Positions 1 to 64,000 of a DNA stretch of 64,000 nucleotides are shown here, one piece after another (within the stretch, counting starts at the first letter, position 1; each line of letters starts with the position of its first letter). This DNA is from Hymenobacter chitinivorans DSM 11115 (GTDB lineage: Bacteria; Bacteroidota; Bacteroidia; Cytophagales; Hymenobacteraceae): contig NZ_PGFA01000001.1 in the NCBI RefSeq assembly GCF_002797555.1, positions 248,001 to 312,000 on the forward strand, in the 5' to 3' direction. The position numbers were made by a program, and so were the translations under genes. The notes beneath the pieces are model-generated. The model was not told the origin of the DNA, searched no databases, and saw only the letters and a list, made by a program, of their open reading frames with translations.

Positions 1-304
1 CCCAGCGCGCCAGCCGCACCACGTCTTCGAGCAGCAACGGCAGCAGAATCACGATTTTGGCGGCAATCATGGCCAGCAGCAGCCCGCCGAAATAGGAGCG
101 GAACGAGGCGTGCTGGGTGCGGTTCAGCAGGGCCCAGAAACCCAGGCCCCAGATGCCCAGCGTGAGCAGCCAGTAGGCCGTGCCGGCCACTTTACGGGTG
201 AGGGGAGTGGCGCTTTGCAGCGCGGTGCGCACGGCCTGAAAGCCATACCATTCGGCCACCAGAATCAGCAGCAGAAAGAAAATACCAGAAACGGAACGGG
301 ACAT
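1..304 (-). CDS. Membrane protein, N-terminal fragment (possibly a metallophosphoesterase)
   Basis: The reading frame starts with an ATG on the reverse strand at 304 and runs off the left edge, leaving about 101 residues. The visible part has three or four hydrophobic segments (about residues 6-25, 40-60 and 70-90) separated by short basic loops. It starts MSRSVSGIFFLLLILVAEWY. Multi-helix N-termini of this kind are common in Bacteroidota membrane-anchored metallophosphoesterases, whose catalytic domain would lie outside the window. That identity is an inference from the N-terminus only, because no catalytic motif is visible. The gene is divergent from radC, with a gap of about 110 bases that must hold both promoters. 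Confidence 0.6.
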   Translation of the reverse strand, partial: MSRSVSGIFFLLLILVAEWYGFQAVRTALQSATPLTRKVAGTAYWLLTLGIWGLGFWALLNRTQHASFRSYFGGLLLAMIAAKIVILLPLLLEDVVRLARW

Positions 305-416
305 AATTGGGCTAAAAACTCCAGGCGGGCCGGCCATTGCGGGGGCCGGCATATCAACGAAGACGGTGGAGTCGGGTTTTTACTTTATTTTCCGGTCACT
401 ACAACAAGTATACCTT

Positions 417-1181
417 ATGCAAGAGTTTGACAATCTGACTAGAAATCTACCCGACTTGGCCCCGGAGGCTGCCAATCCGGTCTACTACCAAACCCCCGCC
501 AGCTTCAGCATCAAGAGCTGGGCCGAGGAAGACCGGCCCCGGGAAAAACTCATGCAGAAGGGGCGCACGGCCCTTTCCGACGCCGAGCTGATGGCCATTT
601 TGCTGGGCTCGGGCACGGCCAAGCTCTCGGCCGTGGACGTGGCCAAGCTGATTCTGGCGGCCGTAAAAAATGATTTGAACGAGCTGGCCCGCCTCTCAGT
701 CAAGGAGCTGATGCGCCACAAGGGTATCGGCGAGGCCAAGGCCATTACCATCGTAGCGGCCCTGGAGCTGGGGCGGCGGCGCAAGGAAACGGCCGCCGCG
801 GCCCGCACCACCATCACCTGCTCCCTGGATATCTACAACCTGGTGCGGCCCAACCTGCAGGACTTGCCCCACGAGGAGTTCTGGGTGATTCTGCTGAACC
901 GGGCCAACGTGGTAATGCGCAAAACCAGCGTGAGCAGCGGGGGAGTGGCCGGCACCGTGGCCGACCCCAAGATGATTTTCAAGGAAGCCCTGGAGCAGCT
1001 GGCCAGCAGCATTATTCTGGTGCACAACCACCCCAGCGGCAACCGCCAGCCCTCCGCCGCCGACATTGGCCTAACCCGCAAGCTCAAGGAAGGCGGACAG
1101 TTCCTGGATTTGCCCGTCCTCGACCACCTCATCTACACCGACCACGGCTACTACAGCTTCGCCGACGAGGGAATCCTGTAG
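417..1181 (+). CDS. radC: RadC family protein (JAB/MPN domain)
   Basis: RadC-family protein of about 254 residues. The N-terminal half carries a helix-hairpin-helix-like segment (LMRHKGIGEAKAITIVAALE), and the C-terminal half carries the JAB metal-binding motif (ILVHNHPSG, followed by a serine and the AD of SAADIGLT), as in JAMM/MPN+ proteins. An upstream in-frame ATG exists at 366, but the ATG at 417 fits the family start (MQEFDNLTRN) and avoids an atypical Phe-rich extension. RadC was once linked to DNA repair. Its biochemical role is still unsettled, so the name reflects family membership. The stop codon at 1179-1181 is followed at once by a word-repeat hairpin. Confidence 0.93.
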   Translation: MQEFDNLTRNLPDLAPEAANPVYYQTPASFSIKSWAEEDRPREKLMQKGRTALSDAELMAILLGSGTAKLSAVDVAKLILAAVKNDLNELARLSVKELMRHKGIGEAKAITIVAALELGRRRKETAAAARTTITCSLDIYNLVRPNLQDLPHEEFWVILLNRANVVMRKTSVSSGGVAGTVADPKMIFKEALEQLASSIILVHNHPSGNRQPSAADIGLTRKLKEGGQFLDLPVLDHLIYTDHGYYSFADEGIL

Positions 1182-1187
1182 AAATGC

Positions 1188-1269
1188 TGAATTTTGAGGG
1201 TTGAATGCGGAATGGCTGTTCGGTAAGTAGTCAAACGGGCTTCATTCACCATTTAACCCTTAACATTCA
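1188..1269. repeat. Imperfect inverted repeat of simple words filling the radC-DUF1684 gap
   Basis: Arms 1188-1214 and 1243-1269 pair over 27 positions with five mismatches. The left arm contains GAGGGTTGAATG and the right arm the complementary CATTTAACCCT. The right arm also repeats the word ATTCACCATT (ATTCACCATTTAACCC, then ATTCACCATTCC). The structure occupies nearly the whole gap between the radC stop and the next start codon. No promoter element was recognised here, so the downstream gene may be read through from radC. Confidence 0.6.
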
Positions 1270-1281
1270 CCATTCCCGAAA

Positions 1282-1923
1282 GTGCGCATCAACCCCAAAC
1301 TTCTCATCGGCCTGGGCCTGCTGGTGGTCCTGGCTTATTTCCTGCAAGACCTCGTGCTGGGCCACGACCAGTATGCCGTGGGCATTCAGAAAGCCCGGAC
1401 CGAGAAAAATAACTCCTTCCGCCGCGCCAAAGACTCCCCGCTCAACGCCGAGCAGCGGGACCATTTCGACTCCCTGCGCTACTACGCGCCCGACAAAGCT
1501 TTCCGCGTCACGGCCCAACTGGAGCGGTTTGCCGTGCCCGATACGGTGGCCATGCAGCTCACCGATGGCAAGGCCGACAAGTACCTGCGCTGGGGCAAAG
1601 CTTCGTTCGAGCTCGAGCAACAGTCCCAGCAGCTGGTTTTGTTTCTGAAAGTGAATGACGACAAGCCCGAGCTGTTCGTGCCCTTCACCGACAAAACCAA
1701 CGGCTTCGATACCTACGGCGGCGGCCGTTACCTCGACGTGCCGTTGCCGGCCGAGCAGGATAAGCAGGTCGTGCTCGACTTCAACGCGGCCTACAACCCG
1801 TTTTGCGCCTACAACAACGAGTATTCCTGCCCCGTGCCCCCGGCCGACAACCGCCTGCCGGTGCCCGTGCCGGCCGGCGAGCAGAGCTTCCCCGAAGCCG
1901 ACCACACCGGCCATTCGCACTAG
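1282..1923 (+). CDS. DUF1684 domain protein
   Basis: A 213-residue protein starting at GTG 1282, with an N-terminal hydrophobic segment (residues 6-24) that is probably a signal anchor. The C-terminal half carries the DUF1684 signature: a conserved GGGRYLDVPLP stretch, then DFNAAYNPFCAYNNEYSCP with its two cysteines, then PPADNRLPVPVPAGE. DUF1684 proteins have no established activity and are usually single-copy envelope or cytoplasmic proteins in Bacteroidota. The C-terminus ends in histidines (HTGHSH), which might bind metal, though that is speculative. The gene lies between radC and pheT on the same strand, and pheT has its own promoter signal after this stop. Confidence 0.85.
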   Translation: MRINPKLLIGLGLLVVLAYFLQDLVLGHDQYAVGIQKARTEKNNSFRRAKDSPLNAEQRDHFDSLRYYAPDKAFRVTAQLERFAVPDTVAMQLTDGKADKYLRWGKASFELEQQSQQLVLFLKVNDDKPELFVPFTDKTNGFDTYGGGRYLDVPLPAEQDKQVVLDFNAAYNPFCAYNNEYSCPVPPADNRLPVPVPAGEQSFPEADHTGHSH

Positions 1924-1947
1924 CTTTTCGCCGCCGGCCCGAATCCG

Positions 1948-1955
1948 TACCTTTG
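1948..1955 (+). promoter_or_regulatory. Bacteroidota-type -7 element for pheT
   Basis: TACCTTTG matches the Bacteroidota TAnnTTTG -7 consensus exactly. It lies 92 bases before the pheT start, which gives a leader of about 85 bases that contains the inverted word repeat at 1965-2047. Confidence 0.65.
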
Positions 1956-1964
1956 CCGCTTGAA

Positions 1965-2047
1965 TTGTTGATTGCTATAGGTTGACTGGTTGCTCATTCA
2001 ACCCATCCGAACAATCAGCAATCAACTCCCCGCAATCAACAACCAAG
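1965..2047 (+). repeat. Inverted word repeat in the pheT leader
   Basis: The left segment TTGTTGATTGC (1965-1975) is exactly complementary to GCAATCAACAA (2032-2042). Between them lie further variants of the same words (GGTTGACTGGTTG, CAATCAGCAATCAAC). The repeat ends at the base before the pheT ATG and lies entirely within the predicted 5' leader. The words next to the start (CAATCAACAACCAAG) are A- and C-rich with no Shine-Dalgarno sequence, which is usual for this phylum. Confidence 0.6.
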
Positions 2048-4483
2048 ATGAAAATATCCCTCGACTGGCTCCGCACCCTGATTCCGACCGACAAACCCGC
2101 CGTGGAAATCGGCCAGCTGCTGACGGGCTCCGGCCTGGAGGTGGAAGGAATTGAGGAGCTCGAAAGCATCCCCGGCGGCCTGCGCGGCCTGGTGCTGGGC
2201 ACGGTGCTCACCTGCGAAAAGCACCCCGACGCCGACAAGCTGAGCCTGACCACCGTGGACGTGGGCGACGCGACGCCCCGCAATATTGTGTGCGGCGCGG
2301 CCAACGTGCGGGCCGGCCTGAAAGTGGTGGTAGCTCTGGAAGGGGCCCAGCTGTACCCCGTGAGCGGGGAGCCGTTCAAAATCAAGAAGTCTAAAATTCG
2401 CGGGGCGGCCTCCGAGGGCATGATTTGCGCCGAGGATGAAATTGGCCTGGGCACCTCCCACGCCGGGGTCATGGAGCTGGACACGGACTTGCCCAACGGC
2501 ACACCCGCGGCCGAGTACTTTGGCTTGAGCTCCGACTCGGTGTACGAAATTGGCCTGACGCCCAACCGCGCCGACGCCGCCTCCCACTACGGCGTGGCCC
2601 GGGAACTGCGCGCCCTGCTGCGCCAGCCCTGTCACCTGCCCGATACCAGCCAGTTTCACGCCCCTGCCTCGGCCGCGCGCAACATTACGGTGGAAATTCA
2701 GGACCCGGAAGCCAGCCCGCGCTACGCCGGCCTGCTGCTGGAAAACGTCAAGGTTGGGCCCTCGCCGGAGTGGCTGCAGCGCCGCCTGCGCAGCATCGGT
2801 CTTTCGCCCATCAACAACGTGGTGGACGTGACCAACTTCGTGCTCCACGAGCTGGGTCAGCCCCTGCACGCCTTCGATGCCGACCAGATTACGGGTAACA
2901 AAATCATTGTGAAGCGGGCCCAGGAAGGGGAGAAGTTCACGACCCTGGACGCGGCCGAGCGGACCCTGAAAGCGGCCGACCTGGTTATTGCCGACGCCCA
3001 GGGCGCGCCCATGGCTTTGGCCGGCGTGTTCGGCGGCAAAACTTCCGGAGTGTCGGACGCCACGACCCGCGTGTTCCTGGAAAGCGCCTATTTCCAGCCC
3101 GCCGCCGTACGCAAATCTTCCCAGGTGCACCAGCTCAAAACCGACGCCTCCTTCCGCTTCGAGCGGGGCACCGACCCGCACATGGTGCCCGTGGCCCTGA
3201 AACGGGCCGCGCTGCTGCTCCAGGAAGTGGCCGGGGCTACCATTGCTGCTCCCATTGTGGACGAGTACCCCCAGCCCATCAGCCACACGGCTGTGCGCCT
3301 GCGCCTGCCCCGCGTCGAGCGGCTCGTGGGCCAGTTCATTGCCCCCGAGCGGATCCGCCAGATCCTCACGGACCTCGATATTCTCATTGCCGAGGAAAGC
3401 CAGGACGCCGCCGGCCACGCCGAGTGGATTCTGAGCGTGCCCCCGCACAAGGTGGACGTGACCCGGGAAGCCGACGTCATCGAGGAAATTCTGCGCATCT
3501 ACGGCTACAACCACGTGGCGCTGCGGCCCCACAACTCGGCCTCGTATCTGGCCAAGTTCCCCAACCCCGACCCCGAAGTGCTGCGCCAGAACACGGCCCG
3601 CCTGCTCAGCGGCCAGGGCTTTTCGGAAATCATTACCAACTCGCTGACCAACTCGCTTTACTTCGAGAAGGAAGGGGAGAAGGACGAAACCCTGGTGCCG
3701 GTGCTCAACTTCAACAGCGCCGATTTGAACGTGATGCGCCCCACCATGCTGCACTCGGGCCTGGAAATCATCCGCTACAACGTCAACCGCCGCCAGCGCG
3801 ACCTGAAGCTCTACGAGTTCGGCAAAACCTACCACCGCGAAGCCGAGGGTAAGTATCTGGAGAAGAATAAGCTCGTCATCTACCTAAGCGGCAACACCGC
3901 GGCCGAAACCTGGCAGCAGAAGTCCGACAAAACGACTTTCCACCAGCTGGCCGCCGCCGTGCAACAGGTCCTGGCCTCCTTCGGCTTCGCTCAGCCCGCT
4001 TCCCAACCGGTACAGCACCCGTATCTGGCCGGCGGATTGACGCTGCTGGCCCAGAACCAGCCCGTAGCCCACCTCGGCGCCGTGTCGCCCAGTATCCTCA
4101 AGCGTCTCGACGTGAGCCAGGCCGTGTGGTACGCCGAGCTGGATTGGGACTTCCTGATGAGAAAGTACAAAAACACGCTCACGGCCAAGGAGCTGGCCAA
4201 GTTCCCGGAGGTGCGCCGTGACCTTTCCCTGGTCGTCGACCGGACCGTAACCTTCGACCAGCTCCGCCAGATTGCCCAGCGTACCGAGAAAAAGTTGCTG
4301 CAAAGCGTGAATGTGTTCGATGTGTACGAAGGCGAAAACCTGGGCGCCGGCAAAAAGTCGTACTCGGTGAGCTTCACCCTGCAGGACCCCACCCAAACCC
4401 TCACCGACCAGGCCATTGACGGTGTCATGCAGCGCCTCATTGGCCAGTTTGAAAAGCAGGCCGGGGCCTTGATTCGCAAGTAG
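2048..4483 (+). CDS. pheT: Phenylalanine--tRNA ligase beta subunit
   Basis: An 811-residue PheT, the usual length for the bacterial beta subunit. With PheS it charges tRNA-Phe in the cytoplasm. Domains in order: N-terminal fold, then the OB-type tRNA-binding EMAP domain (about residues 40-155, with CEKHPDADKLSLTTVDVG), the B3/B4 editing region (about 210-390), the B5 domain with RKSSQVHQLKTDASFRFERG nearby, the synthetase-like core, and the C-terminal ferredoxin-fold anticodon-binding domain (from about KFPEVRRDLSLVVDRTVTF to the end). The ATG at 2048 starts MKISLDWLRTLI, which is typical of PheT. An upstream in-frame ATG at 1982 lies in the repeat leader and is unlikely to be used. PheS is not adjacent. 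Confidence 0.97.
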   Translation: MKISLDWLRTLIPTDKPAVEIGQLLTGSGLEVEGIEELESIPGGLRGLVLGTVLTCEKHPDADKLSLTTVDVGDATPRNIVCGAANVRAGLKVVVALEGAQLYPVSGEPFKIKKSKIRGAASEGMICAEDEIGLGTSHAGVMELDTDLPNGTPAAEYFGLSSDSVYEIGLTPNRADAASHYGVARELRALLRQPCHLPDTSQFHAPASAARNITVEIQDPEASPRYAGLLLENVKVGPSPEWLQRRLRSIGLSPINNVVDVTNFVLHELGQPLHAFDADQITGNKIIVKRAQEGEKFTTLDAAERTLKAADLVIADAQGAPMALAGVFGGKTSGVSDATTRVFLESAYFQPAAVRKSSQVHQLKTDASFRFERGTDPHMVPVALKRAALLLQEVAGATIAAPIVDEYPQPISHTAVRLRLPRVERLVGQFIAPERIRQILTDLDILIAEESQDAAGHAEWILSVPPHKVDVTREADVIEEILRIYGYNHVALRPHNSASYLAKFPNPDPEVLRQNTARLLSGQGFSEIITNSLTNSLYFEKEGEKDETLVPVLNFNSADLNVMRPTMLHSGLEIIRYNVNRRQRDLKLYEFGKTYHREAEGKYLEKNKLVIYLSGNTAAETWQQKSDKTTFHQLAAAVQQVLASFGFAQPASQPVQHPYLAGGLTLLAQNQPVAHLGAVSPSILKRLDVSQAVWYAELDWDFLMRKYKNTLTAKELAKFPEVRRDLSLVVDRTVTFDQLRQIAQRTEKKLLQSVNVFDVYEGENLGAGKKSYSVSFTLQDPTQTLTDQAIDGVMQRLIGQFEKQAGALIRK

Positions 4484-4502
4484 AGGCAGGGCCAAAAGCC
4501 AA

Positions 4503-4659
4503 AAGAACGTCATGCTGAGCTTACCGAAGCATCTCTGCCGCTTCGTTGCTCACTCAAAAAACGTCATGCCGACTAGCGGGAGACATCTCGCGTGCCGTGG
4601 TAATCAGATAACTATTGCACGCGAGATGTCTCGCTAAGGCTCGACATGACGTTCTGATT
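4503..4659. repeat. REP-like palindromes in the pheT to zapA-region gap
   Basis: The 302-base gap 4484-4785 is largely repeat. One half-copy at about 4503-4545 has AACGTCATGCTGAGC and GAAGCATCTCTGCCGC. A full hairpin at about 4560-4656 follows. Its left arm reads AACGTCATGCCGA, then GGGAGACATCTCGCGTGC, and its right arm reads GCACGCGAGATGTCTCGC, then TCGACATGACGTT. The same words recur at 54561, 58051, 60719 and, degenerately, 61330. The rest of the gap (4660-4785) holds a weak promoter-like TACATTAG at 4758-4765 for the following operon. Confidence 0.75.
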
Positions 4660-4785
4660 GGTAAACTCCCCGGCCCTTTTTGGTGTTAAGGACCGTTGGT
4701 TGCCGAACTTAAAGCACAACTTTAACTCGGGAAGCACCACAGCCCGGAACTTCGTCTTACATTAGCCAGTAAAAATTTCTGTTCG

Positions 4786-5082
4786 ATGGCCTCTTCCAAG
4801 CAACTTGCCCAACTAGACCGCCTAGAGCGTCAGGTGACGTCTTTAGTGGCTGCCTATCAGGGCTTGCGCGAGGACCTGGCCGACGCCCAGACCACCATTC
4901 AACAGCTTCGGGCCGACGTGCGCGACCGGGAGCGGCAGTTGAAGGATTTCCAGAATCAAGAGAATATCGCTAAACTTGTCAATACCATAGCAGGGGAGCC
5001 TGCCAACGCAAACGAGCTGAAACTTCGCCTCAACGAATATATCCGCGAAATAGATAAGTGCCTTGCCTACTTGAGAGAGTAA
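4786..5082 (+). CDS. Small coiled-coil protein upstream of zapA
   Basis: A 98-residue, highly charged protein with no signal peptide. Heptad-like spacing from about residue 8 to 60 (LDRLERQVTSLVAAYQGLRE and onwards) predicts a long coiled coil, followed by a short C-terminal segment with NELKLRLNEYIREIDKCLAYLRE. It ends 31 bases before zapA on the same strand, so the two are probably cotranscribed. A coiled-coil protein next to ZapA suggests a role near the division ring, perhaps ZapB-like, but this rests on context only. I do not recognise a named family from the sequence. Confidence 0.82.
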   Translation: MASSKQLAQLDRLERQVTSLVAAYQGLREDLADAQTTIQQLRADVRDRERQLKDFQNQENIAKLVNTIAGEPANANELKLRLNEYIREIDKCLAYLRE

Positions 5083-5113
5083 CCACCTTACATCCCCACG
5101 ACTGCTGCTCCCT

Positions 5114-5404
5114 ATGAGCGAACTTTCCATCAAAATCCGCATTGCCGACCGGGATTACCCTATGCGGGTAGCTCCCCAGGAAGAGGAACGTCTGCGCATG
5201 GCAGGGCGGCTTCTGGGCGAGCGGATCAAGGAGTTTCGCGAGCAGTACGGCATTCAGGACAAGCAGGATCTGCTGGCCATGATTGCCTTGTCCACCATGG
5301 CTGACAGCCTGAAGGTCAGCAAGGAAAAGGACGGCACCGACGCGGCCCTCACCGAACGCCTCGCGCGCTTGGACGAGCTACTGTCGGGAGTGGTGCTGGG
5401 CTAA
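5114..5404 (+). CDS. zapA: Cell division protein ZapA
   Basis: A 96-residue ZapA-family protein. The N-terminal globular part has the family pattern (SIKIRIADRDYPMRVAPQEE then RLRMAGRLLGERIKEF), and the C-terminal half is a helix suited to dimerisation. ZapA binds and bundles FtsZ at midcell. The length fits the family. The start at 5114 follows a short gap after the coiled-coil gene. The next gene, rny, begins 124 bases downstream, and that gap may hold a structured RNA. Confidence 0.9.
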   Translation: MSELSIKIRIADRDYPMRVAPQEEERLRMAGRLLGERIKEFREQYGIQDKQDLLAMIALSTMADSLKVSKEKDGTDAALTERLARLDELLSGVVLG

Positions 5405-5528
5405 ACGCACTGGCGCCGGCATAGTTTCAGACTCGAATCGGGTGGGGCAAACGGCTCCGCCATTCGTTCGTCGTCGGCAGTATTTTCCGTGTTATGGTTT
5501 CTTCCCCACCCCCTAAAACCATAGCTCA
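5405..5528 (+). ncRNA. Possible structured RNA (6S-like candidate) between zapA and rny
   Basis: The 124-base gap contains a stable-looking hairpin: CGAAT (about 5435) pairs with ATTCG, and inside it GGTGG pairs with CCGCC, around a loop with an asymmetric CG bulge on the left. Flanking GC-rich segments (CTGGCGCCGG and TCGTCGGCAG) could extend the stem imperfectly. In Proteobacteria the 6S RNA gene follows zapA, and Bacteroidota have a divergent class (6S-Flavo). Position and fold make that a reasonable suggestion but not an identification. No covariance search was possible. It could equally be an untranslated leader of rny. Confidence 0.3.
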
Positions 5529-7226
5529 ATGCCCGACATTTTGTATATCATCCTGGCCGCCGTGCTTGCCCTTGGGGTCGGCATCGTGGTCGGCAGGCAG
5601 CTGGCCGGTAAGGCCCGCCTGGACCACGAGGCCGACGCCAAAGCCCGCGCCCAACAAATCATTCAGGAGGCCGAAGCCCAGGCCACCCGCACCCGCGACG
5701 AGCGGATTCAGCAGTCGAAAGACAAATTCCGCCAGCTTAAGAACGAATTCGAGCAGGAAAGCAAGCGTCAGAAGCAGGAGCTTGAAGCCGAGCTGACCCA
5801 GCGCCGCCAGGGCGTGGTCGAGCAGGAGCAGAGCATCAAGCAGCTCACCCTTACCACCCAGCGCCAGCTCGAGCAGATCCAGAAGAAAGAGCAGGATATG
5901 GACCTGCTGCGCGAAAAGCTCCAGCATGACTCCCAGCAGCAGCGCGAGCGGCTTGAAGCCCAGGAAGAAAAGCGCCGGGCTACGCTGGAAACCCAACTGA
6001 CCAAACTCCAGCAGCGCGAACAAGAAGTTGAGGAAGAGCTGGAAAGCACCCGCGAGTCGCTCAACGCCCAGCTGATTCAGGTGCAGCACCAGCTGGAAAC
6101 GATTTCGGGCCTCACCGCCGCCGAAGCCCGCGAACAGCTGGTTGAGTCGCTCAAGAACGAAGCCCAGATTCAGGCCAGCTCTTACATCAAGGACGTGGTG
6201 GCCCAGGCCAAGCTGACGGCCACCAAGGATGCCAAGAAAGTGGTGCTCGAAACTATTCAGCGCACCGCTGCCGAGCACGCCATTGAGAACTGCGTATCCA
6301 TCTTCAACATCGAGTCGGACGACGTTAAAGGCAAAATCATCGGCCGCGAAGGCCGCAACATCCGCGCCCTGGAAGCTGCTACCGGCGTCGAAATCATCGT
6401 CGACGACACCCCCGAGGCCATCATCATCTCCGGCTTCGACCCGGTGCGCCGCGAAGTAGCCCGCCTGAGCCTGCACCTGCTGGTGAAAGACGGCCGGATT
6501 CACCCGGCCCGCATCGAGGAAATCGTGGCCAAAACCCGCAAAAACATCGACGAGGAAATCGTTGAAATCGGCGAGCGGACCATCATCGACCTTGGCATCC
6601 ACGGCCTGCACCCCGAGCTCATCAAGATGGTGGGCCGCATGCGCTTCCGCTCGTCCTACGGCCAAAACCTGCTCCAGCACAGCCGCGAGGTAGCCAACCT
6701 CTGCGCCACGATGGCTGCCGAGCTGGGCCTGAACGTGAAGCACGCCAAGCGCGCCGGCCTCTTGCATGACATCGGCAAAGTAAGTACCGAGGAGCCCGAG
6801 CTGCCCCACGCCATCCTGGGCATGGAAATGGCCAAGAAGTACAAGGAGCATCCCGACGTGGTCAACGCCATTGGCGCCCACCACGACGAAATCGAGATGA
6901 CGGCCATGATTTCGCCCCTCGTGCAGGCCTGCGACGCCATTTCGGGCTCCCGCCCCGGCGCCCGCCGCGAGATGATGGAAAGCTACATCAAGCGCCTCAA
7001 GCAGCTCGAAGAAACCGCCGTATCCTTCGACGGCGTACTCCAGTGCTACGCCATCCAGGCCGGCCGTGAGCTGCGCGTGATGGTCAACGCCGACAACGTT
7101 ACCGACGAGCGCGCCCAGGAGCTGAGCTACGAAATCTCGCAGAAAATCGAGAAGGAAATGCAGTATCCCGGCCAGATCAAAATCACCGTAATCCGCGAAA
7201 TGCGCGCCGTAGCATACGCCAAGTAA
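5529..7226 (+). CDS. rny: Ribonuclease Y
   Basis: A 565-residue membrane-anchored endoribonuclease that starts mRNA decay. An N-terminal transmembrane helix (residues 4-22, [19 protein letters not shown]) is followed by a long charged coiled coil (about 30-230), a KH RNA-binding domain (about 255-320, with the [11 protein letters not shown] motif) and an HD domain carrying [11 protein letters not shown] and [10 protein letters not shown]. It is somewhat longer than the roughly 520 residues of the Bacillus protein, the extra length lying in the coiled coil. It is followed by a clear intrinsic terminator. The long reverse-strand open frame over this gene is a shadow caused by GC-rich codon use. 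Confidence 0.97.
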
Positions 7227-7247
7227 GCCACTCTTATTCGGAACAAG

Positions 7248-7283
7248 CAAAAGCCCCCGCGACGGAAGTTGCGGGGGCTTTTG
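7248..7283 (+). terminator. Intrinsic terminator after rny
   Basis: AAAAGCCCCCGC pairs with GCGGGGGCTTTT around a nine-base loop. It lies 21 bases after the rny stop and is followed by a short T-containing tail. Confidence 0.85.
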
Positions 7284-7296
7284 CGTTTGGATGTAG

Positions 7297-7511
7297 CGCG
7301 AACTTTGTAGTTCGCGTCCCCGCGCCAGTAGCATGATACCACTCGGCAAAACCGCCGCAGTCGCTCGGCTATGCCGAGTGACCCATATGCCTGAGCAGTT
7401 TCACTGCGAATCCATCTGCGCCGGTAGAATACGCGCGCAGCAAAGCTGCTGGAGCGTAATCGTCACTTGGCATAGCCGAGCGACTGCAAGGAGCCGAGCG
7501 GGTTGACATTA
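7297..7511. repeat. Palindromic intergenic element after rny
   Basis: A small hairpin (CGCGAAC...GTTCGCG, 7297-7316) is followed by a larger inverted repeat with arms 7332-7382 and 7462-7511. Both arms read GCAGTCGCTCGGCTATGCC when oriented alike, flanked by looser matches, and the spacer is about 80 bases. The right end, read on the reverse strand, is TAATGTCAACC, and its TAA is the stop codon of the gene at 7509-8489. No open frame or transposase lies inside it. Confidence 0.65.
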
Positions 7512-8489
7512 TAAGCCAATGAACTCGAGCTGATTGTCCAACCGTATGACTACTGTGCGTCGATCCGGGCTAACCACAATTTGCACTTCGGTATTGGGAT
7601 GAATGGATGAATTCTGCCGCCCAAGGTCAATATCCGGCCATTGCTCCACCACGACTCCGGTGCGCAGGTCGATAAGCTTAGGGTGTTGGTGCAGGTCCCA
7701 GGCCCGGTCCTCATCGATAGCTACCACGTTGCCAAATTTACCTTGCATTTTGACCGGCTGAGTCAGCTCCCCGGTACGCAGATTCCAGAACACTACATGT
7801 GAAGGTGGCAAGTTCACCTCGTCATCATCGAAGGGCGGCTCGTTAGAAGATGAGAGCAGAACCGTATAGTCATTCAGAAAGCTGCCAGAGCTGATTTCGC
7901 TACTGACCGCCGGGCGCAATTCGTTGTCATAGGCTCCTTCATCAAGCAACAACGGATTCTGGAAACACGCCCGGATATCAAATGCCTGGGCAATATCCCA
8001 GGGGTGCCAGAGCCAACCAGTGCTCAGCAAATAAGTGCCCTCAGGACTTACCGCGAAGCGCGAATGAAATACATCGGCTGGTTGCCGCCCGGACACGTCC
8101 GTGGGAATTTCGCCCGTCTCCACATCCTCAAAGTCTAGGCGGTTGTACTCCTGTGGACAATGTGCAAGGTAGGTGCGACCCTCAAATTCGAAAAACCCCG
8201 CCGGGTATTCGTACACTTGGGCCTGGTAGTATGAGCGGTTTACTTCCCGTAGTAATTCGCCTTGTTTTAGGAGCAAACCCTTCGTGCCCAAACGGGTATA
8301 AATAAGAGTATAGCGACCATCGACGGAGGAAACAGCGGCGTCAAAATCCATCCCATTGAAATGGCCGAACCCTAACTCACGGTCTGCGCCATCAGGCGTG
8401 TAGTAGCGTCCGGCGCTGGCCCAGTCCACCACCCCTTCGTGCAGCCAGGTGATTGTTTGCGATTGTACGGGAAGAGTAGTACGTATCAT
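7509..8489 (-). CDS. Hypothetical protein, beta-propeller-like
   Basis: A 326-residue protein with no signal peptide or membrane segment. It is rich in beta-strand-like stretches with repeated aromatic and acidic residues, for example AAVSSVDGRYTLIYTRLG, RFAVSPEGTYLLSTGWLWHP, HVVFWNLRTGELTQPVKM and QIVVSPDRRTVVIRLDNQLE. The SPDG/SPEG-type turns and the FWNLRTGE motif resemble WD40 or TolB-like propeller blades. I do not recognise a named family. It is convergent with rny, and its TAA stop lies in the terminal bases of the palindromic element on its 3' side. Confidence 0.8.
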   Translation of the reverse strand: MIRTTLPVQSQTITWLHEGVVDWASAGRYYTPDGADRELGFGHFNGMDFDAAVSSVDGRYTLIYTRLGTKGLLLKQGELLREVNRSYYQAQVYEYPAGFFEFEGRTYLAHCPQEYNRLDFEDVETGEIPTDVSGRQPADVFHSRFAVSPEGTYLLSTGWLWHPWDIAQAFDIRACFQNPLLLDEGAYDNELRPAVSSEISSGSFLNDYTVLLSSSNEPPFDDDEVNLPPSHVVFWNLRTGELTQPVKMQGKFGNVVAIDEDRAWDLHQHPKLIDLRTGVVVEQWPDIDLGRQNSSIHPNTEVQIVVSPDRRTVVIRLDNQLEFIGL

Positions 8490-8862
8490 TCAGGAAGGTA
8501 CAAAGTGTTATCCATGCACAAAAAAAGCAGGCCAAGACCCCGCCCCGCCTGCTCCTCAAGCTGCTCCCGGAACCCTACGCTACCCACCGCACCACGATAC
8601 CGGCCTCCCTGCCGTGTTACTCCTGCGAAGGCCTGTATCATTGCTTTACAGTTCAACGTCAGGTCGCCGAAGTCCGCGCAAACCCGCGGTGTTCGTTGCA
8701 CTACTCCTAAATATAGCGCCGGCCGATCCTTGCTGCAAAGTCTGACAACGAATGCTTCTGCACTCGTTGTAGGCCTTGTTCAGGACTCATAAAAGCCGAT
8801 TTATGCCCATTGTCTGCCTTGTAAAAGAGCTTTTTAAAAAGTCTGCGGAACGAGAAATCTGG
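8490..8862. other. Gene-free region with a reverse-oriented hairpin
   Basis: I see no convincing gene in this part of the 446-base gap 8490-8935. It holds a reverse-strand terminator-like hairpin (8519-8553), a small hairpin with ACAACGA...TCGTTGT (about 8744-8770), and a stretch (about 8610-8645) with TACTCCTGCGAAGGCC that resembles eroded intergenic repeat. Short open frames here on both strands lack family-like features. Confidence 0.5.
8519..8553 (-). terminator. Orphan terminator-like hairpin on the reverse strand
   Basis: Read on the reverse strand, GCAGGC pairs with GCCTGC around a GC-rich loop and is followed by seven T residues. It would end transcription arriving from the right, where no reverse-strand gene was recognised, so it may belong to a short RNA or a decayed gene. 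Confidence 0.4.
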
Positions 8863-8895
8863 TTGCCACGATACTTGGTAGCCGCCGTACGTTTG
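8863..8895 (+). promoter_or_regulatory. -33/-7 promoter for the exported protein at 8936
   Basis: TTG at 8863-8865 and TACGTTTG at 8888-8895 match the Bacteroidota -33 and -7 elements with 22 bases between them. The start codon follows 41 bases after the -7 element. Confidence 0.7.
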
Positions 8896-8935
8896 GCTCA
8901 TTCTTCACTATTAGCCTTACTGACGCTTGCCGCGT

Positions 8936-9754
8936 ATGAAATCCATTACTACCTATCTCGCTATCTGTGCTCCCCTGGCCGTGTCGCTGCTCGCTACCAG
9001 CTGCACGGTATATACCCCCATGCAGCCCACCGTATCCACGGTCGGCGCCAAGGGAGAGTTGGAACTGACGGGCAGCATCCAGCCCAATACCCGCCTGGAA
9101 AGCACCGTAATCTATTCGCCCCTGCCCAATACGCTGGTCATGGCCGCCGGCTCGTTTCGGCCCAAAATCGGGGATACCACTTACTCGGCCACCCGGCAGT
9201 GGGAAGCGGGCCTCGGGAGCTACGTGCACCTGGGCCCCCGCTGGCTGCTGACCGGCATTGCGGGTTATGGCAATGCTACTACCAGTAAGTCTATTCCGGG
9301 TGTCGGCATCGGTATGTACGGGGGTGGGTATGACCGGTACAAAGCCACCTACAGCAAGGTATTCGGGCAGCTAAGTCTGGCCCATCAGCTCGAACAACAG
9401 TCTTTCGGCGTGGTATACCGGCTGGCCCGGGTGCAGTACGAGCAGCTCGACTACAGCTTTGGCCTCAACTCGGACTATGCGGCCATTCCCATGCAAAAAG
9501 CCCTGCGGCACGAAGCCCTGGCCTTTTACCGCACCAAACTCGGCCAGCAAGACCGGTGGCAGCTGCAGGCCACCCTGGGCCTGTCGGGCGCCACGCCCCA
9601 GCCCACGGTAGAAGCCCCGGACGGCCCTAACCGGAACGATAACTATACCGAGCAGCGCGAAGCCCGCAATGCCTCCCGCGCGGTGCTCATGACCAGCCTG
9701 GGCGTGGTGTTCCGCCCCCACCTTCCCCACAAAACACGCCCCGTGCAACCCTAA
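8936..9754 (+). CDS. Exported lipoprotein, barrel-like (paralogue 1 of 3)
   Basis: A 272-residue protein. The start at ATG 8936 is chosen because it begins a lipoprotein signal (MKSITTYLAICAPLAVSLLA then TSC). After the cysteine comes VYTPMQPTVSTVGAKGELEL and then alternating strands with many aromatic and glycine residues (RQWEAGLGSYVHLGPRWLLT, GIGMYGGGYDRY), which suggests an outer-membrane-associated beta structure. It shares its layout with the genes at 9836 and 12158: a 'Y-x-P...KGE/KGQ' opening, a 'G-GGY-L' centre and a closing LGVVFRPH-type strand. No family name or function is recognised. It has its own promoter. Confidence 0.85.
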   Translation: MKSITTYLAICAPLAVSLLATSCTVYTPMQPTVSTVGAKGELELTGSIQPNTRLESTVIYSPLPNTLVMAAGSFRPKIGDTTYSATRQWEAGLGSYVHLGPRWLLTGIAGYGNATTSKSIPGVGIGMYGGGYDRYKATYSKVFGQLSLAHQLEQQSFGVVYRLARVQYEQLDYSFGLNSDYAAIPMQKALRHEALAFYRTKLGQQDRWQLQATLGLSGATPQPTVEAPDGPNRNDNYTEQREARNASRAVLMTSLGVVFRPHLPHKTRPVQP

Positions 9755-9835
9755 GCTCACGTTGCTGATCTAGGTGAATAGTCGCATCTTGCTGCTTATC
9801 TGTAGTATCAAGTGTTAAGCTATTACCACCGGCTT

Positions 9836-10609
9836 ATGTCGCAACGTGTACCCTCATTTTACTATCTGCTCGTAGCTTGTTGCGCCCTGAGTAGCTGCTC
9901 CGTCTATGCGCCCATGCTACCTGCCGCGCCGCAAATCCGCGACAAAGGGCAAGCTGAAGTACAGGCCACCAGTTTTCTGAACGGCCGCTGGGAGGCCGGC
10001 GCTACCTACTCACCCCTGCGCCACGTGTTGGTACGAGCCGCGGGCGGCATCAAAACCGATTCGCGCGACACGGCTTATTTCCGCGTCCACCAGTATGAGG
10101 TGGGCCTGGGCGGCTATTATCCGCTGGGCAAGCATTGGCTCGTCACGGGCCTGGGCGGCTACGGCCAGGCCCGCAGCAACCGTGGCTACTACCAGACCTT
10201 TCTCTTTGGCAACGGCTACCTGGTCGACTTCAAAGCCAACTACCGCCGGGTCTTCGGCGAATTATCCACTTCCTACTACAACTCCTGGGTGACGCTGGGG
10301 CTGGCCTACCGCCTCTCCAAAGTCGACTTCACCTCCCTTACCTACAACGGCGCCCCCCTGGGCATGAGCGGCATGCTCCGGGAGGAAGCAATGCTGTTTG
10401 CCCGTTTTGGCAGTGAGGAAGGCTCCTTAAGTTGGTTGGGCTTCCAGGTTTCGCTGGGCACCACCGCCGTGCCACGCTCCCGCCCCGAAGACCAGAATAC
10501 CAATCCCTACGCCCGCGAATACGACCACCTGCGCGAAAGCCGGATTCTAATGGGGGCGAGCCTGATAGTGTATCCGCACCGGCTCCGCAAATCATTCAAG
10601 CCGGAGTAG
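9836..10609 (+). CDS. Exported lipoprotein, barrel-like (paralogue 2 of 3)
   Basis: A 257-residue protein starting at ATG 9836, with a signal ending LVACCALSSC and lipidation expected at that cysteine. The mature part opens SVYAPMLPAAPQIRDKGQAE, parallel to the preceding gene (TVYTPMQPTVSTVGAKGELE). Both then share 'YSPL...LV-AAG', 'YEVGLGGYYPLGKHWLVTGL' versus 'WEAGLGSYVHLGPRWLLTGI', and a YRLSKV / YRLARV segment, so the two are clear tandem paralogues. The stop is three bases from the stop of the convergent reductase gene. Function is unknown. An outer-membrane or periplasmic location is inferred from the signal. Confidence 0.85.
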   Translation: MSQRVPSFYYLLVACCALSSCSVYAPMLPAAPQIRDKGQAEVQATSFLNGRWEAGATYSPLRHVLVRAAGGIKTDSRDTAYFRVHQYEVGLGGYYPLGKHWLVTGLGGYGQARSNRGYYQTFLFGNGYLVDFKANYRRVFGELSTSYYNSWVTLGLAYRLSKVDFTSLTYNGAPLGMSGMLREEAMLFARFGSEEGSLSWLGFQVSLGTTAVPRSRPEDQNTNPYAREYDHLRESRILMGASLIVYPHRLRKSFKPE

Positions 10610-10612
10610 CCG

Positions 10613-11998
10613 CTACTGCAGCTTGCTGAACACGTTATTAAGCCCCTCGGCCCAGGTCGGGTGGGCAATGACCATATTCTGCAGCTGCGGGTACTTGAGC
10701 TTGCCCATCATCACCAGCTGAAACATGGTCATGATTTCGCCGCCTTCCGCCCCCAGAATAGCGGCCCCGATAACCCGGTCCTGGTCGTCGACCAAGACTT
10801 TCCAAAAGCCCCGGGTACGGCCGGTTTCGCGGGCCCGCCCGATGGTGCGCACCGGCATCGTGGCCACCCGGTACCGCACGCCCTGCTCCCGGGCCTGGGC
10901 CTCGGATAAGCCAATGCGGCCCAGCTGCGGGTCGGTGAAGACGGTGTAGGGCAGGGGCCGCTGCCGGGCCGAGCGCCACCGGCGGTGCAGCAGCCCGTCG
11001 CGCACCACGCGGTAGTCGTCGTAGCTGATGTGGGTGAACTGCGGGCCACCGTGAATATCCCCCAGGGCGTAAACTCCCTTGGCAGCCGTTTCTAGTCGGT
11101 TATTAACCTGGATGTAGCCTTTCTCGTCGGTTTTGACGCCAATGGTGTTCAAGCCCAGCTTGTCGGAGTTAGGCACCCGGCCCGTGGCAATCAGCAGGTG
11201 AGTGCCGCGCAGCCGCCTTTCGCCCTGCTGAGTGTGGGCTGAGAGTGTGATAATGCCCTCCGCATTGCGCGACACGTGGTGGGCCTTGGCGCCCAGCACA
11301 AACTCTAGGCCGTCGGCCTCCAAGATTTCCTGCATGGCGGCGCACACGTCATCATCCTCGTGCTCGAGCAGGTGCCGGCCGGTTTCTACAATGGTAACCC
11401 GGCTGCCGAAGCGGCGAAACATCTGCCCGAATTCCAGCCCGATATAGCCCCCACCCAGAATAAGTAGGTGCTCGGGTAACTCCTGCAAATCCAGCAGCTC
11501 GGTGGTGGTCAGGTAGGGCACATCGGCCAGGCCGTCCAGCTCGGGCACGGCTGCACGGGTGCCGGTGTTGATAAAAATGCGCGCGGCCTTGATTTCCCGG
11601 CTGGTTTTGTCGGCCAGCTGCACCTGCACCGTGCGCGGGCCGGTGAAGGCCGCGTGGCCGTGCAGTACCGTAATGCCCGCGTGCTCCTGGGTCAGGTTTT
11701 CGCGCACGCCCTGGCGGGAACGTTGCACAAGGGCATCCTTGCGGGCAATAACGGCCGGAAAGTCCACTTCGGGCTCGGTGCTGCGGATGCCGTATTCCTC
11801 GGCGGTGCGAATCTGGTGAGCCCGCTCGGCCGCGGCCAGCAGAGCTTTGGTGGGCGAGCAGCCGTAGTTGATGCAGGAGCCCCCCAGGTGGTTTTCCTCG
11901 ACCAGCACCACGCTGCGGCCCGCTTCGGCGAAGGCCGTGGCCAGCGGGTTGCCGGCCTGGCCCGAGCCGATAATTAAAACATCGTATGAAGTAGGCAT
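10613..11998 (-). CDS. Pyridine nucleotide-disulfide oxidoreductase (mercuric reductase / Lpd-like)
   Basis: A 461-residue class I flavoprotein disulfide reductase. FAD-binding motif DVLIIGSGQAGNPLA (residues 6-20), redox-active pair C42-C47 in GGSCINYGCSPTKAL, NAD(P)-binding motif ILGGGYIGLEFG in the middle, second FAD motif GVYALGDIHGG, and the C-terminal dimerisation domain with the catalytic-type His of IAHPTWAEGL. The start at 11998 (MPTSYDVLIIGSG) is preferred over upstream frame extension. The sequence resembles mercuric reductases and dihydrolipoamide dehydrogenases, but there is no N-terminal metal-binding domain and no mer genes nearby, so the substrate is uncertain. It is flanked by the three paralogous exported proteins. 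Confidence 0.92.
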   Translation of the reverse strand: MPTSYDVLIIGSGQAGNPLATAFAEAGRSVVLVEENHLGGSCINYGCSPTKALLAAAERAHQIRTAEEYGIRSTEPEVDFPAVIARKDALVQRSRQGVRENLTQEHAGITVLHGHAAFTGPRTVQVQLADKTSREIKAARIFINTGTRAAVPELDGLADVPYLTTTELLDLQELPEHLLILGGGYIGLEFGQMFRRFGSRVTIVETGRHLLEHEDDDVCAAMQEILEADGLEFVLGAKAHHVSRNAEGIITLSAHTQQGERRLRGTHLLIATGRVPNSDKLGLNTIGVKTDEKGYIQVNNRLETAAKGVYALGDIHGGPQFTHISYDDYRVVRDGLLHRRWRSARQRPLPYTVFTDPQLGRIGLSEAQAREQGVRYRVATMPVRTIGRARETGRTRGFWKVLVDDQDRVIGAAILGAEGGEIMTMFQLVMMGKLKYPQLQNMVIAHPTWAEGLNNVFSKLQ

Positions 11999-12157
11999 AA
12001 AAAGCGGAAATTGGCGGAGCAAAGGGCCGCCTGCACCTGGCGGCCCGCATCCTGTTGAGCTTAACGGATAAGCACTATACGCGGGGCCTACCGGAGTAGC
12101 CGCCCCGGGGGCAGGGCTTTTTCTGATTTCTTCCTTTATTCTGCCTTTCTTGTGGCT

Positions 12158-12910
12158 ATGACGGTTTTGTTGCGGCTTTGGCTGTTGAGTATTCTGGTGG
12201 GTCTGAGCGGTTGTGCGTCGTTGTATTTCCCGCCCCCGCCCCAGGCCCCGCTGCTCACCCAGAAGGGCGAGTTTAGCGGCGGCATCCACACCAATTTCAG
12301 CCAGAACACCGCCCTGCAGGGTGCTTACGCCCTCGGCGACCATATCGGGGTGCAGGGCAGTGCCTCCTTTATCCGCTCCGATAAAAAACAGTCGTTTTTT
12401 GGCAGCAAGAACAACCGCAAATACGAGGAGCACGACTTTGGGGAACTAGGCCTAGGCTACTTCACCCGCATGCGCGACGAGCGGGTGCTGGAGTTTTACG
12501 GCGGCTACGGCTTTGGGCACGGTAAGCGCACCGAGCGCAGTGAAGGCGTCACCAAGACCTTCGACGGGAGCCTGTCGAAATACTACCTGCAGGCCAACTT
12601 CAGCAAGAAACTCAGCAAAACCTGGCACTTCTTCGACCGTGACTGGCCCGTGTCGTACGGTATGGCCCTGCGCGCCAGTTACGTACAGCTCTACGACTTT
12701 ACCATCGACGCCAAACCCCAGGAAATGGAGGATAACATCTTTTTGGAGCCCATCAGCTTCACCCGCATCAGCGTGCTGGGTCCCATTCAGTTTCAGATGA
12801 TTAGCGGCAGCAACTTCGGCCTGCGCCACCGCAAGTACCTAAAGGCGGCCAACTCAGTGTTTCAGCTGGGCATTATCGTCAACCTGGGCGGGCAGTCCGG
12901 CCGGCGGTAA
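12158..12910 (+). CDS. Exported lipoprotein, barrel-like (paralogue 3 of 3)
   Basis: A 250-residue protein with a lipoprotein signal (LLSILVGLSGC). ATG 12158 is preferred to the GTG two codons earlier. The mature opening ASLYFPPPPQAPLLTQKGEF matches the 'Y-x-P...KGE' pattern of the genes at 8936 and 9836, and the body again has glycine- and aromatic-rich strands (GELGLGYFTRM, FYGGYGFGHGKR), ending in a beta-strand-like FQLGIIVNLGG. It is more diverged than the tandem pair. It is divergent from the reductase gene and is followed by a strong terminator. No function is recognised. Confidence 0.83.
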   Translation: MTVLLRLWLLSILVGLSGCASLYFPPPPQAPLLTQKGEFSGGIHTNFSQNTALQGAYALGDHIGVQGSASFIRSDKKQSFFGSKNNRKYEEHDFGELGLGYFTRMRDERVLEFYGGYGFGHGKRTERSEGVTKTFDGSLSKYYLQANFSKKLSKTWHFFDRDWPVSYGMALRASYVQLYDFTIDAKPQEMEDNIFLEPISFTRISVLGPIQFQMISGSNFGLRHRKYLKAANSVFQLGIIVNLGGQSGRR

Positions 12911-12930
12911 CCAGCACCCGGCGATAGGCG

Positions 12931-12968
12931 CACAAAAAAGCCCCGACGCAGGTCGGGGCTTTTTTGTG
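12931..12968. terminator. Bidirectional intrinsic terminator
   Basis: AAAAAAGCCCCGAC pairs with GTCGGGGCTTTTTT around GCAG. The A and T tracts on both sides allow it to serve both the exported-protein gene and the convergent acetyltransferase gene. Confidence 0.88.
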
Positions 12969-12993
12969 CGGTAAGGCTGACAGACTTCTGCCG

Positions 12994-13797
12994 CTACACG
13001 GCCGTTTGTAAGCTCGTGCCCTGCGGTTCAACCACAACATCAGATAGCCCATCGGCTATCAGGCGCTGCTGAAGCAGGGCGTTGATGTGCACGGTGATAT
13101 ACGAGCGCGCCGGAAACAAGCCCATGCGGGCCCAGGCCCGCTGTACCCCGTGGTTCTGGACCTGCGTAGTGGCCCGCACCCGCCGCAGCCCCTGATCCTG
13201 CATGTACTGCTTGGTATAGTTCAGCAGGTCGACGTACAGGTTTTTGGCTGGAATATTGGGCCGGGCGCCAAAAATAATTCCTTCGCCGTAGGTTTCGTGT
13301 ACCTCATTGGTGGCGTAGGCCACGGCTTGGCCGTCGAGGTAGAATAGGAAGCAAACCCGCTTGTCGCCGGGTTCCAGGGCACTCATGGCCCATTCCTTGT
13401 AGCCGGCCAGCACTAGTTCCGGGTCGAACAGGGGGTTGCTGTTGTAGTGCGTGCGGTAGTCTTTAAAGCTGAGGTCGACGAGTTCTGCCAGTACTGCTAC
13501 ATCCTCCATTGTACCGCGCTTTACTTCGAGGCGGGTATTGCGTAACGGGGCCGCCGGATACTCCCGCAGGTCGCCATCAAATGACACGAGCGTGTCGGCT
13601 ACAATTATGGGGAAGGGCAACAGGCTAAGCTTGGACAGCTGGTGCTGCTGGCTGGTCGGAATGCGCAGAATGGCTACATCTGCCCGCTCCTCTACAATGG
13701 TGCGCAGAAGATCGTACGGTTCGAGTTTGGTGAAAGAGCCACGCAGGATACGCAGGTTAAATCGGGTACTCTCTAAAGCACTGTACTGTAACGGCAT
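12994..13797 (-). CDS. GNAT-family N-acetyltransferase (WecD-like)
   Basis: A 267-residue protein whose second half is a GNAT fold: VKRGTMEDVAVLAELVDLSF opens it, FLFYLDGQAVAYATNEV is the central strand, and VRATTQVQNHGVQRAWARMG is the usual 'N-x-x-x-x-x-x-x-x-x-G' acetyl-CoA end. The N-terminal 90 residues (ADVAILRIPTSQQHQLSKL and on) resemble the extra domain of sugar acyltransferases such as WecD, which acetylate amino sugars on nucleotide carriers. A glycosyltransferase gene lies just downstream on the same strand order. The ATG at 13797 is preferred to an upstream TTG. The substrate is inferred only from family and context. Confidence 0.82.
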   Translation of the reverse strand: MPLQYSALESTRFNLRILRGSFTKLEPYDLLRTIVEERADVAILRIPTSQQHQLSKLSLLPFPIIVADTLVSFDGDLREYPAAPLRNTRLEVKRGTMEDVAVLAELVDLSFKDYRTHYNSNPLFDPELVLAGYKEWAMSALEPGDKRVCFLFYLDGQAVAYATNEVHETYGEGIIFGARPNIPAKNLYVDLLNYTKQYMQDQGLRRVRATTQVQNHGVQRAWARMGLFPARSYITVHINALLQQRLIADGLSDVVVEPQGTSLQTAV

Positions 13798-13983
13798 GAG
13801 CAAAAAAATGAAGCGTCTAATAGGAGGTGAGCCTACTAAAAAAAATGAAAAAATTTAGTCGGAAATTAGCGTAATTTATTAAGATATTCAAACGCTGAAA
13901 AGAATTTATAGTTCAGCTTTCGGGCGTCAGTGAGCCGTATTGCCAGTGGGTAGCGGCGCCACCCGTCGGCCCCAGAATCTGAC

Positions 13984-14961
13984 TTAGGTAGTGAGGCTGG
14001 CCCGGGTGGAATTGGCTTCCTCCCGCACCACGTAAAGCGGCCGGTTCTTGACGCCTTCGAAGGTGCGACTCACGTAAAGTCCTACCAAACCCAGGCCGGT
14101 TAGGAAAAGGCCGCCCAGCAGCCATACGCTGAGCAGTAGCAGTGCCAGCCAGGGAGTGGAACCATGCGGCCCAACCACAAGGTGGCCGACCAGAAACAGA
14201 CCGCCCAGCAAAGTCGCCCCTACGATACCCGCTCCCAGCTTCACGAGCAGGCGCAGGGGTTTGTCGCTGTAGGCCAGAATAATGTTGAAAGCCAGCCGCA
14301 GCAATTGGCTGAAACGGTAGCTGCTTTGGCCGTGGGGGCGGGCAGCGTGTTGCACGTCGAGGGCGCCCTGCCGAAAGCCCAGCCAGCGTACCTGCAGCGG
14401 AAAAGCCCGCGTGGGTTCCCGCAGCAGGCGCAGCGCCGCCACAACCCGCTGGTGAAAAATGCCGAAGTTGCCCGTCGTGGGGTCTTGCCGCGGCCCCCCA
14501 AGCCAGGCAAGGGCCCGGTGAAAAGCCCGGCCGCCCCACTGCTTGGAAGCAGTATCCTGCCGGTTGATTCGGCGCCCAAACACCACGTCCAGGTGCTGCT
14601 GCCGGGCATAAGCGTACAGGTTCGGAATTTCCTCGGGCATGTCCTGCAGGTCGCAGTCCATCACTACTACCCACTCGCCCGTGGCCCGGTCGAGGCCGGC
14701 GGTGATGGCCGCGTGCTGCCCGAAGTTGCGGCTCAAGCTCAGGCCCAGCACCCGCGAGTCGCGGGCAGCCAGCTCCTGCACCACGTTCCAGCTGGTATCC
14801 GGGCTGTAGTCGTTGATCAGGATCAACTCATACCCTCCCGCGAAGCCGGTCAGGGTCACCGTTAGGCGCTGGTATAGCTCGGGCAGGGCATCAGCACAGC
14901 CGTAGACAGGAATAACGACGGAGAGAGCCAGCGGCGGGGGAGTGGTGGGGGCAGCATTCAT
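13984..14961 (-). CDS. Family 2 glycosyltransferase, membrane-anchored
   Basis: A protein of about 325 residues. The catalytic domain shows LSVVIPVYGCADALPELY, NDYSPDTSW and the metal-binding MDCDLQDMPEE, as in GT2 polyprenyl-phosphate glycosyltransferases (DPM1/ArnC/GtrB type). Two C-terminal membrane helices (LGAGIVGATLLGGLFLVGHL and LALLLLSVWLLGGLFLTGLG) end before a basic tail. It would transfer a sugar from a nucleotide donor to undecaprenyl phosphate at the inner membrane. The start could be 14961 or 14973. Longer frames run into the sucD terminator and are unlikely. Confidence 0.9.
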   Translation of the reverse strand: MNAAPTTPPPLALSVVIPVYGCADALPELYQRLTVTLTGFAGGYELILINDYSPDTSWNVVQELAARDSRVLGLSLSRNFGQHAAITAGLDRATGEWVVVMDCDLQDMPEEIPNLYAYARQQHLDVVFGRRINRQDTASKQWGGRAFHRALAWLGGPRQDPTTGNFGIFHQRVVAALRLLREPTRAFPLQVRWLGFRQGALDVQHAARPHGQSSYRFSQLLRLAFNIILAYSDKPLRLLVKLGAGIVGATLLGGLFLVGHLVVGPHGSTPWLALLLLSVWLLGGLFLTGLGLVGLYVSRTFEGVKNRPLYVVREEANSTRASLTT

Positions 14962-14992
14962 CAGCGGGGGCATGCCAGGAGGGGCATTTGCT

Positions 14993-15025
14993 AAAAAAAG
15001 CCCCGGCGGATGCCGGGGCTTTTTC
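14993..15025 (-). terminator. Intrinsic terminator of sucD
   Basis: AAAAAGCCCCGGC pairs with GCCGGGGCTTTTT around GGAT. It lies 26 bases after the sucD stop on the reverse strand, with A and T tracts on both sides. Confidence 0.88.
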
Positions 15026-15050
15026 AATTAATAAGCTCGAAGCTCGAAAA

Positions 15051-15932
<882 letters not shown>

Positions 15933-15999
15933 TCGGAGAAGTGTTAAAGGCTACTATCAATTTGGGGTGGTAACCAGCGGCCCTCGGGCTACCGGTGTG

Positions 16000-16029
16000 C
16001 AAAAGTAGCCTTTTTTGGGGGCGCGGCAA
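16000..16029 (-). promoter_or_regulatory. -33/-7 promoter of sucD
   Basis: On the reverse strand TACTTTTG (16007-16000) is an exact TAnnTTTG, and TTG at 16029-16027 gives the -33 element with about 19 bases between. The sucD start lies 67 bases further on. Confidence 0.7.
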
Positions 16030-16206
16030 GCCGGCCGCGCAATCGGTTGTCAGCCAGAAAGGAGCCGGGTGGCAAGGGCCAGGAACCGGGCTGGTATTGG
16101 CTCAGCTACTGGCTGGGTTGATTGGTATTTTACGTGGCTCAACTAGAACTATTTGAATTTCAAGCGCTGTTGCTGTAGCTCAATCCACTTTTACCACTAC
16201 CGCGCT

Positions 16207-17592
16207 ATGAAAAAGATTCGCTACGCCTGGCTGCTGAGTTTATGGTGGTGCCTGGCTGCCTGCTCCGATAAAGACGAAGTTGGCCCCGGCAACCTGTTGA
16301 GCCTGCCCGACACCGGGATATCACGGCTGGAGACTACCCAGGACCTGGACCCGATTCTGCAGCAGATGGGCCCGGCGCGGTACGCCCTGCTGGGCGAAGC
16401 CTCCCACGGGACGGCCGAGTTTTACACTTGGCGGGCAGCTCTGAGTAAGCGTCTGATTCAGGAAAAAGGCTTCACCATGATTGCCGTCGAGGGCGACTGG
16501 CCCGCTATTTACGAGCTTAACCGCTACGTGCGGGGGCAAAGCTCGGCCGGCTCGGCGGTGCAGAGCCTACAAAGCTTGCACCGCTGGCCCACCTGGCTAT
16601 GGGCCAACCAGGAAGTGGCCAACCTGCTGGAGTGGGTCCGGACGTATAACAAAACGCAGCCGGCCGCGCGGCAAGTAGGTTTCTACGGCCTCGACCTCTA
16701 CAGCATGGTACAAAGCCTGGAGCAGGTCCGGACCGATTTTTCGGCGGCCGACCAGGCTACCCACGAGGCTGTAATCAATGCCTTGAGTTGCCTGGAGCCC
16801 TACCGCAGCAATGAGGAGGCCTATGGCACGGCTACGTTGCGCGGGGTTAGCTGCGCTACCGAAATCAACGCGGTGCTCACGGCGGTACGGGCCCGCCGCC
16901 AGGCCTTGCCCGCCACCGATGAAGCGGGCTTCAGTGCGGAGCAGAATGCTCTGTTGGCCGTAAATGCGGAGCGCTACTACCGAACGGCCGTGCAGGAAAG
17001 CGCCGGCTCCTGGAATATCCGGGACCAGCACATGATGGAAACCATCAACCGGCTGATGGACTTTCACGGCCCGGCCGCCAAAATCATCGTCTGGGCGCAC
17101 AACACCCACGTGGGCGATGCCCGCTACACCGATATGGCCGCCCGGGGCGAGGTAAACGTGGGCCAGCTCACGCGGCAGCAGCACGGCGCCGAGGGAGTGT
17201 TTGTGGTGGGCAGCGGCACTTACCAGGGCACGGTGGTGGCCGCCCCGTTCTGGGGCGGTGCCACTACTATCATGCCCGTGCCGGCCGCTCCGCAGAGTTC
17301 CTGGGAAGGCGCGCTGCACGCCAAGGAGCCCCGCACCAAGCTAGTTATGCTCCAGGGCTGGCGCCAGGACCCGGCCCTGACCGAACGGCGCGGCCACCGG
17401 GCCATCGGGGTGGTGTATGACCCAGGGCAGGAAAGCGGTAACTACGTGCCCAGCGACTTGCCCAACCGCTACGACGCCTTTCTGTTCCTTGACCAAACCC
17501 AGGCTCTGCACCCGCTGCCTGCTACCGGCGGCCGGCCAAGCCCGGAAGGAGCGGAGCGCGTGGCGCAGCAGCACGCGGCAGCCAATTTCTAA
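16207..17592 (+). CDS. Erythromycin esterase family lipoprotein
   Basis: A 461-residue protein with a lipoprotein signal (WLLSLWWCLAAC, start at ATG 16207) followed by an Ere-type domain. The family's key residues are visible: GEASHGTAEFYTWRAALS (His), FTMIAVEGDWPAIYELNRYV (Glu), and KIIVWAHNTHVGD (two His). Ere enzymes hydrolyse the macrolide lactone ring, but the family is broad and many members act on other esters. A lipid-anchored form in an environmental Bacteroidota is not evidence of resistance. The gene stands alone between sucD and the cysteine-synthase-like gene. Confidence 0.9.
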   Translation: MKKIRYAWLLSLWWCLAACSDKDEVGPGNLLSLPDTGISRLETTQDLDPILQQMGPARYALLGEASHGTAEFYTWRAALSKRLIQEKGFTMIAVEGDWPAIYELNRYVRGQSSAGSAVQSLQSLHRWPTWLWANQEVANLLEWVRTYNKTQPAARQVGFYGLDLYSMVQSLEQVRTDFSAADQATHEAVINALSCLEPYRSNEEAYGTATLRGVSCATEINAVLTAVRARRQALPATDEAGFSAEQNALLAVNAERYYRTAVQESAGSWNIRDQHMMETINRLMDFHGPAAKIIVWAHNTHVGDARYTDMAARGEVNVGQLTRQQHGAEGVFVVGSGTYQGTVVAAPFWGGATTIMPVPAAPQSSWEGALHAKEPRTKLVMLQGWRQDPALTERRGHRAIGVVYDPGQESGNYVPSDLPNRYDAFLFLDQTQALHPLPATGGRPSPEGAERVAQQHAAANF

Positions 17593-17652
17593 GCGCTGCC
17601 GGCCGGTAGTGGGAAAAGCGGCACGGGGCTTCGGGCGCCGCCGGCAAATGCG

Positions 17653-17660
17653 TACCTTTG
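17653..17660 (+). promoter_or_regulatory. -7 element upstream of the CBS-like gene
   Basis: TACCTTTG is an exact TAnnTTTG match 41 bases before the start codon at 17702. No clear -33 TTG was found. Confidence 0.6.
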
Positions 17661-17701
17661 CGGTCCTCTCACTCAAAATAGAACTGCTTACCTCTCTCAC
17701 A

Positions 17702-18679
17702 ATGTATTTGAATCACATCGTTGAGGCCATCGGCAACACGCCACTGGTGAAGCTCAACAAAGTCACCGACGGCATCAAAGGTACGGTCCTGGCAAAGGTG
17801 GAGTACTTCAACCCCGGCAACTCGGTGAAGGACCGGATGGCCATGAAAATGATTGAGGACGCCGAAAAAGCCGGTATCCTAAAGCCCGGCGGCACCATTA
17901 TCGAGGGCACCAGCGGCAACACCGGCATGGGTCTGGCCCTGGGCGCCATTGCCAAAGGCTACAAGTGCATCTTCGTGATGAGCGACAAGCAAAGCAAGGA
18001 GAAGCAGGACATTCTGCGGGCCGTAGGCGCCGAGGTAGTAGTGTGCCCCGTGGACGTAGCGCCCGAGGACCCCCGCTCGTATTATTCGGTGGCCAAGCGC
18101 TTGAGCCAGGAAACGCCCAACTCGTTCTACCCCAACCAGTACGACAATATGTCGAACACGGCGGCCCACTACGAAAGCACCGGCCCCGAAATCTGGAAGC
18201 AAACCGAGGGCACCATCACTCACCTGGCCTGCGGCGTGGGCACGGGTGGCACCATCTGCGGCACGGCCCAGTACATCAAGGAGCAGAAACCCGAGCTCGT
18301 AACCGTGGGCCTGGATACTTACGGCTCGGTATTTAAGAAGTACAAGGAAACCGGAATCTTCGACGAAAACGAAATCTATCCTTATAAGACCGAAGGCATT
18401 GGCGAAGATATTCTTCCCAAAAATGTTAACTTTGACCTGATTGACTTGTTTATCAAAGTCACCGACCAGGACGCAGCCGTGATGACGCGGCGGCTGGCCA
18501 AGGAAGAAGGCCTGTTCGTGGGCTGGTCGTGTGGCTCGGCAGTGCACGGCGCTTTGGAATACGCCAAAGAGCACTTGAAAGAGGAAGACGTGATGGTCAT
18601 CATTCTCCCCGACCACGGCACGCGCTACCTCGGTAAAATCTACAACGACGACTGGATGCGCGAGCAGGGCTGGTTGTAA
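17702..18679 (+). CDS. PLP-dependent cystathionine beta-synthase / cysteine synthase
   Basis: A 325-residue fold-type II PLP enzyme. The cofactor lysine is K43 in FNPGNSVKDRMAMKM, the phosphate-binding loop follows the usual pattern in EGTSGNTGMGLALGA, and GVGTGGTICGTAQYIKE is the second glycine-rich loop. The wording around the active site and the ending (LPDHGTRYLGKIYNDDWMREQ) is closer to cystathionine beta-synthases than to CysK, but there is no C-terminal CBS regulatory domain. It would condense serine or O-acetylserine with homocysteine or sulfide. The donor cannot be decided from the sequence. Confidence 0.9.
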   Translation: MYLNHIVEAIGNTPLVKLNKVTDGIKGTVLAKVEYFNPGNSVKDRMAMKMIEDAEKAGILKPGGTIIEGTSGNTGMGLALGAIAKGYKCIFVMSDKQSKEKQDILRAVGAEVVVCPVDVAPEDPRSYYSVAKRLSQETPNSFYPNQYDNMSNTAAHYESTGPEIWKQTEGTITHLACGVGTGGTICGTAQYIKEQKPELVTVGLDTYGSVFKKYKETGIFDENEIYPYKTEGIGEDILPKNVNFDLIDLFIKVTDQDAAVMTRRLAKEEGLFVGWSCGSAVHGALEYAKEHLKEEDVMVIILPDHGTRYLGKIYNDDWMREQGWL

Positions 18680-18733
18680 CAGAATACCCCTGTTTGCGAA
18701 TAGGCAGGGCTTACGCTTTCAACGGATACTGCT

Positions 18734-19159
18734 ATGGGTAAGAAACTGCGCAATGTGGTGCTGGTCGACGACAACGAAACGACCAGCTTTCTGAACAACC
18801 GCCTGCTCAGCCGCCTCGACGTGGCCGATAAGGTCTATACCTTTTCCCGCGCCGAGCAGGCCTACGACTTCCTCTGGGGCAATGGCACCGACCGGGCCAG
18901 CTCCATGGAGCCCGATGCCCCGCAGCTGGTGTTCGTGGACCTGAAAATGCCCGGCATGGATGGTTTCGAGTTCCTGGAGCAGTACAGCCAACTGCCCGAC
19001 GAAATCAAGGAAAAGACGGTTATGGCCGTGCTGACAACTTCTATGCACTCGGCCGATACGGCCCGGGTAGCTAAGTACGAGGGCGTGGAATACCTGGCCA
19101 AACCCCTGACCGAAGAAAAGATGCGCAAGCTGCTGGATAAGCGCTTCGTGACTATCTAA
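18734..19159 (+). CDS. Stand-alone response-regulator receiver protein
   Basis: A 141-residue CheY-like receiver domain with no output domain. It shows the acidic pair D12-D13 (VLVDDNETT), phosphoacceptor D69 (LVFVDLKMPGMDGFEFLEQY), the threonine/serine switch at about 101-103 (LTTSMHS) and the conserved lysine K123 (YLAKPLTEEKM). It probably relays or titrates phosphate from a histidine kinase encoded elsewhere. It lies 54 bases after the CBS-like gene and may be cotranscribed with it. A bidirectional terminator follows. Confidence 0.95.
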   Translation: MGKKLRNVVLVDDNETTSFLNNRLLSRLDVADKVYTFSRAEQAYDFLWGNGTDRASSMEPDAPQLVFVDLKMPGMDGFEFLEQYSQLPDEIKEKTVMAVLTTSMHSADTARVAKYEGVEYLAKPLTEEKMRKLLDKRFVTI

Positions 19160-19173
19160 GCTCGAGTAGCTAC

Positions 19174-19217
19174 AATAAAAAAGGCCGCTGCAAGTATTTG
19201 CAGCGGCCTTTTTTATT
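19174..19217. terminator. Bidirectional terminator
   Basis: AAAAAAGGCCGCTGCAA pairs with TTGCAGCGGCCTTTTTT around a short loop. It lies between the convergent receiver gene and ade. Confidence 0.9.
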
Positions 19218-19240
19218 GGTTGTAAGCAGGCTGAGAAGCC

Positions 19241-20893
19241 CTACACCACAGCCTCCACGAAACGGAAGGCTTCCCCGTCGAACAGGCCTTTGTCGCTGAG
19301 CTTGAGGCTCGGAATTACCAACAAAGCCATAAATGACAGAGTCATGAAAGGGGCCCCGAGCGGGCTGCCCAGGCGTTTCGAGAGGGCATCGACGGCGGCG
19401 TAGGCTTCGGCCACGTGGTAGCCCGGCTGATCCGACATGAGGCCCGCTACGGGCAGGGGCAGCAGGATTTCTTCGCCGTCGGGGCTTACGGCGGCTAGGC
19501 CGCCCTTGGCTTCCATTACCAGCGTCACGGCCCGGGCCAGGCTTGCGTCGTCGCAGCCCACGGCGGTAATGTTATGCGAATCGTGGCCCACGCTGGAAGC
19601 CAGAGCGCCCCGCTTCAGGCCAAAGCCGGTGATAAAGGATACGGCCGGGGCAGCGGGCTGGTAGCGGTTCACCACGGTCAGCTTCAGGATGTCTTTGGCT
19701 ACATCGGGCGCCACTAGGCCGTTTTCTACTTTGGCAGCCACATCGTGGCGGGCAGTGATAAGCTGGCCGTCGAAGCACTCGATGACGCGCACGGTGGCGG
19801 TGGGAGCCGGAGCCCGGAGCTCAAAGTCCTGGGCCGTGACGGGCTGGGCCCGGAAATTGTTGACCACGGCCACGGGTACGGAGGCAATGCGGGTTTCACC
19901 GTTTTCGGCTACCAGCACACCATCCAAATACGTTTGGCGCACCAGGAAATCCTGCAGGTTGTCGACGACGATAAAGTCGGCTGGGTCGCCTTCCCGCAGC
20001 AGTCCAACGGGCAACTTATAGTGCAGTACTGGGTTGAGGCAGGCCACGCGCAGCACCTTGAGCACATCCTGGCCCCGAGCCACGGCGCGCTGCACCAGCT
20101 GGTTGATGTGGCCCAGCACCAGCGTATCGGGGTGCTTGTCGTCGGAGCAGAACATCATATTCTCATAGTGCTCCGGCAACAGGTCAATCAGGGCCTCGAA
20201 GTTGCGGGCCGCCGAGCCCTCCCGAATCAGGATCTTCATGCCCACGCCTAGCTTGTCGAGAGCTTCTTCGGCCGTAAAGCATTCGTGGTCGGTGCTAATA
20301 CCGGCTTCGGCGTAGCGGCGGGCATCCTCGCCGCGCAAGCCGGGCGCGTGCCCGTCCACGGGGCGGCCGTAGCGCTGGGCCAGGGCAATTTTCTCCATCA
20401 CGTCGGCGTCGCGGTGCAGCACGCCGGGCCAGTTCATCATTTCGGCCAGGTAGCCGATTTCCGGGTTCTGAAACAGCTGCTCGATGTCCTGGGCCGTTAT
20501 TTCGGCCCCGGCGGTTTCAAACGGCGTGGCGGGCACGCACGAGGGAGCCCCGAAGCAGAACTTAAATGGCACGCTGCGGCCACTTTCCAGCATGTATTCC
20601 ACCCCGGCCACGCCCAGCACGTTGCCGATTTCGTGGGGGTCCGAGACGGTGGCTACCGTGCCGTGCGTGACGGCCAGGCGGGCAAACTCGGCGGGCACCA
20701 GCAGGGAACTTTCCACGTGCACGTGCGCGTCCACAAAGCCAGGTAGGGCGTAGGGCAGCGCCGCATCGGGCCCGGTGGCCGAATCCAGCGCAATGGCCCG
20801 CACCCGGCCCGCACTCACGTGAATAGTACCAGGCAGTATGGTGTTCGAAAACAAGTTGATAACGTTGGCGCGCAGGCTAAAATCGGCGGGCAT
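19241..20893 (-). CDS. ade: Adenine deaminase
   Basis: A 550-residue amidohydrolase of the Ade family, which deaminates adenine to hypoxanthine in purine salvage. The metal-binding and catalytic motifs are DAHVHVESSLLVPAEFARLA, TVSDPHEIGNVLG, VDGHAPGLRGEDA, STDHECFTAEEAL, MMFCSDDKHPDTL and, in the C-terminal domain, VGHDSHNITAVGCDD. The start at 20893 (MPADFSLRANVINL) leaves the normal length. The far longer upstream frame runs through a divergent promoter and is rejected. The gene diverges from a tiny exported protein. Confidence 0.96.
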   Translation of the reverse strand: MPADFSLRANVINLFSNTILPGTIHVSAGRVRAIALDSATGPDAALPYALPGFVDAHVHVESSLLVPAEFARLAVTHGTVATVSDPHEIGNVLGVAGVEYMLESGRSVPFKFCFGAPSCVPATPFETAGAEITAQDIEQLFQNPEIGYLAEMMNWPGVLHRDADVMEKIALAQRYGRPVDGHAPGLRGEDARRYAEAGISTDHECFTAEEALDKLGVGMKILIREGSAARNFEALIDLLPEHYENMMFCSDDKHPDTLVLGHINQLVQRAVARGQDVLKVLRVACLNPVLHYKLPVGLLREGDPADFIVVDNLQDFLVRQTYLDGVLVAENGETRIASVPVAVVNNFRAQPVTAQDFELRAPAPTATVRVIECFDGQLITARHDVAAKVENGLVAPDVAKDILKLTVVNRYQPAAPAVSFITGFGLKRGALASSVGHDSHNITAVGCDDASLARAVTLVMEAKGGLAAVSPDGEEILLPLPVAGLMSDQPGYHVAEAYAAVDALSKRLGSPLGAPFMTLSFMALLVIPSLKLSDKGLFDGEAFRFVEAVV

Positions 20894-20954
20894 AGGGCAG
20901 GGGGGAAGAAGGGCGAAAGTTGAGCTTGAGCAAAGGCGAACGGGTAAAGAACCG

Positions 20955-20962
20955 TATATTTG
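20955..20962 (+). promoter_or_regulatory. -7 element for the small gene at 20979
   Basis: TATATTTG is an exact TAnnTTTG match. The start codon chosen for the small gene lies only 17 bases beyond it, so the leader would be very short. Confidence 0.6.
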
Positions 20963-20978
20963 CCGAAAATCCGTGCCG

Positions 20979-21137
20979 GTGAGAAAGATTGTGACTTTGC
21001 TGTTGGCCGTCCTGATATCCGGGTCCGGCCTTGCTACGACGAGCTGCGCCCGCCGCACTACGCAGCAGAAAAAAACGGCTTCCTTTAAGCGCAAAGCCAA
21101 ATTCGGCAAAACTCCCTGTCCCTGCGATAGTCACTAA
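20979..21137 (+). CDS. Tiny exported protein with a Cys-rich tail
   Basis: A predicted 52-residue protein starting at GTG 20979 (an in-frame GTG two codons earlier is possible). A basic start and hydrophobic core (RKIVTLLLAVLISGSGLATT) lead to a cysteine that could be a lipidation site, although the -3 residue is not ideal. The remainder is very basic (ARRTTQQKKTASFKRKAKFG) and ends KTPCPCDSH, with a CPC pair. Small basic secreted proteins ending in a CPC motif are frequent in this phylum but unnamed. The exact -7 element directly upstream supports it as a real gene. Confidence 0.6.
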   Translation: MRKIVTLLLAVLISGSGLATTSCARRTTQQKKTASFKRKAKFGKTPCPCDSH

Positions 21138-21203
21138 TCCGGGTGCGGCCCCGCTTCTTGGGCGCCGCTCCTGTTTTCCTGCCTGCTTCTGCGCTTCCGC
21201 CCC

Positions 21204-21905
21204 GTGAATTACTTCCGCGCCCCGACTTTTGTGCTTTCCAAATACCTGCTGGCGGCCTTGCTGGTGGTGGCCGGGCACTTCGTCGGGTGGGCGCAGCGGC
21301 GGCCCCACGCGGCCTTTATTCCGCCTACTTCCTACGACGAGCACACCCGCGACCCCACGCTGCGCTACGAGCCCGGCGGCCAGTCCGGCTCGTTCCGGGG
21401 CCTCGACGGGGCCTGGCACCCGGTACAGATAGCCGACTGGCTGCCCGACCGGGTGTATCTGAACGAGAGCGGCAACTATTACCGGGCCTACTCGCCGGAG
21501 GAAATGACGGCCTTCGTACTCAGCAACTCCGATACGGTAATCACGGTAGCCGGTATGGCGCCCGGCAAGCTGGGGCAGCTGTCCACCGCCTTTGGCCGGC
21601 AGCTATTTCGCGGTGCGGGCATGCAGCTCGTCGACGTGACGGACCCGGTAACGTCGCTGCTCAGTGTATTTATGCGCCCCCACAAGCTGTTGCTGCGCAA
21701 AAACGCCGGCGACTGGATTTTGCTGCCCAAGCAAAAATCGGTGCTGCAGCCGCTGTTGCTGACTCTGCTGGCCGACGACCCGGCGCTGGTGACCCGGCTG
21801 CAGGCCAAGCGCGTGGGCCGCTGGCAGGTGCACCGGCTGCTGCTTGAATACGCCGATTTTCGAACCACGCAATTTTTGCAAACGGCTGCTCAGCCGCGTC
21901 CCTAG
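21204..21905 (+). CDS. Hypothetical exported protein
   Basis: A 233-residue protein starting at GTG 21204, with a signal peptide (VLSKYLLAALLVVAGHFVGW, cleavage probably after WAQ). The mature chain contains AFIPPTSYDEHTRDPTLRYE, a stretch with TVITVAGMAPGKLGQLSTAF and a helical C-terminus (PLLLTLLADDPALVTRLQAK). No domain is recognised. It follows the tiny basic gene by 66 bases and precedes another small unknown gene by 11 bases, so the three may form an operon leading to cmk. Confidence 0.75.
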   Translation: MNYFRAPTFVLSKYLLAALLVVAGHFVGWAQRRPHAAFIPPTSYDEHTRDPTLRYEPGGQSGSFRGLDGAWHPVQIADWLPDRVYLNESGNYYRAYSPEEMTAFVLSNSDTVITVAGMAPGKLGQLSTAFGRQLFRGAGMQLVDVTDPVTSLLSVFMRPHKLLLRKNAGDWILLPKQKSVLQPLLLTLLADDPALVTRLQAKRVGRWQVHRLLLEYADFRTTQFLQTAAQPRP

Positions 21906-21916
21906 CCCTGTAGCCT

Positions 21917-22309
21917 ATGTCTTCCGAAAACCCCCTGATTGCCCTGCGCCGCGCCGCCGAAGCCGTGCGCCAGCAGCTGCAAGTCACTGATTTTGATGCC
22001 GCCGGCGTGCAGCGGCTCGATGCCTTTATCAACGAGCAGCGTGGCAGTGTGAAAGATGCTGAGCGCGAAGGTGTAATTTCGGCCCTGGGTTGCTTTCTGG
22101 GCCAGTGCCTGGTAAGCACCTACCAGGGCGAGTGGGCCCTGGGGCCCGACAAAAGCACCGGCGTCGGTATTGCCGATAAGCATTTTTTTAACCCCTTCTA
22201 CCGCGTTTCGCAGCAGCTGGCTCATGGCCAAAAAGAGTCCGTTGCCGTATTCTTCGCGGGTGTACCTGAACGCTTGGCCGTAGTGCCCCGTCGTAAAAAT
22301 TGGATTTAG
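21917..22309 (+). CDS. Hypothetical cytoplasmic protein
   Basis: A 130-residue protein without signal or membrane segments. It is alpha-helical at the N-terminus (NPLIALRRAAEAVRQQLQV), then DAFINEQRGSVKDAEREGVI and a compact centre (ALGCFLGQCLVSTYQGEWAL) with GPDKSTGVGIADKHFFNPFY. The overall pattern, a short helical start followed by a small alpha/beta unit, recalls small immunity-like or DUF3806-like proteins, but I cannot assign it. It starts 11 bases after the preceding gene and ends 35 bases before cmk. Confidence 0.75.
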   Translation: MSSENPLIALRRAAEAVRQQLQVTDFDAAGVQRLDAFINEQRGSVKDAEREGVISALGCFLGQCLVSTYQGEWALGPDKSTGVGIADKHFFNPFYRVSQQLAHGQKESVAVFFAGVPERLAVVPRRKNWI

Positions 22310-22344
22310 TGAATTCTACCAGCCCCCAGCCCACCGACTTTGCC

Positions 22345-23082
22345 ATGAGAAAAATCGTCATTGCCATCGACGGCTACTCTTCCTGCGGCAAGAGCACCAC
22401 GGCCAAAGCCGTAGCGGCCGAGCTGGGCTACGCCTACATCGATACCGGAGCCATGTACCGGGCCGTGACGCTTTATTTGCTGGAGCGCAACATTGCCTTC
22501 GACGACTTGCCCCGCGTGGAGCAGGCCCTGCACGAGATTCACATTGCCTTCAAGCGCAACCGCAAGACCGGCCGCAACGAGCTCTGCCTCGACGGGGTGA
22601 TTCGGGAGGATGAAATCCGGCAGATGCGCATTTCCAACTCCGTGAGCGAAGTATCGGTGATTCCGGCCGTGCGCCACACCCTGGTGGCCCAGCAGCAGCG
22701 TATGGGCCGCAAGCGCGGCGTGGTCATGGACGGGCGCGACATTGGTACCACCGTTTTCCCCGACGCCGAGGTCAAGATTTTTATGACCGCCGACGTGGAA
22801 ACCCGGGCCCGCCGCCGGCAGGAAGAGCTGGCCCTGAAAAATGAGCACGTGGAGCTCGAAGATATTGTCGAAAACCTGCGCAAGCGTGACTACATTGACT
22901 CGACCCGCACCGAAAGCCCCCTGCGCCGCGCTTCCGACGCCGTGCTGCTCGACACGACCCACATGATGATCGACGAACAGGTCGATTTCGTGCTGGAGCG
23001 GGTGTCGGCGCGGCTGTTTGAGCGCAGCGTGCTGGCCCCGGCCGGCAATGAGGAACGGAATGCCGCCGGAGCTGGTCTATAA
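22345..23082 (+). CDS. cmk: Cytidylate kinase
   Basis: A 245-residue (d)CMP kinase. It has a P-loop IDGYSSCGKSTTAKAVAAEL, the LGYAYIDTGAMYRAVTL substrate site, the DGRDIGTTVFPDAEVKIFMT motif with the arginine-aspartate pair, and the lid region ETRARRRQEELALKN. It phosphorylates CMP and dCMP for nucleic-acid and lipid synthesis. ATG 22345 is chosen because it directly precedes RKIVIAIDG. The C-terminus is slightly longer than in E. coli. It is followed by ispH after 57 bases. Confidence 0.96.
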   Translation: MRKIVIAIDGYSSCGKSTTAKAVAAELGYAYIDTGAMYRAVTLYLLERNIAFDDLPRVEQALHEIHIAFKRNRKTGRNELCLDGVIREDEIRQMRISNSVSEVSVIPAVRHTLVAQQQRMGRKRGVVMDGRDIGTTVFPDAEVKIFMTADVETRARRRQEELALKNEHVELEDIVENLRKRDYIDSTRTESPLRRASDAVLLDTTHMMIDEQVDFVLERVSARLFERSVLAPAGNEERNAAGAGL

Positions 23083-23139
23083 GAAATAAGGGCGCGAATG
23101 TTGTAGGCAGCGCCGCGTGTTTGTATTGAAGGAAGAGTC

Positions 23140-24027
23140 ATGAACGTCACGATAGATAAAAATTCGGGGTATTGTTTCGGGGTTGAATTCGCCATTCAGA
23201 TGGCCGAAGACGAGCTGGCGCACGAGCCGACCCTGTACTGCCTGGGCGATATTGTGCACAATCGCATGGAAGTGGAGCGCCTGCACCAGCAGGGCCTGCG
23301 CATCATCGAGCGGGAGCAGCTCCAGAACCTGCACGACTGCAAGGTGCTGATCCGGGCCCACGGCGAGCCGCCGGAAACCTACGAGCTGGCCTTGCGCAAC
23401 AACCTGGAGCTTATTGACGCCTCCTGCCCGGTGGTGCTTAAGTTGCAAAACCGCGTGAAGCACGCCTTCGACAGCACCACCCGCCAAAACGGGCAGGTGG
23501 TTATTTATGGGCAGCCCGGGCACGCCGAGGTAACCGGCCTCAACGGGCAGACCGGCAACCAGTCCATCATCGTGATGACCGAGGCCGACCTCGACCAGAT
23601 TGACTTTGCCCGGCCCGTGACCCTGTTTAGCCAGACGACCAAGAGCACCGCGGGCTTCTACCACATGAAGGAGCTCATCGAGCAGCGTATTGCCGCCGCC
23701 GGGGGCAGCCTGGAGTCGTTCGATGCCAATGACAGCATCTGCCGGCAGGTCAGCAACCGGGAGCCAGCCCTGCGCAAGTTTGCCGTCGACTACGACGTGG
23801 TACTGTTCGTCAGTGGCCGCAAAAGCTCCAACGGCAAGGCCCTGTTCAGCGTCGTGAACCAAACCAATTCGCGCAGCTACTTCATCGAAAACGAGCAGGA
23901 ACTCAACGAAGCCTGGCTGCAGGGCGTGGGCAGCGTGGGTATCTGCGGGGCCACCAGCACCCCGATGTGGCTCATGCAGCGCGTGGCCGACCGGGTTACG
24001 CAGATTGCCGAAAGTCTGCCGGTGTAG
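23140..24027 (+). CDS. ispH: 4-hydroxy-3-methylbut-2-enyl diphosphate reductase
   Basis: A 295-residue IspH, last enzyme of the MEP isoprenoid pathway, making IPP and DMAPP with an iron-sulfur cluster. The three cluster cysteines are visible at C12 (SGYCFGVEFA), C96 (DASCPVVLKLQ) and C201 (NDSICRQVSNRE). Other conserved parts are IRAHGEPPE, the TKST segment and FVSGRKSSNGKALF. The gene lies between cmk and a DUF502 membrane gene, a neighbourhood I consider usual in this phylum from general knowledge. Confidence 0.96.
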   Translation: MNVTIDKNSGYCFGVEFAIQMAEDELAHEPTLYCLGDIVHNRMEVERLHQQGLRIIEREQLQNLHDCKVLIRAHGEPPETYELALRNNLELIDASCPVVLKLQNRVKHAFDSTTRQNGQVVIYGQPGHAEVTGLNGQTGNQSIIVMTEADLDQIDFARPVTLFSQTTKSTAGFYHMKELIEQRIAAAGGSLESFDANDSICRQVSNREPALRKFAVDYDVVLFVSGRKSSNGKALFSVVNQTNSRSYFIENEQELNEAWLQGVGSVGICGATSTPMWLMQRVADRVTQIAESLPV

Positions 24028-24083
24028 AGCGGCTACGGTCGAGGTAAAAACCCGGAATTTCTACCCGCAAACTTCGTTACTTG

Positions 24084-24112
24084 CCCGGCCGGTTATGGCC
24101 GGGTATTTTTTT
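24084..24112 (+). terminator. Intrinsic terminator after ispH
   Basis: CCCGGCC pairs with GGCCGGG around GGTTAT and is followed by TATTTTTTT. The DUF502 start codon comes 15 bases later, so the hairpin may also act in that gene's leader. Confidence 0.7.
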
Positions 24113-24126
24113 GCCTTTTTCGTGCT

Positions 24127-24684
24127 ATGAGCAGGTTTTTCAATTACTTCCTGAACGGGTTTCTCATCGTGGCGCCCATCGGCCTGACGATTTACATCCT
24201 GTTTTCCATCTTCAGCTGGCTCGACCACACCTTCGACCTGAGCTGGGACGGGAGCCACATTCCGGGCCTGGGCCTGGTGCTGATCATCGGCATGATTACG
24301 GTCGTGGGCTTTATTGCCAAGTCGTTTATGGTGCGGCCGTTTCTGGTTATTGCCGAACGGGTGTTGCACCGCACCCCGCTGGTGAGCATCATTTACTCCA
24401 GCCTCAAGGACCTGTTCGACGCCTTCGTGGGCGACAACCAGAAGTTCAACCAGCCCGTGCTGGTGCTCATGAACAAGGCCACCCAGTGCTACAAAATGGG
24501 CTTTGTGACCCAAACCAGCATGACCGTCATTCACCGCGAGGCGCTGATGGCCGTGTACTTTCCGCACTCCTACAACTTCTCCGGGGAGCTGGTGCTGGTG
24601 CCCGCCGACAACGTGACCTACCTCGATTTGCCCAGCAGTGACGTCATGAAGTTCATCGTTTCGGGTGGCGTTTCCCGCCTGTAA
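24127..24684 (+). CDS. DUF502 family membrane protein
   Basis: A 185-residue protein with two N-terminal membrane helices (about residues 7-30, FLNGFLIVAPIGLTIYILFS, and 46-67, LGLVLIIGMITVVGFIAKSF) followed by a soluble domain with RVLHRTPLVSIIYSSLKDLF and a conserved 'V-VFVPTTPNPTSG'-like region replaced here by VYFPHSYNFSGELVLVPADN. The pattern is that of DUF502, a widespread inner-membrane family without a proven function. It ends in VSGGVSRL. It follows ispH on the same strand after a hairpin. Confidence 0.9.
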   Translation: MSRFFNYFLNGFLIVAPIGLTIYILFSIFSWLDHTFDLSWDGSHIPGLGLVLIIGMITVVGFIAKSFMVRPFLVIAERVLHRTPLVSIIYSSLKDLFDAFVGDNQKFNQPVLVLMNKATQCYKMGFVTQTSMTVIHREALMAVYFPHSYNFSGELVLVPADNVTYLDLPSSDVMKFIVSGGVSRL

Positions 24685-24705
24685 TTCGGGCAGCGTTGTT
24701 CAGGT

Positions 24706-24830
24706 AACAATCAGCGCGCCGCCGTCCGCAAGTAGCACTCAATAGTCAACAGTAGCCTGCCAAGCGCTGGTTTTGCCGTAGAACCTAACTGCTGATTGTT
24801 GCTTGTTGATTGATACCTGTTGACTGCTGG
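24706..24830. repeat. Word repeats in the leader of the alpha/beta hydrolase gene
   Basis: AACAATCAGC (24706-24715) is exactly complementary to GCTGATTGTT (24791-24800), and AGTCAACAG (24744-24752) to CTGTTGACT (24817-24825). The right part is a run of TTGATTG-type words ending at the start codon. The pairs are nested in crossed order, so they cannot both form as one simple hairpin. The words match those before pheT. Confidence 0.5.
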
Positions 24831-25625
24831 ATGAAAACCACGCTGCATTTTCGGAAATATGGCACCGGGCCGCGGGTGGTGCTGGCGTTTCACGGCTACG
24901 GGCAGAACGAGGGCCACTGGCGCGGCATGACTGCCATGCTGGGCCCCGAGGTGACGCTCTACGCCTTCGACTTGTTTTACCACGGGCAGAGCAAGCTGGC
25001 CAAAGCCGATGCGCCCCTGCGCAAAAAACGCCTGGGCGAGCTGCTGGACCAATTTCTGGCCGAGCACGACATCAGCACGTTCGGGCTGCTGGCCTTCAGC
25101 ATGGGCGCCAAGTTTGCCCTGACGGCCGTGGAGCAGTTCCCGGACCGGGTTGAAAAGCTCTGGCTGATTGCCCCGGACGGCATCAAAACCCAGTTCTGGT
25201 ACGCGCTGGCCACTTATCCGCCCTGGATGCGGGGCATTCTGGGGCGGGCCGTGCTGCGGCCCGAGCGGCTGCTGCGCTTCATCAACACCCTGGCCCAGCG
25301 CCGCCTCGTCGATTCGGGGCTGGTGCGCTTTGCCGAGTGGCAGCTCGAAAGCCGCGAAAAGCGCCTGCGCGTATACCGCAGCTGGGTCGGGTTTCGCCAC
25401 CTCGTGTTCGACACCCGCCGCCTGGCCTTTCTGCTGAATCAGCGGCCCACGCCCGTCACGTTTTTCCTGGGCAAGTACGACCGGGTAATTCCCCACGCCG
25501 GCCTGCAGGAATTCATTGCCTCCCTTAAAAATGCCCACACCGTGCTCCTCGAAGCCGGCCACGCCGGCCTGATCTACGACGTGGGCAGCTACCTGCGCCG
25601 CCACCCGGAGGAAGTGAAGTGGTAA
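24831..25625 (+). CDS. Alpha/beta hydrolase
   Basis: A 264-residue serine hydrolase. The oxyanion segment is VLAFHGYGQNEGHW, the nucleophile elbow is LLAFSMGAKFALTAVEQFPD (Ser in FSMGA), an acid is likely in FFLGKYDRVIPHAGLQEFIA, and the catalytic His is in LLEAGHAGLIYDV. The start at ATG 24831 follows the word-repeat leader. The substrate cannot be predicted. The stop codon TAA (25623-25625) is formed by the first bases of the 330-bp palindromic element that fills the space to the convergent macrodomain gene. Confidence 0.9.
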   Translation: MKTTLHFRKYGTGPRVVLAFHGYGQNEGHWRGMTAMLGPEVTLYAFDLFYHGQSKLAKADAPLRKKRLGELLDQFLAEHDISTFGLLAFSMGAKFALTAVEQFPDRVEKLWLIAPDGIKTQFWYALATYPPWMRGILGRAVLRPERLLRFINTLAQRRLVDSGLVRFAEWQLESREKRLRVYRSWVGFRHLVFDTRRLAFLLNQRPTPVTFFLGKYDRVIPHAGLQEFIASLKNAHTVLLEAGHAGLIYDVGSYLRRHPEEVKW

Positions 25626-25951
25626 TGTGCTTAGGTGCTACTGTGGTTGAATGTGCTAATTTTTAATGTGGGTAGAATGTGCAGAATGTGCGAAATGTGC
25701 CAGTGCGAGGAGGCAGGACGAAGCCATCCGTGCTCTGCGCAGTACGAAGTGACCTTTTACCCAAAAGCTCTAACACCAGAGCGGACGTTAGGGCTTTTCA
25801 CTTTAGAGGGTTAAGCACATTTCAGAGGACGGATGGCTTCGCAAGCTCGCAAGGACACGAGTATTCATTCCGCACATTCTACCCACATTCTGCACATTCT
25901 ATCCACATTAAAAATTAGCACATTCAACCACAGTAGCACCTGAGCACATTA
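25623..25951. repeat. About 330-bp palindromic element A
   Basis: Outer arms 25623-25690 and 25884-25951 are inverted copies matching at 66 of 68 positions. They start TAATGTGC and are built from AATGTG words. An inner pair, CGAAGCCATCCGT (25719-25731) and its complement (25829-25841), and a central AAAAGCTCTAAC / GTTAGGGCTTTT hairpin continue the palindrome. Both ends form the stop codons of the flanking convergent genes. It shares core words with the element at 29439-29770. There is no coding potential. Confidence 0.85.
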
Positions 25952-26527
25952 ATCTCCTAGCTCCTGCTCGTAAAGGCGGGTGCTTTCCTCGTCGAAGGTG
26001 ACGAAAACTACCTCTTTGGGCAGGTGGTGACTGGCTAGAAACTCCCGGACTTCGCGCACGGCAATGGCGGTGGCCTCGGGCTTGGGGTAGCCGTAGTCGC
26101 CGGTGCTGATGGCGGAAAAGGCGACGCTGTCGAGGCCGTGGTCGGCGGCTAGCAGCAGGCTCCGGCGGTAGCAGCGGGCCAGCAACTCGGGTTCCTGCTG
26201 CCGGCCGCCGTGCCAAATGGGGCCCACCGTGTGAATGACGTGTTGGGCGGGCAGCTGCCCGGCGTTGGTAATAACGGCTTCGCCGGTGGGCAGCCCGTCG
26301 GGGTAGTGCCGGGCCCGAATCTGGCGGCACTCCTCCACGATGGCCGGGCCACCGGCCTTGTGAATGGCCCCGTCGACACCGCCGCCGCCGAGGATGGTGG
26401 CATTGGCCGCATTGACGACGGCCGAAGTATCAAGCTTGGTAATGTCACCCTGGTAGAGCAGAATGCGGCCAAACGCCCGGGCCTGGGCGCGCCAATCGGC
26501 AGCAGAAGCGGAAGCAGCAGTAGGCAT
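25949..26527 (-). CDS. Macrodomain protein (ADP-ribose / O-acetyl-ADP-ribose hydrolase)
   Basis: A 192-residue single macrodomain. The ADP-ribose pocket is clear: ITKLDTSAVVNAANATILGG then GGVDGAIHKAGG, and the phosphate loop FSAISTGDYGYPK. The family removes ADP-ribose from proteins or hydrolyses O-acetyl-ADP-ribose. Length and residues fit the YmdB/MacroD group. The N-terminal 15 residues (MPTAASASAADW) are low complexity. The TAA stop (25951-25949) is supplied by the end of palindromic element A. It is divergent from a 2TM-domain gene. Confidence 0.93.
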   Translation of the reverse strand: MPTAASASAADWRAQARAFGRILLYQGDITKLDTSAVVNAANATILGGGGVDGAIHKAGGPAIVEECRQIRARHYPDGLPTGEAVITNAGQLPAQHVIHTVGPIWHGGRQQEPELLARCYRRSLLLAADHGLDSVAFSAISTGDYGYPKPEATAIAVREVREFLASHHLPKEVVFVTFDEESTRLYEQELGD

Positions 26528-26716
26528 AGCGGAAAAGCAGGTTCGGTGGAAAAGCTGGTCCGGCGTTCTAAAAACACCCTAGCAGCCTGTACGCTTCATC
26601 CGGGAATTTTGCTGCTTCGGACCCGCGGCGGCCACAACTCGGTATATTAGGAGTTGCCTATGCAGTTGCGAATGAATAGGTTCGTCCCATCATCATTCAC
26701 TTTTCTCCTCACTGCT

Positions 26717-27022
26717 ATGGAAGCTGCCGACCGGGACCCCCAATTGTGGCGCATTGCTAAAGCCCGCGCCAAATTCAAAGCCCACCTCTTTACCTATCTG
26801 GTGGTAAACGCCCTGCTCTGGGGCATCTGGCTGCTCACCGACTTCAGCAGCGGCTGGCAGCACACCGGCCGGCATTTCAACTACATTCCCTGGCCACTCT
26901 GGTCCACCGTGTTCTGGGGCTTCGGCGTGCTGATGCAGGGCATTCGGGTGTACAGCGGCTTCGGCGGGCAGCAGTCGGAGCGGGAGTACGAGCGGCTGGT
27001 GCGCGAGCGGGAAGGTCGCTAA
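26717..27022 (+). CDS. 2TM domain protein
   Basis: A 101-residue protein starting at ATG 26717 (an in-frame ATG at 26654 would add an unlikely leader). It shows the 2TM-domain pattern: a basic amphipathic opening (LWRIAKARAKFKAHLFTYLV), a first membrane helix (YLVVNALLWGIWLLTDF), a short loop with HFNYIPWPLWSTVFWGFGVL as the second helix, and a charged tail (EREYERLVREREGR). In Bacteroidota this domain often stands alone or is linked to histidine kinases. Function is unknown. It ends 19 bases before the convergent hydrolase gene. Confidence 0.85.
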   Translation: MEAADRDPQLWRIAKARAKFKAHLFTYLVVNALLWGIWLLTDFSSGWQHTGRHFNYIPWPLWSTVFWGFGVLMQGIRVYSGFGGQQSEREYERLVREREGR

Positions 27023-27041
27023 GCGGCTTCCCCTAACGCCG

Positions 27042-28178
27042 TTACTGGCCCACCCGCTGCCACCACGGCAGCTGGGGTAGCGGGCCGGCCCCGGGCGTTA
27101 CGGGCTGGCCCAGCTCGGGCGTGGTGATGGGCAACTGCAGGCGGGCCGCTTCGGCCGTGGCCCGCTGAATAGGGTCGTTCCAGGCGTGGAAGGCTTCGCT
27201 GAACGCGCCCCAGTGCACGGGCAGCATCACCCGGGCCCGCACGTCGAGGCCGGCCTGCACGCTCTGCTCGGGCGTCATATGAATCTGGCTCCACTGCGCA
27301 TCGTACTGCCCGCACTCGAGCAAGGCCAGGTCGAAGGGGCCATGCTGCCGGCCGATGGCCTGGAAGTGCGGGCCGTAGCCTCCGTCGCCACTGTAAAACA
27401 CGCGTTTCGTGGCCGACTTCAGCACCCAGGAAGTCCAGGAAGTGGAGTTGCGGTTGGTGAGGCCCCGGCCCGAAAAGTGCCGCGCCGGTGTACTGACAAT
27501 GGTCAGGCCCGGCAGCTGCACTGAGTCGTTCCAGTCCAGCTCCCGGATTTTGTCGGGTGCCACGCCCCAGGCCCGCAGGTGGGCCCCCACGCCCAGGGGC
27601 ACGTAGAAGCGCCGGGTTTTGTCCTTGAGCCGCCGGATGCTCTGGTAGTCGAGGTGGTCGTAGTGGTCGTGGGAAATGAGCACGGCCTCGATGGCCGGCA
27701 GCTGCTCGGCGGTAATAGCCAGACTGGCGTTGTAACGCTTGGGCGTGACCCAGCTCACGGGCCCCATTTTCACGCTCAGCATGGGGTCCAGCAAGATATT
27801 GTAGCCCGCAATTTCCACCAGGCTGGCCGAGTGCCCAAACCAGGTGGCGCGCAGCAGCTCGGGCGTTTTGCGGGTGATGCTGAGCGAGTCGAGCGGCCGG
27901 GTGGGCAGGGGCGCGGGCGGCAGGCTGTTGGGCACCTTGCCGAAAAGAAACTTCCAGAGCATGCCCGCCATGCTGCCGCCGGTGCTGACGCTGGTCGGAA
28001 TCAGGTTGCGGAACTCGCCGTCCTGGTAGCGGCCGGTTTTGGCGTAGGCGGCCCGCTCGGCCTTGGTGGGCTTGCCGCCCATTTCGGGGCTCAGATTGGC
28101 AAAAGCTACGCCGGCCACCAGCAAAATAGCCAGCAAGCTGGCGACGAGGCGGCCGAGGACGCGCGAAAATCTGGACAT
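27042..28178 (-). CDS. MBL-fold metallohydrolase (NAPE-PLD / UlaG-like)
   Basis: A 378-residue protein with an N-terminal membrane anchor or signal (LVASLLAILLVAGVAFA) and a metallo-beta-lactamase fold. Metal ligands are in AVLISHDHYDHLDYQSIRRL, TPARHFSGRGLTNR, YSGDGGYGPHFQAIG and PVHWGAFSEAFHAW. The arrangement resembles N-acyl-phosphatidylethanolamine phospholipase D-like and UlaG-like enzymes. The start TFGHSASLVEI-like segment (ATWFGHSASLVEIAGYNILL) is typical. A phospholipid or lactone substrate at the membrane is plausible but unproven. Confidence 0.9.
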   Translation of the reverse strand: MSRFSRVLGRLVASLLAILLVAGVAFANLSPEMGGKPTKAERAAYAKTGRYQDGEFRNLIPTSVSTGGSMAGMLWKFLFGKVPNSLPPAPLPTRPLDSLSITRKTPELLRATWFGHSASLVEIAGYNILLDPMLSVKMGPVSWVTPKRYNASLAITAEQLPAIEAVLISHDHYDHLDYQSIRRLKDKTRRFYVPLGVGAHLRAWGVAPDKIRELDWNDSVQLPGLTIVSTPARHFSGRGLTNRNSTSWTSWVLKSATKRVFYSGDGGYGPHFQAIGRQHGPFDLALLECGQYDAQWSQIHMTPEQSVQAGLDVRARVMLPVHWGAFSEAFHAWNDPIQRATAEAARLQLPITTPELGQPVTPGAGPLPQLPWWQRVGQ

Positions 28179-28313
28179 CAGGGAAGAATTGAAAACCGGG
28201 AAGAGCGTGGTTACTGCCGGTGCTGACGAAATGATACGGCAAATACTGTAATCCGGCAGGGAAGGGGCCGCCGGGGCTGCAACCTTCGGGAGCTGGTCGG
28301 TGTTTTACCCCAT

Positions 28314-29435
28314 ATGATTCGCCGCCTTCTTCCCCTCGCCCTGCTCGCGCCCCTGGCCCTGGGCTTTACCGCCGAAAGCCCCACCGCCGCGGCCGACGCC
28401 AACCTGAGCAAGATCAAACTGCCCGCGGGCTTTACCATCAGCTACTTTGCCCAGGGCGTGAAAAGCGCCCGGGAGCTGGCTGTGGGCCCCGACGGCACCG
28501 TGTACGTGGGCACCAAGGACGACAAAGTCTACGCCCTGCCCGACCGTAACAAGGACGGCCGCGCCGATGAAGTCGTGACCGTGGCCACCGGCCTGAACGC
28601 GCCCAACGGCGTGGCCGTGCGCAACGGCGCGCTCTACGTGGGCGAAATCAACCGGGTGGTGCGCTACGACAACATTGCCAAGACGCTCAAGCAGAAGCCC
28701 AAGCCCGTGGTAGTCTACAACCAGCTGCCCAACAAGGACTGGCACGGCTACAAGTACATTGCCTTTGGGCCCGACGGCAAGCTCTACGTGCCGGTGGGCG
28801 CGCCCTGCAACTCCTGCGAGCAGGAAGAAGCCATTTACGGCACCATCAACCGCATGAACCCCGACGGCACCGGCTTCGAAACCATAGCCAAGGGCGTGCG
28901 CAACACCGTGGGCTTCGACTGGAGCCCCGTGGATAAAGCCCTGTGGTTTACCGATAACGGCCGCGACCAGCTCGGCGACAACCTGCCCGCCGATGAGCTC
29001 AACCGCGCGGCCGCGCCCGGTCTGCACTTCGGCTTCCCCTACTTCTTCGCCGGCGACGTGCCCGACCCCGAGTTCAGCCAGGGCCGCTCGGCCGCTACCT
29101 ACACCAAGCCCGCCCGCAAGCTCGGGCCCCACGTGGCCGCCCTGGGCATGAAATTCTACACCGGCAAGCAATTCCCGGCCCAGTACCGCAACCAGATTTT
29201 CATCCCCGAGCACGGCTCCTGGAACCGCAGCACCAAAATCGGCTACCGCATCAGCCTCGTCAAGCTCGACGCCACCGGCAAGCAGGCCACCAGCTACGAA
29301 ACCTTCGCCGAAGGCTGGCTACAGGGCAAAACCAGCTGGGGCCGCCCCGTGTGCCTGCTCCAGCTGCCCGACGGCTCCCTGCTGCTCTCCGACGACCAGA
29401 ACGACGCCGTCTACCGCATCAGCTACAAAGGCTAG
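28314..29435 (+). CDS. PQQ-type sorbosone/glucose dehydrogenase family protein
   Basis: A 373-residue secreted six-bladed propeller with a signal peptide (LLPLALLAPLALGFTAES). Blade features include VGPDGTVYVGTKDDKVYALP, LNAPNGVAVRNGALYVGEIN and SWNRSTKIGYRISLVKLDAT, as in the GSDH/sorbosone dehydrogenase family. It lacks a cytochrome c domain. PQQ binding and sugar or aldehyde oxidation in the periplasm are known for characterised relatives, but the substrate here is unknown. The stop TAG is separated by three bases from palindromic element B. Confidence 0.9.
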   Translation: MIRRLLPLALLAPLALGFTAESPTAAADANLSKIKLPAGFTISYFAQGVKSARELAVGPDGTVYVGTKDDKVYALPDRNKDGRADEVVTVATGLNAPNGVAVRNGALYVGEINRVVRYDNIAKTLKQKPKPVVVYNQLPNKDWHGYKYIAFGPDGKLYVPVGAPCNSCEQEEAIYGTINRMNPDGTGFETIAKGVRNTVGFDWSPVDKALWFTDNGRDQLGDNLPADELNRAAAPGLHFGFPYFFAGDVPDPEFSQGRSAATYTKPARKLGPHVAALGMKFYTGKQFPAQYRNQIFIPEHGSWNRSTKIGYRISLVKLDATGKQATSYETFAEGWLQGKTSWGRPVCLLQLPDGSLLLSDDQNDAVYRISYKG

Positions 29436-29438
29436 TGG

Positions 29439-29770
29439 TTAATGTGTTTTGAATGTGCTGAGGTGCTAATGGGGAAAATGTGGTTGAATGCATTACTCGT
29501 GTCCTTGCGAAGAGGAATGACGAAGCCATCCGTCCTCGGCTAGTGACTAGTGACAAACGTCCTTTTCCCAGAAAGCCCTTTCCTACACGTGGTAGGAAAG
29601 GGCTTTTCACGTTAGAGGGCTCAGTATATTTCAGCGGACGGCTTGACGCCGCCAGATGCGCGGAATGTCCTGCGTCCTCGCAAGGACATTCAACCACATT
29701 CCCCACATTCAAGCACATTTCCCACATTCATCATTAGCCCATTCTCCCCCATTAGCACATCAGCACATTA
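29439..29770. repeat. About 330-bp palindromic element B
   Basis: Nearly the same length as element A. The ends are TTAATGTG (29439) and the complementary CACATTA (to 29770). Both arms consist of AATGTG, GTGCTAATG and GGTTGAATG words. The core repeats element A: CGAAGCCATCCGT exactly, AGGGCTTTTCACGTTAGAG, ATTTCAGCGGACGG and CTCGTGTCCTTGCGA, partly in opposite orientation. It lies between the dehydrogenase stop and the Zn-protease-family start. The arms match each other less well than in A. Confidence 0.8.
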
Positions 29771-29788
29771 CACCTATCTTGCCTGCCG

Positions 29789-30265
29789 ATGAAAAAACAG
29801 CGAGTGCCGAAGCGCGTGGTGGGCCGCCGGGAGTTGGTCGACTTTCCGCAGTTTGATATTCAGGGCGTGGAGGCCAAGGTGGACACGGGCGCCTACACGG
29901 GCGCCATTCACTGCTCCAACATCCGGGTGGAGCAGCTGCCCGACGGCCGCCAGATTCTGCGCGTCCAGCTCCTCGACGACACCCACCCCAACTTCAATGG
30001 CCGACCCATGTACTTTGCCGACTTCAGCCTGCGCGACATCAAAAGCTCCAACGGCGACGTGCAAGAGCGCTACGTTATCCAAACCATTATCCGCCTTTTC
30101 AACGAAGACTACGTCACCGAATTCTCCCTGTCCGACCGCAGCGACATGAAATATCCCGTCCTCATTGGGCGGCTGCTGCTGCGCCGGGGGCGGTTTGTGG
30201 TGGACGTGGCCCGGCGCAATGTTTCGGCTAAATTTCAACACGCCACGAACCAAGCGCGGCCTTAA
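29789..30265 (+). CDS. ATP-dependent zinc protease family / retropepsin-like protein
   Basis: A 158-residue protein of the family annotated as ATP-dependent zinc protease (PF05618), whose fold is that of a retroviral-type aspartic protease. The catalytic-type motif is AKVDTGAYTGAIHC, followed by the flap-like region RPMYFADFSLRDIKSS and the closing YPVLIGRLLLRRGRFVVDV. Members usually lie next to rimK, as here (71 bases before it), and are thought to act with RimK-type ligases on C-terminal tails. The proteolytic activity is inferred. Confidence 0.9.
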   Translation: MKKQRVPKRVVGRRELVDFPQFDIQGVEAKVDTGAYTGAIHCSNIRVEQLPDGRQILRVQLLDDTHPNFNGRPMYFADFSLRDIKSSNGDVQERYVIQTIIRLFNEDYVTEFSLSDRSDMKYPVLIGRLLLRRGRFVVDVARRNVSAKFQHATNQARP

Positions 30266-30278
30266 GCGCTTTGGGTAG

Positions 30279-30286
30279 TTACTTTG
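30279..30286 (+). promoter_or_regulatory. Possible -7 element for rimK
   Basis: TTACTTTG is one base off the TAnnTTTG consensus, or TACTTTG with one spacer base missing. It lies 49 bases before rimK, inside the gap after the protease-family gene, with a TTTGG (30270-30274) nearby. Confidence 0.35.
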
Positions 30287-30335
30287 CAAGCTCGCTTCTG
30301 CTCTTTCCTCTCTATCCTCCAAGACACCCTTTCCG

Positions 30336-31295
30336 ATGAAACTTGCGATTCTGTCGCGTGAGCCGAAGCTGTATTCCACGACTCGTCTGGTAGAAGCTGC
30401 CCGGCAGCGTGGCCACGACGTGGCGGTTATCGACCATATGAAGTGCAACCTGGTGCTCGAAAAAGGGGCGCCCGGCATTGTATACCTCGACAATAAACTC
30501 GAAAAATTCGACGCCATCATTCCCCGCATCGGGGCCTCGGCTACCTTCTACGGCACGGCCGTGGTGCGGCAGTTTGAGATGATGAAGGTTAAGACGGCCG
30601 TCGAAAGCCAGGCCATCATCCGCTCCCGCGACAAGCTGCGCTCCATGCAGATCCTGTCCCGGGCCGGGGTGGGCATGCCCAAAACGGCTTTTACCAACTA
30701 TTCCAACGAAGTATCCGAGCTGATCGGGCTCGTGGGCGGCGCCCCGGTTATCATCAAGCTGCTCGAAGGCACCCAGGGACTGGGCGTGGTACTGGCCGAG
30801 TCCGAAAAAGCGGCCCAGTCCGTTATTGAGGCCTTTCACAACCTCAAGGCCCGCATCATCGTGCAGGAGTATATTGCCGAAAGCAAGGGCGCCGATTTGC
30901 GCGCCTTCGTCGTGAACGGCGAAGTAGTGGGCGCCATGAAGCGGCAGGGCAAGGAGGGCGAATTCCGCTCCAACCTGCACCGCGGCGGCACCGGCACGCT
31001 CGTCAAGCTCACCCGGGCCGAAAAAGCCGCCGCCCTGCTGGCCACCAAAGCCCTGGGCCTGGGCATTGCCGGCGTGGATATGCTGCAAAGCAAACGAGGC
31101 CCACTGGTGCTGGAAGTAAACTCCTCGCCGGGCCTGGAAGGCATTGAAAAAGCCACCGGCCTCAACATTGCCGGCAAAATCATCGAGTACACCGAGGAAC
31201 TGGCCCAGCGCAAGGTGAAAAAGGAAGGCGCCGGCACCAAGAAGAAAGCCCCCGAGCCCATGCCCGACTCGCAGTCGGACACGCCGCAGCGGTAG
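30336..31295 (+). CDS. rimK: RimK-family ATP-grasp ligase
   Basis: A 319-residue ATP-grasp enzyme. N-terminal lead [20 protein letters not shown], central [20 protein letters not shown] nucleotide-binding region, [37 protein letters not shown], and the metal-binding [18 protein letters not shown]. RimK adds glutamate residues to the C-terminus of ribosomal protein S6, or makes poly-glutamate. A basic tail ([16 protein letters not shown]) extends past the usual end. The Zn-protease-family gene upstream and the deacylase at 31980 downstream form a cluster I know to recur around rimK. Confidence 0.95.
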
Positions 31296-31320
31296 GCCGG
31301 CGGGGCTGGAATCGAAGGTC

Positions 31321-31746
31321 ATGCGTTGGACCATCGTCGAATACGTGCCCCAATACGCCGAGCCGCTGCGGCTGCTGTACCTGCGGGCCCGGCAGCGGGC
31401 CTTTACCTGGCTCGATGCGGCGCAGTTTTCCTTGGAAGACTTCGACGCCGTAACCCGGGGCGAAACCATCCTCGTGGTCCTAAACCAGGCCGAGCCCGTG
31501 GGCTTTATTGCCTGGTGGCCGCCCGACAACTTTATTCATTCGTTGTTTGTCGCGCCTGAGCAGCATGGTCAGGGCATTGGCCAAGCACTGCTGCAGGCTT
31601 GTCTGGCGCGAATGGGCCGCCCGGCGACGCTCAAGTGCTTGCAGCAAAACACCAGGGCCCTGGGTTTTTATCGGGCCCTGGGCTGGACGATTACCGCCGA
31701 GGGCGACAGTTCGGAAGGGCCTTATTTTCTGCTGACGCTCCGGTAG
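31321..31746 (+). CDS. GNAT-family N-acetyltransferase
   Basis: A 141-residue single GNAT domain. ETILVVLNQAEPVGFIAWWP, then IHSLFVAPEQHGQGIGQALL is the acetyl-CoA pyrophosphate loop (Q-x-x-G-x-G/A), and LKCLQQNTRALGFYRALGWT is the usual C-terminal motif. It starts 25 bases after rimK and is probably cotranscribed. The substrate is unknown. It may modify a free amine or a protein N-terminus. Confidence 0.92.
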   Translation: MRWTIVEYVPQYAEPLRLLYLRARQRAFTWLDAAQFSLEDFDAVTRGETILVVLNQAEPVGFIAWWPPDNFIHSLFVAPEQHGQGIGQALLQACLARMGRPATLKCLQQNTRALGFYRALGWTITAEGDSSEGPYFLLTLR

Positions 31747-31979
31747 CGGGCAGCAGTACGGCGGCAGGGGAGGAGCGGGAATGTGGCCGGATCGGGCGGG
31801 GAAACGCGGCCGGCTATACAGCAAACCTGTTGCGGCGGGGGCGGTTGTCTGATATTTTTTGAAACTTGCGGGCTTTCTGAGCGGGCAAGGGGCCGGCTCC
31901 CGGCCTGCGTCCGGCCGTTACGCAGCTTTACCGTTGCCTGCCCGTGCTGGAAGCCCCGTTTGTTGACCCCCCCGAGAAT

Positions 31980-33002
31980 ATGCTCATCAACGGCCTTACC
32001 ATCCGGCCGGGCGAACAGGTCCTGACGCGGCTCGTTATTTCGCGCCTGCCCTCGGGCACCGTCATCGACGTGCCGGTGCACGTGTACCGCTCCGAAAAGC
32101 CCGGCCCCACGGTGCTGCTCATGGCCGGTATGCACGGCGACGAGGTGAATGGCATCGAAACCATCCGCCGCCTGATCCGGCGCGACCTGCTGCACCCGCT
32201 GCGGGGCTCCATCATTGCCATTCCCATCCTGAACATCTACGGGTTTTTGAACTTCAGTCGGGAAGTACCCGATGGCAAAGACGTAAACCGCAGTTTTCCC
32301 GGCCACCCGCGGGGTTCCTTGGCCAGCCGCGTGGCCCACCGCTTCATGCGCGAAATCATGCCCCTGGTCGACTGCGGCATTGATTTTCACACCGGCGGGG
32401 CGGCCCGCAGCAACTTCCCGCAGGTGCGCTGCCAGCTCGGCTCCCCCGACGGCGACGCCCTGGCCCAGGCCTTTGGGGCGCCCTTTACGCTGCACTCGTC
32501 GCTACGGCCGGGCTCGTTGCGGGAAGCCGCCTTCAAGCAGGGCAAGTCCATTATCGTGTACGAGGCCGGGGAGTCGCTGCGGCTCGATGAGGCTGGCATC
32601 GATACGGCCATTGCTGGCACGTTTCGGGTGCTGCACCACCTGGGCATGGTGCCCGAGGCCGCCCCGCCGGCCCAACCCACTATCGTGTGCTTGCGCCACA
32701 CCTGGCTGCGGGCCAAGTTTGCAGGCCTGTTTCGGAGCCACGTGCAAAACGGGCAGTACCTGGAAAAAGGCCAGACTTACGGCAGCGTGGCCGACCCTTA
32801 CGGCGAGCAGGCCGTGCGGCTGGAGTCGCCGGTGGCGGGCTATATTATCGGGCTCAACCACATGCCGGTCGTCAACCAGGGCGACGCGCTGCTGCACGTG
32901 GGGCTGGTTGACGAGGCCGAGGCCGCCCGGCTGGCCCGCAACCCGCCCTTCAACGAGAAGCCCGGCAGCCCCGAGGAATTGGAAGAAATAGAAATCGAAT
33001 AA
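31980..33002 (+). CDS. Succinylglutamate desuccinylase / aspartoacylase family deacylase
   Basis: A 340-residue zinc deacylase of the M14 type. Metal ligands are in LLMAGMHGDEVNGIETIRRL (His, Glu) and GIDFHTGGAARSNFPQV (His). The arginine-type substrate site is in GKDVNRSFPGHPRGS, and the C-terminal beta domain contains RLESPVAGYIIGLNHMP. A GTG at 31944 would lengthen it by 12 residues, but a promoter-like TACCGTTG at 31929-31936 would put the transcript start at about that codon, so ATG 31980 is preferred. Placed after rimK, it may cleave glutamyl or acyl tails. That is inference. Confidence 0.9.
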   Translation: MLINGLTIRPGEQVLTRLVISRLPSGTVIDVPVHVYRSEKPGPTVLLMAGMHGDEVNGIETIRRLIRRDLLHPLRGSIIAIPILNIYGFLNFSREVPDGKDVNRSFPGHPRGSLASRVAHRFMREIMPLVDCGIDFHTGGAARSNFPQVRCQLGSPDGDALAQAFGAPFTLHSSLRPGSLREAAFKQGKSIIVYEAGESLRLDEAGIDTAIAGTFRVLHHLGMVPEAAPPAQPTIVCLRHTWLRAKFAGLFRSHVQNGQYLEKGQTYGSVADPYGEQAVRLESPVAGYIIGLNHMPVVNQGDALLHVGLVDEAEAARLARNPPFNEKPGSPEELEEIEIE

Positions 33003-33039
33003 CCACCGCTGCCGCCAGCAGCACCTTTTCTTTGCTCTT

Positions 33040-33603
33040 ATGAGTTCAGTTTCCAATTTGCCGCGTACGACCCGCCTGCAGCTGCGCCCGTTTCAGGCCG
33101 CCGACCTGCCCGCCTTTGCCGCCTACCGCGCCGACCCCACCGTGGCCCGCTTCCAAAGCTGGGAACCCTACACCGCCGCCCAGGCCGAGGCTTTCGTGGC
33201 CAGTCAGGCCGGGGCAGTCATTCCGGCCCCGCCCGGCACCTGGGTCCAGATTGCCATTGCCCGCGCCGACACCGACGAGCTGCTGGGCGACTGTGCCCTC
33301 TGCCTGCAGGCCGATGACCCCCGGCAGGCCGAAATCGGAATTACGCTGGCCCCGGTCCACCAGGGACAGGGCTACGCCACTGAAGCGCTACGGGCCCTGC
33401 TCGGCTACTGCTTTCGGGAGCTGCACCTGCACCGGGTGATGGCCGTAACCGACTGCCTCAACCAGGGCTCGGTGGCGCTGCTGGCCCGGGCAGGCATGCG
33501 GCAGGAAGCGCATTTTCGGCAGCACGTCTGGTTTAAAGGCGGCTGGGGCGACGAATACGTGTATGCCCTGCTGGGGTCGGAGTGGCAGCAAAACCAGGGA
33601 TAA
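33040..33603 (+). CDS. GNAT acetyltransferase (RimJ/RimL-like)
   Basis: A 187-residue acetyltransferase. It opens RTTRLQLRPFQAADLPAFAA, as in ribosomal-protein acetyltransferases, with ELLGDCALCLQADDPRQAEI, then GITLAPVHQGQGYATEALRA as the acetyl-CoA loop and LHRVMAVTDCLNQGSVALLA with ARAGMRQE near the end. RimJ/RimL acetylate N-termini of ribosomal proteins S5 and L12, while other members modify small molecules. It lies 37 bases after the deacylase gene and may belong to the same transcript. Confidence 0.92.
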   Translation: MSSVSNLPRTTRLQLRPFQAADLPAFAAYRADPTVARFQSWEPYTAAQAEAFVASQAGAVIPAPPGTWVQIAIARADTDELLGDCALCLQADDPRQAEIGITLAPVHQGQGYATEALRALLGYCFRELHLHRVMAVTDCLNQGSVALLARAGMRQEAHFRQHVWFKGGWGDEYVYALLGSEWQQNQG

Positions 33604-33692
33604 AGGCCCTAACAGGCAGGTAGCTTGCCGCTTTTTGTGTTTCTTTGGTCAGCCATTGACGGGCTTTTTCTCTTTTCTCTCTTTTTCCTCGA

Positions 33693-34358
33693 ATGAACAA
33701 TCCCCTGCGCCTGATAATCGACGCCGTGCTGGTAGTGGCCGTAATCGTGCTATTCTACCTGCACTTCTCCTCCAAGCCCGCTGCGGCTCCCGCCGCTGCT
33801 CCGGCCGCCGCGGCCGTTACGACCCCCACCGCCGACCAAGACGATGACGACACCACCGCTACGGCCGCCGCTACCACGGTAGTACCCGTGGCCGATACTG
33901 ATAAAGTAGCCTACGTGGAATCGGGTAAGCTACTGGAAGGCTACAAGGGCATGCAGGACGCCCGCCGCAGCTTCGAGGCCAAGGCCCGCGGTTGGGAGCG
34001 GCAAAACCAAGCCCTGGTAACCGGCTTCCAGAATGCCGTGCAGCAGTACCAGAAGCAGGCCGAGAGCCTCACGCCCGAGCAGCGCGCCGCCACTGAGCAG
34101 AAGCTCCAGGCCCAGCAGCAGCAGGCCGGCCTAGCCCAGGAAAAGCTGCAGCGCCAGGCCCAGGAAGAAGAAGCCAAGATGACCCAGCAGGTGCTGGGCC
34201 GCATCAACAAGCAGATTGAGCAGTACGGCAAAGCCAACGGCTACAAACTGATCCTGATTGCCGCGCCCAGCGGCACCATTGCCTACGGCCGCAAGGACAT
34301 CGACATTACCGCCGCCGTGCTCAAGCACCTGAACCAGGAGTACAGCGGCAAAAAATAG
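33693..34358 (+). CDS. OmpH/Skp-like periplasmic chaperone
   Basis: A 221-residue protein with a signal anchor (LIIDAVLVVAVIVLFYLHF), then a low-complexity linker rich in Ala, Pro, Thr and Asp (residues 28-62), then an OmpH domain: KVAYVESGKLLEGYKGMQDA, a long coiled-coil (about 85-165, Gln/Ala/Glu-rich) and the closing KLILIAAPSGTIAYGRKDID with LKHLNQEY. Skp-like proteins carry unfolded outer-membrane proteins through the periplasm. The membrane-anchored form with a linker is common in Bacteroidota. A terminator follows. Confidence 0.9.
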   Translation: MNNPLRLIIDAVLVVAVIVLFYLHFSSKPAAAPAAAPAAAAVTTPTADQDDDDTTATAAATTVVPVADTDKVAYVESGKLLEGYKGMQDARRSFEAKARGWERQNQALVTGFQNAVQQYQKQAESLTPEQRAATEQKLQAQQQQAGLAQEKLQRQAQEEEAKMTQQVLGRINKQIEQYGKANGYKLILIAAPSGTIAYGRKDIDITAAVLKHLNQEYSGKK

Positions 34359-34380
34359 TAGCTCTTCTATATGAACCTGG

Positions 34381-34418
34381 AAATGCCTGCCGTTTACGAT
34401 AAAACGGCAGGCATTTTT
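34381..34418 (+). terminator. Intrinsic terminator after the OmpH-like gene
   Basis: AAATGCCTGCCGTTT pairs with AAACGGCAGGCATTT around a short loop and is followed by T residues. Confidence 0.88.
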
Positions 34419-34550
34419 ACTTTCTCCCAGCCAACCTTTTGGCCCGACTTTTCATCCTCCGGTAGCGCGCCGGCTTATTGCTGACGCTGCCCCCGCGGGC
34501 CTTTGTTTTCCCTTAGCCACCTCTTTATCGTCCTTCTCTACTCTTTATTT

Positions 34551-36938
34551 ATGAGCCGATTTCGCTCACTTCTGCTGCTTGGGGTCCTGCTGGCCGCGGC
34601 CCCGGCGGCCCGGGCCCAGCAGCCCGGCAAGCTTACCATTAGCGGCTACGTCCGGGACCAGGCCACGGGGGAAAACCTCATCGGCGTGGCCGTAATGAAC
34701 CCCGCCACCGGCCAGGGCACGGCCACCAACAACTACGGCTTCTACTCCCTGACCCTGCCCGCCGCCAGTGACTCGCTGCGGCTGTTCGTGTCGTACCTGG
34801 GCTACGAGAAGGGGCGCTTTGCCGTGAAGGCTGAGCGCAACGTAAGCCACGACTTCCGCCTGCGGCCTTTGTCAGCCGAAATAGCTGGCGTGGAAGTGGT
34901 GGGCGCCAAAGAGGAAAAAATTGCCCAGAGCACCCGTATGGGCACTATCAACGTGCCCATTGCCCAGATCAAAACCCTGCCCGCGCTGTTTGGCGAAACC
35001 GACGTGCTCAAGGTGCTCCAGCTGCTGCCCGGTGTGCAGAGTGGGGGCGAGGGTACCAGCGGCCTGTACGTGCGCGGCGGCTCCCCCGACCAGAACCTGA
35101 TTTTGCTCGACGGCACGCCGGTGTATAATGCGGCCCACTTATTCGGCTTTTTCTCGGTCTTCAATGCCGACGCGCTAAACAACGTGGAGCTGATCAAGGG
35201 CGGCTTTCCGGCCCGCTACGGCGGCCGGCTGTCATCGGTGCTGGATATTTCGATGAAGGAAGGCAACATGCAGGAGTTTCACGGCGAGGGCGCCATCGGC
35301 ATCGTGGCCTCCAAGCTGACGTTGGAAGGCCCGATCAAGAAGGACACGGCCTCGTTTATCATCTCGGCCCGCCGCACCTACATCGACCTGCTGGCCCGCC
35401 CGCTGATCAACCTGGCGCTGGCCAACGAGGGCATTCCGTTCGACGAGCGGCCCACGGTGGGCTACTTCTTCCACGATTTGAACGGCAAGCTCAACTGGAA
35501 AGTAAGCCGCCGCGACCGGCTCTACCTGAGCGCCTACACCGGCTACGACAAGTTCTACGGCCGCTACAACGACAAGAACGACGACGGCACTTACTACAAG
35601 GAAAACGACGGCCTGGGCTGGGGCAACCTCACTGCCGCCCTGCGCTGGAACCACGTGCTCAATGACCGGCTGTTCATGAACACGCACTTCACCTACAGCA
35701 AGTACCAGTTCAACGTCGGCATTGCCCAGGAAACCAAGCTGCTCGACAACGGCCAGCCCCGGGTCGAGAAATTTGCCCTGCGCTACCTGTCCAACATCCG
35801 GGACCTGAGCCTGAAAGCCGACCTGGACTACGTACCCAATCCCGACCACTACATCCGCTTCGGGGGCCAGTACATTCTGCACTCCTTCCGCCCCGGCGCC
35901 CTGCAGGTGAAGGGTGAGGGTGCGGCCGACATTGAGTCGGGGGTGCAGACGCTGGCCAGCGAAGCCAGCCTTTACGCCGAGGACGACTACCGCCTCACCG
36001 ACCGGCTCAAAGTCAACGCGGGCTTGCGCCTGAACAGCTTTTTGGTCGACAACAAGGTGTATCCGTCGGTGGAGCCGCGCTTGGCGGCCCGCTTCCTGCT
36101 CACCGAAGACTGGGCCCTGAAGGCGTCCTACGCCCGCACCACCCAGTACATTCACCTGCTTACCAACAGCGGCATCGGTCTGCCCACCGACCTGTGGGTG
36201 CCGGCTACGGCCAAGGTGAAGCCCCAGCGCGCCCAGCAACTCAGCCTGGGGGCGGCCCGCAGCCTGCAGCACAAGGGCGAAGAGTACGAGCTCAGCCTGG
36301 AAGCCTACTACAAGCCCATGCAGAACCTGATTGAGTACCGGGAAGGAGCCAGCTTCCTGGGTACCACCGACAGCAAGTGGCAGGACAAAGTCACTAGCGG
36401 GCAGGGCTGGGCCTACGGGGCGGAAGTGTTTCTGCAGAAGAAGTCGGGCCGCACCACGGGCTGGATTGGCTACACCCTGGCCTGGAGCAACCGCAAATTT
36501 GCCGAGCTAAACCAGGGCCAGCTCTACCCCTACAAGTACGACCGGCGCCACGATGCGTCCCTGGTTATCGTGCACAAATTCAGTTCCACCTTCACGCTCT
36601 CGGGCACCTGGGTGTACGGCACCGGCAACGCCACCACGCTGTCGGAAGGCCGGTTTCGGCTGGCGCCCAACGAGCAGTACGAGGAGTACGGCCCGCGCAA
36701 CAGCTACCGGATGCGGGCCTACCACCGCCTGGATCTGGACCTAAGCAAGACCAAGAAAAAGAAGTGGGGTGAAGTGGTGAACAGCTTCAGTTTGTATAAC
36801 GCCTACAGCCGCCGCAACCCCTACTACATGTACCTGGCGCGCGACTACGACTACCAAACCGGCCAAAACAAGTCGGTGTACAAGCAGATTTCGCTGTTTC
36901 CCATTATTCCGTCCTTCAGCAAGAGCTTTAAATTCTAA
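34551..36938 (+). CDS. TonB-dependent receptor with carboxypeptidase-like N-terminal domain
   Basis: A 795-residue outer-membrane receptor. Signal peptide (LLLLGVLLAAAPAARAQQ), then a CarboxypepD_reg-like domain (TISGYVRDQATGENLIGVAV), a plug domain (PALFGETDVLKVLQLLPGVQ, then LYVRGGSPDQNLILLDGTPV) and a barrel with many aromatic strands to the terminal SKSFKF. It imports or binds a substrate with TonB energy. It is not of the SusC type because no SusD partner is present. Instead a DUF4249 lipoprotein follows 12 bases later, a standard pairing in this phylum whose substrate is unknown. Confidence 0.95.
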   Translation: MSRFRSLLLLGVLLAAAPAARAQQPGKLTISGYVRDQATGENLIGVAVMNPATGQGTATNNYGFYSLTLPAASDSLRLFVSYLGYEKGRFAVKAERNVSHDFRLRPLSAEIAGVEVVGAKEEKIAQSTRMGTINVPIAQIKTLPALFGETDVLKVLQLLPGVQSGGEGTSGLYVRGGSPDQNLILLDGTPVYNAAHLFGFFSVFNADALNNVELIKGGFPARYGGRLSSVLDISMKEGNMQEFHGEGAIGIVASKLTLEGPIKKDTASFIISARRTYIDLLARPLINLALANEGIPFDERPTVGYFFHDLNGKLNWKVSRRDRLYLSAYTGYDKFYGRYNDKNDDGTYYKENDGLGWGNLTAALRWNHVLNDRLFMNTHFTYSKYQFNVGIAQETKLLDNGQPRVEKFALRYLSNIRDLSLKADLDYVPNPDHYIRFGGQYILHSFRPGALQVKGEGAADIESGVQTLASEASLYAEDDYRLTDRLKVNAGLRLNSFLVDNKVYPSVEPRLAARFLLTEDWALKASYARTTQYIHLLTNSGIGLPTDLWVPATAKVKPQRAQQLSLGAARSLQHKGEEYELSLEAYYKPMQNLIEYREGASFLGTTDSKWQDKVTSGQGWAYGAEVFLQKKSGRTTGWIGYTLAWSNRKFAELNQGQLYPYKYDRRHDASLVIVHKFSSTFTLSGTWVYGTGNATTLSEGRFRLAPNEQYEEYGPRNSYRMRAYHRLDLDLSKTKKKKWGEVVNSFSLYNAYSRRNPYYMYLARDYDYQTGQNKSVYKQISLFPIIPSFSKSFKF

Positions 36939-36950
36939 CCCGCCTTTTTT

Positions 36951-37967
36951 ATGCTGACGCTATTTACCCTGAATCGGCGGAGTGCGGCCCTAGCGGTGCT
37001 CAGTGCTGGCCTCGTGCTGAGCGGCTGCGAAACCGTTATCGACCTGCCCGAGCCCGCGCACACGCCGCGCATTGCGCTGAAGTACATTCTGAGCAACTAC
37101 ACCACCCAGCGTCAGCACGACGAGCTGGCCAACACCCGCACCCTGTTTGTGAGCACCAGCCAGCGGATTTTTTCCACCAAGGACGTGCGGGGCCGCAAGG
37201 ATGCCACGGTCGTTATTCTGGACGAGAACGGGACCGAAGTCGAGCGGTTTCAGCCCGTGCCGCCCACCTCGCCCTACGACACGTTCAACATTGGCACCTA
37301 CCAGCCCACCCGCAACCTGAAGGGGGAGCCCGGCCGCACCTACACGCTGCAGGCCTCGCTGCCGGGCTTCGAAACGGTGGAAAGCAAGCTGACTCTGCCC
37401 GCCGTACCAGTTATTGAAAGCGCCACGTTTATTAAAAATGTGAGCAAAAGTGACCAGAGCAACGTCTATGGCCAGCTTTCAATAACGGTAGCCGACGACC
37501 CGGGAGCCACCAACTACTACGTGGCCTTTGCCCGCGTCGTGGACTCGCAGAACAACCAGTACCAGGGCTGGTCGCAGGTGGATATTGCCACCGACGAAAG
37601 CGACGTGGACGTGGACCTGGGCCAGTTCCAGCTCTCGACCATTTACTCGTTTCAGGGTTACGGTTACGATTTGTTCCCCTTTGCTGATGCCGCCGTGAAC
37701 GGCAAGCGCTTTTCGCTGACGACCAACGTGCGCTACTACGACGGCTACTGCCCGCAGGCCAGCAACTGCCAGCGCCCCGACTACATGGAAGTGTACGTGA
37801 CCAGCATGACCCAGGACACTTACAACTTTTTTCTGGCCCGGCGGCGCTACAACGACAGTGAAGGCAACCCGTTTGCCGAACCCGCGCCGCTGCCGTCCAA
37901 CATCCGGCCCGGCTACGGCTTGTTCGGCGGCATGACCGACGCCGTGTACCGCATCAAGCTGCGCTAG
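36951..37967 (+). CDS. DUF4249 lipoprotein
   Basis: A 338-residue lipoprotein (signal VLSAGLVLSGC, lipidation at the cysteine), then ETVIDLPEPAHTPRIALKYI, the usual DUF4249 start. The middle has immunoglobulin-like strands (YTLQASLPGFETVESKLTLP), and the C-terminal part holds two cysteines in GYCPQASNCQRPDYMEVYVT and the family ending (RPGYGLFGGM). DUF4249 proteins sit with TonB-dependent receptors and probably cap or assist them at the surface. It starts 12 bases after the receptor. Confidence 0.93.
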   Translation: MLTLFTLNRRSAALAVLSAGLVLSGCETVIDLPEPAHTPRIALKYILSNYTTQRQHDELANTRTLFVSTSQRIFSTKDVRGRKDATVVILDENGTEVERFQPVPPTSPYDTFNIGTYQPTRNLKGEPGRTYTLQASLPGFETVESKLTLPAVPVIESATFIKNVSKSDQSNVYGQLSITVADDPGATNYYVAFARVVDSQNNQYQGWSQVDIATDESDVDVDLGQFQLSTIYSFQGYGYDLFPFADAAVNGKRFSLTTNVRYYDGYCPQASNCQRPDYMEVYVTSMTQDTYNFFLARRRYNDSEGNPFAEPAPLPSNIRPGYGLFGGMTDAVYRIKLR

Positions 37968-38065
37968 AAACAGCTGCTGCGTATCTAGGCCGGCGCCCGA
38001 TTAAACCCTGGGGCCGAAGGCTGGTCTTACTATTGAACCGGCTTCTATCAACCGGTGCTCGTGGT

Positions 38066-38338
38066 ATGAAAAAGCTGCTGAAGTTTCCGTTTCTCTTGTT
38101 GTTGGTGCTCGTCAGTGAAGGACTGACCAGCTGCGTGGCTTCCGCCCAAACGGCCGTGGTGGGCCCGCCGCCCCGCTACTACGGCTACGGCCCGCGCTAC
38201 TACCGGCCCCGGCCGGCGCGGGTGGTAGTCGTGCCCCCGCCGCCGGTGTACGTGCGGCCCCGGCCCGTCATTGTAGCGCCGGCGCCGGGGTATTACCACT
38301 ACAACGGCCGGCCGCACCGCTACGTGCGGGTGCGCTGA
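38066..38338 (+). CDS. Small Pro/Tyr/Arg-rich exported protein
   Basis: A 90-residue protein starting at ATG 38066. A signal (LLKFPFLLLLVLVSEGLTSC) may be processed at C23 as a lipoprotein. The remainder is almost wholly proline, tyrosine, arginine and valine, with repeated 'RYY-x-RPRP' and 'VVVPPPPVYVRPRP' units, then HYNGRPHRYVRVR. Such short repeats suggest a disordered, possibly surface or cell-wall-binding tail. A weak -7-like TACTATTG is at 38028-38035. A terminator follows. Confidence 0.75.
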   Translation: MKKLLKFPFLLLLVLVSEGLTSCVASAQTAVVGPPPRYYGYGPRYYRPRPARVVVVPPPPVYVRPRPVIVAPAPGYYHYNGRPHRYVRVR

Positions 38339-38372
38339 GCATAAAGCTGGCCTTGAGCCCTGCCAGCCAACA

Positions 38373-38414
38373 CGCAAAACACCCCGTCGGCAGCTGCTGG
38401 CGGGGTGTTTTGCG
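38373..38414. terminator. Terminator between convergent genes
   Basis: CGCAAAACACCCCG (38373-38386) pairs with CGGGGTGTTTTGCG (38401-38414) around a 14-base loop. The arms contain A and T tracts, and it can serve genes on both sides. Confidence 0.85.
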
Positions 38415-38434
38415 CGTTAGGGTTTACCGAAAAG

Positions 38435-39886
38435 CTACTCCTTGACCAGGCGCTGCACGGTGGCGCCTTCGGCCGTTTGCACCTGCACCGAGTACAGGCC
38501 CGCGGGCAGGCTGCTCAGGTCTAGGGACAAGCTCAGGGTTCCGGCCTGGGCGCGGACCTGCCGGTGCTGCACGGGCTGCCCCAGGCTGTTGAGCACCATA
38601 ACGTGGGCGGCGGCTCCGGCCTGCTGCAAGCCGCTGAGCTGCAGGGTAGCAGTGCGGGAAGCGGGGTTGGGGTAAAGGGCTACCTGGGCGGCCAGGCTGC
38701 CGGGGCGGGCGGCTAATACAAAGCTCTGGTAATCGTAGTAATAGAACTTGTTGGCGTTGACGAAGACGTGGTTTGTGGCGTCAACCCGCTGGTACAAGCG
38801 GCGAATAATGTCGTTGTTAGAGTTGAAGGCGTCGAAGTAACGCTGGCCCGAAGTCGGCTGCCAGGCGTTATTAGTCCAGATTTCGACGTAGAAGTTTAGC
38901 TGGTTGCCCTGGGCGTCGTAGGTGCGCGTAGTGCGGCTGTTATCAACCCAGCTGGTACCGGCCAGGCTCTGCGTTACGGTTACGTTGTTGTTGGAGCCGG
39001 CCGCGTAGGTGGTCGTGGTGCGCGAGGATAGTGCCCAGGCGTTGTTGCTCCACGACTGGTTTTCGTAGTACGTGAGCCGGTTCTGGGTGTCGTAGATGAA
39101 GTTTGTGGCCCGGGAGGCGTTTGCCCAGGCGGTATTAACCCAGGTCTGTAGCACGTAGCTGCTGTAGAGGGCCGAAGTACCGGAGTAGGTGTACTGGTAG
39201 CGGGTGCTGGGCCCGTAGACCTGGCTGGTGCTGTTCCAGTTACTTTGCATTTCTTCCGTCAGGCGGTTTTGCGTATCGTAGGTGGTCATAATCTGGTAGC
39301 CCGACGTTATTTTCCAGGCGCCGTTGGTCCAGGTTAAGGTCGAGTAAGACGTCATCTTGCCCTGCGCATCGTAACCGTACAGATACTGGAACGTGTTTAC
39401 CCAGGCCCCGTTGGTCCAGGTCTGGGAGGTTTGGCTGAGCATGCGGCCCTGGGCGTCGTAAGTCCAGTTTGTTTGTGAGCTGTTCTGCCAGGCCGAATTC
39501 ACCCAGTTTTCGGTGAGGGAGGTGGTGGCCTGGCCAGTCGGGTTGTAAGTATAAGTCAGCCGGTTGAGGGGTGCCCGCGTGGCCGAGTCCACCGAAATAG
39601 CCTGTTGCAGCAGAGCCTGGGCCGTGTAGGTCAGGGCCGTGCTGTTGGGTGCCGAGGTCCACTGATTCGAAGAGGTAATCCAGTTGTAGCCCGTCGAGCG
39701 GGTGTTCCGGCGCACGGTTGTGGAGCGGGCCGCGTCGGCAGCATTAAACGGGACATCCAGCGGGTTGCGCGGCACAAACTGGCGCTGGGCCGCGGCTTGC
39801 GTGAGTTCGGCCAGTGCGGTTTGGGCCTGGGCCGAGGACCAGGAAGCGCCCAGCGTTGCCAGCAAGAGGAGTAAAGGTTTTTTCAT
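38435..39886 (-). CDS. Secreted repeat protein with type IX sorting domain
   Basis: A 483-residue exported protein (signal LLLLLATLGASWSSAQAQ). Residues about 90-380 hold a series of 'YDAQGR/YDTQNR...TWTNGAW' repeats of roughly 30 residues, reminiscent of YD/RHS repeats. For example NWTYDAQGRMLSQTSQTW, then YGYDAQGKMTSYSTLTW and YDTQNRLTYYENQSW. The C-terminus (VALYPNPASRTATLQLSGLQ to LPAGLYSVQVQTAEGATVQR then LVKE) is a type A type IX secretion sorting domain. The protein is therefore sent to the surface and may be attached there or released. Asn/Gln/Thr/Trp richness suggests adhesion. Confidence 0.92.
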   Translation of the reverse strand: MKKPLLLLLATLGASWSSAQAQTALAELTQAAAQRQFVPRNPLDVPFNAADAARSTTVRRNTRSTGYNWITSSNQWTSAPNSTALTYTAQALLQQAISVDSATRAPLNRLTYTYNPTGQATTSLTENWVNSAWQNSSQTNWTYDAQGRMLSQTSQTWTNGAWVNTFQYLYGYDAQGKMTSYSTLTWTNGAWKITSGYQIMTTYDTQNRLTEEMQSNWNSTSQVYGPSTRYQYTYSGTSALYSSYVLQTWVNTAWANASRATNFIYDTQNRLTYYENQSWSNNAWALSSRTTTTYAAGSNNNVTVTQSLAGTSWVDNSRTTRTYDAQGNQLNFYVEIWTNNAWQPTSGQRYFDAFNSNNDIIRRLYQRVDATNHVFVNANKFYYYDYQSFVLAARPGSLAAQVALYPNPASRTATLQLSGLQQAGAAAHVMVLNSLGQPVQHRQVRAQAGTLSLSLDLSSLPAGLYSVQVQTAEGATVQRLVKE

Positions 39887-40079
39887 TGGACGTGCGTTAG
39901 GTGTGGTGGATGAAGGGAGGCAGGCGCGAGCTAATGCTCTGCTGAAGCACGAACAAATTTGCTGACCACCCACCGGCTTTACAATACCGACTTGTAGGTA
40001 AAATGGGCCGGCAAATTCCGGATAAAGGCTGCTTCGGGCGCCAGAGCACTACCTGGGCCGCAGAACCGCCCCAAACCAA

Positions 40080-40107
40080 AAACGGCCCCGGGTTACCGGG
40101 GCCGTTT
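40080..40107 (-). terminator. Terminator of the barrel gene at 40137
   Basis: AACGGCCCCGG pairs with CCGGGGCCGTT around GTTA, 30 bases after the stop of the reverse-strand barrel gene. Both sides have short A/T tracts. Confidence 0.75.
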
Positions 40108-40136
40108 GCCAATAGGAGGAGCCGAAGTCCGCTGCG

Positions 40137-40724
40137 CTAGAACGTAAAGCGCAAGCTCACGGCCGCGTCGTTGTAGAAACCGGTGTAGCCGTGAAATACC
40201 TCGAAGAAGGGCTTGTAGTCCACGCCCACCACGAAGGGCAGTTCGGGCATTTTGTACTCCAGGCCCAGAATCAGGTCGGCGCCTATGGCTACGTAAGTCG
40301 CGTCGTCGTAGCGGTAGTTGTAGAGCACGTACACGTCCTTGTTTTTGCGGCCGTAGCGGTAAAAACGGGCATCTTCAAAATAGTAGCGGCCCTGGTAAGC
40401 GCCGGCGTGAAACCCGGCACCGTAGTAAAACTGCAGGCCGCGCACGTCGGGCACGCCCAGGTGCTTTTCGCCCAGCAGCGTGAGCCGGGCCCCGCGCGCC
40501 GCGTATTCGGTGGTCACCAGGGCTTCGAGGGCCACGCCGTTTTTGCCGCTCATGAAGTGTTTGATGGTCAGACCCGACGACCAGCCCCCGCCGCGCAGGC
40601 CGATGCCGGTGCTGTAGCCCGAGCTAGAGCCCCCGCCGGAGGACTTCTTTTTGGTTTGGGCCGATACCAGCGTGGTGCTGCACAGCAAAATCACGCCGAG
40701 TAGGAGAGAGGAAATACGCTTCAT
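40137..40724 (-). CDS. Outer-membrane beta-barrel protein
   Basis: A 195-residue protein with a signal peptide (SSLLLGVILLCSTTLVSAQ) and a Ser/Gly linker (KKKSSGGGSSSGYSTG). The rest alternates strands with aromatic ends (GIGLRGGGWSSGLTIKHF, GLQFYYGAGFHAGAYQGRYY, YVAIGADLILGLEYKMPELP) and ends VSLRFTF, the terminal aromatic typical of outer-membrane barrels. Length suggests an eight-stranded barrel of the OmpA/OprF-transmembrane type. No partner domain is seen. Confidence 0.88.
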   Translation of the reverse strand: MKRISSLLLGVILLCSTTLVSAQTKKKSSGGGSSSGYSTGIGLRGGGWSSGLTIKHFMSGKNGVALEALVTTEYAARGARLTLLGEKHLGVPDVRGLQFYYGAGFHAGAYQGRYYFEDARFYRYGRKNKDVYVLYNYRYDDATYVAIGADLILGLEYKMPELPFVVGVDYKPFFEVFHGYTGFYNDAAVSLRFTF

Positions 40725-40754
40725 ACGTTCGGGAACTGCTTAGAGAAATGTGGA

Positions 40755-40762
40755 CAAAAGTA
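40755..40762 (-). promoter_or_regulatory. -7 element for the barrel gene
   Basis: On the reverse strand TACTTTTG is an exact TAnnTTTG match 31 bases before the start at 40724. A TTG 25 bases upstream could be the -33 element. Confidence 0.6.
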
Positions 40763-40778
40763 AGCAGCCCACCCGGAC

Positions 40779-41453
40779 TTAGCGCCGCAAAGTACGGCCC
40801 ACCGCAATTTCATCCGATAAGTGCACTTTAATCCCGCCTCCGTCATCTTCGGCGGCCCGCAGCATGGCCTGGGCCACGGCAGCGGCCGGTACGCCTCTGT
40901 ACTTGCGCAGCGGCCCCAGCAGCAGCGGCCTGAGCACACTCAGCAGGACGGCGCCAATTCGTTCCCCGGCCCGCTTTTCGGCCCGCTCGCCCAGCAGCAG
41001 CGACGGGCGGAAAATATGAATTGCCCGGAATGGCAGCTGCCGCACGGCGTCTTCCATTTCGCCCTTCACGCGGTTGTAGTAAAAGCGTGAATCGGCCGCG
41101 GCGCCCATGGCCGACACAACCATAAACTGGGCCGCGAAGTTGGCCGCCGTCAGGGCGGCCAACTTCACCACGTACAGGTAGTCGACTTTGTAGAAAGCCT
41201 GCTTGGAGCCGGCCTGCCGCATGGTAGTGCCCAGGCAGCAGAACACGTCGTCGGCAATGAGCGAGAGGCGGTGCTGCTCCAGCTGGTCCATGTCCAGCAC
41301 GCGCTGCTCCAGCTTGGGGTGTACCATGGGCACCGGCCGCCGGCCCACGGCAATGACTTTGGCGTAACGGTCGGAGGCCAGCAGCAGAGGCAGCAGTTGA
41401 CTGCCAACGAGGCCGCTGGCGCCGGCAATAAGAGCAGTTTTCTGGAGTTTCAT
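40779..41453 (-). CDS. NAD(P)-binding protein (HTATIP2-like / atypical SDR)
   Basis: A 224-residue protein starting MKLQKTALIAGASGLVGSQL, a Rossmann motif (GASGLVGS). It continues VIAVGRRPVPMVHPKLEQRV, DDVFCCLGTTMRQAGSKQAF and the YYNRVKGEMEDAV segment with the YxxxK-like pair, then AIHIFRPSLLLGERAEKRAG. This is the layout of HTATIP2-like oxidoreductases. The substrate is unknown. It lies downstream of the CvfB-like gene on the same strand. Confidence 0.9.
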   Translation of the reverse strand: MKLQKTALIAGASGLVGSQLLPLLLASDRYAKVIAVGRRPVPMVHPKLEQRVLDMDQLEQHRLSLIADDVFCCLGTTMRQAGSKQAFYKVDYLYVVKLAALTAANFAAQFMVVSAMGAAADSRFYYNRVKGEMEDAVRQLPFRAIHIFRPSLLLGERAEKRAGERIGAVLLSVLRPLLLGPLRKYRGVPAAAVAQAMLRAAEDDGGGIKVHLSDEIAVGRTLRR

Positions 41454-41547
41454 GGGGCAGAGGGAGCGGAAAGCGGAACGGCTGGACCAGGAAAAGGCCG
41501 GCCTACCATACGCAGGATTGCCGCCCGGGACTACGCCCCGACGCCAA

Positions 41548-42384
41548 CTATTTTCCCTCTACCAGACGCGTTTGCTCGGGCAACAGTTGTACCAGGCCCT
41601 GCTTATATAACGAGCCCAGCGCTTTCTTGAACACTTTCTTGCTCATGCCCAGGCGGCGGTAAATGTCGTCGGCCTCACTTTTGTCGGAGAGCGGCAGGCT
41701 GCCATTGGCCTTGCGCAGGGCGTCCAGAATTACCTGGGCCGCGTCGAGGGCCTCGGCGTAGCCCAGCTTTTGCAGGCTGATATCGAGCTTGCCGTCGGGC
41801 CGGATCTGGCGCACGTAGCCCGTAGGCGTGTCGCCCAGGCGCAGGGGCTTAAACACCTCGTTGTAATACAGCAGGCCCTGGTGGGTACCATTGACGATGG
41901 CCGAGTAGCCCAAATCGGTTTCGGCGGCAATGAAGAGCTGCACCTCGTCGCCGGTCTGGCCGGGGAAGGGCTCCTCGCTCAGGAACCGGTCCCACTTGGC
42001 CGTGGCCACGATACGGTCCGTGGTTTCGTCCAGGTACACGTACACCGTCACGCGCTGGCCGGGGCGCAGGTTGCGCCACTGGTTGCTGTAGGGCAAGAAC
42101 AGGTCCTTTTCCAGGCCCCAGTCCAAAAAGGCGCCCACGCTGCTCACGTCGCGCACGGTGAGGGCCGCAAACTGGTTGACGCGCACGTAGGGCTCCAGGG
42201 TAGTGGCAATGAGCCGGTCTTCGGAGTCGCGGTACACGAACACGCGCAGCCAGTCGCCGACCTGGGTACCCTCGGGCACGTACTTGCCCGGAATCAGCAG
42301 GTCGCCGTCGTCGGAAGTCAGATACAAGCCAAAATCGACCGCGCGGGCCACTTCCAGTTCGTTAAAATCGCCTAGCGCAAGCAT
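41548..42384 (-). CDS. cvfB: S1-like RNA-binding protein, CvfB family
   Basis: A 278-residue protein with tandem S1-type OB folds. The first (residues about 1-65) has GLYLTSDDGDLLIPGKYVPE. The second (about 70-140) has VGAFLDWGLEKDLFLPYSNQ, then VYVYLDETTDRIVATAKWDR. A third has TPTGYVRQIRPDGKLDISLQ, and the C-terminal winged helix (ADDIYRRLGMSKKVFKKALG) follows. This is the CvfB/YitL domain order. CvfB binds RNA and affects virulence factor expression in Staphylococcus. Here the role is unknown. The start at 42384 is followed upstream, within one base, by the word-repeat arm of the array element. Confidence 0.93.
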   Translation of the reverse strand: MLALGDFNELEVARAVDFGLYLTSDDGDLLIPGKYVPEGTQVGDWLRVFVYRDSEDRLIATTLEPYVRVNQFAALTVRDVSSVGAFLDWGLEKDLFLPYSNQWRNLRPGQRVTVYVYLDETTDRIVATAKWDRFLSEEPFPGQTGDEVQLFIAAETDLGYSAIVNGTHQGLLYYNEVFKPLRLGDTPTGYVRQIRPDGKLDISLQKLGYAEALDAAQVILDALRKANGSLPLSDKSEADDIYRRLGMSKKVFKKALGSLYKQGLVQLLPEQTRLVEGK

Positions 42385-42930
42385 ACAGTGAAGGAGTGAA
42401 GTAGTGATGTAGTGAAGTAGGGCTGGAGCAAAGGTAGCCGATCCGGGGCGGTACACCGTGCGCGGGTCCGCCCAATGCTCATACGGCCGGATAATGCGAG
42501 AAAGCTGCCGTTACCAACGATGGTAAGAATGGTTTTCGGGCGTAGGATGGCACTGCGCACGAGTGTAAGGATAGGTTTCGCGCGAAAACCATCCCTACAC
42601 TCGTGCGCAAGGCTGGTTTTCGCGCGAAAGATGGCCCAGCACTCGTACGCAACGGTAGTTTTCGCGCGAAAGATGGCACTACACTGGAATGCAAGGGCAT
42701 CTTTCGGGCGTAGACCTCTTTCCAAACATTTGGAAGGCAGGTCTACGCCCGAAAGATGCCGTTCCAACTTTTTGAACGAAGGGTTACGCCCGTAAGATGG
42801 CGTTCCAACTTTCTGAATGGAGGGTTACAGGCGCCAACTGGCATTCAGAAAGTTGGAACGCCATCCTGCGACGCAAACGCGCCCTGAGAACAAAAAATCA
42901 CTCATTCGCTCCTTCGCTCCTTCACTACTC
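42385..42930. repeat. Palindromic array with about 42-bp period, bracketed by word-repeat arms
   Basis: This fills the 540-base gap between the barrel gene stop and cvfB. The left bracket (42386-42420) and right bracket (about 42893-42930) are GTGAAGGAGTGAAGTAG-type words in inverted orientation. Between 42531 and 42866 lie about sixteen half-units of 19-22 bases. Odd ones centre on TTTCGCGCGAAAGATGGC or its variant TCTACGCCCGAAAGATGCC, and even ones on ACTCGTGCGCAAGG or TTCCAACTTTCTGAATG. Neighbouring units form three long hairpins (about 42541-42613, 42698-42758 and 42797-42865). Open frames here, with a 14-residue repeat in several frames, reflect the period and are not convincing genes. 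Confidence 0.8.
42429..42436 (-). promoter_or_regulatory. -7 element of cvfB
   Basis: On the reverse strand TACCTTTG is an exact TAnnTTTG match, 44 bases before the cvfB start. The leader would then be just the left bracket of the array (CTTCACTACTTCACTCC-type words). Confidence 0.65.
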
Positions 42931-44829
42931 GTAGCGCACGGTGTTGGGCTGGGCGAAGTTGAAATCGGGGAAGTCGTAGTAGGGGCGGGCGTTTTCGAAG
43001 ACGCGGAAGCCGTTGGTCGTGGTTTGGCCCCGGGGGTAGAAGCCCAGCAGCAGCTGCACGGTGCGCACGGCAATGTACTCGTTGCGCAGGCGCAGGCCCA
43101 GGCCAAAACCGGTGTAGGGCGTGTTGCGGAAGGGCAGCTCCTGGCCGGGCTTGTTAGCCAGCCAGGCCGCATCCACGAAGGCCACGCCGGCCACGCGGAA
43201 GCCCAGGAAGGAAACGGGCGTAAAGACGGTGGTTTCGTAGTTGAGCACGAAGCGGCTGGTGCCCCGCATGTCCGAAGAAAAGCCCCGCAGGCCCCGGTTA
43301 CCGTCGATGAGCAGGCCTTGCTCGCCGGGCAGGCGGTTGAAGCCCAGGGCCGAGCGGTTCCAGAAGAAGTGTCGCCACTGCCAGTTGCCGGTGTGGTAAA
43401 GGCGGGTAAAGTACAGTACCTCGGTGCTGAGCAGGCCCTGTTGCCAGTCATGGTCGCGCTGTCGGATAAAGGAGCCAAACTCCCCGCTCAAGTACAGGTA
43501 GCCATTGCGCAGGCTGAAGCCGCCGGTGGCCGCGCGCAGGGCGTAATACGTGCGGTTGGACTTATCGTTGAAGTCGTAGCCGGCGGTTAAACTTAGGAGC
43601 GTGCCGGTCGGAATGTCCTCGGTGCGGCCGAAGCCGAACAGGTACTTGTCCTTGTAGTAGCGCCGCACGCTGTAGCCCACCGTGCCCAGCACCAAGGATG
43701 AGTTGAGGTAATCCGGGTTGGGCCGGGCCGTGTAGTTCGTGTTAATTATCCGGCCCGAGACGATGAGACGAGCGGGGTTTTCGTAGCCCAAATCATAACT
43801 GCGCAGCCGAAACGAGCGGCCCAGCCAGGCATCCTTGATGCTGTAGTCGGCCGGCAGGTACGTCGTGGGCTGGTCGGGCAGGGTCAGCGGGATGCCCTGC
43901 TGGGAGAGGCGCACCGATACGGCCCCGGCGTAGCGGGTATTGAGCGAGTAAAAGTCACGGGAAAAGCTGATGGCCTGCTCCCGGTACTGAAACTCGTTGC
44001 GGTAGCGCACCTGCCCGTTGATAAAGTTGCGGAACGGCACCACGTAGCTGCCCTCGTAGCTCCACGACTGGGGCTCGGTGCGGCCGTACTCGAAACGGTT
44101 GCGCACCTGGTGGCCCTGGCCCAGGAAGTTGATGTCGTCGGCTTCGACCACGCCCGCGCCCACGTCGCGCAGCTGGAAGTTGGCCCCGATGCTGAACACG
44201 TCCTTGGTAATAATGCGGATGTCGACGCTGTCCTGGGTGGTCGTTTCCTCGTCCACAAATACGCGGGCGTCGAGCAGCTCGGGGGTTTGGCGCAGCAGAC
44301 GCTCCGATTCGGCCAGGGCCTGGGGCGCTAGCTCTTCGCCCATCCGAAACAGCAGCAACTGCCGCACCCGGGCCCGGGAGGTCGTCACGTGAAAGCTGTT
44401 GCCGGTGCGCTCCAGAATGTTGCGCGGCTCCCGCGTGGGGTCCGACACGCTGTAGCCAAACGCGTCGAGGGCCCGGATATCAATGCGGCGCACGATTTTG
44501 TAATTGTGCTGGTCAAACTGCCGGTCGAGCAGCTCCACGTCGATGCCGACCCGGTCTTCCTGGCGCTCGGTGAAGTTAAAGATGGCCGAGGCGGCCTTGC
44601 CGGCAATGGTTTTGCGGCGGGTATAGGCCTTCAGGCCCGTGAGCACCCGCTCCTGGTCGAAGCGGCGGCGCAGGGAGTCGCGCCGGGTTTCGGGCTGGGT
44701 CCGCATCGAGTCCGTCACGACGGGCTTGGCAGGCTGCTGGGCCCGGGCGCTGCCCGCTACCAATAGCAGCGCCAGCAGCCCCAGGAGGCGGCGCAGCACG
44801 GGGGGAGCAGACCAGAGGCAATGGTTCAT
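42925..44829 (-). CDS. BamA/TamA-family outer-membrane barrel protein
   Basis: A 634-residue protein with a signal peptide (LLGLLALLLVAGSARAQQ). The N-terminal half resembles POTRA-type domains (YKIVRRIDIRALDAFGYSVS, RVRQLLLFRMGEELAPQALA, LDARVFVDEETTTQDSVDIR). The C-terminal half is a surface-antigen barrel with the conserved GLRGFSSDMRGTSRFVLNYE (R-G-F/Y) segment and ARPYYDFPDFNFAQPNTV. Relatives insert or assemble outer-membrane proteins. It is smaller than BamA and probably a TamA-like or strain-specific member. The start at 44829 begins the signal. Its TAG stop is formed by the right bracket of the array. Confidence 0.9.
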   Translation of the reverse strand: MNHCLWSAPPVLRRLLGLLALLLVAGSARAQQPAKPVVTDSMRTQPETRRDSLRRRFDQERVLTGLKAYTRRKTIAGKAASAIFNFTERQEDRVGIDVELLDRQFDQHNYKIVRRIDIRALDAFGYSVSDPTREPRNILERTGNSFHVTTSRARVRQLLLFRMGEELAPQALAESERLLRQTPELLDARVFVDEETTTQDSVDIRIITKDVFSIGANFQLRDVGAGVVEADDINFLGQGHQVRNRFEYGRTEPQSWSYEGSYVVPFRNFINGQVRYRNEFQYREQAISFSRDFYSLNTRYAGAVSVRLSQQGIPLTLPDQPTTYLPADYSIKDAWLGRSFRLRSYDLGYENPARLIVSGRIINTNYTARPNPDYLNSSLVLGTVGYSVRRYYKDKYLFGFGRTEDIPTGTLLSLTAGYDFNDKSNRTYYALRAATGGFSLRNGYLYLSGEFGSFIRQRDHDWQQGLLSTEVLYFTRLYHTGNWQWRHFFWNRSALGFNRLPGEQGLLIDGNRGLRGFSSDMRGTSRFVLNYETTVFTPVSFLGFRVAGVAFVDAAWLANKPGQELPFRNTPYTGFGLGLRLRNEYIAVRTVQLLLGFYPRGQTTTNGFRVFENARPYYDFPDFNFAQPNTVRYE

Positions 44830-45113
44830 GAAACGGCAACAACACGGTGGCTGGCGGCCCGGCCAAAGAGCCGGCGGCAAAGCCCTACTCGGCAAGTTAC
44901 GAAGCAGCAGGGGCGGTCTGCAAGAGCTGGGCCGGATAAGACGAAAAAGTCGGTGGCCCGGGTACGGCGCTCCGAACTTAGCGTGGTGCGCCGCCAGGGC
45001 CGAATTGGCAAAGAAGCGGCGGGGAGCGGAACCATTTCCTAAAAAAATTAGCTTGGTATAGTATTGCGCAGAAAAGATCAATCTGCTATTTTTAAGCCTC
45101 CAAACAGCCCCAA

Positions 45114-46379
45114 ATGAACGAGCGGATTCAGGAAAAGCTAAGTATTTTGGCAGATGCCGCGAAGTACGACGTGTCGTGCTCCAGCAGCGGCGGCAAGCGC
45201 AAAAACGAGAACAAAGGCCTGGGCAACGCCGAGGGCATGGGCATCTGCCACTCGTTTACCGAAGACGGCCGCTGCGTGTCTTTGCTCAAGATTCTGCTGA
45301 CCAACTACTGCATCTTCGACTGCGCCTACTGCGTTTCGCGCCGCTCCAACGACGTGAAGCGCGCCGCCTTCACCGTGGATGAAGTCGTGGATCTGACCAT
45401 GAACTTCTACCGCCGCAACTACATCGAAGGCCTGTTCCTGAGTTCCGGCATCTTCAAGGATTCGGACTACACGATGGAGCGGCTGGTGCGCATTATCAAA
45501 AAGCTGCGCACCGAGCACAAGTTCAACGGCTACATCCACGTCAAGACCATTCCCGGCGCCTCGCCCGAGCTCATTGCCGAAGCCGGCCTCTACGCCGACC
45601 GCCTGAGCGTGAACATCGAGTTGCCCTCGGAGCTGAGTTTGACCACCCTGGCCCCGGAGAAAAATTACCAGGAAATCCTGACCCCCATGGGCCAGATCCG
45701 GGACGGGATTACCCAGAACAAGGAGGAAAAGGCCCTCTTCAAGAAGGTGCCCAATTTCGCCGCGGCCGGCCAGAGCACCCAGCTCATCGTGGGGGCCTCG
45801 GCCGAAAACGACCACCAGATCATCAAGCTCACCGACTCGCTCTACAAAGGCTACGGCCTGAAGCGGGTGTACTACTCGGGCTACATCCCGGTAAGCGGCG
45901 ACGCCCGCCTGCCCCAAGTCACCCAGCCGCCCGTGATTCGGGAGCACCGCCTCTACCAGACCGACTGGCTCATGCGGTTCTACGGCTTCGAGGCCGACGA
46001 AATCCTGGACCCCGAGCACCCGTTTCTGGACCTCGAAATTGACCCCAAACTGGCCTGGGCCCTGCGCAACCGCCACGTGTTTCCGGTCGACATCAACTCG
46101 GCCGACTACGAGATGATTCTGCGCATTCCCGGGGTAGGAGCCCGTTCGGCCAAGCGCATCGTGGCCGCCCGCCGCTTCTCGCCACTCAGCCTCGACCACC
46201 TGCACAAGTTCGGAGTGGTGCTCAAGCGGGCCAAATACTTTATTACCTGCAAGGGCCAGGCCCTCGAAACCCGCGACTACGACGAGCAAAGCATCCGCCG
46301 CCAGATCTTATTCGGCGCGGGTTCGGTCCGCTCGGCGCTGGTCACCCAGCAGCTCGATTTGTTTGCCCAGGCCAGTTAA
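45114..46379 (+). CDS. Radical SAM protein of putative DNA modification/repair
   Basis: A 421-residue radical SAM enzyme (family TIGR03916-like). The cluster cysteines are in TNYCIFDCAYCVSRRSNDVK (CxxxCxxC), with another conserved cysteine pair in KYDVSCSSSGGKRKN and GICHSFTEDGRCVSL. The C-terminus carries a helix-hairpin-helix DNA-binding motif (MILRIPGVGARSAKRIVAAR). Members pair with a DUF4130/TIGR03915 protein that is thought to act in DNA repair or modification. That partner lies at 47610 here, separated by two genes. A weak -7 candidate TAGTATTG is at 45059-45066. Confidence 0.93.
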   Translation: MNERIQEKLSILADAAKYDVSCSSSGGKRKNENKGLGNAEGMGICHSFTEDGRCVSLLKILLTNYCIFDCAYCVSRRSNDVKRAAFTVDEVVDLTMNFYRRNYIEGLFLSSGIFKDSDYTMERLVRIIKKLRTEHKFNGYIHVKTIPGASPELIAEAGLYADRLSVNIELPSELSLTTLAPEKNYQEILTPMGQIRDGITQNKEEKALFKKVPNFAAAGQSTQLIVGASAENDHQIIKLTDSLYKGYGLKRVYYSGYIPVSGDARLPQVTQPPVIREHRLYQTDWLMRFYGFEADEILDPEHPFLDLEIDPKLAWALRNRHVFPVDINSADYEMILRIPGVGARSAKRIVAARRFSPLSLDHLHKFGVVLKRAKYFITCKGQALETRDYDEQSIRRQILFGAGSVRSALVTQQLDLFAQAS

Positions 46380-46494
46380 GGCGCCTGGGGCCGGTGTCGG
46401 AAGAAAGAAATTGTGAACAGGCTACACCAACCGCTACTACGCATTAAACCACTCTTTTTCTTCTGCCTCCACGCTTCCCTGATTAACAACCACG

Positions 46495-46677
46495 ATGATG
46501 ACTATCACCCATCGCGCCGCCGACGCGTCGGCCGCCATCCCGGAGCCTAAACCCGAAAAAGTAGCCCGTCTGGCTTGCTGCTGCAAGCTCAGCGACCTGC
46601 TACCCATTGTGCGCCAGCTGCACGAGAAAACCCGCGCCCAGCACGCCCAAACGGCCACCCGGCCCGAGGCCGCCTGA
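46495..46677 (+). CDS. Small hypothetical protein
   Basis: A possible 60-residue protein beginning ATGATG at 46495. It contains ARLACCCKLSDLLPIVRQLH with three adjacent cysteines and an amphipathic helix, then a short polar tail. It lies on the same strand between the radical SAM gene and the hydrolase, ending 22 bases before the latter. Length and composition leave doubt, because overlapping open frames exist on both strands, but the position inside a putative operon favours it slightly. Confidence 0.4.
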   Translation: MMTITHRAADASAAIPEPKPEKVARLACCCKLSDLLPIVRQLHEKTRAQHAQTATRPEAA

Positions 46678-46699
46678 GCCCAACCGCAACCCCGGCGCT

Positions 46700-47581
46700 A
46701 TGCTAGCGGTAAAGCGTAGGGTGCACTACGAGCTCGAACACCACTACGTCGACACGAACGGAATCCGCCTGCACGTGGTGCAGTGCGGCCCCGTGCACGG
46801 ACCGCTCGTGGTGCTGCTGCACGGCTTTCCCGAGTTCTGGTACGCCTGGCACCGGCAGCTGCACGCGCTGGCCGCGGCCGGCTACCGGGTGTGGGCCCCC
46901 GACCAGCGCGGTTACAACCTGAGCGAAAAGCCCCGCCGGGTGGCCGACTACCGCGTCGACGCCCTGGCCCAAGACGTGCTGGGCTTGCTCGACGCGGCCG
47001 GCGAGCAGCAGGCCTTTATTGTGGGGCACGACTGGGGCGCGGCCGTAACCTGGCATCTGGCGGCGCACTACCCGACCCGGGTGCGCAAGGCGGCGGTGCT
47101 GAACGTGCCGCACCCGAGCGTGATGGTTCGCACGTTGCGGCGCAGCGTGGAGCAGTTGCGCAAAAGCTGGTACATCTTCTTTTTTCAGCTGCCCGTGTTG
47201 CCCGAGTGGCTGGTGCGCCGCCGCAACTGGGCCTTTGGGCGGCAGGCGCTGGTGGGCAGCAGCCGGCGGGGCACGTTCAGCACCGCCGACCTGGCCGAGT
47301 ACGTGGCCGCCTGGCAGCAGCCCCGGGCTATGCGCAGCATGATCAACTGGTACCGGGCCGCCGTGCGGGCTCCGCGCCAAACTAAGTCGGCGGGGCGGGT
47401 GACGGTGCCCGTGCACATCATTTGGGGGGTGAAAGATGCTTTTTTAAAGCGGGAAATGGCCGAAAAAAGCCTGTTGCTCTGCGACCAGGCCCAACTGACC
47501 TACCTGCCGGCCAGCCATTGGGTACAGCACGAGGAGGCCGAGGCCGTAAACGCGTTGCTGCTGCGCTTTTTCGACGCCTGA
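46700..47581 (+). CDS. Alpha/beta hydrolase, epoxide-hydrolase-like
   Basis: A 293-residue hydrolase. The oxyanion motif LLHGFPEFWYAWHRQLHAL (HGFPEFWY), the nucleophile elbow VGHDWGAAVTWHLA (Asp in HDWGA), the cap region with WYIFFFQLPVLPEWLVRRRN, and YLPASHWVQHEEAEAVNALL (catalytic His) fit the soluble epoxide hydrolase/haloalkane dehalogenase-like group. An acid is expected in GVKDAFLKREMAE. It sits between the radical SAM gene and its DUF4130 partner, an unusual insertion. Confidence 0.93.
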   Translation: MLAVKRRVHYELEHHYVDTNGIRLHVVQCGPVHGPLVVLLHGFPEFWYAWHRQLHALAAAGYRVWAPDQRGYNLSEKPRRVADYRVDALAQDVLGLLDAAGEQQAFIVGHDWGAAVTWHLAAHYPTRVRKAAVLNVPHPSVMVRTLRRSVEQLRKSWYIFFFQLPVLPEWLVRRRNWAFGRQALVGSSRRGTFSTADLAEYVAAWQQPRAMRSMINWYRAAVRAPRQTKSAGRVTVPVHIIWGVKDAFLKREMAEKSLLLCDQAQLTYLPASHWVQHEEAEAVNALLLRFFDA

Positions 47582-47609
47582 AGCCGGCTGGTATCACCAA
47601 TTCGCTACT

Positions 47610-48518
47610 ATGAGCCGCTCCCTGACTCCTCTCAACCACGCTAACCAGGCCGGCAAGCCCCGCGCTGCCGTCCGCCCCACGGCTCCGCTGCTGACGGCCC
47701 CGGCGCTGGACTACGCCTACGACGGCTCCTTCGAGGGGCTGCTGACGGTGCTCTTCAGCATTTATGACCGTAAGGCCGCGCCCAACAGCATCCAGCCCGA
47801 AGGGGCGGTGCAGGGCGGACTGTTTACCCAGCCGCTGCTGGTCGAAACCCACGAGGCTTCGGCGGCGCGGGTCTGGGAGGGGCTGTTGCACCACATGCAG
47901 GAGGAGGCCCGGACGCGGCTGTTTCACGCTTTTCTGAGCGAGCAGGCCGACCGGGAGTTGCTCATTTTCCGGTACGTAGACCTGGCCATGCGCTCCAGCC
48001 AGGACATTGCCGAAAACTACACCAACGACAACGTGCGGCGCGTGGCCCACCTCTCGCAGCAGATGGGGCGCGAAAAGCACCGCATGGAGGCTTTCGTGCG
48101 TTTCGAAAAAACGTCCGATGAGCTGTTTCACGCCACCATCGAGCCCGATTTTGACGTGCTGCCCCTCATTGCGCCCCACTTTACCAAGCGCTACGCCGAC
48201 CAGCGCTGGCTGATTTACGACCAGCGCCGGCACTACGGCCTCTACTACGATTTGCACCGCACCGACATCGTGCAGTTTGAGCCCGACACGGCCGCACCGC
48301 GCCGCTCGGGGGGGGTGTCGGCCACGGTGCTTGATGAGCGGGAACCCCTGTTTAAAGTGTTGTGGCAGACGTATTTCGACCACGTCAATATTCCGGAGCG
48401 CAAGAATATCAAGCTGCACCGGCGGCACATTCCGCTGCGCTACTGGAAGTACCTGAGCGAAAAGCAGCCCCGGGAAACCCGCTTCGAGCCCATCCGCAAT
48501 AAGCGGCCCCAGCCCTAG
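47610..48518 (+). CDS. DUF4130 / TIGR03915 DNA metabolism protein
   Basis: A 302-residue protein. After a low-complexity N-terminus (residues 1-35) comes LDYAYDGSFEGLLTVLFSIY, the usual opening of this family, then RLFHAFLSEQADRELLIFRY, QQMGREKHRMEAFVRFEKTS and KRYADQRWLIYDQRRHYGLY. The C-terminal part has EPLFKVLWQTYFDHVNIPER, RKNIKLHRRHIPLRYWKYL. Its family almost always pairs with the radical SAM enzyme found here at 45114. It is proposed to act in DNA metabolism, possibly as a uracil-DNA-glycosylase-like partner. That role is not shown here. Confidence 0.9.
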   Translation: MSRSLTPLNHANQAGKPRAAVRPTAPLLTAPALDYAYDGSFEGLLTVLFSIYDRKAAPNSIQPEGAVQGGLFTQPLLVETHEASAARVWEGLLHHMQEEARTRLFHAFLSEQADRELLIFRYVDLAMRSSQDIAENYTNDNVRRVAHLSQQMGREKHRMEAFVRFEKTSDELFHATIEPDFDVLPLIAPHFTKRYADQRWLIYDQRRHYGLYYDLHRTDIVQFEPDTAAPRRSGGVSATVLDEREPLFKVLWQTYFDHVNIPERKNIKLHRRHIPLRYWKYLSEKQPRETRFEPIRNKRPQP

Positions 48519-48547
48519 CGCGCCTTGCGGCTCGGATAAAACCATTT

Positions 48548-48601
48548 TACTTTGTCCCGGCTCCGCTGCTCCACACCGGGCAGCCGAGCCGGGACAAAGT
48601 A
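48548..48601. repeat. Perfect inverted repeat before rfbD
   Basis: TACTTTGTCCCGGCTC (48548-48563) and its exact complement (48586-48601) are separated by 22 bases. Each arm begins TACTTTG, like a -7 element, so the site could be a pair of facing promoters, a large regulator site, or a transcription terminator for the upstream gene. It ends 27 bases before rfbD. Confidence 0.7.
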
Positions 48602-48628
48602 TTTTAATCCTCCTTAGCGGCGTAGTTC

Positions 48629-49495
48629 ATGGGTAGTGTATTGGTTTTTGGGGCTTCCGGGCAATTGGGGCAGTGTCTGGCGCACGTAGCGCGGGAAAGA
48701 AGCATGACCGACCTGGTTTTTCTGCCCGAGGCGCAGGCCAATATTCTCGACCCAGCCGGGCTACAGGGCCTTTTTGCGCAGTATCAGCCCTCGTACGTCA
48801 TCAACTGCGCCGCCTACACGGCCGTGGATAAAGCCGAGGACGAGGTGGACCTGGCCCGCAACGTCAACCGGGATGGGGCGGGCAACTTGAGCCGGCTCTG
48901 TGCCCAGCACAACTCGATTCTGATTCACATTTCCACCGACTTCGTGTTTGCCGGCACCGGCAACCAGCCGCTGGTGGAAACCGACGAAACGGCCCCCATC
49001 AGCGTGTATGGGCTTACCAAGCTGGAAGGCGAGCAGGCGGTAGCGGAGTTTACCAGCCGGTATTTCGTGCTGCGTACCAGCTGGCTGTATTCCGAGTACG
49101 CCGGCAACTTCGTGAAAACCATGCTCAAGCTGGGCCGGGAGCGGGACGAGCTGCGCGTCATCTGGGACCAGCTGGGCACGCCCACCTACGCCATTGACTT
49201 GGCCGGCTGCATTCTGAGCATCATTGCCAGCGGCAACCAGCAGTTTGGGACTTACCACTACAGCAACGAGGGCGTTACCTCGTGGTACGACTTTGCAACG
49301 GCCATCTTCGAGCTGAGCCGGACGACGGTAAAAACCATTCCCATTCGCACGGCAGAGTATCCCACCAAGGCTACGCGCCCGGCCTACTCGGTAATGGACA
49401 AGACCAAAGCCAAAACTCAGCTGGGAGTGGCCATTCCGCACTGGCAGGAAAGTTTGCGTGTGTGCATCAGCCGCCTAATGGCCACCGAAGCGTAG
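48629..49495 (+). CDS. rfbD: dTDP-4-dehydrorhamnose reductase
   Basis: A 288-residue extended SDR of the RmlD type, last step of dTDP-L-rhamnose synthesis. NAD(P) site VLVFGASGQLGQCLAHV, then YVINCAAYTAVDKAEDEVDL, ILIHISTDFVFAGTGNQPLV, and the catalytic YGLTKLEGEQAV (YxxxK). The substrate region contains RPAYSVMDKTKA. rfbA, rfbB and rfbC are not adjacent in the window. The inverted repeat upstream may regulate it. Confidence 0.95.
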   Translation: MGSVLVFGASGQLGQCLAHVARERSMTDLVFLPEAQANILDPAGLQGLFAQYQPSYVINCAAYTAVDKAEDEVDLARNVNRDGAGNLSRLCAQHNSILIHISTDFVFAGTGNQPLVETDETAPISVYGLTKLEGEQAVAEFTSRYFVLRTSWLYSEYAGNFVKTMLKLGRERDELRVIWDQLGTPTYAIDLAGCILSIIASGNQQFGTYHYSNEGVTSWYDFATAIFELSRTTVKTIPIRTAEYPTKATRPAYSVMDKTKAKTQLGVAIPHWQESLRVCISRLMATEA

Positions 49496-49517
49496 TTATC
49501 CACAGAAATAGGTGCAT

Positions 49518-49554
49518 AAAAGAGCCGCGCCGGGTAATCGGGAGCGGCTCTTTT
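49518..49554. terminator. Terminator between rfbD and the MFS gene
   Basis: AAAAGAGCCGC (49518-49528) pairs with GCGGCTCTTTT (49544-49554) around a 15-base loop. It can serve both convergent genes. Confidence 0.8.
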
Positions 49555-49590
49555 GCTTTTACCTGCTTGCTGCCTAAAGAGTGGTTGAGT

Positions 49591-50805
49591 TTAGGTAGGG
49601 CGGACGTTGCCGTAAAACCGGTTGACCAGCCAGGCTGCTGCCACGAAGCCCAAACCCACGCCGCACACGCCCGGCCACTGGTAGTGGTGCCAGGCTGTGC
49701 CGCCCACCAACGAGCCCACCGAGCCCCCAATGAAATACAGGGTCATGTAGATGGTGTTGAGGCGGCTGCGGGCTTCGGGAACCAGGGAAAAAATGCGCGA
49801 CTGGTTGGAAATATGAGTCGCCTGCACACCAATATCGAGCACGATAACGCCCAAAATCAGGCCCGCCAAGTGGTAGCCGCCAAAGGCCAGGACCAGGTAA
49901 GCTACCAGGGCCATCAGAATACCGATGTTGATGGCGTAGGCCGGTCCGCGCGTATCGGCCGATTTGCCCGCCAACGGGGCCGCGAGGGCGCCCAGGGCCC
50001 CAATCAGCCCGAAAAAGCCGGCCACGTCGCTCTTGTAGAAGTAGGGGCTGCCTTCCAGGAAGAACACCAGCGTGGTCCAGAACACGCTGAACGAGGCAAA
50101 CAGGAAAGCCCCAGTCAGGGCCGACTTGCGCAGCACCGGCAGCGTGCGGGTGAGCGTGGCCAAGGACTTCATCAGGCTGCCGTAAGTGCCCCCAAACTCG
50201 GGCTGGTCCTTGGGTAATTTCACAGCCAGCACCAGGGCCAGGGCCAGCATGACGCCGCTGCCGATGCCGAACACCAGCCGCCAGCCGCCGTGGGCCCCGA
50301 TGTAGCCGCTCAGCGTGCGGGAGGCCAGAATACCAATCAGCAACCCGCTCATGATTTTGCCCACGACCCGGCCCCGCTCGGCGTCGGAGGCCAGGTGGGC
50401 AGCCATGGGTACCAGCAGCTGGGGCACGGCCGAAAAGATGCCAATGAGCAGGCTGGCCCCAATCAGCAGCAGAAAGGACGGGGCCAGGGCCGCGGCGGCC
50501 ATGGCGCCGGCCGAAAACAGCAGTAACACCAGAATCAGGCGTTTGCGCTCCAGCTTGTCGCCCAGCGGCACCACGAAAAACAGGCCCAGCGTGTAGCCCA
50601 CCTGCGTGAGCGTGGCCACCAGGCTGGCCTGGCTGTCGGTGAGCCGGAACGTGCGGCCAATATCGGCCAGCAGGGGCTGGTTGTAGTAAATATTGGCCAC
50701 TACCAGGCCGCAGGCTATGGCCATGAGCCACACCAGGCCGGGCGTGAGGGCGGGAGCAGCGTGGGCCTTGGGGGCGGTAGTGGCTTGGGAAGCAGAAGAA
50801 ATCAT
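49591..50805 (-). CDS. MFS transporter
   Basis: A 404-residue carrier with about twelve membrane helices. The MFS signature between helices 2 and 3 is LGDKLERKRLILVLLLFSAG, and motif C-like glycine-rich stretches occur in helices 4-5. Length and the ANIYYNQPLLADIGRTFRLT opening match the group of multidrug or metabolite exporters in Bacteroidota. The start at 50805 (MISSASQATTAPKAHAAPAL) is preferred to a longer frame. The substrate is unknown. It is divergent from the DUF2723 gene across a GC-rich gap. Confidence 0.94.
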   Translation of the reverse strand: MISSASQATTAPKAHAAPALTPGLVWLMAIACGLVVANIYYNQPLLADIGRTFRLTDSQASLVATLTQVGYTLGLFFVVPLGDKLERKRLILVLLLFSAGAMAAAALAPSFLLLIGASLLIGIFSAVPQLLVPMAAHLASDAERGRVVGKIMSGLLIGILASRTLSGYIGAHGGWRLVFGIGSGVMLALALVLAVKLPKDQPEFGGTYGSLMKSLATLTRTLPVLRKSALTGAFLFASFSVFWTTLVFFLEGSPYFYKSDVAGFFGLIGALGALAAPLAGKSADTRGPAYAINIGILMALVAYLVLAFGGYHLAGLILGVIVLDIGVQATHISNQSRIFSLVPEARSRLNTIYMTLYFIGGSVGSLVGGTAWHHYQWPGVCGVGLGFVAAAWLVNRFYGNVRPT

Positions 50806-50958
50806 GGTCGGAAAACAGCCGGCCGCCACAAGAGCGCCGGCCGGTAGGCAGTTAAAATAATGGCGCCGGGCAACGCTTGCCCGCGGCGCGGTATCTGTCG
50901 GGGCAGGATCCGGCGCCAACTGGCCCGGACGAAACCGCGTTGTGCTAAACCCTCAGCC

Positions 50959-53943
50959 ATGTTGAAGAGTTACAAAAAGGCCAATAATCTAGCCGGGGCG
51001 CTGGTTTTCGGCCTGGCCCTGACGACGTACCTGCTCACGCTGGAGCCCACCGTAAGCTTCTGGGACTGCGGCGAATTCATTGCCAGTGCCAACAAGCTGC
51101 TGGTGCCGCACCCGCCCGGCGCGCCCACGTTTTTGCTGCTGGGCCGGCTGGTGTCGTTGCTGGCCGGCAGCCCGGCTCAGGTGGCGGCCTGGGTCAACGG
51201 CCTCTCGGCCCTGAGCAGCTCGTTTACCGTGCTGTTTCTGTTCTGGACCATCACCATGCTGGCCCACAAGCTGGTGCTGCGCGGTGCCGATTATACCCAG
51301 CAGCCTACCGCCAGTCAGACCCTGCAAATTCTGGGTGCGGGCCTGGTGGGGGCCCTGGCCTTCACCTTCTCCGATTCGTTTTGGTTTAACGCCGTGGAAG
51401 CCGAAGTGTACGCCATGTCCTCGCTGTGCACAGCCGTGGTGGTGTGGCTGATGCTGAAGTGGGAAAGTCGCGCCACCGAACCCGATTCCGACAAGTGGCT
51501 GATTTTGATTGCCTACGTCATTGGCCTGAGCATCGGGGTGCATTTGCTCAACCTGCTGGCCTTGCCGGCCCTGGGCCTGCTGTATTACTTCCGCAAAACG
51601 GCCCGGCCCACCACCCGCGGCAGTTTGCTGGCGCTGGGTTTGAGCGGAGCCCTGGTGCTGGCTATTCTGCTGGGTATTATTCCGGGGTTGCCGTCGGTGG
51701 CAGGAGATTTTGAAGTGTTTTTCGTCAATTCCGTGGGGCTGCCCTTCAACAGCGGCGTGGTTTTGTTTCTACTGCTGCTAGTGGGTTCTATCGGGGCGGG
51801 CTTCTGGCTGGCCCGGCGCACCGGCCGGGTGCGCCTGCACACGGCCCTGCTGAGCCTTGTGTTCATCCTGATTGGCTACTCGACCTACCTCATTGTGCCG
51901 ATTCGCTCCGGCTTCAACCCCGCCCTCGACGAGAATAACCCTGAGGATGTACTCTCCTTTGTGAGCTACCTCAAGCGGGAGCAGTACGGCTCCCGGCCCT
52001 TGCTCTACGGCCCGCAGTTCAATGCCCAGCCCGTGGACCAGCAGCAGGGCGCCCCGCGCTATGAGCGCAGCCACGACGCCCAGGGCCACGACACGTACGT
52101 GGTGGCCGAGCGGCGCCTCGAAACCACGTATAGCGACCAGGACAAGATGCTGCTGCCCCGGCTCTACAGCAACCAGCCGGGCCACGTGCGGGCCTACCAA
52201 AACTGGGTAAACGTGCAGCCTGACCAGAAGCCGACTATGGCCCAAAACCTGGCGTTTCTGGTCAACTACCAGCTGGGGCACATGTACTGGCGCTACTTCC
52301 TGTGGAATTTTGTGGGCCGGGAAAGTGACGTGCAGCAGGCCGGCGTACTGTGGCCGGGGAGTTCCAAAAACGGCCTACCGGCTGAGTTAGCCAACAATCC
52401 GGCCCGCAACAATTTCTACGCTTTGCCGCTGGTTTTGGGGCTGTTGGGGTTGTTTTTCCAGGTGAAGCGCGACGGACGCAACGCCTTGGTGGTGGGTCTG
52501 CTGTTTGTGCTGACCGGCCTGGCCATCGTGCTGTATCTGAACCAGCCGCCCACCGAACCCCGGGAGCGGGACTACACCTTCGCCGGCTCGTTCTACGCCT
52601 TTGCCATCTGGATTGGGCTGGGCGTGCTGGCTTTGCACGAGTTGCTGCGCTACGCGCTGCGCCCCGAGCGGCTGCGACTGGTCGTGGCCCCGCTGCTGGC
52701 GCTGGCGGTACCGGCCATCATGGCCACCCAGGGCTGGGACGACCACAACCGCTCAAACCGCTACGCCGCCCTGGATTGGGCCAAGAACATGCTCCGCAGC
52801 GTAGCCCCCAACGCCATTCTGATTACCTACGCCGATAATGACACGTTTCCGCTGTGGTACGCTCAAAACGTGGAAAACTTCCGCCCCGACGTGCGCGTGG
52901 CCGTGCTCAGCTACCTCAACACCGACTGGTACGTGGACCAGATGAAGCAGCCGGCCAACCAGTCGAAGCCCTGGCCGTTGTCGTTGGCGCATAAGGACTA
53001 CTCGCAGGGCACCAACGACTACTTGCCCTACGTGGAGAATCCGGCCGTCTCGGCCCTCAACGTGAAGGAATTCCTGCAGCTGGTCAAGCAGAACAGTCCC
53101 TTGCTGCAGGTTCAGACTCAGAGTGGCAAAAGCCTGCTTTCCTACCCGACTACCAACTTTTACCTCGACGTGGACACGGCCGCGGTACGGCGGCTGGGCA
53201 TTATTCCCAAGGCCAGAAAACAGCAGGTAGTGGCCCGCATGAGCTGGCAGGCCAGTAAGGAGGCCCTGGAGAAAAATACGCTGGTCATCCTCGATTTGCT
53301 GGCCACCAACGACTGGCAGCGCCCGGTATACCTGTCTACCAGCATTCCGGAGCAGGACTACGCCGGCCTCGACCAGTATTTGCAGCTCGAAGGCCTGGCT
53401 TACCGGGTGCTGCCCGCTCAGAATCCGCAGGTGCAGCCCCGGGAAGTGGGCACGGTATCCACGGAGCTGCTGTTCGACTCGCTGATGCGCAAGTTTTCCT
53501 ACCGCAACCTCAACCGGCCCGGCGTGTACTACGACGAAACCATCCGGCGCACGACGGGCCAGTACCGGGAGCAGTTTGCGCGGTTGTCGCAGGCCTACCT
53601 GCGGGCCGGGGAAACTGCCAAGGCCCGGCAAGTGGTGGAGCACTGCCTGCGCGTGATGCCCGACGACACGATTCCCTTCGACTACAACAATGCCGATTTG
53701 ATTGCGCCCCTGGTGAAGCTCGGGCAGCAAAAGCGCGCCCACGCCCTGTTCGACTTGCTCACCGACCGGACCCAGCAGTCGTTGGCCTACTACAGCCAAC
53801 ACGAGCCGGGCGTGTTTGAGCGCGAAATTGGGGTGAACCTGCTCACGCTCCAGCACCTCTACCAGGCCGCCGCCGATACCAACGACCGGGCCCGGGCCGC
53901 CCGGGTAGCCGCTCTGGCCGAGCAGTATTATCCGAGGTCCTAA
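50959..53943 (+). CDS. DUF2723 membrane protein (putative protein glycosyltransferase, GT117-like)
   Basis: A 994-residue protein with many N-terminal membrane helices and a large soluble C-terminal half. The opening YLLTLEPTVSFWDCGEFIAS then NKLLVPHPPGAPTFLLLGRL is diagnostic of DUF2723, whose members resemble PMT-type protein O-mannosyltransferases, the acidic residue of FWDCGEF corresponding to the catalytic site. Middle motifs include NPPTEPRERDYTFAGSFYAF-like LNQPPTEPRERDYTFAGSFY and WDDHNRSNRYAALDWAKNML. TPR-like helices near the end (LSQAYLRAGETAKARQVVEH) may bind substrates. A role in glycosylation of exported proteins is inferred from family. Confidence 0.93.
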   Translation: MLKSYKKANNLAGALVFGLALTTYLLTLEPTVSFWDCGEFIASANKLLVPHPPGAPTFLLLGRLVSLLAGSPAQVAAWVNGLSALSSSFTVLFLFWTITMLAHKLVLRGADYTQQPTASQTLQILGAGLVGALAFTFSDSFWFNAVEAEVYAMSSLCTAVVVWLMLKWESRATEPDSDKWLILIAYVIGLSIGVHLLNLLALPALGLLYYFRKTARPTTRGSLLALGLSGALVLAILLGIIPGLPSVAGDFEVFFVNSVGLPFNSGVVLFLLLLVGSIGAGFWLARRTGRVRLHTALLSLVFILIGYSTYLIVPIRSGFNPALDENNPEDVLSFVSYLKREQYGSRPLLYGPQFNAQPVDQQQGAPRYERSHDAQGHDTYVVAERRLETTYSDQDKMLLPRLYSNQPGHVRAYQNWVNVQPDQKPTMAQNLAFLVNYQLGHMYWRYFLWNFVGRESDVQQAGVLWPGSSKNGLPAELANNPARNNFYALPLVLGLLGLFFQVKRDGRNALVVGLLFVLTGLAIVLYLNQPPTEPRERDYTFAGSFYAFAIWIGLGVLALHELLRYALRPERLRLVVAPLLALAVPAIMATQGWDDHNRSNRYAALDWAKNMLRSVAPNAILITYADNDTFPLWYAQNVENFRPDVRVAVLSYLNTDWYVDQMKQPANQSKPWPLSLAHKDYSQGTNDYLPYVENPAVSALNVKEFLQLVKQNSPLLQVQTQSGKSLLSYPTTNFYLDVDTAAVRRLGIIPKARKQQVVARMSWQASKEALEKNTLVILDLLATNDWQRPVYLSTSIPEQDYAGLDQYLQLEGLAYRVLPAQNPQVQPREVGTVSTELLFDSLMRKFSYRNLNRPGVYYDETIRRTTGQYREQFARLSQAYLRAGETAKARQVVEHCLRVMPDDTIPFDYNNADLIAPLVKLGQQKRAHALFDLLTDRTQQSLAYYSQHEPGVFEREIGVNLLTLQHLYQAAADTNDRARAARVAALAEQYYPRS

Positions 53944-54017
53944 GCTCCCTGCAAGAAAATGGGCCGGTAAAAAGGTCGAAAACAACCGGGTTTTCGGCCC
54001 TTGCGTTTAGCCTTGGT

Positions 54018-54539
54018 ATGAGCCGTGCATTTACCAAAGAGGACGACGTTCAGGCGCCGACCATCATTCCGCCCCGGGCCGCTTTGCCGCCCAATACGCC
54101 CAACTACGTCACGCCCCAGGGCCTGGAGTTGTTGCGCCAGGAACTAGTCACACTGGAAGCCGAGCGGGCCCAGGCCGAAGCCAACCGCGACAACGACGCC
54201 GACCGGACCCGCCTGCTGTCGGTCTACAACGGCCGCATCAGTGACCTGACCAGCCGGATTGCCAGCGCCAAAGTAGTCGACCCCAAAGCCCAGCCGCCCA
54301 AAGAAGTGCGCTTCGGGGCCACCGTCACGCTGCGCACTCAGAGCGGCGGCAAAGTTGGTTTTGAGCGTAAATTCACCATCGTGGGCGTGGATGAAGCTTC
54401 CGTAGCCGCCGGTAAAGTAGCCTTCGTCGCGCCTATTGCCCGTGCTGTGGTGGGGGCCAAGCTGGGCAAAACGGTCACGCTGAAACTGGGTCCGAAAGAG
54501 GAAGTGGTGGAAGTAGCCGCTATTTCCTACGAGGGGTAA
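54018..54539 (+). CDS. GreA/GreB-family transcription factor
   Basis: A 173-residue protein starting MSRAFTKEDD, typical of the GreB-like group. The N-terminal coiled coil (LLRQELVTLEAERAQAEANR) leads to the C-terminal FKBP-like domain (VTLRTQSGGKVGFERKFTIV, then VAPIARAVVGAKLGKTVTLK). Gre factors rescue backtracked RNA polymerase by stimulating transcript cleavage. This one is shorter than GreA in the coiled coil and may be a GreB-like or Rnk-like paralogue. It stands alone. Confidence 0.88.
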   Translation: MSRAFTKEDDVQAPTIIPPRAALPPNTPNYVTPQGLELLRQELVTLEAERAQAEANRDNDADRTRLLSVYNGRISDLTSRIASAKVVDPKAQPPKEVRFGATVTLRTQSGGKVGFERKFTIVGVDEASVAAGKVAFVAPIARAVVGAKLGKTVTLKLGPKEEVVEVAAISYEG

Positions 54540-54560
54540 ATAACGGCATGAATCAACATC

Positions 54561-54640
54561 AGAACGTCATGTCGAGCCCAACGAGACATCTTGCGGGCAG
54601 CCGTTATCTATTCTGTCATCCTGCACTTTGCGAAGAACCG
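54561..54640. repeat. REP-like palindrome remnant
   Basis: AGAACGTCATGTCGAGC then GAGACATCTTGC (54561-54593) are variants of the family seen at 4503-4659, followed by TGTCATCCTGCACTTTGCG, a word that also resembles eroded repeat. The 405-base gap 54540-54944 holds this, the array at 54642, and a terminator. There is no gene. Confidence 0.65.
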
Positions 54641-54641
54641 G

Positions 54642-54800
54642 CTCTAGTAGACAAGCCTGGTAAAAATGCCGAGTCTGTCTACTGGCTGTAGTAGACAGAC
54701 TTGATAATTAGTACAGTTTGTATACATGTCGTAGTAGGCAAGCTCCACATTTCGAGCAGGTTTGTATACAAGTGGTAGTAGCCAGACTTGGTCTGTGGTC
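54642..54800. repeat. Second palindromic array with about 44-bp period
   Basis: Four units start at 54642, 54686, 54729 and 54773, that is at spacings of 44, 43 and 44 bases. Each begins CTGTAGTAGACAGACTTG or a variant (CTCTAGTAGACAAGCC, TCGTAGTAGGCAAGC, TGGTAGTAGCCAGACTTG). The second half of a unit carries an inverted version (GAGTCTGTCTACTGG, CAGTTTGTATACATG, CAGGTTTGTATACAAG), so neighbouring halves pair. The sequence is unrelated to the array at 42531, but the period and half-unit design are the same. Confidence 0.7.
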
Positions 54801-54885
54801 AATGGCTTCGCACCTGGCTTCCTCCCGTCGTGGGGTAAAGGAGGAAGGTCCTTCGCTCTGCTCAGGGTGATAGGTGGGAAAATAC

Positions 54886-54920
54886 AAAAAGGCCCTTCAC
54901 TGCGCAGTGAAGGGCCTTTT
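54886..54920. terminator. Terminator between GreA/B-family and M1 genes
   Basis: AAAAAGGCCCTTCACTGCG pairs with CAGTGAAGGGCCTTTT around a very small loop. A/T tracts on both sides let it serve both convergent genes. Confidence 0.88.
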
Positions 54921-54944
54921 GCGAATCAGGGAAAGACGGGCAGC

Positions 54945-57431
54945 CTACTTGGCCTGCTGAATTTCTTCCACGGCTTTGTCGATGGCCTGCTGGGCTTGCG
55001 GTACGTTGGGGCCGGTAGTTTTGCGCTGCTTCACGCTTTGCAGCAGGCCAATGAGGGGCTCGGCAGCGCCCTGGGGCTTAAACTGGATGGCCAAATCCCG
55101 CACCCGCTCCACGCCCTGGCTGAAGTTGGCCGGGTCGTCGAGGCGCACGAGCATATTCGACAGACCTTCGAGCAGGCCGAAGCGAGCCTGCAGCGGGGCC
55201 GCGTCGAACTTGTCGCGCACGAAATTCCACTGCGCGTCGCCGCCCTGGGCCGCGTACACGCCGATGACGGCGGCCAGGATGTTCTGATTTTCCGTCGTTT
55301 CCAGCGACTTGGCCTGGGTCAGGGCCTTGGCCGGAGCCACGGCGGCCAGGCCACTCAGCGCCGCCCCACTCACCTGGTACGACTCATTCTTGAGCTGCTG
55401 GGTGAAGAGCTTTTCGTCCTTCTTGTCCTTGAGCTTGGCCAGCGCTTCCAGGGCGTTGGCCCGCACCGAGTTCTGCGGATCGGCGGCGGCCAGCTTGCGT
55501 AGCACCGGGGCCGCCGCTTTGGCCGTGGCCTTGTTCTCCAGGTTCAGGGCCTCAATGGCCACGGAGCGCAGGTTGTAGAACTTGTCGGACAGCGCTTTTA
55601 CCAGCAAGGTCCGGGCCGCGGCATCGTCCTGCTTGTCCTTGGCGGCCATAATGGCCTCGCGCCGGTCCAGAAACAGCGGGGCGTGGCTGTACTGGTACAC
55701 GTAGTCGGCCAGGGGCTTGTTGTCCTTTTTCAGCCACACCATGAGCTTGGTGGCGTCCACGTTGACGAGCTCGGGCTTGGCGCTGGCCGCAAACTGAAAG
55801 GTTTCGGTGGCCTGGCGCATCATCACCATGTGGCGCTCGGGCTTGCCGTTCACGTACACATCCACGGCCAGGGGCAGCTGAAATACGGGGCCTTCCTGGG
55901 TTTGCTTCAGCGTCACGCTCTGCACCTTTTTGGCCGCGTCCCAGCTGTAGTCAATCGTGACTTCGGGGTGGCCGGCGCCGTAGTACCACTGGTTGAAAAA
56001 CCAGTTCAGGTCGCGGCCCGAGGCGGCTTCCATGGCCAGGCGCAACTGGTGGGCTTCGCCGTTGCCCAGCGCGTTTTGCTTCAGATACTGATTCAGGCCG
56101 GTGAAGTAGACCTCGTCGCCGAGGTAGGTGCGCAGCATGTCCTGAATGGCGCCGCCTTTCTGGTAGGTTACCCCGTCGAACATTTCCTCCTTGTCGCCAT
56201 AGTGGAAGCGCACGAGGTTTTTCGAGTAGTTGTTGGGGTTGTTGAGGTAGTTGCGGATGTACTGCGCCCGGTGCGCGTCGGCGGCTTCCTTGCCGTACTT
56301 GTGCTCGGCCCACAAGGCCTCGCTCATGTCGGCCATCGACTCATTCACCGTCAGATTGCTCCAGCTTTCGGCCGTCACGTAGTCGCCAAACCACTGGTGA
56401 AACAGCTCGTGGGCAATGACGGACTGGTTGTTGGCGTACTCCCGGTCGAGCAGTTCGCGGGCATTCATCTGCAGAAACTCGCCGTGCAGCGTAGCCGTGG
56501 TGTTTTCCATGGCCCCGCTCACGTAGTCCCGGGCCACAATCTGGGCGTACTTATTCCAGGGAAAATCCACGCCGAGGCGCTTGGAAAAGAACTCCATCAT
56601 TTCGGGCGTGTCACCGAAAATCTGCTTGGCGAAGGGCGCGTACTTGGGCTCCAGATAGTAGGTCACCGGCTTGTCGCGCCACTTGTCCTCGTACACCTTA
56701 AAGTCGCCCACGGCCATCATGAACAGGTAGGGCGCGTGGGGCAATTCCATCTTCCAGGTGTCGGTGCGCAAGCCGGCCCCGGCGGGAGTGGAGCCCGTCA
56801 TGCGCCCATTGCTGAGCGTGACGTACTTGGCGGGCACGGTCATGCTGATTTCGGAAGTCGTCTTCTGGTTGGGCCGGTCGATGGTCGGAAACCAGCAGGA
56901 GGAGCCCTCCGTCTCGCCCTGGGTCCAGATCTGCACGGGCTTGCCTTTCACGGCGCTGTCGGGGTTGATGAAATACAGGCCCTTGGCGTCGGTAATGGCC
57001 GCGCTGCCTTTCACCTTGAGCTCGTCGGGCTTGGCCGTGTACTCGATGTAGACCGTGTAGGGCGTGCCCACCGGCATCGTCCGGCCCAGGTTGATGCGTA
57101 GGTTGTTTTGGTCGGCGTAGTCGTACTTGAGCGGGGTCTGGGTCGTGCCTTCCACCAAAGCCACAGTCTTGATGTCGAAGCCCTTGGCGTCGAGGCGCAG
57201 GGAATCGGTGGCGTAGGCATAAGGCTTGAGCGTCAGCCAGGCTTTGCCGTTGAGGTGGCGCTTGGCGTAGTCGAAGCCGACATCCAGCTTGGTGTGCACC
57301 AGCGCGTTGATTTTGGTGTCGGTGGCGCGGTAGGGGAGTTCGGGCTCGGCGGCCGTCAGGCGGGGCGCTTGTTGGGCCCAGCTGGCCGTAGCGGCCAATA
57401 AGCTGACGCTCAGGATCAGGGTTTTCTTCAC
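54945..57431 (-). CDS. M1-family aminopeptidase
   Basis: An 828-residue secreted metallopeptidase. Signal peptide (LILSVSLLAATASWAQQAP), N-terminal beta domain, gluzincin domain with SGAMENTTATLHGEFLQM (GAMEN motif, exopeptidase) and the zinc site VIAHELFHQWFGDYVTAESW then NLTVNESMADMSEALWAEHK (HExxH and downstream Glu). The C-terminal third (about 560-828) is helical, with HEAT-like repeats (APVLRKLAAADPQNSVRANA). It trims N-terminal residues from peptides in the periplasm or outside. Length fits the bacterial secreted group. Confidence 0.95.
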   Translation of the reverse strand: MKKTLILSVSLLAATASWAQQAPRLTAAEPELPYRATDTKINALVHTKLDVGFDYAKRHLNGKAWLTLKPYAYATDSLRLDAKGFDIKTVALVEGTTQTPLKYDYADQNNLRINLGRTMPVGTPYTVYIEYTAKPDELKVKGSAAITDAKGLYFINPDSAVKGKPVQIWTQGETEGSSCWFPTIDRPNQKTTSEISMTVPAKYVTLSNGRMTGSTPAGAGLRTDTWKMELPHAPYLFMMAVGDFKVYEDKWRDKPVTYYLEPKYAPFAKQIFGDTPEMMEFFSKRLGVDFPWNKYAQIVARDYVSGAMENTTATLHGEFLQMNARELLDREYANNQSVIAHELFHQWFGDYVTAESWSNLTVNESMADMSEALWAEHKYGKEAADAHRAQYIRNYLNNPNNYSKNLVRFHYGDKEEMFDGVTYQKGGAIQDMLRTYLGDEVYFTGLNQYLKQNALGNGEAHQLRLAMEAASGRDLNWFFNQWYYGAGHPEVTIDYSWDAAKKVQSVTLKQTQEGPVFQLPLAVDVYVNGKPERHMVMMRQATETFQFAASAKPELVNVDATKLMVWLKKDNKPLADYVYQYSHAPLFLDRREAIMAAKDKQDDAAARTLLVKALSDKFYNLRSVAIEALNLENKATAKAAAPVLRKLAAADPQNSVRANALEALAKLKDKKDEKLFTQQLKNESYQVSGAALSGLAAVAPAKALTQAKSLETTENQNILAAVIGVYAAQGGDAQWNFVRDKFDAAPLQARFGLLEGLSNMLVRLDDPANFSQGVERVRDLAIQFKPQGAAEPLIGLLQSVKQRKTTGPNVPQAQQAIDKAVEEIQQAK

Positions 57432-57523
57432 GGGAGGCAGGGAAAGGGGAGAGTGTGGTTCCAGCGTGAAAGTAACCGTTCCGTCTGCATAGGCTGCAAG
57501 CCGCTTAAGTTTTTACCCCGCTT

Positions 57524-58006
57524 TTACTTTCCGATCCTGCGCAAAATGTAACGGGTACCTGTGCTGTTCGTCAATACCAATTCGGGCAAGCCAGAATTCT
57601 TGCCCACCCTGGTTGCAGCGGTATACTGCCCTGCCGATAAATAAGGCGACCGGCCAGTTGCTTGGGGAAAGGGACGAATACTGAGTGTGTTGCCCCGGAC
57701 GTTCCAGAGGCAATCAACCTGCGGCATTTCGTTGGTGCCCGAGCCTTTTATGGTAATCGTTGAATCTGTATGAAAGTCCAACTCCGGGCAGACATTACAT
57801 AGCACGCCGGTCTGACTTTCAGAAACAGTATTCTTAGAAACGCGCTTCTTTTCTATGTATTCCGTGGACCCGGCAAACCATTTGCCGACCAAGCTATCCA
57901 ACGGAAAATAGGCCGGAGGTGTATCCTGGCTGGTAGCATTTTGAGCCGAGCTAGTATGCGCTGCTAGTAAGACCGCGACCAGAGTAATTTGCAGCTGGAG
58001 TTTCAT
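57524..58006 (-). CDS. Secreted lipocalin-like protein
   Basis: A 160-residue protein with a signal peptide (QITLVAVLLAAHTSSAQN). The mature part begins FPLDSLVGKWFAGSTEYIEK, similar to the first strand of lipocalin-like domains, then LDFHTDSTITIKGSGTNEMP and NVRGNTLSIRPFPQATGRSP, and ends ELVLTNSTGTRYILRRIGK. Two cysteine-containing turns (GVLCNVCPE, DCLWN) may form disulfides. The ligand is unknown. It lies beside the M1 gene. Confidence 0.8.
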   Translation of the reverse strand: MKLQLQITLVAVLLAAHTSSAQNATSQDTPPAYFPLDSLVGKWFAGSTEYIEKKRVSKNTVSESQTGVLCNVCPELDFHTDSTITIKGSGTNEMPQVDCLWNVRGNTLSIRPFPQATGRSPYLSAGQYTAATRVGKNSGLPELVLTNSTGTRYILRRIGK

Positions 58007-58050
58007 AGCGCAACGCTATAGATAAAAAGCCGGAATCCGAGCAACGAAAC

Positions 58051-58083
58051 ACGCGAGATGTCTCGCTTTGCTCGACATGACCT
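58051..58083. repeat. REP-like half copy
   Basis: ACGCGAGATGTCTCGC then TTTGCTCGACATGACC (58051-58082) matches the right arm of the hairpin at 4560-4656. It lies between the lipocalin-like gene start and the AraC-family gene stop. Confidence 0.6.
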
Positions 58084-58101
58084 TATTTGGATGTAAGGTC
58101 G

Positions 58102-59022
58102 TTACCCCAATCCGCACTGCTTTTTATACAGGCCCGGCGTGATACCCTCGTACTTTTTAAAGATAGTCTGGAAGTAGGCCGTGTTGTTAAAGCCAGCCCG
58201 GAAGCACACATCGGCCACCGTCGTCACCGGGTTGCGCAAGAGGCGCTTGGCTTCCGCAATTCGCTCCTGGATGATGTACTCGACTGGCGTAAGGCCGAAT
58301 TCGCGCTTGAAGAGGCGGAAAAACGTGGCCTTGCTCATGCAGGCCAGTTCGCTGAGCTTGTCTACGGTAATCTGCTCCGTAAAATGGCGCTTGATGTACT
58401 GCACCACCTGGGCAAAGCGGTGGGAGGTCAGATGCTGGGCGTAGTTCTGGAAAATCAGCTGGCGGGCATTGGTTTGCATCAGCCGGATCAGCAGCTCCTG
58501 CAGCGTGAAGCCGGCCAGCACGTCCTTGGCCGCGTGGGTTTCCTGCGACAAATGCACGAGCCGTTCCAGGGTGCCAGTCAGCTCGGGCGTGTTGGTCAGG
58601 TGGGCGTTGTTATGGGCGTCGAGGTGCCAGGGCGCGTGGTCTTCGGCCAGCGGGAACCGCTCGTTGAGCAAATCTACGGTGTTGCGAATCGTGTCGGCGG
58701 GAATGGCCACGGCCAGGCACTGGGTGGGGTTGTCGAGGGTGGCTTCGGGAAAGTCGATTTCCATGATTTGCTGCTCGCCCACAATTACCGACTCGCCCGG
58801 CAGGTAGTCAAAGGCGGCCTGCCCGCTCAGGTGCATCACTTTTTTGCCCCGCAGCATCGTCGTCAGCACCAGGCTGCCCATGCTCAGCGGCACGCGCCGG
58901 GCCTTCTGGTGGGTTTCGAAGATGTTGAGCTCAAAGGCGTCGAGCGAGTATACCGTGCGGTTTTCGACCAGCGTGGTCAGGTCGTCCTGGGCATGTAAAG
59001 CGGGCAGCAGGTGTGGATTCAT
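58102..59022 (-). CDS. AraC-family transcriptional regulator
   Basis: A 306-residue regulator. The N-terminal cupin-like effector domain (about residues 20-170) holds GSLVLTTMLRGKKVMHLSGQ and FDYLPGESVIVGEQQIMEID. The C-terminal AraC DNA-binding domain (about 205-300) carries ITVDKLSELACMSKATFFRL (first HTH) and TTVADVCFRAGFNNTAYFQT (second HTH). It is divergent from the aldehyde dehydrogenase gene with a gap of 138 bases, so it probably regulates that gene. The effector is unknown and could be an aldehyde or alcohol. Confidence 0.94.
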   Translation of the reverse strand: MNPHLLPALHAQDDLTTLVENRTVYSLDAFELNIFETHQKARRVPLSMGSLVLTTMLRGKKVMHLSGQAAFDYLPGESVIVGEQQIMEIDFPEATLDNPTQCLAVAIPADTIRNTVDLLNERFPLAEDHAPWHLDAHNNAHLTNTPELTGTLERLVHLSQETHAAKDVLAGFTLQELLIRLMQTNARQLIFQNYAQHLTSHRFAQVVQYIKRHFTEQITVDKLSELACMSKATFFRLFKREFGLTPVEYIIQERIAEAKRLLRNPVTTVADVCFRAGFNNTAYFQTIFKKYEGITPGLYKKQCGLG

Positions 59023-59160
59023 GGCAACAGGCGGGAAGTGGCAGAAAGGGCATAAGGCAACTTGCGATTATCCCCGAGCTAGTTGAGAGAATACTACATA
59101 TTTTCTGGCAATTTCAGAAGCTACCTTGTGAGTAAGTCATCACTCATAAACACCCACCGC

Positions 59161-60687
59161 ATGGAAACGTTAGAAAAACCCATCACCCTCGTCGACCGTC
59201 CCCAGTTCAAATCGCACTACGACAATTTTATCGGTGGCAAATGGGTGGCGCCGGTGAAGGGGCAGTACTTCGAAAATCCGTCGCCCATTGATGGCAAAGC
59301 CTTCTGTAAAGTGGCCCGCTCCTCGAAGGAAGATATTGAACTGGCCCTGGATGCGGCCCACGAGGCGTTCAAAACCTGGGGTAAAACCTCGGCCACCGAG
59401 CGCAGCAACATTCTGAACAAGATTGCCAACCGCATCGAGGAAAACCTGCCTTTCCTGGCTGCCGTCGAGACGGTGGAAAACGGCAAGGCCATCCGCGAAA
59501 CCACCTACGCCGACCTGCCCCTGGTTATCGACCATTTCCGCTACTTCGCCAGCGTTATCCGGGCCGAGGAAGGCAACGTGACCGAGCTCAACAGCACCAC
59601 CGTGTCGATGAATATTCAGGAGCCCCTGGGCGTGGTCGGGCAGATTATCCCCTGGAACTTCCCGCTGCTGATGGCCACTTGGAAGCTGGCCCCGGCTTTG
59701 GCCGCCGGCTGCACCGTGGTAATGAAGCCCGCCGAGCAGACGCCCGCCTCGATTATGGTGCTCATGGAGCTGCTCCAGGATTTGCTACCCGCCGGCGTGG
59801 TCAACGTGGTGAATGGCTTCGGGCTGGAAGCCGGCAAGCCCCTGGCCTCGTCGCCCCGCATTCAGAAGGCCTCCTTCACCGGCGAAACCACTACTGGCCG
59901 CCTGATTATGCAGTACGCGGCCGAAAACCTGATTCCGGTGACCATGGAGCTGGGCGGCAAGTCGCCGAACGTATTCTTCAAATCGGTGCTGGATGCCGAT
60001 GACGACTTCCTGGACAAGGCCATTGAAGGCGCCGTCATGTTTGCCCTGAACCAGGGCGAAATCTGCACCTGCCCCTCCCGCATGCTGGTGCACGAAGACA
60101 TCTACGATGAGTTTATGGAGCGCGTCCTGGCCCGGGTGAAGGCCATTAAACTGGGCAACCCGCTGGATATGGAAACCATGATGGGCGCCCAGGCCAGCAA
60201 CGACCAGTTCGAGAAAATCCTGAGCTACCTCGAAATCGGGAAGGCCGAAGGGGCCGAGGTGCTCTGCGGCGGCGACGCCTACCACCAGGAAGACGGGGCC
60301 CTGGCTGAGGGCTACTACATTCAGCCCACCGTGTTCCGGGGCCACAACAAGATGCGCATCTTCCAGGAGGAAATCTTCGGCCCGGTGGTGTCCGTGACGA
60401 CCTTCAAGACGGTGGAAGAGGCCATTGAAATTTCCAACGACACGCTCTACGGCCTCGGCGCCGGCGTCTGGACCCGCGACGCGCACGAGCTCTACACCGT
60501 GCCCCGCGCCATTCAGGCCGGCCGCGTGTGGGTCAACTGCTACCACGACTACCCCGCCGGCGCGCCTTTCGGCGGCTATAAGGCCTCGGGTTTCGGCCGC
60601 GAAAACCACAAGATGATGCTGGCCCACTACCGGCAGAACAAGAACATGCTCATCAGCTACAGCCAGAAGCCGCTGGGTTTCTTTTAG
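59161..60687 (+). CDS. NAD-dependent aldehyde dehydrogenase
   Basis: A 508-residue ALDH. Cofactor site [40 protein letters not shown], catalytic glutamate in [13 protein letters not shown] and the nucleophilic cysteine in [20 protein letters not shown]. The sequence is closest to the acetaldehyde/aliphatic ALDH group (AcoD/ExaC). Start ATG 59161 ([15 protein letters not shown]) gives the usual length. Divergent AraC regulator upstream and a DUF779 gene downstream is a recurring arrangement that points to alcohol/aldehyde catabolism. Confidence 0.95.
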
Positions 60688-60718
60688 GCTGCTGAGTGTA
60701 AGTAAGGCGTAACAAACT

Positions 60719-60813
60719 GAACGTCATGCTGAGCTGGTCGAAGCATCTCTGCCGCCAAAGTAATTTGATTACTACTGCGGTAGAGATGCTTCGACCAGCT
60801 CAGCATGACGTTC
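60719..60813. repeat. Near-perfect REP-like hairpin between ALDH and DUF779 genes
   Basis: GAACGTCATGCTGAGCTGG then TCGAAGCATCTCTGCCGC (60719-60755) is followed, after a loop of about 20 bases, by its near-exact complement ending GCATGACGTTC (60813). It separates two genes otherwise expected to be cotranscribed. Confidence 0.88.
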
Positions 60814-60836
60814 TAATGTTTCAAAAACCAATTTCC

Positions 60837-61247
60837 ATGGCAAACTCCCCAACCGCCCGCGTCCTGGTAACACCCGCCGCCGAAGCCACCATCGACCTGC
60901 TGCGCGACGAGCACGGTCCACTGATGTTTCACCAGAGTGGGGGCTGCTGCGACGGTTCCTCGCCGATGTGCTTTGCTAAGGGCGAGTTTCGGGTGGGAAC
61001 CAACGACGTGTGGCTGGGCCAGATTCACGGCTGCGACTTTTTCATGAGTGCCGCCCAGTTTGAGTACTGGAAACACACCCAGCTCACGGTGGACGTGGTA
61101 AAGGGCCGCGGCGCCAGCTTCTCGCTGGAAATTCCGCTCGGCGTCCGGTTCCTGATTCGCTCCCGGCTGTTTACCCAGGACGAAGAGCAAAACATGGCCC
61201 CGGTCTACGACGGCGAGGAGTACCTGACCCGGCCCGCGGCGGCTTAG
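60837..61247 (+). CDS. DUF779 protein
   Basis: A 136-residue protein. It opens ARVLVTPAAEATIDLLRDEH, then GPLMFHQSGGCCDGSSPMCF, the cysteine-rich DUF779 signature (GGCCDG-x-x-P-x-C), and QIHGCDFFMSAAQFEYWKHT, FSLEIPLGVRFLIRSRLF. DUF779 genes sit beside aldehyde dehydrogenases across bacteria. The cysteines suggest metal or redox binding, with no proven role. Start ATG 60837 is chosen because it excludes repeat sequence from the frame. A strong terminator follows. Confidence 0.93.
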   Translation: MANSPTARVLVTPAAEATIDLLRDEHGPLMFHQSGGCCDGSSPMCFAKGEFRVGTNDVWLGQIHGCDFFMSAAQFEYWKHTQLTVDVVKGRGASFSLEIPLGVRFLIRSRLFTQDEEQNMAPVYDGEEYLTRPAAA

Positions 61248-61259
61248 AAGTAGATTTAG

Positions 61260-61308
61260 CACAACCAAAAAAGCCCCGGCAGCTGCTGCCGGGGCTTTTT
61301 TGGTTGTG
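61260..61308 (+). terminator. Terminator after the DUF779 gene
   Basis: CCAAAAAAGCCCCGGCAGC pairs with GCTGCCGGGGCTTTTTTGG around a very small loop. The arms extend into CACAAC / GTTGTG. Confidence 0.9.
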
Positions 61309-61329
61309 CTAGGACCGTCAGGTCGAATA

Positions 61330-61396
61330 GAGCGAGACATCTGGCCCGCAGTGGTAATCCAGTTTGCCTGCAGGGTTCCTCGCCGGGCTCGGAACG
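61330..61396. repeat. Degenerate REP-like sequence
   Basis: GAGCGAGACATCTGGC and GTGGTAATCC, then GCTCGGAACGACAG (61329-61398), are weak variants of the family (the word GTGGTAATC also occurs in the copy at 4560). It fills the space between the terminator and the convergent DUF4440-like gene. Confidence 0.45.
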
Positions 61397-61414
61397 ACAG
61401 TCCAACCGATTTTT

Positions 61415-61882
61415 CTACTTCACCCGCACGGGCAGGCCTTCCAGTTGGGCGTAGCTGAGTTTCCAGGCGCCTTTGGGGTTCTTTTTCCAGAGCAGCACGA
61501 AGTTGCCTTCGCCCACGCCCATGGGAGTGCCCGGCGTGGTCGGAATGACGTCGACCTGGTAGGTGCCGCCTTCGTAGGCCGTTTGAGCGTCGGTGCCGGA
61601 GGAGGCTACGTTGAGGCGCAGGTTGGAAATAGTGCCCATCGTTTCGCGCACCCAGCGGTTCGACACTTCCGACTTACCCTGGAAGTGGGATTCGCCCTGC
61701 AGAAAGTGCACGTCGTCGGCAAACAGGGTGTCGAGCTGGATGGCGTTTTTGCTGTTCCAGGCGCTGATAAACTGTTGGTCGAGCGTTTGGGCCGTCACGG
61801 CAGTGGCCGGCGTTTCGGCCGTTTTGGTGCAGGAGGAAGCCAGAACTACCGTCAAGGGCATCATCCAAAGAAGGGACTTCAT
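61415..61882 (-). CDS. SnoaL-like / DUF4440 lipoprotein
   Basis: A 155-residue protein with a lipoprotein signal (LLWMMPLTVVLASSC). The mature part, TLDQQFISAWNSKNAIQLDT then LFADDVHFLQGESHFQGKSE, is the opening of a SnoaL-like/DUF4440 fold, with GGTYQVDVIPTTPGTPMGVG and GNFVLLWKKNPKGAWKLSYA completing the cone-shaped alpha+beta barrel. Members bind small molecules or act as isomerases. The specific function is unknown. Start at 61882 begins the signal. Confidence 0.9.
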   Translation of the reverse strand: MKSLLWMMPLTVVLASSCTKTAETPATAVTAQTLDQQFISAWNSKNAIQLDTLFADDVHFLQGESHFQGKSEVSNRWVRETMGTISNLRLNVASSGTDAQTAYEGGTYQVDVIPTTPGTPMGVGEGNFVLLWKKNPKGAWKLSYAQLEGLPVRVK

Positions 61883-61915
61883 ACAGTCTAGGGGTTTGAT
61901 GGGGGATGGAAACAA

Positions 61916-61953
61916 TTTCGCCGACTCCGGCACGGGGCTGGAGTCGGCGAAAC
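61916..61953 (-). terminator. Terminator of the glycine-zipper gene
   Basis: TTTCGCCGACTCC pairs with GGAGTCGGCGAAA around a GC-rich loop, 17 bases after the stop at 61970 on the reverse strand. Confidence 0.7.
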
Positions 61954-61969
61954 TAAGCAAAGTCCGGAC

Positions 61970-62515
61970 TTACCAGCTCTTGCGACGAACTTCCGAGGTC
62001 GAGTAGGGCGTGTTACGGTCGCCGTACGACTCGTTCGGCAGGTAACCAGCGGCTACCGGGCCGTTAGCAGCAGTCAGCATCATGGGCGTGTTGGCGGCGA
62101 AGCCATTGGCCATTACGGGATACTGTTGCTGTTGTTTCTGAGTCTGGGCGGCCAGATCGGCTTTACGTTCGGCGGCGGCTACGCGGCGGGCCAGCGCGGC
62201 GCGCTCGGCACGGGCTTCGGCGGCGCGGTTGGCTGCTACCTGACGGGCGGCAGCTTCCGCGGCGGCCTTCTTACGCTTGTTGTCGGTGTGCTTGCCGATG
62301 GCATAACCTACGCCAGCCCCGGCTACCCCGCCTACTACGCCACCCACGGCGCGGTTGCGCTTGTTGATGATAGCACCGGCAGCGGCCCCGCCGATACCAC
62401 CAATGACGGCACCTTTAGCCTGGGGGCTCCACTTACCATTTTGGGCCTGGGCCATGTTGCTATACACAGCGGTAAAGAACATTACCAGGGCGAGAATCAA
62501 ACTGACCTTTTTCAT
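61970..62515 (-). CDS. Glycine-zipper protein (YMGG-like)
   Basis: A 181-residue exported protein (signal ILALVMFFTAVYSNMAQAQ). Residues about 35-75 form a glycine zipper: GAVIGGIGGAAAGAIINKRN then GGVVGGVAGAGVGYAIGKHT, as in YMGG-like and OmpA-associated small proteins. Residues about 80-125 are an Ala/Arg/Glu-rich helix (AAAEAAARQVAANRAAEARA), and the C-terminal part is disordered. It probably inserts in or stiffens a membrane. A large opposite-strand open frame over it is a shadow. Confidence 0.92.
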   Translation of the reverse strand: MKKVSLILALVMFFTAVYSNMAQAQNGKWSPQAKGAVIGGIGGAAAGAIINKRNRAVGGVVGGVAGAGVGYAIGKHTDNKRKKAAAEAAARQVAANRAAEARAERAALARRVAAAERKADLAAQTQKQQQQYPVMANGFAANTPMMLTAANGPVAAGYLPNESYGDRNTPYSTSEVRRKSW

Positions 62516-62680
62516 GACTTAAGTTCTTTAAGATTTCAGAACACTTCTTCAGTTGTGAGAAGGTGTTTTGCAAGCACCGTGCCAGTACGGAAGCCGCCCC
62601 GGCCCAGTGCCAAAACCTATACGACGGAAAAGCTCGCCAGGATTTGCTGCCTCGGCCCAGCCGAAAAGCCCCATTTAGGG

Positions 62681-63610
62681 CTATTTTACCAGCCAGCCGT
62701 TGGCATCGAGCCAGTTTTGGAGCCGGTCGGTCCAGTTGTCTTTGGTGGTCTTATTGTTCATGCCAAAGCCGTGGCCGCCCTTGGGATACAGGTGCATTTC
62801 CACGGGTACCCCAGCCCGCAAACAGGCCTCGTAGAAGCGCAGGCTGTTCTGCACTTTCACCGTTTTATCGTCGGCGGCATGCACCAGAAAGGTCGGGGGC
62901 GTTTGGCTGGTGACCTGCTGCTCGTTAGAATACAGCCGGATCTGGTCGGCCGTGGGCGCGTCGCCGAGCAAGCTCTTGCGGGAGCCGGCGTGGGCCAGAC
63001 TATCCGTGAAGCTGATGACCGGGTAGAGCAGGATCTGAAAGTCGGGGCGGGCTGAGGTGGCGCTAACGGTACCTGCTATGTTACCCGGGACAACCCGGCG
63101 TGCTGCATTACCGGCCGTAGCCGCCAGGTGGCCCCCCGCCGAAAAGCCCATAATGCCCACCCGGTTGGGGTTGATGCCGTACTCAGCGGCCCGCTGCCGC
63201 ACCAGGCGCAGGGCCTGCTGGGCGTCCAGGAGCGGGGCCGTGGTTTTGTCGACCTGGCTCTGGTCGTTGGGCAGGCGGTACTTGAGCACGAAGGCCGTAA
63301 CGCCCATGTCGTTGAGGCGCTTGGCTACGTCGGTACCCTCGTGGTCCATTGAGAGGCGCACGTAGCCGCCGCCGGGGCAGATAATGACGGCCGTACCGTT
63401 GGCTTTTTCCTTCGGGGCCCGGAACACCTGCAGCGTGGGCTGCACCACGTTGGACACCCGCACTCCGCCGTTGGCCAGCGTGATGGTGCTTTCCTGCAGG
63501 TTGGTGGCAATGGAGTTGGGAATGGTGCCCGAATAGAGCGAGACAATGCTTTGGGCAGACATAGCGTGGGCGAAAAAACCGAGCAGGGCGGTCAAAACAA
63601 ACGCTTTCAT
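62681..63610 (-). CDS. Secreted alpha/beta hydrolase (acetyl-xylan-esterase-like)
   Basis: A 309-residue hydrolase with a signal peptide (FVLTALLGFFAHAMSAQS). The oxyanion region is AVIICPGGGYVRLSMDHEG (PGGGY), the nucleophile elbow is VGIMGFSAGGHLAATAGNAA (Ser in FSAGG), the acid is in FLVHAADDKTVKVQNSLRF and the His in LYPKGGHGFGMNNKT. This is the BD-FAE/acetyl xylan esterase-like family, which removes acyl groups from polysaccharides. No polysaccharide locus is visible nearby. Confidence 0.94.
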   Translation of the reverse strand: MKAFVLTALLGFFAHAMSAQSIVSLYSGTIPNSIATNLQESTITLANGGVRVSNVVQPTLQVFRAPKEKANGTAVIICPGGGYVRLSMDHEGTDVAKRLNDMGVTAFVLKYRLPNDQSQVDKTTAPLLDAQQALRLVRQRAAEYGINPNRVGIMGFSAGGHLAATAGNAARRVVPGNIAGTVSATSARPDFQILLYPVISFTDSLAHAGSRKSLLGDAPTADQIRLYSNEQQVTSQTPPTFLVHAADDKTVKVQNSLRFYEACLRAGVPVEMHLYPKGGHGFGMNNKTTKDNWTDRLQNWLDANGWLVK

Positions 63611-63659
63611 AGGCAGAGCGAGAGGTGAAAGCCGAAAGTACAAGATGCAACGGGTATTG

Positions 63660-64000
63660 CTAGGCGGTAACGAGGCCAGTAGCGGCCTTTTTCAGGGTGG
63701 CCGAGCTGCTCCACTCGCGCAGGCGGCTTTGTACAGCCGGCGGCACCGGCTGGCGGGTGCGGCCCTGCAGGTCGGCGTAGGCTTCGATGAGCTTGCGGGT
63801 GTTGCGCAGGGGCGCGGCGGGCAGGAGCGGCAGCAGCGCGTTCAGCAGCTGGCGCAGGGCATCGTCGGTGAGCGGGTCGATGGCGCGGGCCTGGGCCAGC
63901 CCGTCGGTGAGGCGCTGCAGGGGAGCAAACTCCGTAGCCAGGATTTTGCCCAGGGCCGCACCCAGGTCGGTGGGCTGCAGGCGGCCCGTGGCAATGGCCG
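63660..64000 (-). CDS. Hypothetical protein, C-terminal fragment
   Basis: The reading frame enters from the right edge and ends at TAG (63662-63660), leaving about 113 residues. It is alanine- and leucine-rich and helical (ALGKILATEFAPLQRLTDGL, DDALRQLLNALLPLLPAAPL), then NTRKLIEAYADLQGRTRQPV and SRLREWSSSATLKKAATGLV. The layout recalls the C-terminal helical repeats of large DUF6493-type proteins in this phylum, but I cannot confirm that. The start lies outside the window. Confidence 0.6.
   Translation of the reverse strand, partial: AIATGRLQPTDLGAALGKILATEFAPLQRLTDGLAQARAIDPLTDDALRQLLNALLPLLPAAPLRNTRKLIEAYADLQGRTRQPVPPAVQSRLREWSSSATLKKAATGLVTA

Follow-up and report, generated by a model that had tools for sequence, protein, structure and literature searches.

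What kind of element is an intergenic array that keeps its unit length, and what does the length answer to? We examined this question for positions 54642-54800 of the window, meaning the whole 64,000-nucleotide stretch of DNA analysed. The initial annotation had described units starting 44, 43 and 44 bases apart there, each with an inverted second half, and had joined them with another array of the window into one design. It had proposed that the length and not the sequence is maintained, by a copying machinery, by helical phase or by a protein binding every 21 bases.

Half-sites and setting of the window array

Read from the sequence, the unit starts were marked by TAGTAG at 54644, 54688, 54731 and 54775, in steps of 44, 43 and 44 bp. 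Autocorrelation of 54641-54805 peaked only at lags 44 (0.47) and 43 (0.40), with other lags at 0.13-0.35, and the inversion centres lay at 54664.5, 54686.5, 54729.5 and 54773.5, that is, 22 and 43-44 bp apart. The spacing and the half-unit inversion described earlier were thus borne out. The array is built from seven half-sites, each an 8-bp copy of the word GTAGACAA/TTGTCTAC, whose orientation alternates and whose steps are 28/16/27/16/28/16. Six of them match GTAGACAA with at most one mismatch (one exact, five with one mismatch) and the seventh has two:

54647..54654, + strand, half-site 1, GTAGACAA, exact
54675..54682, - strand, half-site 2, CTGTCTAC, one mismatch
54691..54698, + strand, half-site 3, GTAGACAG, one mismatch
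54718..54725, - strand, half-site 4, TTGTATAC, one mismatch
54734..54741, + strand, half-site 5, GTAGGCAA, one mismatch
54762..54769, - strand, half-site 6, TTGTATAC, one mismatch
54778..54785, + strand, half-site 7, GTAGCCAG, two mismatches, degenerate end of the array

We defined an array by alternating inverted half-sites of one word with a total period of 41-46 bp, and the window array shows this pattern. Alternating chains of at least four half-sites numbered 15 in 883 real intergenic regions, the window array included, as against none in one shuffle.

The array sits between convergent GreA/B and M1 genes, both of which end towards it:

54018..54539, + strand, GreA/GreB-type transcription elongation factor (PF01272, 1.1e-15), 3' end facing the array
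54945..57431, - strand, M1-family metallopeptidase with HEAT repeats (PF01433, 2.9e-44), 3' end facing the array
54614..54872, no strand, copy of a dispersed inverted-repeat element with arms TGTCATCCTGAGC.../...GCTCAGGATGACA
54887..54920, no strand, terminator-like hairpin AAAAGGCCCTTCACTGCGCAGTGAAGGGCCTTTT, kept in the sister genome G051, which has no array

The element copy measures 259 bp instead of the usual 158-160 bp or so because the array fills its interior. Dozens of copies of this dispersed element of about 158 bp (arms TGTCATCCTGAGC...GCTCAGGATGACA) occur in the window's genome, with an inner AAAGCCCTTT/AAAGGGCTTT palindrome, and shorter relatives of about 90-100 bp (CGTCATGCTGAGC...) are likewise present. 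A transposon and IS test placed only the flanks in the dispersed element, and the array did not recur in other copies of it. The units are not part of a recognisable transposon, an outcome that the initial annotation had named as a refutation, even though the dispersed inverted-repeat element encloses the copy in the window. The array was absent at this locus in G051, where the flanking DNA is collinear, and it was also absent from genome G001.

A matching regulator locus

A DNA search refined by a whole-genome pattern search found one other place in the genome with the window word, C1:1096901-1097024, and this locus and the window ranked top in the pattern search. Its three units follow one another at exactly 44 bp (steps 28/16/28/16/28), and immediately downstream of them, at C1:1097112, is a gene for a 202-aa XRE-type HTH protein. 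The word upstream of this gene is the window word GTAGACAA, with the window sites being more degenerate. Among half-site models, those of L152 (10.8 bits), L146, the member in the window's own genome (8.8 bits), and L147 (8.5 bits) fitted the window array best, and the next model reached 5.3 bits. Judged by its words (GTAGACAA, in part GTATACAA), the window array appears to have the same specificity as the C1:1097112 member and the relatives closest to that member. With the L146 model, the window half-sites scored about half as high as the member's own sites (8.8 versus 17.9 bits); given such half-scoring sites, binding of the regulator to the window array may be weak. No HTH gene of the family adjoins the window array, where the only neighbours are the GreA/B and M1 genes, and with no family gene directly downstream it is an "orphan" array, not a complete cassette.

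Taken at the level of sequence, the window array is very probably an operator array like those that precede the genes of a lineage-expanded XRE-type HTH family. As an orphan, it is most likely either a relict, left over from a regulator locus that was lost or rearranged, or a copy that has been displaced.

We weighed this reading against REP/BIME-type elements, which are hairpin repeats that owe their spread to a RAYT (Y1) transposase and resemble the arrays in being intergenic pairs of inverted repeats. The window units contain GTAG, inverted, and the genome has two Y1_Tnp genes; at L026 a Y1-type (RAYT-like) transposase gene is flanked by inverted GTAGTAGCGCGAACTTTGTAGTTCGCG pairs. However, the RAYT-flanking repeats differ in word and geometry, and the RAYT loci do not have the window unit. 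The window word stands at two genome places only, which is not a dispersed many-copy family, and the arrays are not one dispersed word but are tied to regulator genes, lying upstream of HTH genes and not of transposase genes. A REP/BIME origin is accordingly extremely unlikely, and we rejected a mobile-repeat reading in general, since the array core is not dispersed and is missing from the RAYT loci.

The inverted halves could also form hairpins of a structured RNA or a terminator between the convergent genes. The strand indeed folds at -59.1 kcal/mol, compared to -42.7 kcal/mol for shuffles (z -3.98), but any inverted-operator array folds likewise. In the C1:1097112 array, moreover, the 20-bp interiors are not complementary within the unit, and the locus already has a terminator hairpin of its own at 54887-54920, which is kept in the sister without the array. 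We consider an RNA or terminator function very unlikely.

The regulator family and its arrays

The XRE-type HTH family of C1:1097112 has 19 members in the window's genome, 13 in G051 and 19 in G001. With one query, it was detected in 55 of 120 genomes of the genus; among 291 genomes drawn from the order it occurred in 21, of which 16 belong to the same genus. Named records also place the family in Hymenobacter, to which it is nearly confined. The C1:1097112 protein scored above the curated cut-offs of the HTH_3/HTH_31 profiles (PF13560, 32.0 bits with a cut-off of 27; PF01381, 29.4 bits with a cut-off of 23), and 24 and 22 of 27 family members matched these profiles at E<=0.001. In a confident AlphaFold2 model of the protein (pLDDT 88.8), a linker joins the HTH domain to three long helices that form a C-terminal bundle. 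Its N-terminus has a lambda-repressor-like HTH fold (helices 10-60), with PDB profile matches down to 5.9e-9 and weak Foldseek E-values (0.2 and above). This part matches 434-repressor-like and controller proteins, with PDB hits to 434 repressor domains and structural hits to C.Esp1396I and C.BclI. Only the HTH part matched in the structure search, in which the three-helix bundle found no matching fold, and searches against known defence, phage and NCBI family names gave only generic HTH matches at the N-terminus. A viral origin of the regulator was rejected, as a search of IMG/VR with the peptide patterns of the C1:1097112 member found no relative. At C1:476803-477027 (L210), the window's genome contains a truncated remnant of a family gene, which suggests that family members decay. 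In literature searches of partial coverage, we came across neither these arrays nor the HTH family.

Arrays of the same design with other words lie upstream of other family members; the words include GGTAGGCA, GGTATACA, GGTAAACA, TGTGGGGT, TGTAACA, TTGTCTCC, TGTCACAA, GTAGACGA and more. They consist of alternating inverted half-sites with steps of about 28-30 plus 14-16 bp, in total 41-44 bp, and are located upstream of the genes, often reaching up to 10-20 bp from the start codon. Gene calls were made with a home-made hexamer caller; about a fifth of the genome was read directly, and for the remainder we relied on pattern and protein searches. At a spacing of 43/44 bp, direct 7-mer repeats numbered 223 in 74 family upstream regions (3.0 per sequence) versus 61 in 553 others (0.11). 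Alternating chains of at least four half-sites were found in 38 of the 74 family upstream regions versus 0 of 222 shuffles, counts that overstate independence because the family members are related. Downstream of the same family genes such chains occurred in 1 of 72 regions, and upstream of other genes in 5 of 605, four of these five being TGTCACAA arrays. The first loci were already known when the chain detector was designed, which affects all but two later sets: 7 of 21 family members unused before had chains, as did 4 of 4 further new loci in named Hymenobacter records, which had been picked as relatives of one subfamily. For the other 36 of the 74 members the detector counted three half-sites at most, and many of these members have one dyad only.

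These arrays agree with the earlier idea that length is kept while the word is not, in that many HTH members have arrays of one design in different words; the period, however, is not a universal constant. The repeat length varied by member among 41, 42, 43 and 44 bp (15, 30, 31 and 40 counts, respectively), with the GFV-type subfamily nearest C1:1097112 mostly at 44 bp. The initial annotation had expected a unique array to tell against it, but further arrays of the same design exist, solo copies included. We also compared the words with the proteins. Word distance correlated with that of the recognition helix (Mantel rho 0.31, p=0.0005), and the value for the rest of the protein was 0.29; since the word can be predicted almost as well from the remaining protein sequence, we claim no helix-specific code separate from common descent.

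Half-sites exceeded their flanks in conservation in three species pairs. In the regulator promoter with TTGTCTCC (L196 versus L195), 24/24 half-site positions were conserved compared to 57/86 in the flanks (p=0.00022), a count that leaves out one half-site, which is TTGTCTCT in the window's genome. The promoters of the TGTCACAA regulator (L205 versus L204) gave 33/42 versus 49/116 (p=4e-5), and a gene-less TGTCACAA array (L094 versus L269) gave 31/33 versus 178/278 (p=0.00016). The genes on either side of the L094 array encode a membrane protein and a short-chain dehydrogenase, and the same two genes flank it in the second species. The array has four half-sites in the window's genome, and extra ones are inserted at the same place in G075; by this comparison, half-sites seem to be added stepwise while the array design stays.

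Arrays without a family gene beside them were found at several places. The gene-less TGTCACAA arrays are at L074:5022-5181 and L094:6690-7025. Arrays with this word were observed in the promoters of genes for a short-chain dehydrogenase, an M1 peptidase and a 2Fe-2S oxidoreductase subunit, the last in G075 (L094:6690-7025; L074:5022-5181; L269; L272:1460-1540). The TGTCACAA promoters form a candidate regulon, as judged from the word that they have in common with the promoter of family member L205/L204/L273. A gene-less GTAGACGACC array at C6:82449-82572 (L226) has three 44-bp units with the word GGTAGACGACC and, like the window array, lies between convergent genes. Its word is the operator word of the Hymenobacter lucidus family member L300 and was matched by none of the words recovered for family members in the window's genome. 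A GTAGAAGACC array at C1:3181946-3182025 is a further candidate for an array without a family gene. At L144:8647-9060, not beside a family gene, we observed an array of eleven CCGTGAGG half-sites in steps of 11/30 bp (41 bp) that contains TGAGGAATCCTCA palindromes.

Such solo arrays raise the alternative that the window array is a functional target in trans, at which a regulator encoded elsewhere is titrated or affects the neighbours, perhaps by forming a roadblock where the two genes converge. The matching regulator is still present in the genome, and the gene-less TGTCACAA arrays sit in promoters, one of them conserved between species together with its half-sites. At the window, however, both flanking genes end at the array, leaving no promoter to control; the half-sites are degenerate, and the sister species lacks the array. 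We regard a trans function there as rather unlikely.

The operator reading suggests how such arrays would work. The family proteins combine an N-terminal lambda/434-repressor-like HTH with an uncharacterised three-helix C-terminal domain, and dimers or higher oligomers would bind successive inverted half-sites cooperatively. The regulators would repress their own promoters and, in the case of some words, would control other promoters in trans as well. The protein would set the spacing of the array and its specificity would set the word, which would explain why the length is kept and the word is not. The window array, having no regulator gene or promoter beside it, may still bind the C1:1097112 protein in trans. 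Among the three causes first offered, protein binding fits best, but not at every 21 bases: the half-unit of the window array is 22 bp (44/2), arising from alternating 28- and 16-bp steps.

A separate 21-bp class, known systems and meaning

The intergenic autocorrelation that the initial annotation had called for did yield many arrays with different words and one period, but in a class separate from the window array. In 430 intergenic regions (144 kb), 12 had at least 60% identity over 84 bp, versus none in five shuffles; the period was 21/42 in 10 of them and 14 in 2. The class includes the window's other array, 42598-42828. Intergenic arrays with an exact 21-bp period (42/63/84) were observed at this position and at L066:12665-12931, L068:13414-13790, L073:4031-4272, L083:16836-17032, L092:15454-15648, L099:15465-15659 and L100:1994-2147. 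Their words are mostly unrelated, one word being common to L073 and L099, and we found no common neighbour gene, the neighbours not being HTH genes. At two loci in G051, the place was conserved while the words had drifted and the copy number had changed. With 20 kb sampled from each of 20 other species, the class was clearly seen in only one. A coding reading was rejected because all sampled arrays were intergenic by the hexamer caller; the open frames in them arise because the period is a multiple of three. Upstream of ordinary genes, direct repeats have sharp peaks at 21, 42, 63 and 84, whereas upstream of the HTH family they peak at 41-44. The 21-bp class is real and distinct from the 41-44 bp class. 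The two window arrays are consequently not one design: the array at 42.6-42.8 kb has a 41-42 bp period and falls in the class that keeps an exact 21/42 period and has no HTH genes as neighbours, and we rejected its unity with the window array on period, word and neighbours.

The 21-bp class is also what speaks for a length-keeping copying machinery or slippage that makes all 42-44 bp arrays with no binding protein involved, since it keeps an exact period with unrelated words while copy number and words change between species. Its peaks, however, are separate from those at 41-44, where the spacing follows HTH-family membership and the half-sites are under constraint. A copying machinery is not needed for the 43-44 bp class, and as its cause we find it highly improbable.

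Among known systems, the operators of lambda/434-type repressors (cI, OR/OL) resemble the arrays in that an HTH_3-fold repressor has several dyads in a row upstream of its own gene. The Hymenobacter half-sites, however, are 28 and 16 bp apart, as opposed to a compact 14-17 bp operator, and the family has a helical-bundle C-terminus and 13-19 paralogues with different words. Restriction-modification C proteins (C.AhdI, C.Esp1396I) share the XRE fold and autoregulate via two adjacent dyads bound as a tetramer, whereas the Hymenobacter arrays have 4-9 half-sites and a 41-44 bp repeat, the proteins have an extra C-terminal domain, and no restriction genes were noted beside the members examined. 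Plasmid iterons (repeats of about 19-22 bp) are also regularly phased protein-binding repeats, as the Hymenobacter arrays putatively are, but the latter have alternating inverted half-sites upstream of chromosomal regulator genes and no replication initiator. In Caulobacter, RtrA, RtrB and TgrL belong to a genus-level radiation of paralogous XRE regulators with up to seven per species, and the regulators that were tested recognise similar motifs, with binding sites that overlap for the most part (PMC10688885). The Hymenobacter family is a comparable genus-level XRE radiation, but its words differ widely while the spacing is kept.

Tentatively, and with somewhat less than even confidence, we propose that Hymenobacter harbours a fast-diversifying system of self-contained units of regulator plus operator array in which the 41-44 bp oligomer geometry is frozen, the word drifts with the protein, and orphan arrays are left behind when a regulator is lost. 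If so, orphan arrays would record past and present regulators in the manner of fossils and might also serve as sinks for their binding. The operator reading itself would explain a class of conspicuous intergenic repeats that could easily be mistaken for mobile or CRISPR-like ones. Under it, the dozens of paralogous regulators, each with an array, would form a natural table of protein-to-DNA-word pairs in a fixed geometry, as every array offers one half-site in several aligned copies, and the XRE recognition code and the separate evolution of spacing and specificity would become directly testable.
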